A stretch of 20,363 nt of DNA, from positions 1-20,363 of IMG/VR virus record IMGVR_UViG_3300020457_000137, one strand, 5' to 3'. This DNA is from a virus. Below the pieces are notes generated by a model. That model was not told the DNA's origin, did no database searches, and was given only the letters and a program-made list of their open reading frames with translations. Shown here piece by piece: positions 1 through 20,363 of the stretch. A program made the translations under genes and the position numbers. The number at the start of each line of letters is the position of its first letter. The first letter of the stretch is position 1.

Positions 1-74
1 ATGCTCATCATAATGTCATCAGCATCACTCAGTTCCTCAATTTTTTCTTGAAGTTCTTCTGTTCTTTCTGACAT
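1..74 (-). CDS. Unknown phage protein, 5' end only (runs off left edge)
   Basis: On the minus strand an ATG at 74-72 overlaps the TAA stop of the gp4 gene by one base (TAATG), a typical translational-coupling junction. The 24 codons visible start MSERTEELQEKIEEL and are rich in Glu, Lys and Asp, suggesting an N-terminal amphipathic helix or coiled coil. The rest lies outside the window. I do not recognise the family. It is probably cotranscribed with gp4 from the late promoter at 545-552. The tight junction and open frame support a real gene, but the function is unknown. Confidence 0.6.
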   Translation of the reverse strand, partial: MSERTEELQEKIEELSDADDIMMS

Positions 75-517
75 TATCTGATACCTAATTCATCTTCTGT
101 GATTAGTTTGAATTCAATTCTTCTATCTAAACAATACTCCTGAGCTGCTTTCCATTTAGCTTGGTTGACAGCATAGGTTGTGAGTTCATACAGATATGAT
201 TTAGTCACTCTAGATTTTTTCTTTGGGGGTTTGGTTTGCTTCTTAGGTTTCACTTCAACCACATAAGTTTTAACACTACCATTACTTTCTCTTACCTTCA
301 TCAGAAAGTCTGGGAAGTATCTATGAGGTCTATTATCCACAGGAGATAGGTAGGGTATACTTATCTCTTCAGAAGCCCATGCTACAATATTGTCAGTCAG
401 GTCACAGTATCTACAGAACTTACGTTCCCAACTACTACGACATATTATATTATTTGGATTGCCTTGATATTTTTGAGGGTGCTTTGGTTTGTACCTACTC
501 TTAATACTCTCAGCCAT
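74..517 (-). CDS. gp4: Head completion protein gp4, TnsA-like nuclease fold
   Basis: This 147-aa protein matches the size (T4 gp4 is about 150 aa) and sequence pattern of the T4 gp4 head completion family, which acts on the filled capsid before tail joining. The sequence shows a restriction-endonuclease-like core: E31 in SSWERKF, PDF with D70, and E88/K90 in VVEVKPKK, followed by a Lys-rich segment (KQTKPPKKK). This E...PD...ExK arrangement is that of TnsA-like nucleases, and gp4 of T4-like phages has been reported to be a nuclease; activity here is inferred from the intact residues. The gene is divergent from the hub operon, has a perfect late promoter motif upstream, and its stop overlaps the start of the next minus-strand gene. 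A purine-rich AAGAG precedes the start. Confidence 0.85.
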   Translation of the reverse strand: MAESIKSRYKPKHPQKYQGNPNNIICRSSWERKFCRYCDLTDNIVAWASEEISIPYLSPVDNRPHRYFPDFLMKVRESNGSVKTYVVEVKPKKQTKPPKKKSRVTKSYLYELTTYAVNQAKWKAAQEYCLDRRIEFKLITEDELGIR

Positions 518-544
518 CTCTTATACATAATATATAATCTCAAA

Positions 545-552
545 TATTTATA
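545..552 (-). promoter_or_regulatory. Late promoter for gp4 (perfect TATAAATA)
   Basis: Read on the minus strand, these eight bases are TATAAATA, the exact T4 late promoter -10 element recognised by the gp55 sigma-like factor with sliding-clamp activation. The gp4 start codon lies 27 bases downstream, which leaves a leader of about 20 bases. It lies in the 36-bp gap between the divergent gp4 and tail-tube-like genes. Confidence 0.7.
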
Positions 553-553
553 G

Positions 554-1276
554 ATGGCAGGTGTCAGGCCAGAAAAGTTAACTGTATCTAAGATAAAGGC
601 GAACCTACTTAATGTAGCACAATCATCTTTATATAGATTAACTTTGACTATTCCTCAAGCAGTGAGGGATAGGTTATCACTAAGCTCAGTAGATTATGAT
701 AATATAAATTTACTATGCAGTGAAGCAACTCTTCCAGGTTCTAGTTTGACCACTCATGATGTTACCAATGATTATCATGGTGTCACTGAGAAGATGGCAT
801 ATAGAAGGATGTATGATGAAACAGTTGGGTTAACTTTTTATGTTGATAGAAATTATAAAGTCATTGAATTGCTAGAAGGGTGGATGGACTATATTACAGG
901 CATTGATAATAAAAGAATATATAAAGATCCCTATGCCAGCTATAGGATGTCTTATCCTACAACATATAAAAGAAACATATTTTTAACCAAGTTTGAAAAG
1001 GATAATTTTGTTAGAGACTTTAGTACCACTAGAGGTGGATCTGATTCTACATCCAGAACTGTTCTTGATTATACTTTTGTACAGGCATTTCCTTTATCCT
1101 TGACTGCTATACCAGTATCCTATGAGGACAGTCAAGTTTTAAAATGTAATGTATCATTTAATTTTATTAGATATGTCATGGAAAGGAAGAGGTCTCTTGT
1201 TCTTGAAGACTTTAGAACAGAACAATTTAGTTCTCCTCAAAATATAATAGTAAATAGACAAGTTGAATTAGTCTAA
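554..1276 (+). CDS. Tail-tube-fold baseplate protein (gp48/gp54/gp19-type)
   Basis: This 240-aa protein resembles proteins of marine T4-like phages related to the gp19 tail tube family. Recognisable parts are an N-terminal RPEKLTV segment, LCSEATLPGSS (about residues 53-63), a YHGVTEKMAYRRMYDE block (about 73-88) with TFYVDRNYKVIELLEGW, and a C-terminal YTFVQAFPLSLTAIPVSYE followed by a beta strand. The 'ATLPG...Y.G....A..R.YD...TFY.D' pattern is typical of gp19-like tube and tube-initiator folds. T4 gp48 and gp54 (the tube cap and initiator on the baseplate) are longer but share this fold, and their genes neighbour hub genes, so a baseplate-proximal tube initiator is the best inference. It opens the hub operon. 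No clear promoter was found in the short upstream gap. Confidence 0.65.
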   Translation: MAGVRPEKLTVSKIKANLLNVAQSSLYRLTLTIPQAVRDRLSLSSVDYDNINLLCSEATLPGSSLTTHDVTNDYHGVTEKMAYRRMYDETVGLTFYVDRNYKVIELLEGWMDYITGIDNKRIYKDPYASYRMSYPTTYKRNIFLTKFEKDNFVRDFSTTRGGSDSTSRTVLDYTFVQAFPLSLTAIPVSYEDSQVLKCNVSFNFIRYVMERKRSLVLEDFRTEQFSSPQNIIVNRQVELV

Positions 1277-1282
1277 TAAATA
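1274..1282 (+). promoter_or_regulatory. Candidate late promoter upstream of gp26
   Basis: TAATAAATA differs from T4-type TATAAATA mainly in its first bases and ends 19 bases before the gp26 ATG at 1302. It overlaps the stop codon of the preceding gene. The position is right for a late promoter, but A+T-rich sequence makes chance matches likely. Confidence 0.35.
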
Positions 1283-1301
1283 AGACACTGAAAGAATTAT
1301 T

Positions 1302-2021
1302 ATGCCATTACCTACCATTGTTACGCCAAGTTATGAACTTGAGTTGCCATCCACAGGAAAGAAAATTAAGTACAGACCTTTCTTAGTTAAAGAAGAAAAA
1401 CTTTTAGTCTTAGCTTTAGAGACAGAAGATACCAAGCAGATTTCTACTGCTATCAAAACAGTATTAAAAAATTGTATTCAAACCAGAGGGGTGAAGGTAG
1501 AAAATCTTCCCACTTTTGATATTGAATATCTTTTCCTTAATATTAGAGGTAAGTCTGTAGGTGAGGAGGTTGAAGTAAACTTAGTCGCTCCTGATGATGA
1601 GGTGACTCAAGTTCCTGTGACCATTAGTTTGGATGATATTGAAATTAAAAAGAGTGAGGAGCATACTAATAAAGTTAAGTTAGATGATTCTCTTGTTATG
1701 GAAATGAAGTATCCTTCATTAGATCAATTTATTAAAAGTAATTTTGATTTTACTGAAGAGGTGAGCATGGATCAATCATTTGATTTGATTGCATCTTGTA
1801 TTGATAAAATTTACAATGAAGAAGAAGTATGGTCTACTGCTGATTGCACCAAGAAAGAAGTAAAAGAATTTTTAGAACAGATGAATAGTATGCAGTTTAA
1901 GGAGATTGAAAAATTCTTTGAGACAATGCCTAAGTTATCTCATAGTGTGACCTTCACTAATCCTAAGACTCAGGTTGAAAGCACAGTTGTTTTGGAAGGG
2001 TTATCGTCTTTTTTCGCTTAG
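1302..2021 (+). CDS. gp26: Baseplate hub protein gp26 (T4_baseplate family); probable frameshifted tail chaperone
   Basis: This 239-aa protein is a member of the T4 gp26 baseplate hub family (T4 gp26 is 208 aa). The N-terminal part shows the family signature: YELELPSTGKKIKYRPFLVKEEKLL, then a helical segment leading to DIEYLFLNIRGKSVGE (about residues 70-85), a common motif of this family. The C-terminal half is acidic and helical, ending with LSHSVTFTNPKTQVESTVVLEGL. The last codons are TCT TTT TTC GCT TAG. These contain a correctly phased T TTT TTC slippery heptamer at 2009-2015, and a -1 shift enters the next small ORF. Its position just before the tape measure genes matches that of tail assembly chaperones in other tailed phages. 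The gp26 family assignment is firm; the chaperone role is inference. Confidence 0.85.
   Translation: MPLPTIVTPSYELELPSTGKKIKYRPFLVKEEKLLVLALETEDTKQISTAIKTVLKNCIQTRGVKVENLPTFDIEYLFLNIRGKSVGEEVEVNLVAPDDEVTQVPVTISLDDIEIKKSEEHTNKVKLDDSLVMEMKYPSLDQFIKSNFDFTEEVSMDQSFDLIASCIDKIYNEEEVWSTADCTKKEVKEFLEQMNSMQFKEIEKFFETMPKLSHSVTFTNPKTQVESTVVLEGLSSFFA
1994..2015 (+). promoter_or_regulatory. Putative programmed -1 ribosomal frameshift site (T TTT TTC)
   Basis: In the gp26 reading frame, bases 2009-2015 read T TTT TTC, an X XXY YYZ heptamer in the right phase. After a -1 shift the ribosome reads CGC TTA GGC and then the ATG of the downstream 58-codon ORF, with no stop in between. The predicted fusion is 238 + 3 + 58 = 299 aa. 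A purine-rich GGAAGGG at 1994-2000 lies 8 bases upstream, close to where internal Shine-Dalgarno elements stimulate -1 shifting in E. coli dnaX. No convincing stem-loop is visible downstream, so stimulation is uncertain. P2 gene E uses the similar T TTT TTG. Confidence 0.6.
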
Positions 2022-2023
2022 GC

Positions 2024-2200
2024 ATGGTGCATATGGATTTAGAGAGTTATTATAAAATTAATTTCGCTCTATTACAGTACCATAAATATTCATTAACAGA
2101 AGTTGAAAACTTAATCCCTTGGGAGAGAGACATTTACATTGGTATGTTGAAACAACATCTTGAGGATGAAAAACTCAAGCAACAACAAGCGAATGCCTAG
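2024..2200 (+). CDS. Small ORF downstream of gp26; probable frameshift extension (chaperone T-like domain)
   Basis: This 58-codon ORF has two possible starts, ATG 2024 and ATG 2033. It lies in the -1 frame relative to gp26, two bases after the gp26 stop. The protein is helical, with YYKINFALLQYHKYSLTEVE, then IPWERDIYI, and a Gln/Lys-rich C-terminus. The hydrophobic helix followed by W-E-R-D-I-Y resembles the short second domains of tail assembly chaperones and small hub-assembly proteins that T4-like phage annotations sometimes call gp51; I am not certain of that name. No good Shine-Dalgarno lies 5-10 bases before either ATG, which favours expression by frameshift or by coupling. It overlaps the next gene by 8 bases if that gene starts at 2193. 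Confidence 0.65.
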   Translation: MVHMDLESYYKINFALLQYHKYSLTEVENLIPWERDIYIGMLKQHLEDEKLKQQQANA

Positions 2201-4286
2201 TAGCAAAAACCTAATACAATCTTTAAGAAGTGCTCATGACCCTCATTTTAAATTAGAGGGTAGAGTTGGTGGGCTTGAAAAAGGAGTAGGTATTCAAATT
2301 GCTCAGTTGCATAAGACAATGAGCAAATCCTTTGTGCTGCAAAGGAAAACTTTGGTGAGAGTTCTTGGTCTTGAGAAAAGAGTTGATGAGTTAGAAGCAA
2401 CAAGAGCAGCAGTAGAAGAGGCAGCAGAGCAAATAGAAGAAGAGATGGGTGATGAGATACCTGAAGAATTAGATGAATTGATAGATGATGTACGTGGACA
2501 GAAGGAAGAAAAGGAAGTAGGTGCAACTGCTACAAAAACAAAACCAAAGGCAAAAAAGAAACCAAAGGCAAAAAAGAAACCAAAAATAAAAGCTAAGAAG
2601 AAAAAAATAAAAGGTAAAGATCTTGGTTTTAAATCTAGGGTGATGGGTGAGAATGAACAGGGAGATTATTTAAGTCCAGAGGAGAGAAAGAGACAATTTA
2701 AATTAACTAAACTTCTTCCCCCATCTAATGGTGTAAGTCCTGAAGATGTTAAACCAGATACTCAAGCAGAGATGGGATCTGATGAAGGTAAAAGGGATAG
2801 GATTGTTCAGTTCTTAAATGTAGATGTTAAAGATAAACTTGATGATATTAATCAAAGTGCCACAGAAATTAAAGATGTATTGGTAACTCAAGGAGATCTT
2901 GCTGATGATAGGGATGAATCGTTAAGACAGAGTATTCTTTCTGATAGAAAAAAACAGAGAGAGAATAAGTTAGAGAATAAGGATAAAACTTTAAAAGATA
3001 AGATGCTTGATACTGTGACTAAACCAGTAGGAAATTTTCTTAATAAGTTGATTAAGTTTGTAATGATGACTTTTGTTGGGTCAGTAATCAATAGGGTATT
3101 GAGTCTTCTTAAAGATCCTGCTCAATTTTTAGATCCAATTAAAAGATTTTTTAATTTAGTCATTGGTCTTGTTAATGCAGTGATGAAAGGATTGTGGAAT
3201 ATCACAGCAGGTCCTATGAATTTTATCATTGGTGGTATTAATAAAGGAGTGTCCTCTCTACTTGATGCTATCAATAAAGCAACTGGATTGTTAAAGATAC
3301 CTCCCATACCAACACCTGAAATCCCTCTTATTCCTGGTCCTCCTGAACATAAACCAATACCCCTATCTAAAACAGCACAAGCAAAGAATGAAGCAGTAGG
3401 AATGGCTGGTGGTGGAGTAGTTCCTGAAATGTCTAATAAACAGAAGATAATGCAGCAAACTGATTATGGTGAAGATGGTAGTATATCAATAAGACAATCT
3501 ACAGTAGAAGAAAGAAAAGAACAATATGCAAAGATGGGAATACCATCTATGGAACTTATGGATGGTTCAGTTATTCCAGATATTGGTAAGATGGGTGCTG
3601 AGAAAATACCTCAAGCGCTTCAAATGACAAGGGAAAATCTGATTGATCTTGGAGCATCACCTGATGGAGAAAGAATAGCCATGTTGGATGAACTCATAGC
3701 TTCACCTGATGTTCAACCTAAAGCCATACAAAATACTCTTAATAGACTTGTTCCAGGTTCACAAGAACAAGTGTTAGGTGATTTGGGTGATAGTATATCT
3801 TCACGTGCAAAGATGAAATTTGCTAGTGGTGGTTTAGTTCCTTATAGTAATCCATTTGTTCTTGGTACAGGACATAATGTTTTGAATATAGCTCCTGATA
3901 GTAATATAGGTTTTAATAAAGGGGGAAAAGTTCCTGGTCAAGGAAATACAGATACTGTTCCTGCTATGCTAACACCTGGTGAAATTGTCATGAGCAAAGG
4001 TGCTGTAGAAAAATTTGGTGCTGAAAATCTTCTAGAAATGAATAAAGCAGGTGGAGGAACTAATAAACCCACATTGATGAAATTTGCTGGTGGTGGAATG
4101 GTTCCTGGTATTGATCCTCCCAGTGGGAGAGGTAATAATGTAATTGTAATGGGTGGAGGAGGAAAAAAATCTCCTTCTACAGTGTCTGGTAGTGGTGCTG
4201 GACAAGTAATTCCTTCTTTCTCATCTACTAATCCTAATAATGTAACTATACCTGTGGTCAAATCACTGTATAATATAATGAGTTAA
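2193..4286 (+). CDS. Tape-measure-like tail protein A
   Basis: The protein is 697 aa from ATG 2193. The frame is open further upstream, and ATG 2166 or TTG 2160 are alternative starts. Order of parts: a helical N-terminus; an acidic coiled coil (LEKRVDELEATRAAVEEAAEQ); a Lys-rich tract with KPKAKK repeats and KKKKIKGKD; a charged helix; a hydrophobic stretch (LIKFVMMTFVGSVI, about residues 284-297); and a C-terminal half rich in Gly. The C-terminal half has three AGGG/ASGG-x-VP motifs and the segment GKVPGQGNTDTVPAMLTPGE with IVMSKGAVEKFG, which is widespread in phage tape measure proteins. A tape measure sets tail length and exits first on infection. The length is comparable to T4 gp29 (590 aa). 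The position after the chaperone-like pair supports the call. It shares its architecture with the next gene. Confidence 0.65.
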   Translation: MPSSKNLIQSLRSAHDPHFKLEGRVGGLEKGVGIQIAQLHKTMSKSFVLQRKTLVRVLGLEKRVDELEATRAAVEEAAEQIEEEMGDEIPEELDELIDDVRGQKEEKEVGATATKTKPKAKKKPKAKKKPKIKAKKKKIKGKDLGFKSRVMGENEQGDYLSPEERKRQFKLTKLLPPSNGVSPEDVKPDTQAEMGSDEGKRDRIVQFLNVDVKDKLDDINQSATEIKDVLVTQGDLADDRDESLRQSILSDRKKQRENKLENKDKTLKDKMLDTVTKPVGNFLNKLIKFVMMTFVGSVINRVLSLLKDPAQFLDPIKRFFNLVIGLVNAVMKGLWNITAGPMNFIIGGINKGVSSLLDAINKATGLLKIPPIPTPEIPLIPGPPEHKPIPLSKTAQAKNEAVGMAGGGVVPEMSNKQKIMQQTDYGEDGSISIRQSTVEERKEQYAKMGIPSMELMDGSVIPDIGKMGAEKIPQALQMTRENLIDLGASPDGERIAMLDELIASPDVQPKAIQNTLNRLVPGSQEQVLGDLGDSISSRAKMKFASGGLVPYSNPFVLGTGHNVLNIAPDSNIGFNKGGKVPGQGNTDTVPAMLTPGEIVMSKGAVEKFGAENLLEMNKAGGGTNKPTLMKFAGGGMVPGIDPPSGRGNNVIVMGGGGKKSPSTVSGSGAGQVIPSFSSTNPNNVTIPVVKSLYNIMS
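2541..2576 (+). repeat. Two perfect 18-bp direct repeats encoding KPKAKK
   Basis: The 18-base unit AAACCAAAGGCAAAAAAG occurs twice head to tail and is followed by a degenerate third copy from 2577. In frame it encodes a Lys/Pro/Ala-rich tract like histone H1 tails inside tape-measure-like protein A. The perfect DNA identity suggests recent slippage duplication. Confidence 0.85.
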
Positions 4287-4287
4287 C

Positions 4288-6105
4288 ATGCCAGCAATAA
4301 CAGGAACAGTATTAATGAATATGGGTAAGCAGTTGCTTAAGAATATGGCGAAGAAAACCGTCAAAGCAACTGCTAAGAAGGCTGTGAAATCTGTTGTCAA
4401 AAAGAAAAAGGTAAAGGGGAAGGATGTTGCTAAAAAAATGTTTGGTGGTGATGAGAGAGGAGGTGCTTTAGCTGTCATTCCTAAAGCAGAAATAGTTCCT
4501 AGTCCAAGTGGAGATCTTATTAAACCTAGTGAGACAGGTGGAGAGATAGTTAAAGTAAGTGGCACTGCTGCAAGAGAGTTGGGTCTCACTGACTTTATGG
4601 AGTCCTTGACTGGAGTTAGGGATAGTGTGAATGGTATTAAGAGTGCTATAAATGATAATAATAAAGATACTGTAGATAGGATTGAAGCACAAAGGATATT
4701 AAATAATGATCTTAAAAAGAAAGAAAGAGAAAAGAATTTAGAATCTAAGAAGGATGGTATAGGTAAGAAGTTATTATCACCAATCAAAGATCCAGCTGAG
4801 GATTTCTTAACAAGGATGGCTAAGTTTGCAGCCATGACTCTTCTTGGTTCTTTGATCGCTGCTCTGATGGGAGGAGCAAGAGATGTTATATTAGCATTCA
4901 GAATTGGTATTGAAGCTCTTAAGAAAGGATTACCTACTTTACTTAAAGGAGTTAAAGCACTTCAATCTGGTATAGCAAAATCATTCAAGTTGATACTGAA
5001 ACCATTTACATCTCTTGGGAAAGCAATTTTTGAAGGTTTTAAAACTATAGGAAGTAAACTTTTTGGTTGGGTTAGTAAGAGTATCAGTAATATAACCAAA
5101 GGAATTAAAAATTTTGGTAAGAATATAGCTCAGGCTGGTTCTAAAGCTCTTAAACCTGTCACTAGTTTTGTTGGTAATACAGTAACTAGAGGAAAAGATT
5201 TTGTAAAAAATACAGCAAGCAAAGTAAAAGGATTTGCAAAAAATACAGCAAGAAGGGCAGCAGTTGGAGCTAAAAGATTCATAGGAAGGGGAGCTAGAAA
5301 ATTTTTAAAGGGTGGAGGTAAGAAAGTAGGTTCTAAAATACTAAAGCATGGAATGAAGAGAGGGGCTAATCGTCTTATCATCAAATTCTTTGGTAAAGAA
5401 GCAGCTAAGACTTTGATGTCAATAGGAAAGACATTGGTGAAGGGAGCCAAGGCAATCAGGATACCAGTTATTGGTCCTCTATTGGTTGCCATCACCTCCA
5501 TGTTCTCAGGTGATCCAATAGGTAAGACATTATTTAAGACTGCTGGTGCTGCTATTGGTGGTGGATTAGGACTAGCATTGGGTCCTATAGGAATGATAGT
5601 TGGTGAGATAGCAGGAGAATTTGTAGGAGATGTTCTGCATGAAGGTTTTATGGGTAAGGATGGATTTAAAGGAGCAGCTAAGAAATTAAAAGATAAGTTT
5701 ATGCAGATAGTTGATGGAGGAAAGGCATTTACTAAATGGATTGGTAGTGGATTCTCTAGGTTCATAGAAAATTTTAAAGCAGAAAATAAAATCTTTGGAC
5801 AAACTAATTGGTTGGCTCTTCTTAATCCTATAAAGACTTTACCACTACTTGGCAAATCTTTCTTCCCACCAGCAGAGATGGCAGGAAGTAAACCTAATAC
5901 TGATGGACAAGATGTATCATCATCAGCATCTTATGAGGATGGTGGAGAGAGCACCACTGTGATTTTAAATGGTGGTGGTGGAGAATCACCTGCTCCCTCA
6001 TCAGCATCAAGTAAAAATAAAATTATCGTTTCACAACCTAGTAAACAAACAGTAGTAAATAGTCAATATGAAATGGTGTCTAACACAGTTCTCTATAAGG
6101 TATAA
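4288..6105 (+). CDS. Tape-measure-like tail protein B (paralogue-like, membrane-active segment)
   Basis: This 605-aa protein has a Lys/Ala-rich N-terminus (KKTVKATAKKAVKSVVKKKK), then VKGKDVAKKMFGGDERGG, a charged helix, and KLLSPIKDPAEDFLTRMAKFAAMTLLGSLIAALMGG (about residues 155-195). The middle is strongly basic and helical, with many Lys/Gly repeats. A glycine-zipper hydrophobic stretch follows at about residues 417-445 (AAIGGGLGLALGPIGMIVGE), able to span or insert in a membrane. The tail has VILNGGGGESPAPSS, then a beta-prone end. The parallel with the preceding protein (KKKKxKGKD, charged helix, hydrophobic helix, IVxGGGGxxSP C-terminus) suggests common ancestry. It could be a second tape measure, a tape-measure partner, or a protein ejected to form a channel in the inner membrane. 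It starts one base after the preceding stop. I cannot assign a T4 number. Confidence 0.55.
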   Translation: MPAITGTVLMNMGKQLLKNMAKKTVKATAKKAVKSVVKKKKVKGKDVAKKMFGGDERGGALAVIPKAEIVPSPSGDLIKPSETGGEIVKVSGTAARELGLTDFMESLTGVRDSVNGIKSAINDNNKDTVDRIEAQRILNNDLKKKEREKNLESKKDGIGKKLLSPIKDPAEDFLTRMAKFAAMTLLGSLIAALMGGARDVILAFRIGIEALKKGLPTLLKGVKALQSGIAKSFKLILKPFTSLGKAIFEGFKTIGSKLFGWVSKSISNITKGIKNFGKNIAQAGSKALKPVTSFVGNTVTRGKDFVKNTASKVKGFAKNTARRAAVGAKRFIGRGARKFLKGGGKKVGSKILKHGMKRGANRLIIKFFGKEAAKTLMSIGKTLVKGAKAIRIPVIGPLLVAITSMFSGDPIGKTLFKTAGAAIGGGLGLALGPIGMIVGEIAGEFVGDVLHEGFMGKDGFKGAAKKLKDKFMQIVDGGKAFTKWIGSGFSRFIENFKAENKIFGQTNWLALLNPIKTLPLLGKSFFPPAEMAGSKPNTDGQDVSSSASYEDGGESTTVILNGGGGESPAPSSASSKNKIIVSQPSKQTVVNSQYEMVSNTVLYKV

Positions 6106-6107
6106 TA

Positions 6108-7481
6108 ATGTCAAATAAATTATCCACACAACCAGGTAATATAAGGGAGTTTAAAATCTTTCAGGCAAAGGATGGTGGAACATCAATAGATGCCTCTGGT
6201 GTTGTGGTAGATATAAAATATTATGAGGATATATTATCAAATTCAGTTTCTTTAAGTGCAATTATTACTGAGAGTGGAGAGAGTGATAATGAAAAGATGG
6301 GAAACAAAGGGATCTTAAATGGTCTTCCAGTACGTGGGGGAGAACCTGCCACTATTGTCATAGAAGATAAAGATGGTCATAAATTATCATTTAAAAATGA
6401 TAGTAAGTTGTATGTGAATAGAATTAGGAATGTTATTCCTGGCACGCAGAAGGATGTATATAGTTTAGATTTTTCTTCTAGAGAGTTATTTGCTAATGAG
6501 CAATGTAGAGTGGTTAAAAGATATGATGGTAAGATATCAGATAGTATTAGGAAGATACTTACTGAAGCAACTTCAGCAGAGGCAGGAATAAAAACTAAGA
6601 AAGAAGTAAAAGTAGATGAGACTTTAATTAACTATAATTTTATAGGAAATGATAGAAAACCTTTTTATGTTTGCACTTGGTTGGCATCTAAATCAGTTCC
6701 AGCAGAGGCAGGTAAGTTAGGAGGGGCAGCAGGATATCTTTTTTATGAGACACATGATGGATTCAATTTTAGATCCATTGATGCCTTGTTCAAGCAAGAG
6801 AGTAAAGGTAATTATCTTTTTAGTAATACAGATGATAATCCAGATGAGTATGATGGTAAGATTATAACTTATGACATCAGTAGAAATGTTGATCTACAAA
6901 ATAATTTAACCATAGGAACTTATGCCAATAGAACTTTGTTCTTTGATTTTTATGCCATGAATTATAAGGTGAGAAATTTTAGTGTTGATGAGGCAGGTGC
7001 TTCTGATAGTAAGGAGGGTGGTAGTAAAGGGAAGATTGATACTTTAGGCAAAGATGATATTGATTCTGTTGCAGATGAATTTAGATTACCTGTATCTAGA
7101 TTAATGAATAGGGTTTTAGATGTAGGAACACTTCCCTCTGGTAAGAATATTGATGAGCAATTGGAGAAATGGAAAGAGAATCCAGACAATGCTACTTACG
7201 ATGCTACCAAAACTATGGTACAATCTTTAATGAGATACAATCAAATGTTCTCAATTAAAATAAATATTATGATAGCAGGAGATTTTAGTCTTCGTGCTGG
7301 TGATTTGATTCATTGTGAATTTCCTGAGTTGTCTGTTGATCCTAATACACAGGTCAATAAGAGAAGTGGGGGACTATATATGATATCAAGTCTCTGTCAT
7401 AATATCACTCCAAGAGAAACTTATACTAGTTTGACTCTTGTGAGAGATAGTTTTGGAAGAAAATCTTTTAAGAGGGATTAA
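6108..7481 (+). CDS. Baseplate hub protein, gp27-like
   Basis: This 457-aa protein has an N-terminal beta domain (IREFKIFQAKDGGTSIDASG, DIKYYEDILSNSVSLSAIITE), a second beta domain (SRELFANEQCRVVKRYDGKI), then FYVCTWLASKSVP and GGAAGYLFYETHDGFNFRSID at about residues 185-225. The C-terminus has IKINIMIAGDFSLRAGDLIHCEFPE and ends with SLTLVRDSFGRKS. The pattern of small beta-barrel domains with 'G.f.L..Gd.I....p' near the end is that of tail hub proteins such as T4 gp27 and the N-terminal half of VgrG, which form a trimeric adaptor above the spike. T4 gp27 is about 390 aa. The neighbouring gp5-like gene supports the assignment, since gp27 and gp5 form one complex. It starts two bases after the previous stop. 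Confidence 0.65.
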   Translation: MSNKLSTQPGNIREFKIFQAKDGGTSIDASGVVVDIKYYEDILSNSVSLSAIITESGESDNEKMGNKGILNGLPVRGGEPATIVIEDKDGHKLSFKNDSKLYVNRIRNVIPGTQKDVYSLDFSSRELFANEQCRVVKRYDGKISDSIRKILTEATSAEAGIKTKKEVKVDETLINYNFIGNDRKPFYVCTWLASKSVPAEAGKLGGAAGYLFYETHDGFNFRSIDALFKQESKGNYLFSNTDDNPDEYDGKIITYDISRNVDLQNNLTIGTYANRTLFFDFYAMNYKVRNFSVDEAGASDSKEGGSKGKIDTLGKDDIDSVADEFRLPVSRLMNRVLDVGTLPSGKNIDEQLEKWKENPDNATYDATKTMVQSLMRYNQMFSIKINIMIAGDFSLRAGDLIHCEFPELSVDPNTQVNKRSGGLYMISSLCHNITPRETYTSLTLVRDSFGRKSFKRD

Positions 7482-7485
7482 AATT

Positions 7486-7752
7486 ATGACCAATCCTAAA
7501 CACGATTTAGAACACGAAGTTTACCTTGACCCTAAGGATGGTAAGGAGCATATCAATCATGGTATGCATGAATATACCAAAGAAGATTTAGAAAATTCTC
7601 ATGCTTATTATGATGAGTATCATAAAGATGATGTAGTTGATCCTAATGATGCTAAAATTAATGATTATCATACAAGACATGAAGATAGTCATTTAGAAGT
7701 TTATTGTGATAATCATCCTGATGCAGATGAGTGTAAAGTATATGACGACTAA
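7486..7752 (+). CDS. Small His/Asp-rich protein between hub genes
   Basis: The protein is 88 aa from ATG 7486, preceded by GAGGG at a suitable distance; an in-frame ATG at 7453 would overlap the hub gene and is less likely. The composition is striking: 11 His, about 16 Asp and many Glu and Tyr, with only two Cys near the end (VYCDNHPDADEC). Recurring short motifs such as HEY, YHKDD and YHTRHEDSH suggest metal binding or a pH-sensitive acidic surface, but there is no recognisable zinc-finger or PAAR spacing. The stop overlaps the gp5-like start (TAATG), so the two are probably coupled. I do not recognise the family. A small accessory of the hub/spike or an assembly factor is possible from context only. 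Confidence 0.7.
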   Translation: MTNPKHDLEHEVYLDPKDGKEHINHGMHEYTKEDLENSHAYYDEYHKDDVVDPNDAKINDYHTRHEDSHLEVYCDNHPDADECKVYDD

Positions 7753-10055
7753 TGCTTGAACAGGGATTAATAAAAACTCACTTCCTTGGAAAGGATGGAT
7801 TTATATGGTGGATTGGTCAGGTAGTAGATCAAACAAAATGGGCTGGAAATTTACCAGCAACACCTACTAAAACCACTGAGCAGCAAAAAGGTTTTGATTT
7901 TAGATATAAAGTTAGAATCATGGGGTATCATACTGCCTCTCCAAGTGATCTAACTGATGATGAACTTCCTTGGGCATCTGTGATGCTTCCAGTTACTGCT
8001 GGAACATCTGGTGGAGCTATTCAAACACCACAATTGAGACAGGGTAACTTTGTCTATGGTTTCTTCATGGATGGTGAGGATGCTCAAATGCCTATCATCA
8101 TGGGTGTGATTGGATATAACCAATACACTGCAGTGATGAAAAATGTACCTGATACACCATTCTCTCCCTTTAGTGGATACACTGTTGATGATACTGTCCC
8201 CATAAGTTCTTTAGGCACTACTCAAGAAGAGGGTGAGGCTGTAGCTGAAGATGTTGATAAATCAAAGACCAATAATAAAGAAGTGATGGAGTCTCCAGCT
8301 TCTTTAGTTGGCAGAAAAGATGGAGCAAGCAAAGAATCTGCTGATAATGAAGGTAGACCTAAAAATATACCAACTATAAGCAGATGTGAACCATCTCCCC
8401 TTGTATCAATACAGAGAGAGATGAAGAATATGCTTGCAGAAACAAAAAGACTTAATAAAACTGTTACTGATTGGGAAACTAAGGTATCCACCAAGGTTGA
8501 TGATCTTCAAAAAGAATTAGCAAAGGTGAAAGACAATGCTACTAAAGCCATTGCTGGAGATGTTAAAAGAATAGTAAATGAGCAGCAAAAAAATGCTATA
8601 AAGAAAGTTAATGATGCTTTAAGTGAATCTTATAATGATGTCTTCCCTACTGAATTGCCTGAATTAAAAGTAAAAGTGGAGGAAGCTAATGATGAGTTGG
8701 CATGTTTGTTTAGAAACATAAACAAAAATCTTACTGGTATGGTAGGAGGATTTTTAGATCAAGCGATGGATAGATTTATTACTACTCCTCCATGTGCCAC
8801 TGAAAATTTCACAGGATCATTACTTGGAAAAGTTAGTGGTCTTATAGACTCAGCTATTAGTTCTGTGATGAACCCCATCAAATCTTTACTAGCTGGTATG
8901 GGTGCTGCTACAGGTGCTCTTGATGATGTGATGGGATTTGCTACTGATTCTCTTTCATTCTTAATTTGCGAAGAGGAACCTAGATGTTCTGAAGTTAAGG
9001 AATGGAATCCAATTAGTGGAGCAGAACAGTCGCCAACTTTAGATTTATTTTCCATAGTTAATAAAGCTAAAGAGGCATCTTCCTTGGTTCAAAATGCAGT
9101 TGAGGGTATCACCAACATTGGAGACACTCTTTCTGATATTGCTCAAAATGCTGATTTTTCTGATGCTTTTAAGAGTGATTGTAATGTAGGACCAGTCAAT
9201 TGTGGTCCTCCTACTGTAGAGTTTATAGGTGGAGGAGGTAGTGGAGCAACAGGAAATGTGATAGTTAGTGCTGTTACTACTGTGCTTGGTGTAGATATTA
9301 TTACTCCTGGCGGAAATTATATTGGACCACCAAGAATTAAGTTTACTGACTCATGTAATAAAGGTAGAGGTGCTACAGGTAGAGCAGTTATGGGTCAAGT
9401 CCCTGTGGTAGGGAGCACTACAGGAGAGACCACATTAGGAGTAACTGGAGTTATAATGGATGATACTGGTATTGATTACTTACCTTCGCCAGATGGTAGT
9501 CAAGGTGGTGATGGTTTTACATGGGCAAATCCAGATGAGACTACTGTTAGGAGAGCAGATGGAACATATGATACTCCTTACAAACCAGGAACTACAATAC
9601 CAGTTTCTGTGGGAGATGAAGTTACTAATCCTGGAGGAAGAGTTGATGTTATAACTGAAGTAGGAAGCATAACTGCTCTACCTCTTACAGATGAAACAAT
9701 AGGTGGAACATTCCCTTCATTAGATACAGGAGAATATCCTGTGGTTCTTGAGATAGACTCTATCAATGTGGTTAATCCTGGATTTGGATATAATTCTAAT
9801 GATAATATTGTTGTGGGCAATGGAGCAGAATTAAAATTGAATACAGACTCTTTAGGATCTGTAACAGGGGTTGATGTAATCAATGGTGGTATAGGATTTA
9901 ATGAAGATCCAAATATTTACATTGAGAGTGATTCAGGTTATAATGCTAAGTTGATGCCTGTATTCAAGGTAAATAGATTAGGAGATGATGTTGCACCTGA
10001 GGCAGTGGATGATGCTCAAGTTATTCAAGTTATAGATTGTGTAGGTAAATTCTGA
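7752..10055 (+). CDS. gp5: Baseplate hub gp5-like protein, OB domain, no lysozyme domain seen
   Basis: This 767-aa protein opens with the gp5 OB-fold domain (about residues 1-135): FIWWIGQVVDQ, YKVRIMGYH, LPWASVMLPVTAG, GNFVYGFFMDGEDAQMPIIMGVIG. In T4 this domain packs on gp27 and is followed by lysozyme and a beta-helix. Here the OB domain is followed by a linker, a long coiled coil (about 220-300), a Cys-containing helical part, and a Gly-rich beta region (about 480-760). The beta region holds repeats of the type V-D-I-I-T-P-G-G-N-Y...P-P-R-I. I see no lysozyme catalytic motif. The beta-helix spike seems to be supplied by the next gene, whose ATG overlaps this stop (TGATG). Role: central hub protein at the tail tip. 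The OB assignment is strong; the rest is descriptive. Confidence 0.8.
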   Translation: MLEQGLIKTHFLGKDGFIWWIGQVVDQTKWAGNLPATPTKTTEQQKGFDFRYKVRIMGYHTASPSDLTDDELPWASVMLPVTAGTSGGAIQTPQLRQGNFVYGFFMDGEDAQMPIIMGVIGYNQYTAVMKNVPDTPFSPFSGYTVDDTVPISSLGTTQEEGEAVAEDVDKSKTNNKEVMESPASLVGRKDGASKESADNEGRPKNIPTISRCEPSPLVSIQREMKNMLAETKRLNKTVTDWETKVSTKVDDLQKELAKVKDNATKAIAGDVKRIVNEQQKNAIKKVNDALSESYNDVFPTELPELKVKVEEANDELACLFRNINKNLTGMVGGFLDQAMDRFITTPPCATENFTGSLLGKVSGLIDSAISSVMNPIKSLLAGMGAATGALDDVMGFATDSLSFLICEEEPRCSEVKEWNPISGAEQSPTLDLFSIVNKAKEASSLVQNAVEGITNIGDTLSDIAQNADFSDAFKSDCNVGPVNCGPPTVEFIGGGGSGATGNVIVSAVTTVLGVDIITPGGNYIGPPRIKFTDSCNKGRGATGRAVMGQVPVVGSTTGETTLGVTGVIMDDTGIDYLPSPDGSQGGDGFTWANPDETTVRRADGTYDTPYKPGTTIPVSVGDEVTNPGGRVDVITEVGSITALPLTDETIGGTFPSLDTGEYPVVLEIDSINVVNPGFGYNSNDNIVVGNGAELKLNTDSLGSVTGVDVINGGIGFNEDPNIYIESDSGYNAKLMPVFKVNRLGDDVAPEAVDDAQVIQVIDCVGKF

Positions 10056-10666
10056 TGTCACAAAAAGAAAATGCACATCCTTATATTGCAGGAACTGAGC
10101 ATGGAACTATAGCATTTGGTAAGGTCAACACTTTTTCTAATGAAATAGATGCTTGCAAGATATCTAATGGACCTGATGGAGGTCGTCATTATATTAGGAT
10201 GCAAGAGACTGGTAGTAAAGAGGATGGTTCAAAAGGATCTACCAGTGTAGTATGTCCAGGCACTCTTACTGCTTTGACTGGTAAGGATATTGTCAATTAT
10301 CCTGAGGGGTCTGATACTCCTAGAGACATACCTGCCATCTATTATGAGGCAGAGAATGGTGATATCATCTTGACAGCACCAAGAGGAAAGATTAAAATAG
10401 CAGCAGAGGCTATTGAAATTATTGCTAAAGGTTCTGATGGTAGAACTGGTGTGGTAAATATCAATGCTGATGATAAGATTTTATTAGATGCTCAGACTAT
10501 TGATCTTCAATCAAAAGTATCTACTAAAATATTTTCAGAGAAAACTGTGGATATGATTGGAAAAGGAATCATGAATGTCTATGGTGGGTTGGTTGATTTT
10601 GCTGACAGAACTACTAAAGGGAAACCATCTAAGTTCCCATCTATTAATGAGGAAAGAAACAAATGA
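10055..10666 (+). CDS. Separate spike/needle protein with gp5C-like beta-helix
   Basis: This is a 203-aa protein. Residues 1-95 are mixed and include HYIRMQETGSKEDGS and SVVCPGTLTALTGKDIV. Residues 100-178 form short alternating beta repeats (NGDIILTAPRGKIKIAAEAI, VVNINADDKILLDAQTIDL, STKIFSEKTVDMIGKG). This resembles the triple-stranded beta-helix of T4 gp5C and VgrG spikes, in which each strand of 6-8 residues adds one step. In T4 this is the C-terminal part of gp5; here it is a separate gene overlapping the gp5-like stop. It most likely forms the membrane-piercing needle. Its own stop overlaps the next start (ATGA). The fold is inferred from the repeat pattern. Confidence 0.6.
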   Translation: MSQKENAHPYIAGTEHGTIAFGKVNTFSNEIDACKISNGPDGGRHYIRMQETGSKEDGSKGSTSVVCPGTLTALTGKDIVNYPEGSDTPRDIPAIYYEAENGDIILTAPRGKIKIAAEAIEIIAKGSDGRTGVVNINADDKILLDAQTIDLQSKVSTKIFSEKTVDMIGKGIMNVYGGLVDFADRTTKGKPSKFPSINEERNK

Positions 10667-11421
10667 AATTTGGCAACATTCTTATAGGAAAAAGGTTGTT
10701 TGTTGGTTTTGGTAAACCAAAGGCATTGGGTAAAGGTAAAGAAGAAATAAGAGGGTCTGCCTATGTTGAGGGTCCATTACAGATAGGACAAGATACTGAC
10801 TATGATTCAGTAGAAGCAACCTTAATGGTAGGTGCTGAGTACAATACTGATTCAGAAACTCATCCTGATAATGCGATTAAAGCTAAGGGTGATGTTGAGA
10901 TAGAGGGTGATACTAATCAAACAGGTAACATAACAGCCAGCGAAAATATAACAACTAATGCTCACTTTATTGGGGACATCACTCAAACATCAGGGACACC
11001 ACCTGGATGTAAATTATTTGACATTCAACATCCAACTAAAGATGGGCATAGACTTGCTCATGCATGTATTGAGGGACCTGAGATTGCTGTATATACTAGG
11101 GGTAGAGTTTGTAATGGAAAGAATGTAATAGATTTACCAGCATATTGGGATGGACTGGTGGATTATGAGACTGTAACAGTTCAGCTCACTGCTCTTGGTG
11201 CTCATCAAAATGTCATAGTAAAAAGAATATCACCAATGGAGAGAAAAATTTATCTTCAATCTCAGGGTGGTATGCCTGTTGATTGCTTTTACCACATCAT
11301 GGCACAAAGAAAAGATGTTCCTAATTTGGTTGTAGAGTATGAGGGTAAGACACCTGCTGATTATCCTGGTGACAACACTGGATATTCCATTGCAGGATAT
11401 AACTATGATGTCAGGAGTTAA
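10663..11421 (+). CDS. Beta-rich virion protein with HP...H-C-EGPE module
   Basis: This 252-aa protein is preceded by a good ribosome binding site (GAGGAAAG, 7 bases before the ATG). The N-terminal 110 residues are Gly/Asn-rich and beta-prone (GDVEIEGDTNQTGNITASEN), like fibre or needle shafts. The C-terminal domain (about 117-235) carries LFDIQHPTKDGHRLAHACIE and GPE, IDLPAYWDGLV, VTVQLTALGA and a beta-rich end. The spacing HP, R/K-L-x-H-x-C/F-x-E-x-P-E, Y-x-G, LP-x-Y, QLT-x-x-G recurs in C-terminal domains of phage tail fibres and fibre-like bacterial proteins. Given its place after the spike gene, a tail-tip or fibre-linked structural protein is likely. The catalytic or chaperone nature of the domain is not established here. 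Confidence 0.6.
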   Translation: MKFGNILIGKRLFVGFGKPKALGKGKEEIRGSAYVEGPLQIGQDTDYDSVEATLMVGAEYNTDSETHPDNAIKAKGDVEIEGDTNQTGNITASENITTNAHFIGDITQTSGTPPGCKLFDIQHPTKDGHRLAHACIEGPEIAVYTRGRVCNGKNVIDLPAYWDGLVDYETVTVQLTALGAHQNVIVKRISPMERKIYLQSQGGMPVDCFYHIMAQRKDVPNLVVEYEGKTPADYPGDNTGYSIAGYNYDVRS

Positions 11422-11423
11422 TT

Positions 11424-11603
11424 ATGGATGATTTATTATCTAAGTGTGTCATAGACACCAGCAAAAGAACAGTGTATTTGTATTCAGATGGAGGAGAGAA
11501 GAGAGTAGTGAATTGTGATACAGTGGATGAGTTTATGAATGTGCTTAACTTTGTACGTGATAAGGTGGAGGAAGGTAGGGTATTTTATTCAGACCCCCTC
11601 TGA
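11424..11603 (+). CDS. Small 59-aa conserved-type phage protein
   Basis: A short ORF begins at ATG 11424, two bases after the preceding stop, with AGGAG 6 bases upstream of the start codon. It encodes 59 aa with a beta-hairpin-like core (KRTVYLYSDGGEKRVVNC) followed by an acidic helix (DTVDEFMNVLNFVRDKVEEG) and ends YSDPL. Small proteins of this pattern recur in marine T4-like phages, but I know no function. It is the last gene of the operon; a hairpin terminator follows about 45 bases later. Confidence 0.7.
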   Translation: MDDLLSKCVIDTSKRTVYLYSDGGEKRVVNCDTVDEFMNVLNFVRDKVEEGRVFYSDPL

Positions 11604-11636
11604 GGGAAAATCAACTTTTAATTCCAAAAAAGGGGC

Positions 11637-11676
11637 AAAAAAAATCTGGGCAAAAAATTGCCCTATTAGTTTTTTT
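11637..11676. terminator. Bidirectional intrinsic terminator between convergent genes
   Basis: The stem GGGCAA/TTGCCC with an AAAA loop spans 11648-11663. On the plus strand a run of seven T follows at 11670-11676. On the minus strand the stem is followed, after three bases, by eight T (the A run 11637-11644). It sits between the 59-aa gene and the convergent 84-aa gene, two bases past the latter's stop, so it can end transcription from both sides. Confidence 0.75.
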
Positions 11677-11920
11677 CAGATTCTATCTCACGTCTCAATT
11701 CTTGCTTTAATGCCTCTCGTGCGCGAATTGCCTGTTTTCTCTCTGCCTCTTGATCACGCATTTTTTGCTGTTTTTTCTTTTCCTTCTCCATATTGCTAGA
11801 TACCATATCGCGGTATGAAGATGCCTTTTCTTTACGATCTTCAATTTGCTTTTTTTGCTTAGCTTGGAGTTCTTTTCTTCTTTGCTCTAAATTCTCTTTT
11901 AGTTCAGAATATGATTTCAT
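11666..11920 (-). CDS. Highly charged coiled-coil protein, 84 aa
   Basis: The protein consists almost wholly of Lys, Glu, Arg, Gln and small residues (MKSYSELKENLEQRRKELQA, EKEKKKQQKMRDQEAERKQA) with heptad-like spacing, so it is predicted to be one long helix or coiled coil. It lacks Cys, Trp and signal sequences. The gene lies alone on the minus strand between two plus-strand tail regions, with its own late-type motif (CTAAATA, 11940-11946) and terminator. The function is unknown; a scaffold, an assembly helper or a nucleic-acid-binding helix are all possible. Real-gene status is supported by the precise promoter/terminator bracketing. Confidence 0.65.
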   Translation of the reverse strand: MKSYSELKENLEQRRKELQAKQKKQIEDRKEKASSYRDMVSSNMEKEKKKQQKMRDQEAERKQAIRAREALKQELRREIESEKN

Positions 11921-11939
11921 TTGCCAGCATTTTTTTAAA

Positions 11940-11946
11940 TATTTAG
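11940..11946 (-). promoter_or_regulatory. Candidate late promoter for the 84-aa gene (CTAAATA)
   Basis: Read on the minus strand the bases are CTAAATA, a form close to T4 TATAAATA and like late motifs described for cyanophages. It ends 20 bases before the ATG at 11920. Confidence 0.45.
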
Positions 11947-11963
11947 TTGAATATATATGTGAT

Positions 11964-11971
11964 GATAAATA
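11964..11971 (+). promoter_or_regulatory. Candidate late promoter for the giant fibre gene (GATAAATA)
   Basis: GATAAATA matches the T4 late motif at seven of eight positions and ends 28 bases before the ATG at 11999. It is divergent from the motif at 11940-11946, so the gap of about 80 bases between the two genes works as a small divergent promoter region. Confidence 0.5.
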
Positions 11972-11998
11972 ATCTTAACGGATAACGAATTAGTAAAA

Positions 11999-14900
11999 AT
12001 GGGTCTTTCCAGATTAGATAATTTTCTAAAATCAGTTCGTGGTAGTGTCATATATGTTGACCCTGGCAGTTTGGATGCAACTGATAGTATAGAGAACCAA
12101 GGTAACTCACTGACCAGACCCTTTAAGACCATTCAGAGGGCGTTGGTAGAAGCTTCTAGATTCTCATATCAGAAGGGATTGGATAATGATAGATTTGCTA
12201 AAACTACAGTAGTATTATATCCAGGTGAACATACTGTTGACAATAGACCAGGTTGGATACCCATAGGATCAAATAATTATAGATTAAGAAGTGGAGAGAC
12301 ATCTAGTGATTTTGGTGCATGGGACTTAACCACCAACTATGATCTTACTTCTGTAGATAATGAACTATACAAGTTAAATAGCATCTTTGGTGGTGTAATT
12401 GTACCACGTGGTGTTTCTCTGGTTGCAATGGATTTGAGAAAAACCAGAATTCGTCCAAAATATGTCCCAAATCCAGAAAATGACAATATTGAAAGATCTT
12501 CTGTTTTTAGGGTAACTGGTGGATGCTATTTTTGGCAATTTACCATATTAGATGCAGATCCTAATGGATTATGCTTTAAGGATTATACTACAAATACCTT
12601 TGTTCCTAATTTCTCTCATAATAAGCTAACTTGCTTTGAATTTGCTGATGGTGTCAATAATGTTAATATTGATGATGACTTCATTAGTGGTACAGATGGT
12701 GAATTTGCCAGAACTGACCTTGATATGTATTATGCAAAAGTTGGTATAGCATATGGACCATCATCAGGACGTGAAATTGAACCAGATTGGCCATCTGAAG
12801 CATTAGACATTCAACCAAAAATTGATGAATTTAGAATTGTTGGATCTAAAGGTAAAGAAGTTGGTATTTCCAGTATTAGAGCAGGTGATGGAACTACAAC
12901 TTCAACCATAATTACAGTAACATTAGACTCTGCCACAGATGCCACCGCATTTGATGTTGATACACCTTTAAGGATCACAAATGCAGGCACAGGTTATGAT
13001 GGACAGCATGTTGTATCTAATAAGGTAGATGCTACCAATATTCAATATAAAGTTCAGAGTGCTCCTGATGATCCACTTCCAACAATTGCCAGTGCTACTG
13101 CAAATGTAACTGTTGATACTGTAACATCAGCATCACCATATATCTTCAACTGTTCTCTAAGATCAGTTTTTGGTATGTGTGGTCTATTTGCTGATGGTGA
13201 CAAGGCAACTGGATTCCAGTCAATGGTTCTTGCTCAGTTTACTGGTATTGGACTGCAAAAAGACAATAATGCTTTTGTTAAGTATAATTCTACCTCAGGA
13301 ATATATGAGGATAAGACTGCTACAGGTAATAGTAATCTTGAATCAGATTCAAGAGCAAGATATAAGCCAGGATATGCAAACTTCCACATAAAAGTCACAA
13401 ATAATTCAATTGTACAGGCAGTATCCTGTTTTGCTATTGGATATGCTAATCACTTTACCACTGCAAGTGGTGGTGAGTTAACAATTACTAACTCTAACTC
13501 CAACTTTGGTGCTAATGCTTTCACTTCTGATGGATTTAGAAGAGATGCGTTTACAAGAGATGATGTAGGATATATCACCCATATTATTCCACCTAAAGTT
13601 AATAATAATGTAGAGACAGGAACTGAGTTCCTTGCATTGGATGTGAAGAAGATTGTTGGTATGGCAGCTACCAATAAAATGTATCTTTATAATGAAACAA
13701 ATGCCAATGTCCCACCAGAATCTATTGTTGATGGATATAGAATTGGTGCAAAGGAGAATGATACATTAAATGTATTGATATCAAAAGCAGGAATAACAAC
13801 AACTATTCCAGCTAGGATTATCATGCCTAACACTGAGTTCACTGCAAGTGAGGTGTCTGCTGAGAAGAAATTTGAAGTTGGTAACTCTGCTGTTGGTGTA
13901 AACAGTGTATCAAATAATGTTTTTACTTTGACAGAGGATCATAACTTCATTAATGGTGAAACCATTAGGATAAACAGTCAAAATGGACATTTACCTGATG
14001 GATTAGTACATAATACTGTTTATTTTGCAATTACTTCAGGAACTGGTATCGCTGATGCTGACCAAATCAAGGTTGGTGCTACCTTAAATGATGCTCTAGG
14101 TGATGAGGCAATTACCATTAACAGTAATGGTGGTCTTTTAAGTATAGTAAGTAGAGTATCAGATAAGAAATCTGGTGATATTGGACACCCTATTCAATAT
14201 GATACTAATTCTACTCATTGGTTTGTGAATGTTGCTACTGGATCAACAGAAGATAGTCTTTATAATAGTATTGTTGGATTGGGTTCTACTTCACTTGGAG
14301 ATGCAACTGCTAGATCATTTATTAATAGAAAGTCTGAGACAAGAAGTTTAGATGATACAATTTATAGAGCAAGATATGTTCTTCCCTCTGCTTCTTCATT
14401 AGAAGCAAGACCTCCAACTGAGGGATTTGTAATACAGGAATCTAATGCATCAATTGGATCTACTGATGGTGAGGTAGCATACTTATACAATCCAAATAGT
14501 GTCACTCTTGATAATTCTACTGAATTAAGAAATCCAAGATATATTGCAGATGCATCTTGGTCTGGAAATGTCGCCACTGTTGTTACTGAAATACCACATA
14601 ACTTACAAACAGGTGCTACAGTAGAAATATTGAATGTAACCAGTACTAATAATACTGCTGGTGTTGCTAAATCCATGTTTAACAACACATTCTCTGTTAC
14701 TGGTGTTAGTAGTTCTAGACAATTTACATTTGCTCTAACTGATGATCCTGGCACATTTACTAATAATACATCAGACAGAACTACATCTTTACCACACTTT
14801 AGACCTAAGAAAACACCTGGCACATATTACATATATCAAAGTGATGAGGTTCAAGAGTATATTTCTGGAAAACAGGATGGTATATATCACTTACTTCTAG

Positions 14901-17900
14901 TTAATGCAAGTAATGCACCCACCATTACTCCTTACACTGGATCTAGTTACTCTCAACCTATTCAAAGTTTATATCCTCAAACTAACAGAGATAATCCAGC
15001 ATCTGATCCAGATCCATCCAAGTGTTTTGCTGTTCCTAATACTATTGGACAAGTTGCTATCAATGAACAACAAAAGTCCATTACTAAAGAAACTCTAGAC
15101 AATAGATTATCTGATATTTCTGTAGGTTTTGGATTAACTGATATCAGAACTGCTGGTGCTTCAGGAACCACTCATACTTTATACAGTAAACTTGATCATG
15201 GATTGAATAGAGTTGCTAAGTTAGGTATCACTAGTACAGGTTCTAACTATATTGATGGTAATTATTATAATGTCCAATTAGTAGGATTTGGTGCATCAAC
15301 TGTTGGTAAGAATGCAACTGCTAGGGTAACTGTTGAGAGTAACGCAGTAACATCTGTCAAGATAATTGATGGTGGTAGTTCATATGGTGTAGGTAATACA
15401 CTTGCATTGTCTGGTGTCGCTGGCACAACAGGTAACACTGGTGCTGTTATAACAGTTAATGAAATATACAGCAATATTGGAGATACAGTAAAAATTACTG
15501 GCATAACTCCAGATGCTAATTCAGATTATAATACAGTATATAAGATTACTCATGTTGGTGTTGGTAGTGATAAAGAGGTCAATGTCTCTTCTGCTAACAC
15601 AGTTTCAAGATATAAGATAGCAGGTATTGGTGCTACTGATGCAGGTACAGGAAATGTAATCATAACTGGTCCTACATTGAATGTATTTGATGTCTTTTAT
15701 GATAGAGTAGTTGGTCTTGCTACAATCACCACTGTAGAACCACATGGTTTAGTGGTTGATGAAAGTGTCAATATTAATGGTGCAAATGATAACATATTAA
15801 ATGGTGATGCTGTCATTACTAAAGTTGGATCTACAACATCATTTGTTGCTAATGTAGGTGTTGCTACAATTACTCCTACAACTGGACTCACTGGTCTTGA
15901 TGCTGGTAATTTGCAAGTTTATCCACTAGGATTTGCTGCTAGAGGTGGTAACATAGTAAGAGCAACTGAAGCAACATCAGGTAGATTGATTGCAGAGTAT
16001 GCTGGTATTACTACTATCACTTCTAGTTCTACAAGCAACACTGCTACAACAATTAGTATTGCCAATGCATTGAATTTTGATTTAAATGTAGGTGATTTCT
16101 TATTGGTAGGTAATGAGATTGTAAGAATTAAAACCACTGTTTCTGCTGATGCTGTTTCAGTGTTTAGGGGTCTAATGGGTACAACTAATGCTGCTCATGA
16201 TTCAGGAGTAGTAATTAAGAGAGTATTCCCAAGACCAATTGAACTTAGAAGGAACTCTATTATCAGATCTGCTGCTCATACATTTGAGTACCTTGGATAT
16301 GGACCAGGCAACTACTCCACCTCATTCCCAACTAAACAAGATAGAAACTTAGAACCACAAGAGGAATTACTAGCACAGTCTATCAAGTCTGCTGGTGGTA
16401 GTGCAGTCTTCACTTCCATGAACCAAGATGGAGACTTCTTTATTGGTAATAGAAAGGTCAACTCTTCTACAGGTAAAGATGAAATATTTGATGCTCCTAT
16501 TCCTACTGTAACAGGTGAGGATTTAGGTGTTGGTGGTGGAGTCAATGTTGGATTTGATGTTATTGATCCATTAGAAGCAACAGTCAAACGCTCTCTTATT
16601 GTTGAGGGTGGTTCTGATGGCAATATCATATCTAAGTTTGATGGTCCTGTTATTCTCAATAACAAACTAACTTCTACATCTGCTAAAGGTGTTGAGGCAG
16701 CATCATTATTCTTACAGGGTGATAGAGATGTATCTAGAAAGTATACAGTTGGTATTTCTACTCCCTCTCTATCAGGTAATGTTGGAGATGTTGTTTATGA
16801 TGGAAATGCCACTAGTGGTGGTCTATTAGGATGGGTTTATACTTCTGCTACCAAGTGGGAAAGATTTGGTAGAATTGGATTAGATGGTGCAGAACCATCT
16901 GTTAACATAGGTGTAAGGAGTGATACAACTTATGTTGGTCTTGCTACTCAAATTAGTATTGTTGGTTTAGGACTTACTGTAACCAATCAATTACAAGCAG
17001 GTATTGCTACATTTACTATCAATAACAATCCTAGAGTTGCTATTTCTACTGGTAATGCCTCAGGAGAGAATAACCTTCTAGGTATTGGAACACAAATCAA
17101 CTTTGTTGGAATAGGTCTCACTGTTGGTGGAGAGTTTAATGCATCTGCTGGTATTGCTACCATCTTGATTACAGCAAATCAATCAGGAGCTGGTGGATCA
17201 ACACCTCAAGGTCCTACCTATGCAGTTCAGTATAATAACTCTGGATTCTTTGGTGGTGGTAGTGGATTTACCTATGATGGAACTAATCTTGATTTAAATG
17301 GATCAACTGCTACTAGTTTGAGTAAGATAACTCAATCTGGTGGTGGAGCTGCTCTTGAAGTAGCAAGTGGTTCTGTTGGTTTAGGCACTACTGGTGCTTC
17401 ATTAGCAAAACTTGAAGTTGTTACAGCATCTGGAGAAGCACTTAGAATCAAGTCTACTGCTGGTTCTGGTAATGTGGTTAGGATTGATAGTGGAACTACT
17501 ACAGGTGATGCCAATCCAGTTATTGTAGATGTAAGTGGTAATCTTGGAGTTAAAACTACAACTGCTGATAAAGGAGCATTAGATGTTCTTGGTAATGTTG
17601 CCATTACAGGTGAAACTAGATTGTATGAATCTACAAGAAACTATTATGCTGCACTTAAAGCACCTACACTAGAATCTAGTGTCACCTTGACATTGCCATC
17701 AAGAGTGGGTGTATCTAGCGATCTGCTTATAACCACAGGTAGTGGAATATTAGATTACATTTCAGCAAGCAGTATAGTTGGACTTGCCCTTACCACTACA
17801 GACGATTTAACTGAAGGTGCTAACAACCTATACTTCACCAATGAGAGAGCACAAGATGCTGTTGATTTAGCAATAAGCGCAGGTATTCAAACAGGTATTA

Positions 17901-17998
17901 CTGTTACCTATGATGATTCTGGCAATAAGATTAACTTCAATGTTGATAGTGCTTCACCTTATCCATTCACAACTAAAGGATTCCCTGGATCATTCTAG
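11999..17998 (+). CDS. Giant tail fibre / baseplate-associated structural protein, 1999 aa
   Basis: The N-terminus (SVIYVDPGSLDATDSIENQG, then RPFKTIQRALVEASRFSYQ and TTVVLYPGEHTVDNRPGW) is a pectin-lyase-like beta-helix entry, with a beta-helix-type region to about residue 280. The middle consists of beta domains, several with H-N/G-L...G..V.I (for example EIPHNLQTGATVEILNV and VEPHGLVVDESVNING), and a YIDGNYY...IIDGGSSYG unit. A block around residues 1425-1505 (HTFEYLGYGPGNYSTSFPTK, PQEELLAQSIKSAGG, DGDFFIGNRKV) is of a type seen in cyanophage virion proteins. Two tandem GIGT..FVGIGLTV repeats precede an end containing DDLTEGANNLYFTNERAQDA, common in T4-like phage fibres. It likely forms a trimeric fibre or a baseplate-attached structure contacting the host. 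No enzymatic motif is evident. Confidence 0.75.
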   Translation: MGLSRLDNFLKSVRGSVIYVDPGSLDATDSIENQGNSLTRPFKTIQRALVEASRFSYQKGLDNDRFAKTTVVLYPGEHTVDNRPGWIPIGSNNYRLRSGETSSDFGAWDLTTNYDLTSVDNELYKLNSIFGGVIVPRGVSLVAMDLRKTRIRPKYVPNPENDNIERSSVFRVTGGCYFWQFTILDADPNGLCFKDYTTNTFVPNFSHNKLTCFEFADGVNNVNIDDDFISGTDGEFARTDLDMYYAKVGIAYGPSSGREIEPDWPSEALDIQPKIDEFRIVGSKGKEVGISSIRAGDGTTTSTIITVTLDSATDATAFDVDTPLRITNAGTGYDGQHVVSNKVDATNIQYKVQSAPDDPLPTIASATANVTVDTVTSASPYIFNCSLRSVFGMCGLFADGDKATGFQSMVLAQFTGIGLQKDNNAFVKYNSTSGIYEDKTATGNSNLESDSRARYKPGYANFHIKVTNNSIVQAVSCFAIGYANHFTTASGGELTITNSNSNFGANAFTSDGFRRDAFTRDDVGYITHIIPPKVNNNVETGTEFLALDVKKIVGMAATNKMYLYNETNANVPPESIVDGYRIGAKENDTLNVLISKAGITTTIPARIIMPNTEFTASEVSAEKKFEVGNSAVGVNSVSNNVFTLTEDHNFINGETIRINSQNGHLPDGLVHNTVYFAITSGTGIADADQIKVGATLNDALGDEAITINSNGGLLSIVSRVSDKKSGDIGHPIQYDTNSTHWFVNVATGSTEDSLYNSIVGLGSTSLGDATARSFINRKSETRSLDDTIYRARYVLPSASSLEARPPTEGFVIQESNASIGSTDGEVAYLYNPNSVTLDNSTELRNPRYIADASWSGNVATVVTEIPHNLQTGATVEILNVTSTNNTAGVAKSMFNNTFSVTGVSSSRQFTFALTDDPGTFTNNTSDRTTSLPHFRPKKTPGTYYIYQSDEVQEYISGKQDGIYHLLLVNASNAPTITPYTGSSYSQPIQSLYPQTNRDNPASDPDPSKCFAVPNTIGQVAINEQQKSITKETLDNRLSDISVGFGLTDIRTAGASGTTHTLYSKLDHGLNRVAKLGITSTGSNYIDGNYYNVQLVGFGASTVGKNATARVTVESNAVTSVKIIDGGSSYGVGNTLALSGVAGTTGNTGAVITVNEIYSNIGDTVKITGITPDANSDYNTVYKITHVGVGSDKEVNVSSANTVSRYKIAGIGATDAGTGNVIITGPTLNVFDVFYDRVVGLATITTVEPHGLVVDESVNINGANDNILNGDAVITKVGSTTSFVANVGVATITPTTGLTGLDAGNLQVYPLGFAARGGNIVRATEATSGRLIAEYAGITTITSSSTSNTATTISIANALNFDLNVGDFLLVGNEIVRIKTTVSADAVSVFRGLMGTTNAAHDSGVVIKRVFPRPIELRRNSIIRSAAHTFEYLGYGPGNYSTSFPTKQDRNLEPQEELLAQSIKSAGGSAVFTSMNQDGDFFIGNRKVNSSTGKDEIFDAPIPTVTGEDLGVGGGVNVGFDVIDPLEATVKRSLIVEGGSDGNIISKFDGPVILNNKLTSTSAKGVEAASLFLQGDRDVSRKYTVGISTPSLSGNVGDVVYDGNATSGGLLGWVYTSATKWERFGRIGLDGAEPSVNIGVRSDTTYVGLATQISIVGLGLTVTNQLQAGIATFTINNNPRVAISTGNASGENNLLGIGTQINFVGIGLTVGGEFNASAGIATILITANQSGAGGSTPQGPTYAVQYNNSGFFGGGSGFTYDGTNLDLNGSTATSLSKITQSGGGAALEVASGSVGLGTTGASLAKLEVVTASGEALRIKSTAGSGNVVRIDSGTTTGDANPVIVDVSGNLGVKTTTADKGALDVLGNVAITGETRLYESTRNYYAALKAPTLESSVTLTLPSRVGVSSDLLITTGSGILDYISASSIVGLALTTTDDLTEGANNLYFTNERAQDAVDLAISAGIQTGITVTYDDSGNKINFNVDSASPYPFTTKGFPGSF
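16931..17170 (+). repeat. Two tandem protein-level repeats in the giant fibre
   Basis: Copy 1 (16931-17020) encodes YVGLATQISIVGLGLTV with AGIATFTI. Copy 2 (17075-17170) encodes LLGIGTQINFVGIGLTV with AGIATILI. The two match in order and spacing at protein level but less at DNA level, which indicates an old internal duplication of a beta repeat. Confidence 0.65.
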
Positions 17999-18000
17999 GG

Positions 18001-18372
18001 TTATCCTGCTTCAGGTATTATAATACAATTATATCCTTTAATGTTTGCTGAACTTGCTCCAGTGATACTAAACGTATCTCCATTAGCTAAAGCAATTTCT
18101 AAGGGTAATGGAGTTACATTATCAACATTACCATTAGGTCCAGATTCTGCCATAGCACTTTGAACATTTGTTTCTCCACTTGAATTTTTATAAGCTAGTG
18201 TTTTTCCATAAACCATATTTGCTGCTAATGTAATAGCATTTCCTGGAAAACTAACAGTTGTATCACCTCCAACATTATCTAATTCAAGGTAGTTTATAAC
18301 TAATCTTACATTCTGACCTGTTGAATTAGTAAAACTAAGATTACCTGATCCACTTAATACTTGCGCAGCCAT
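18001..18372 (-). CDS. Small beta-rich protein between fibre genes (possible adhesin or accessory)
   Basis: This 123-aa protein starts MAAQVLSGSGNLSFTNSTGQ and ends with NIKGYNCIIIPEAG. It is rich in Ser, Asn, Gly, Thr and Val, with alternating strands (VRLVINYLEL, DTTVSFPGNAITL, LPLEIALANGDTFSITG), and is predicted to be a compact beta sandwich without signal peptide or transmembrane segment. Proteins with this start and the IIPEAG-type end occur near tail fibre genes in marine T4-like phages; their role is not established as far as I know. The stop lies two bases from the stop of the giant fibre, convergent, with no terminator between. It is driven by the minus-strand half of the palindromic late promoter. 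Confidence 0.65.
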   Translation of the reverse strand: MAAQVLSGSGNLSFTNSTGQNVRLVINYLELDNVGGDTTVSFPGNAITLAANMVYGKTLAYKNSSGETNVQSAMAESGPNGNVDNVTPLPLEIALANGDTFSITGASSANIKGYNCIIIPEAG

Positions 18373-18394
18373 ATCTAATTGAAATACTTTTTTA

Positions 18395-18406
18395 TATTTA
18401 TAAATA
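18395..18406. promoter_or_regulatory. Palindromic bidirectional late promoter TATTTATAAATA
   Basis: The 12-bp palindrome contains TATAAATA on the plus strand (18399-18406) and TATAAATA on the minus strand (18402-18395), both perfect T4-type late -10 elements. The plus-strand fibre ATG (18435) lies 28 bases after its motif, and the minus-strand ATG (18372) lies 22 bases after its motif. Polymerase could not occupy both directions at once. Confidence 0.7.
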
Positions 18407-18434
18407 AAAAGAAAAGGGTGGAGAGTGAAACCCC

Positions 18435-20363
18435 ATGGCTGTAAATAAGAATTTTGTCGTCAAGAATGGACTGGAAGTTAAGTCCAATCTTTTGGTAGCA
18501 GATACTAGTCAAGATTCTGTAGGTATTGGAACTAGTTTTATCAAAGAAAAACTCCATGTTATTGGAGGTATTGGTGCAACCAGTTTATTTGTTGGTGGTA
18601 TTGGAACAGTTCATGTAGCAACTGGTACTACTGCAAGGTATGAGAATGTTAATATTACAGGGGTGGGTACTATTGCCACCTTTAAAGCGAATGCTGTAGA
18701 TGTTGCTAATATAAATGTCAGTGCAGCAGTAACTGCGAATAAGTTTTATGGAGATGGTTCGACGCTTACTGGTGTCTCTGTTGGTGTACGAACTGCTGGT
18801 GCTGTAGTTGGATATGGTGTAACTTTCTTAGACTTTAGAGGAGCTGGTGTATCCACTGCATTCTTTAATAATAATGTTGGTATTGCCACTGTCTTCTTCC
18901 AAGGTGGTGGAAGTGGTGGATCAGTAAGTATTAGTAGTGCTGCTCCTTCCAGTCCAAATAATGGAGACTTGTGGTATAGTATTGATTTTGCTAGAACTTT
19001 TGTTTACTATGATGAAGTTGAACTGGGTGTTGGATCAGGAGCATTCTGGGTAGATGCTGCACCATTTAATCAAGGTGGATCTTTTCTTGGGTCATATGGT
19101 GCTACCTCATTTGGTGCAATAGGATATACAAGTGGTACAAAAACAGTTCCAAGTATATATTTCACTGGAGATTCAAATACAGGTATATTCCAAGGTGGAT
19201 CAGCAGATCATTTCTCAATAGCAGCAGGTGGTTCAGGTATAGCAACTGTTAATGTTGGTGGACTTAATGTTTCTGGTGTAGTTACATCTCATAGTTTATC
19301 TCTAAGTGGAGATGCCACTGTTGCTGGTAATATTAATGTAACTGGTGACTTAGTATACAATGAAGAAAGGGGTGTTAACTTAAATATTACTGGTGTTGCC
19401 ACAGTAGCAGCTTTGGATGTAAGTGGTATAGGAACCTTTGATAATGGTGTGCATATACCAGATGATAAGAAGATTGAATTTGGTGCTGGACAGGATCTTC
19501 AGATTTCTCATAGTAGTAATTTATCAACTATAAAAAATACTCATGCTAATGGTGTAGCAGTAAGAAGTAATTTGATAATGCTTCAAAATTCTGCTGGTGA
19601 TCACGATTATTTGACTACTGCAAATGAGGATGGAGTATCACTCTATTTTGATAATACAAAGCGTTTTGAAACTGCTCGTGGAGGAGTGGTTATAGCGGGA
19701 ATATGTACTGCTACATCATTTGCTGGTGATGGTTCAAATCTAACTGGTATTGCTGCTGGTGGTTCTGGACAGTTCAACACTGGTCTGACTGGTGCTACTG
19801 CCTATGCTGTTACCACTTCAATGGCAACTGCACTGACTGCTAATGCAAGTTCAAGTTATAGAACAGTCATACATTCAATTCATGTTGCTAACATCAGTGG
19901 TGCTGAAGTAACAGTCAGTGGTGAGATGCAATCAAGTTTCTCCTTTGCTCATACCATACCAATACCTGCAGGTTCAGCAGTTGAATTGCTCAAGCAACCT
20001 AAGGTTCTGGGACCTAGTGAGACAATAGAACTTCAAGCAAGTGCTAACTCAGCATTACAAGCAACTATTATTGCAGAACAGAAAGAGGATACTGACCTAT
20101 GGGATGCTCAAGTTGATATAACTTCTGCTGCTACATGGACAGACTTATATACTTCATCTTCTAATCCTTCTGTGGTTCAAAGTATTCTTCTTGCTAATGA
20201 TGATGGAACTAATGATGTGAAGGCAAGAGTTGTATGGACAGATGGAAGTGATAATATACAAGCATACTTATGTTATGACTTAGTAATTCCTGCTGATTCA
20301 ACAGTTGAACTTTGTGAGCAACCTAAGTATCTTGCTTCAGGTTATAAGTTAAGAGTATATGCC
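18435..20363 (+). CDS. Second long tail fibre / adhesin, C-terminus off right edge
   Basis: The frame is open from ATG 18435 to the window end (643 codons, no stop), with GGAG about 12 bases upstream. The protein starts MAVNKNFVVKNGLEVKSNLL, the usual start of a repetitive phage fibre. It contains F-x-GDGS-x-LTG motifs at about residues 104 and 429 (KFYGDGSTLTGVS, SFAGDGSNLTGI), NGDLWYS (about residue 176), and a fibre domain at about 349-420 (FGAGQDLQISHSS, NLIMLQNSAGDHDYLTT, LYFDNTKRFET). Two tandem beta domains follow at about 463-550 and 556-643. Each has IP-A-G/D-S-x-VEL-x-x-QPK-x-L. These are likely tip domains presenting the receptor-binding surface. The full length is unknown. Confidence 0.8.
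   Translation, partial: MAVNKNFVVKNGLEVKSNLLVADTSQDSVGIGTSFIKEKLHVIGGIGATSLFVGGIGTVHVATGTTARYENVNITGVGTIATFKANAVDVANINVSAAVTANKFYGDGSTLTGVSVGVRTAGAVVGYGVTFLDFRGAGVSTAFFNNNVGIATVFFQGGGSGGSVSISSAAPSSPNNGDLWYSIDFARTFVYYDEVELGVGSGAFWVDAAPFNQGGSFLGSYGATSFGAIGYTSGTKTVPSIYFTGDSNTGIFQGGSADHFSIAAGGSGIATVNVGGLNVSGVVTSHSLSLSGDATVAGNINVTGDLVYNEERGVNLNITGVATVAALDVSGIGTFDNGVHIPDDKKIEFGAGQDLQISHSSNLSTIKNTHANGVAVRSNLIMLQNSAGDHDYLTTANEDGVSLYFDNTKRFETARGGVVIAGICTATSFAGDGSNLTGIAAGGSGQFNTGLTGATAYAVTTSMATALTANASSSYRTVIHSIHVANISGAEVTVSGEMQSSFSFAHTIPIPAGSAVELLKQPKVLGPSETIELQASANSALQATIIAEQKEDTDLWDAQVDITSAATWTDLYTSSSNPSVVQSILLANDDGTNDVKARVVWTDGSDNIQAYLCYDLVIPADSTVELCEQPKYLASGYKLRVYA
19821..20363 (+). repeat. Tandem duplicated beta domain at the fibre's distal part
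   Basis: Copy 1 (about 19821-20085) encodes YRTVIHSIHVANISGAEVTV leading to IPAGSAVELLKQPKVLGPSE. Copy 2 (about 20098 to the window end) encodes WTDLYTSSSNPSVVQSILLA leading to IPADSTVELCEQPKYLASGY. Shared key residues are IPA-x-S-x-VEL-x-x-QPK-x-L with preceding hydrophobic strands at the same spacing. DNA identity is low, so the duplication is old or under diversifying selection. Confidence 0.65.

Follow-up and report, generated by a model that had tools for sequence, protein, structure and literature searches.

Gene 26 of a marine T4-like (cyanophage-type) phage is followed, immediately before the tape measure genes, by a small open reading frame (ORF) of 58 codons, and the locus raises the question of whether this ORF is a gene of its own or the C-terminal part of a longer gp26 made by −1 frameshifting, and of what the two products would do. 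Here, we analysed a window of 20,363 bp (the whole stretch of DNA under study) from virus record IMGVR_UViG_3300020457_000137, together with relatives of its gp26 locus. The features on which the argument depends are as follows, with the evidence for each in brackets.

554..1276, + strand: tail-tube-like gene, upstream neighbour, a baseplate-tube initiator in relatives (phrog_45 tail tube, E 6e-39; PF23849 Phage_TTP_2, E 9e-15)
1302..2021, + strand: gp26, 239 aa, candidate short form, TAC-N (PF12322 T4_baseplate, E 1e-74; phrog_150, E 2e-78; AlphaFold2 pLDDT 87)
1994..2000, + strand: GGAAGGG, Shine–Dalgarno-like, 8 nt 5' of the heptamer (sequence)
2009..2015, + strand: slippery heptamer T TTT TTC, in phase (sequence, relatives, codon controls)
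2009..2200, + strand: −1 frame extension, predicted C-terminal part of the long form, TAC-NC (phrog_634, E 3e-26; phrog_150 positions 240-281, E 7e-5; −1 frame in relatives)
2019..2021, + strand: gp26 0-frame stop TAG (sequence)
2024..2200, + strand: small ORF, 58 codons, 'gp51' in the annotation of relatives, not needed as a separate gene
2026..2039, + strand: site of a covarying 3' stem-loop, arms 2026-2030 and 2035-2039, degraded in the window (clade covariation)
2193..4286, + strand: first tape-measure-like ORF, its ATG overlapping the end of the −1 extension by 8 nt
4288..6105, + strand: second tape-measure-like ORF (phrog_167, E 5e-7)

The tape-measure-like ORFs stand in tandem (2193-4286 and 4288-6105), where T4 has one (gp29). 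Elsewhere in the window, a 99-aa ORF at 7453-7752 (+), between the hub and gp5-like lysozyme genes, carries a CP12 domain (PF02672, E 4.6e-7) and, judged from this match, is a Calvin-cycle-inhibitor-like auxiliary gene inside the baseplate operon. The gp4-like head closure protein at 74-517 (−) carries a TnsA-like endonuclease domain (PF08722, E 8e-25).

The slip site in the window and in its relatives

The gp26 3' end reads TCG TCT TTT TTC GCT TAG, with T TTT TTC in X XXY YYZ phase and a single sense codon, GCT, between the heptamer and the TAG. Read in the −1 frame (TTT TTT CGC TTA GGC ATG...), the sequence stays open up to the TAG at 2198-2200, and the fusion product would comprise 238 + 61 residues, 299 aa in all. 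The T TTT TTG of phage P2 is the same slip type. The first-pass annotation of this DNA had described the in-phase heptamer close to the gp26 stop, the 299-aa fusion of gp26 with the 58-codon ORF and the GGAAGGG element 8 bases upstream, and each of these is borne out at the positions listed above. It had also held that the small ORF lacks a good ribosome binding site, which proved correct: a 4-nt Shine–Dalgarno match was looked for upstream of the ATG at 2024 (GCTTAGGCATG) and none was found. As strong evidence for frameshifting, this absence was nonetheless rejected, because about half of the gp26 starts lack such a match too.

Relatives were drawn as gp26 loci from IMG/VR and from annotated phage genomes, yielding 205 loci, of which 119 were kept at <85% protein identity. 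An in-phase T TTT TTY, 0-1 codon from the stop, is present in 115 of these 119 non-redundant relatives (T TTT TTC in 113, T TTT TTT in two), counts that, through shared ancestry, do not represent independent events; in relatives with the heptamer, the partner frame is always −1. Phe-Phe pairs are encoded as T TTT TTC in only 8/178 cases in other long ORFs of the same loci and in 0/120 elsewhere in gp26. All 55 members of the window's clade have TTT at codon 237 and TTC at codon 238, most other Phe columns vary, and the mean synonymous difference over gp26 is 0.44 per codon. The base 5' of the slip codons is always T and, because the preceding codons vary (AGT, TCT, GAT, GCT, AAT, GGT and ACT), it must have been retained across several changes. 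The T TTT TTY site was found too in the Sinorhizobium phiN3, Pseudomonas pf16, Agrobacterium Atu_ph04 and Desulfovibrio 7757 phages, and is kept in Aeromonas CC2 and the large Vibrio phages. The comparison across relatives thus agrees with the proposed conservation of heptamer phase and −1 frame, the heptamer not being lost nor the small ORF moved, with few exceptions. At the level of sequence, the frameshift observation (heptamer, phase and open −1 frame) is confirmed as correct and beyond chance.

The exceptions are T4, whose partner has a gene of its own, one Ackermannviridae-type group, and one contig that shares 99% identity with HTVC008M and lacks the heptamer through what appears to be a frame error. 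The Ackermannviridae-type sequences read GTT TTT CGC TAATG (VAP7), GTT TTC ATC TGA (phiMAM1), CTT TTC AAG TAATG (D503) and CTT TTT CAA TAA (Kuja); all four retain the −1 partner and the T before TTY, the full heptamer being absent (its XXXY half is missing), and two of them, VAP7 and D503, have a TAATG stop-start overlap. This group may use either a single-tRNA slip or a stop-start restart.

Coding in the extension and RNA elements around the heptamer

In 29 lineage representatives (S-RIM2, pelagiphage, Aeromonas CC2 and related phages), the first in-frame ATG lies 11-35 codons past the heptamer, and at least 20 codons past it in 28 of them. The residues before this ATG are still conserved in those lineages (for example, FFRIALLHxxLxxYYExNFAL), and can therefore come only from a shift or from a slipped transcript. 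Over the 15 codons before the first ATG in 28 lineages, stops occur in the −1 frame in 0/28 and in the +1 frame in 28/28; differences there are most frequent at codon position 3, with dN/dS ~0.3 and dS near saturation. The extension of the Desulfovibrio 7757 phage contains no Met at all. In 105 of 111 relatives, G is the first base of the last gp26 codon, the residue itself varying (mostly A or G, also V, E and D), as expected because the −1 frame must read Arg (CGN) there. Downstream of the heptamer, selection acts on the −1 frame as a coding extension of gp26. In the window's own clade, an ATG is found at extension codon 5 in 37/55 members and at codon 8 in 55/55, and separate initiation of the small ORF, besides the frameshift, is possible given these ATGs.

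The RNA 3' of the heptamer is structured in most relatives. Relative to shuffles, the stability of 40-nt windows 3-9 nt 3' of the heptamer lies up to 7.6 SD beyond the gp26 background (mean, 111 relatives). In the window's clade, the stem GGUCC-AUAU-GGACC has double changes in four of its five pairs (31 cells, versus 4.5 in shuffles and at most 4 when slid), and the choice of GUC or AUC at the Val/Ile codon goes with the third base of the Asp codon, GAC or GAU (Fisher p 1e-6, ~11-13 parsimony changes). The P-SSM2-like clade, with an 11-bp stem that is 94% paired, is a second clade with covariation, and different strong stems occupy the same place in S-SSM7 (z −8.2), S-N03 (z −4.3), a pelagiphage relative (z −5.3) and P-HM1 (z −4.0). 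In the window itself, folding indicates that the 3' stem-loop present in most relatives is mostly lost (−3.1 kcal/mol, z +1.4), and the heptamer here must therefore work with little or no stem help; a 3' stem stimulates a −1 shift but is not obligatory for it. No Rfam family matched, and a longer, A/T-rich pairing downstream (i+j=76), seen in 43 sequences, sits in conserved coding sequence. Upstream, a Shine–Dalgarno match of at least 4 nt is present in 109/115 relatives, versus 21% of control windows, although Glu-Gly codons largely force it; GAG is preferred over GAA at this element (p 2e-15, ignoring relatedness). The Shine–Dalgarno-like element was likewise rejected as strong evidence, because the conserved Glu-Gly codons yield GAGG or AAGG anyway.

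Protein identity, chaperone reading and alternatives

The window gp26 matches PF12322 with 251 bits (curated cut-off 24.5), and T4 gp51 matches the same family with 177.5 bits over its residues 1-201. The small ORF matches both phrog_634 ('baseplate hub assembly catalyst') and the C-terminal part (240-281) of phrog_150, the gp26 family, because T4 gp51 joins both parts. Aligned to a fusion HMM built from 109 conceptual frameshift products, T4 gp51 spans positions 24-283, straight across the slip point, whereas T4 gp26 covers 10-238 only; in T4, therefore, each form has a gene of its own. Its gp51, a gp26-like domain (1-201) followed by a small-ORF domain (~202-249), is a natural in-frame fusion like the predicted −1 product of the window, and its gp26 ends just after FF, like the window's short form. 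T4 differs in having two divergently oriented genes in place of one frameshifted gene, and in having lost the heptamer (TTC TTT). Aeromonas phage 31 and Acinetobacter phage 133 have the short and long forms as two genes, as in T4, and the tree fits one duplication on the T4-type branch, with a long gp51 branch and a root that is not fixed.

The AlphaFold2 models of T4-type gp51 and window gp26 (pLDDT 87 for each) have the order of most elements in common, three extra C-terminal helices distinguishing the gp51 model, which retrieves gp26 proteins by fold with E 4e-10. Among PDB structures, the gp26 model is matched best by fold to 2ob9, the tail assembly chaperone of HK97, whose two chains are among the first three matches, at an E of 1.7 that is not significant. 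No Pfam TAC family matched, and a solved relative, sought by sequence, was not found.

The gene order of the window runs from the tail-tube-like gene through gp26 and the small ORF to the two tape-measure-like ORFs, the hub gene and the gp5-like lysozyme gene, and P-SSM2 has its tail tube, chaperone and tape measure genes in the same order; both place the locus between tail tube and tape measure genes. Such an order is usual for tail assembly chaperones. Together with the protein comparisons, this points to a two-form tail assembly chaperone, with gp26 as the short form (TAC-N) and the −1 product as the long form (TAC-NC), a reading to which we assign a probability of about 0.9. Most ribosomes would stop at the TAG at 2019-2021 and release the short form, and a minority would slip −1 on T TTT TTC, aided in most relatives by the stem-loop 3' of it and, perhaps, by the purine-rich element upstream, and read into the small ORF to give the 299-aa long form. 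By analogy with lambda gpG and gpGT, the tape measure protein would be coated by the short form, and tube or hub subunits would be recruited through the helical extension at the C terminus. The first-pass proposal that gp26 and the small ORF are a chaperone pair draws support from synteny and from T4 gp51 as a natural fusion of both parts; its further suggestion of a chaperone role for gp26 stands but is not new, as T4 gp26 and gp51 are already listed as hub assembly chaperones, gp51 'of unknown function' (PMC3004832, Table 2).

The ATG of the tape measure gene lies, in most lineages, across or just past the 3' end of the extension (commonest offsets −5, −8, +2 and −11), and therefore the shift may set tape measure translation by stop-start coupling; Shine–Dalgarno matches at the tape measure starts are weak. 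We suggest, tentatively and against the odds as we judge them, that the fast-changing covarying stem that each lineage has as its own, 3' of an invariant T TTT TTY, tunes the short:long ratio, and that the shift may also set tape measure translation.

Two accounts of the locus dispense with ribosomal slippage. Were gp26 and an independently started gp51-like protein two separate genes, and the heptamer a by-product of a conserved Phe-Phe, the ATG that the window's clade has at extension codon 5 or 8 could serve as a start, and GenBank records do annotate two CDS; however, 29 lineages offer no ATG for the first 11-35 codons although the residues are conserved, the Desulfovibrio phage extension is devoid of Met, FF elsewhere is rarely T TTT TTC, and T4, with its partner as a separate gene, keeps FF but not the heptamer spelling. 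We consider this account highly improbable, and give slightly less credence still to transcriptional slippage at the T6 run as the source of the long form. The run is present in nearly all lineages and one added T would give the −1 frame, but the TTC that shortens it is kept by selection in 113/115 relatives even though TTT is the commoner Phe codon (69%), the downstream RNA stem, near the usual frameshift spacing, covaries, and the exceptional lineages have T runs of only 4-5.

A third account accepts the frameshift and differs on function, the products being hub assembly factors that act on gp5/gp27 and not tape measure chaperones of the G/GT type. It would suit the classing of T4 gp26 and gp51 with the hub (PMC3004832), as well as the lack of a significant fold match to a known tail assembly chaperone or of any Pfam TAC match. 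Against it, the locus lies between tail-tube-like and tape-measure genes and has a short/long architecture, both as in G/GT, and the tape measure of T4, gp29, is counted among the hub components (PMC3004832), so that the hub-factor and tape-measure-chaperone readings overlap. We regard an exclusive hub role as unlikely, though less so than either account without ribosomal slippage, and retain the two-form tail assembly chaperone as the preferred reading.

Comparison with known systems

Vladimirov, Gautam and Davidson reportedly described, in 2022, the frameshift for several groups of T4-like phages and, for T4 itself, genes 26 and 51 as separate. As cited in PMC12846349, their study (Virology 2022; 566:9-15) concerns poly-T slippery signals in T4-like TAC-N. 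So far as that citation conveys, these TACs belong to the same gene family and the core claim made here does not differ from theirs; the core frameshift is thus already known. The covarying 3' stem-loop may be additional to the 2022 description, which may or may not extend to the Ackermannviridae-type exceptions and to the lineages that lack an early ATG.

In P-SSM2 and others, the small ORF is annotated as gp51 or baseplate hub assembly catalyst, and in the GenBank records of ACG-2014d, S-WAM1 and Aeromonas CC2 the −1 extension is left wholly unannotated. The present reading would provide an annotation fix for hundreds of marine T4-like genomes, in which 'gp51' is usually a separate gene or omitted. 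It also supports T4 gp26 and gp51, long called hub assembly proteins, as the short and long forms of one chaperone, and the relatives, among them some in which the slip site has been lost naturally, offer comparative material with which to test what sets the short:long ratio.

The lambda tape measure protein is bound by both gpG and gpGT, the T part of the latter attaching to the tail subunit (PMC5009743). Lambda gpG/gpGT and P2 E/E+E' have a −1 shift near the end of the short form and act with the tape measure protein, as proposed here, and the same review states that T4 lacks the chaperone frameshift (PMC5009743). The window's family differs from the lambda and P2 chaperones in having no detectable homology to Pfam TAC families and a short form of 239 aa. 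In the TAC frameshift of phage Adele and the Vandenendeviridae/Andersonviridae, the annotated downstream 'gene' is, as here, the −1 extension behind a poly-T motif (PMC12846349); the Adele motif, GTTTTT, differs from that of the window and is closer to the Ackermannviridae-type exception VAP7.
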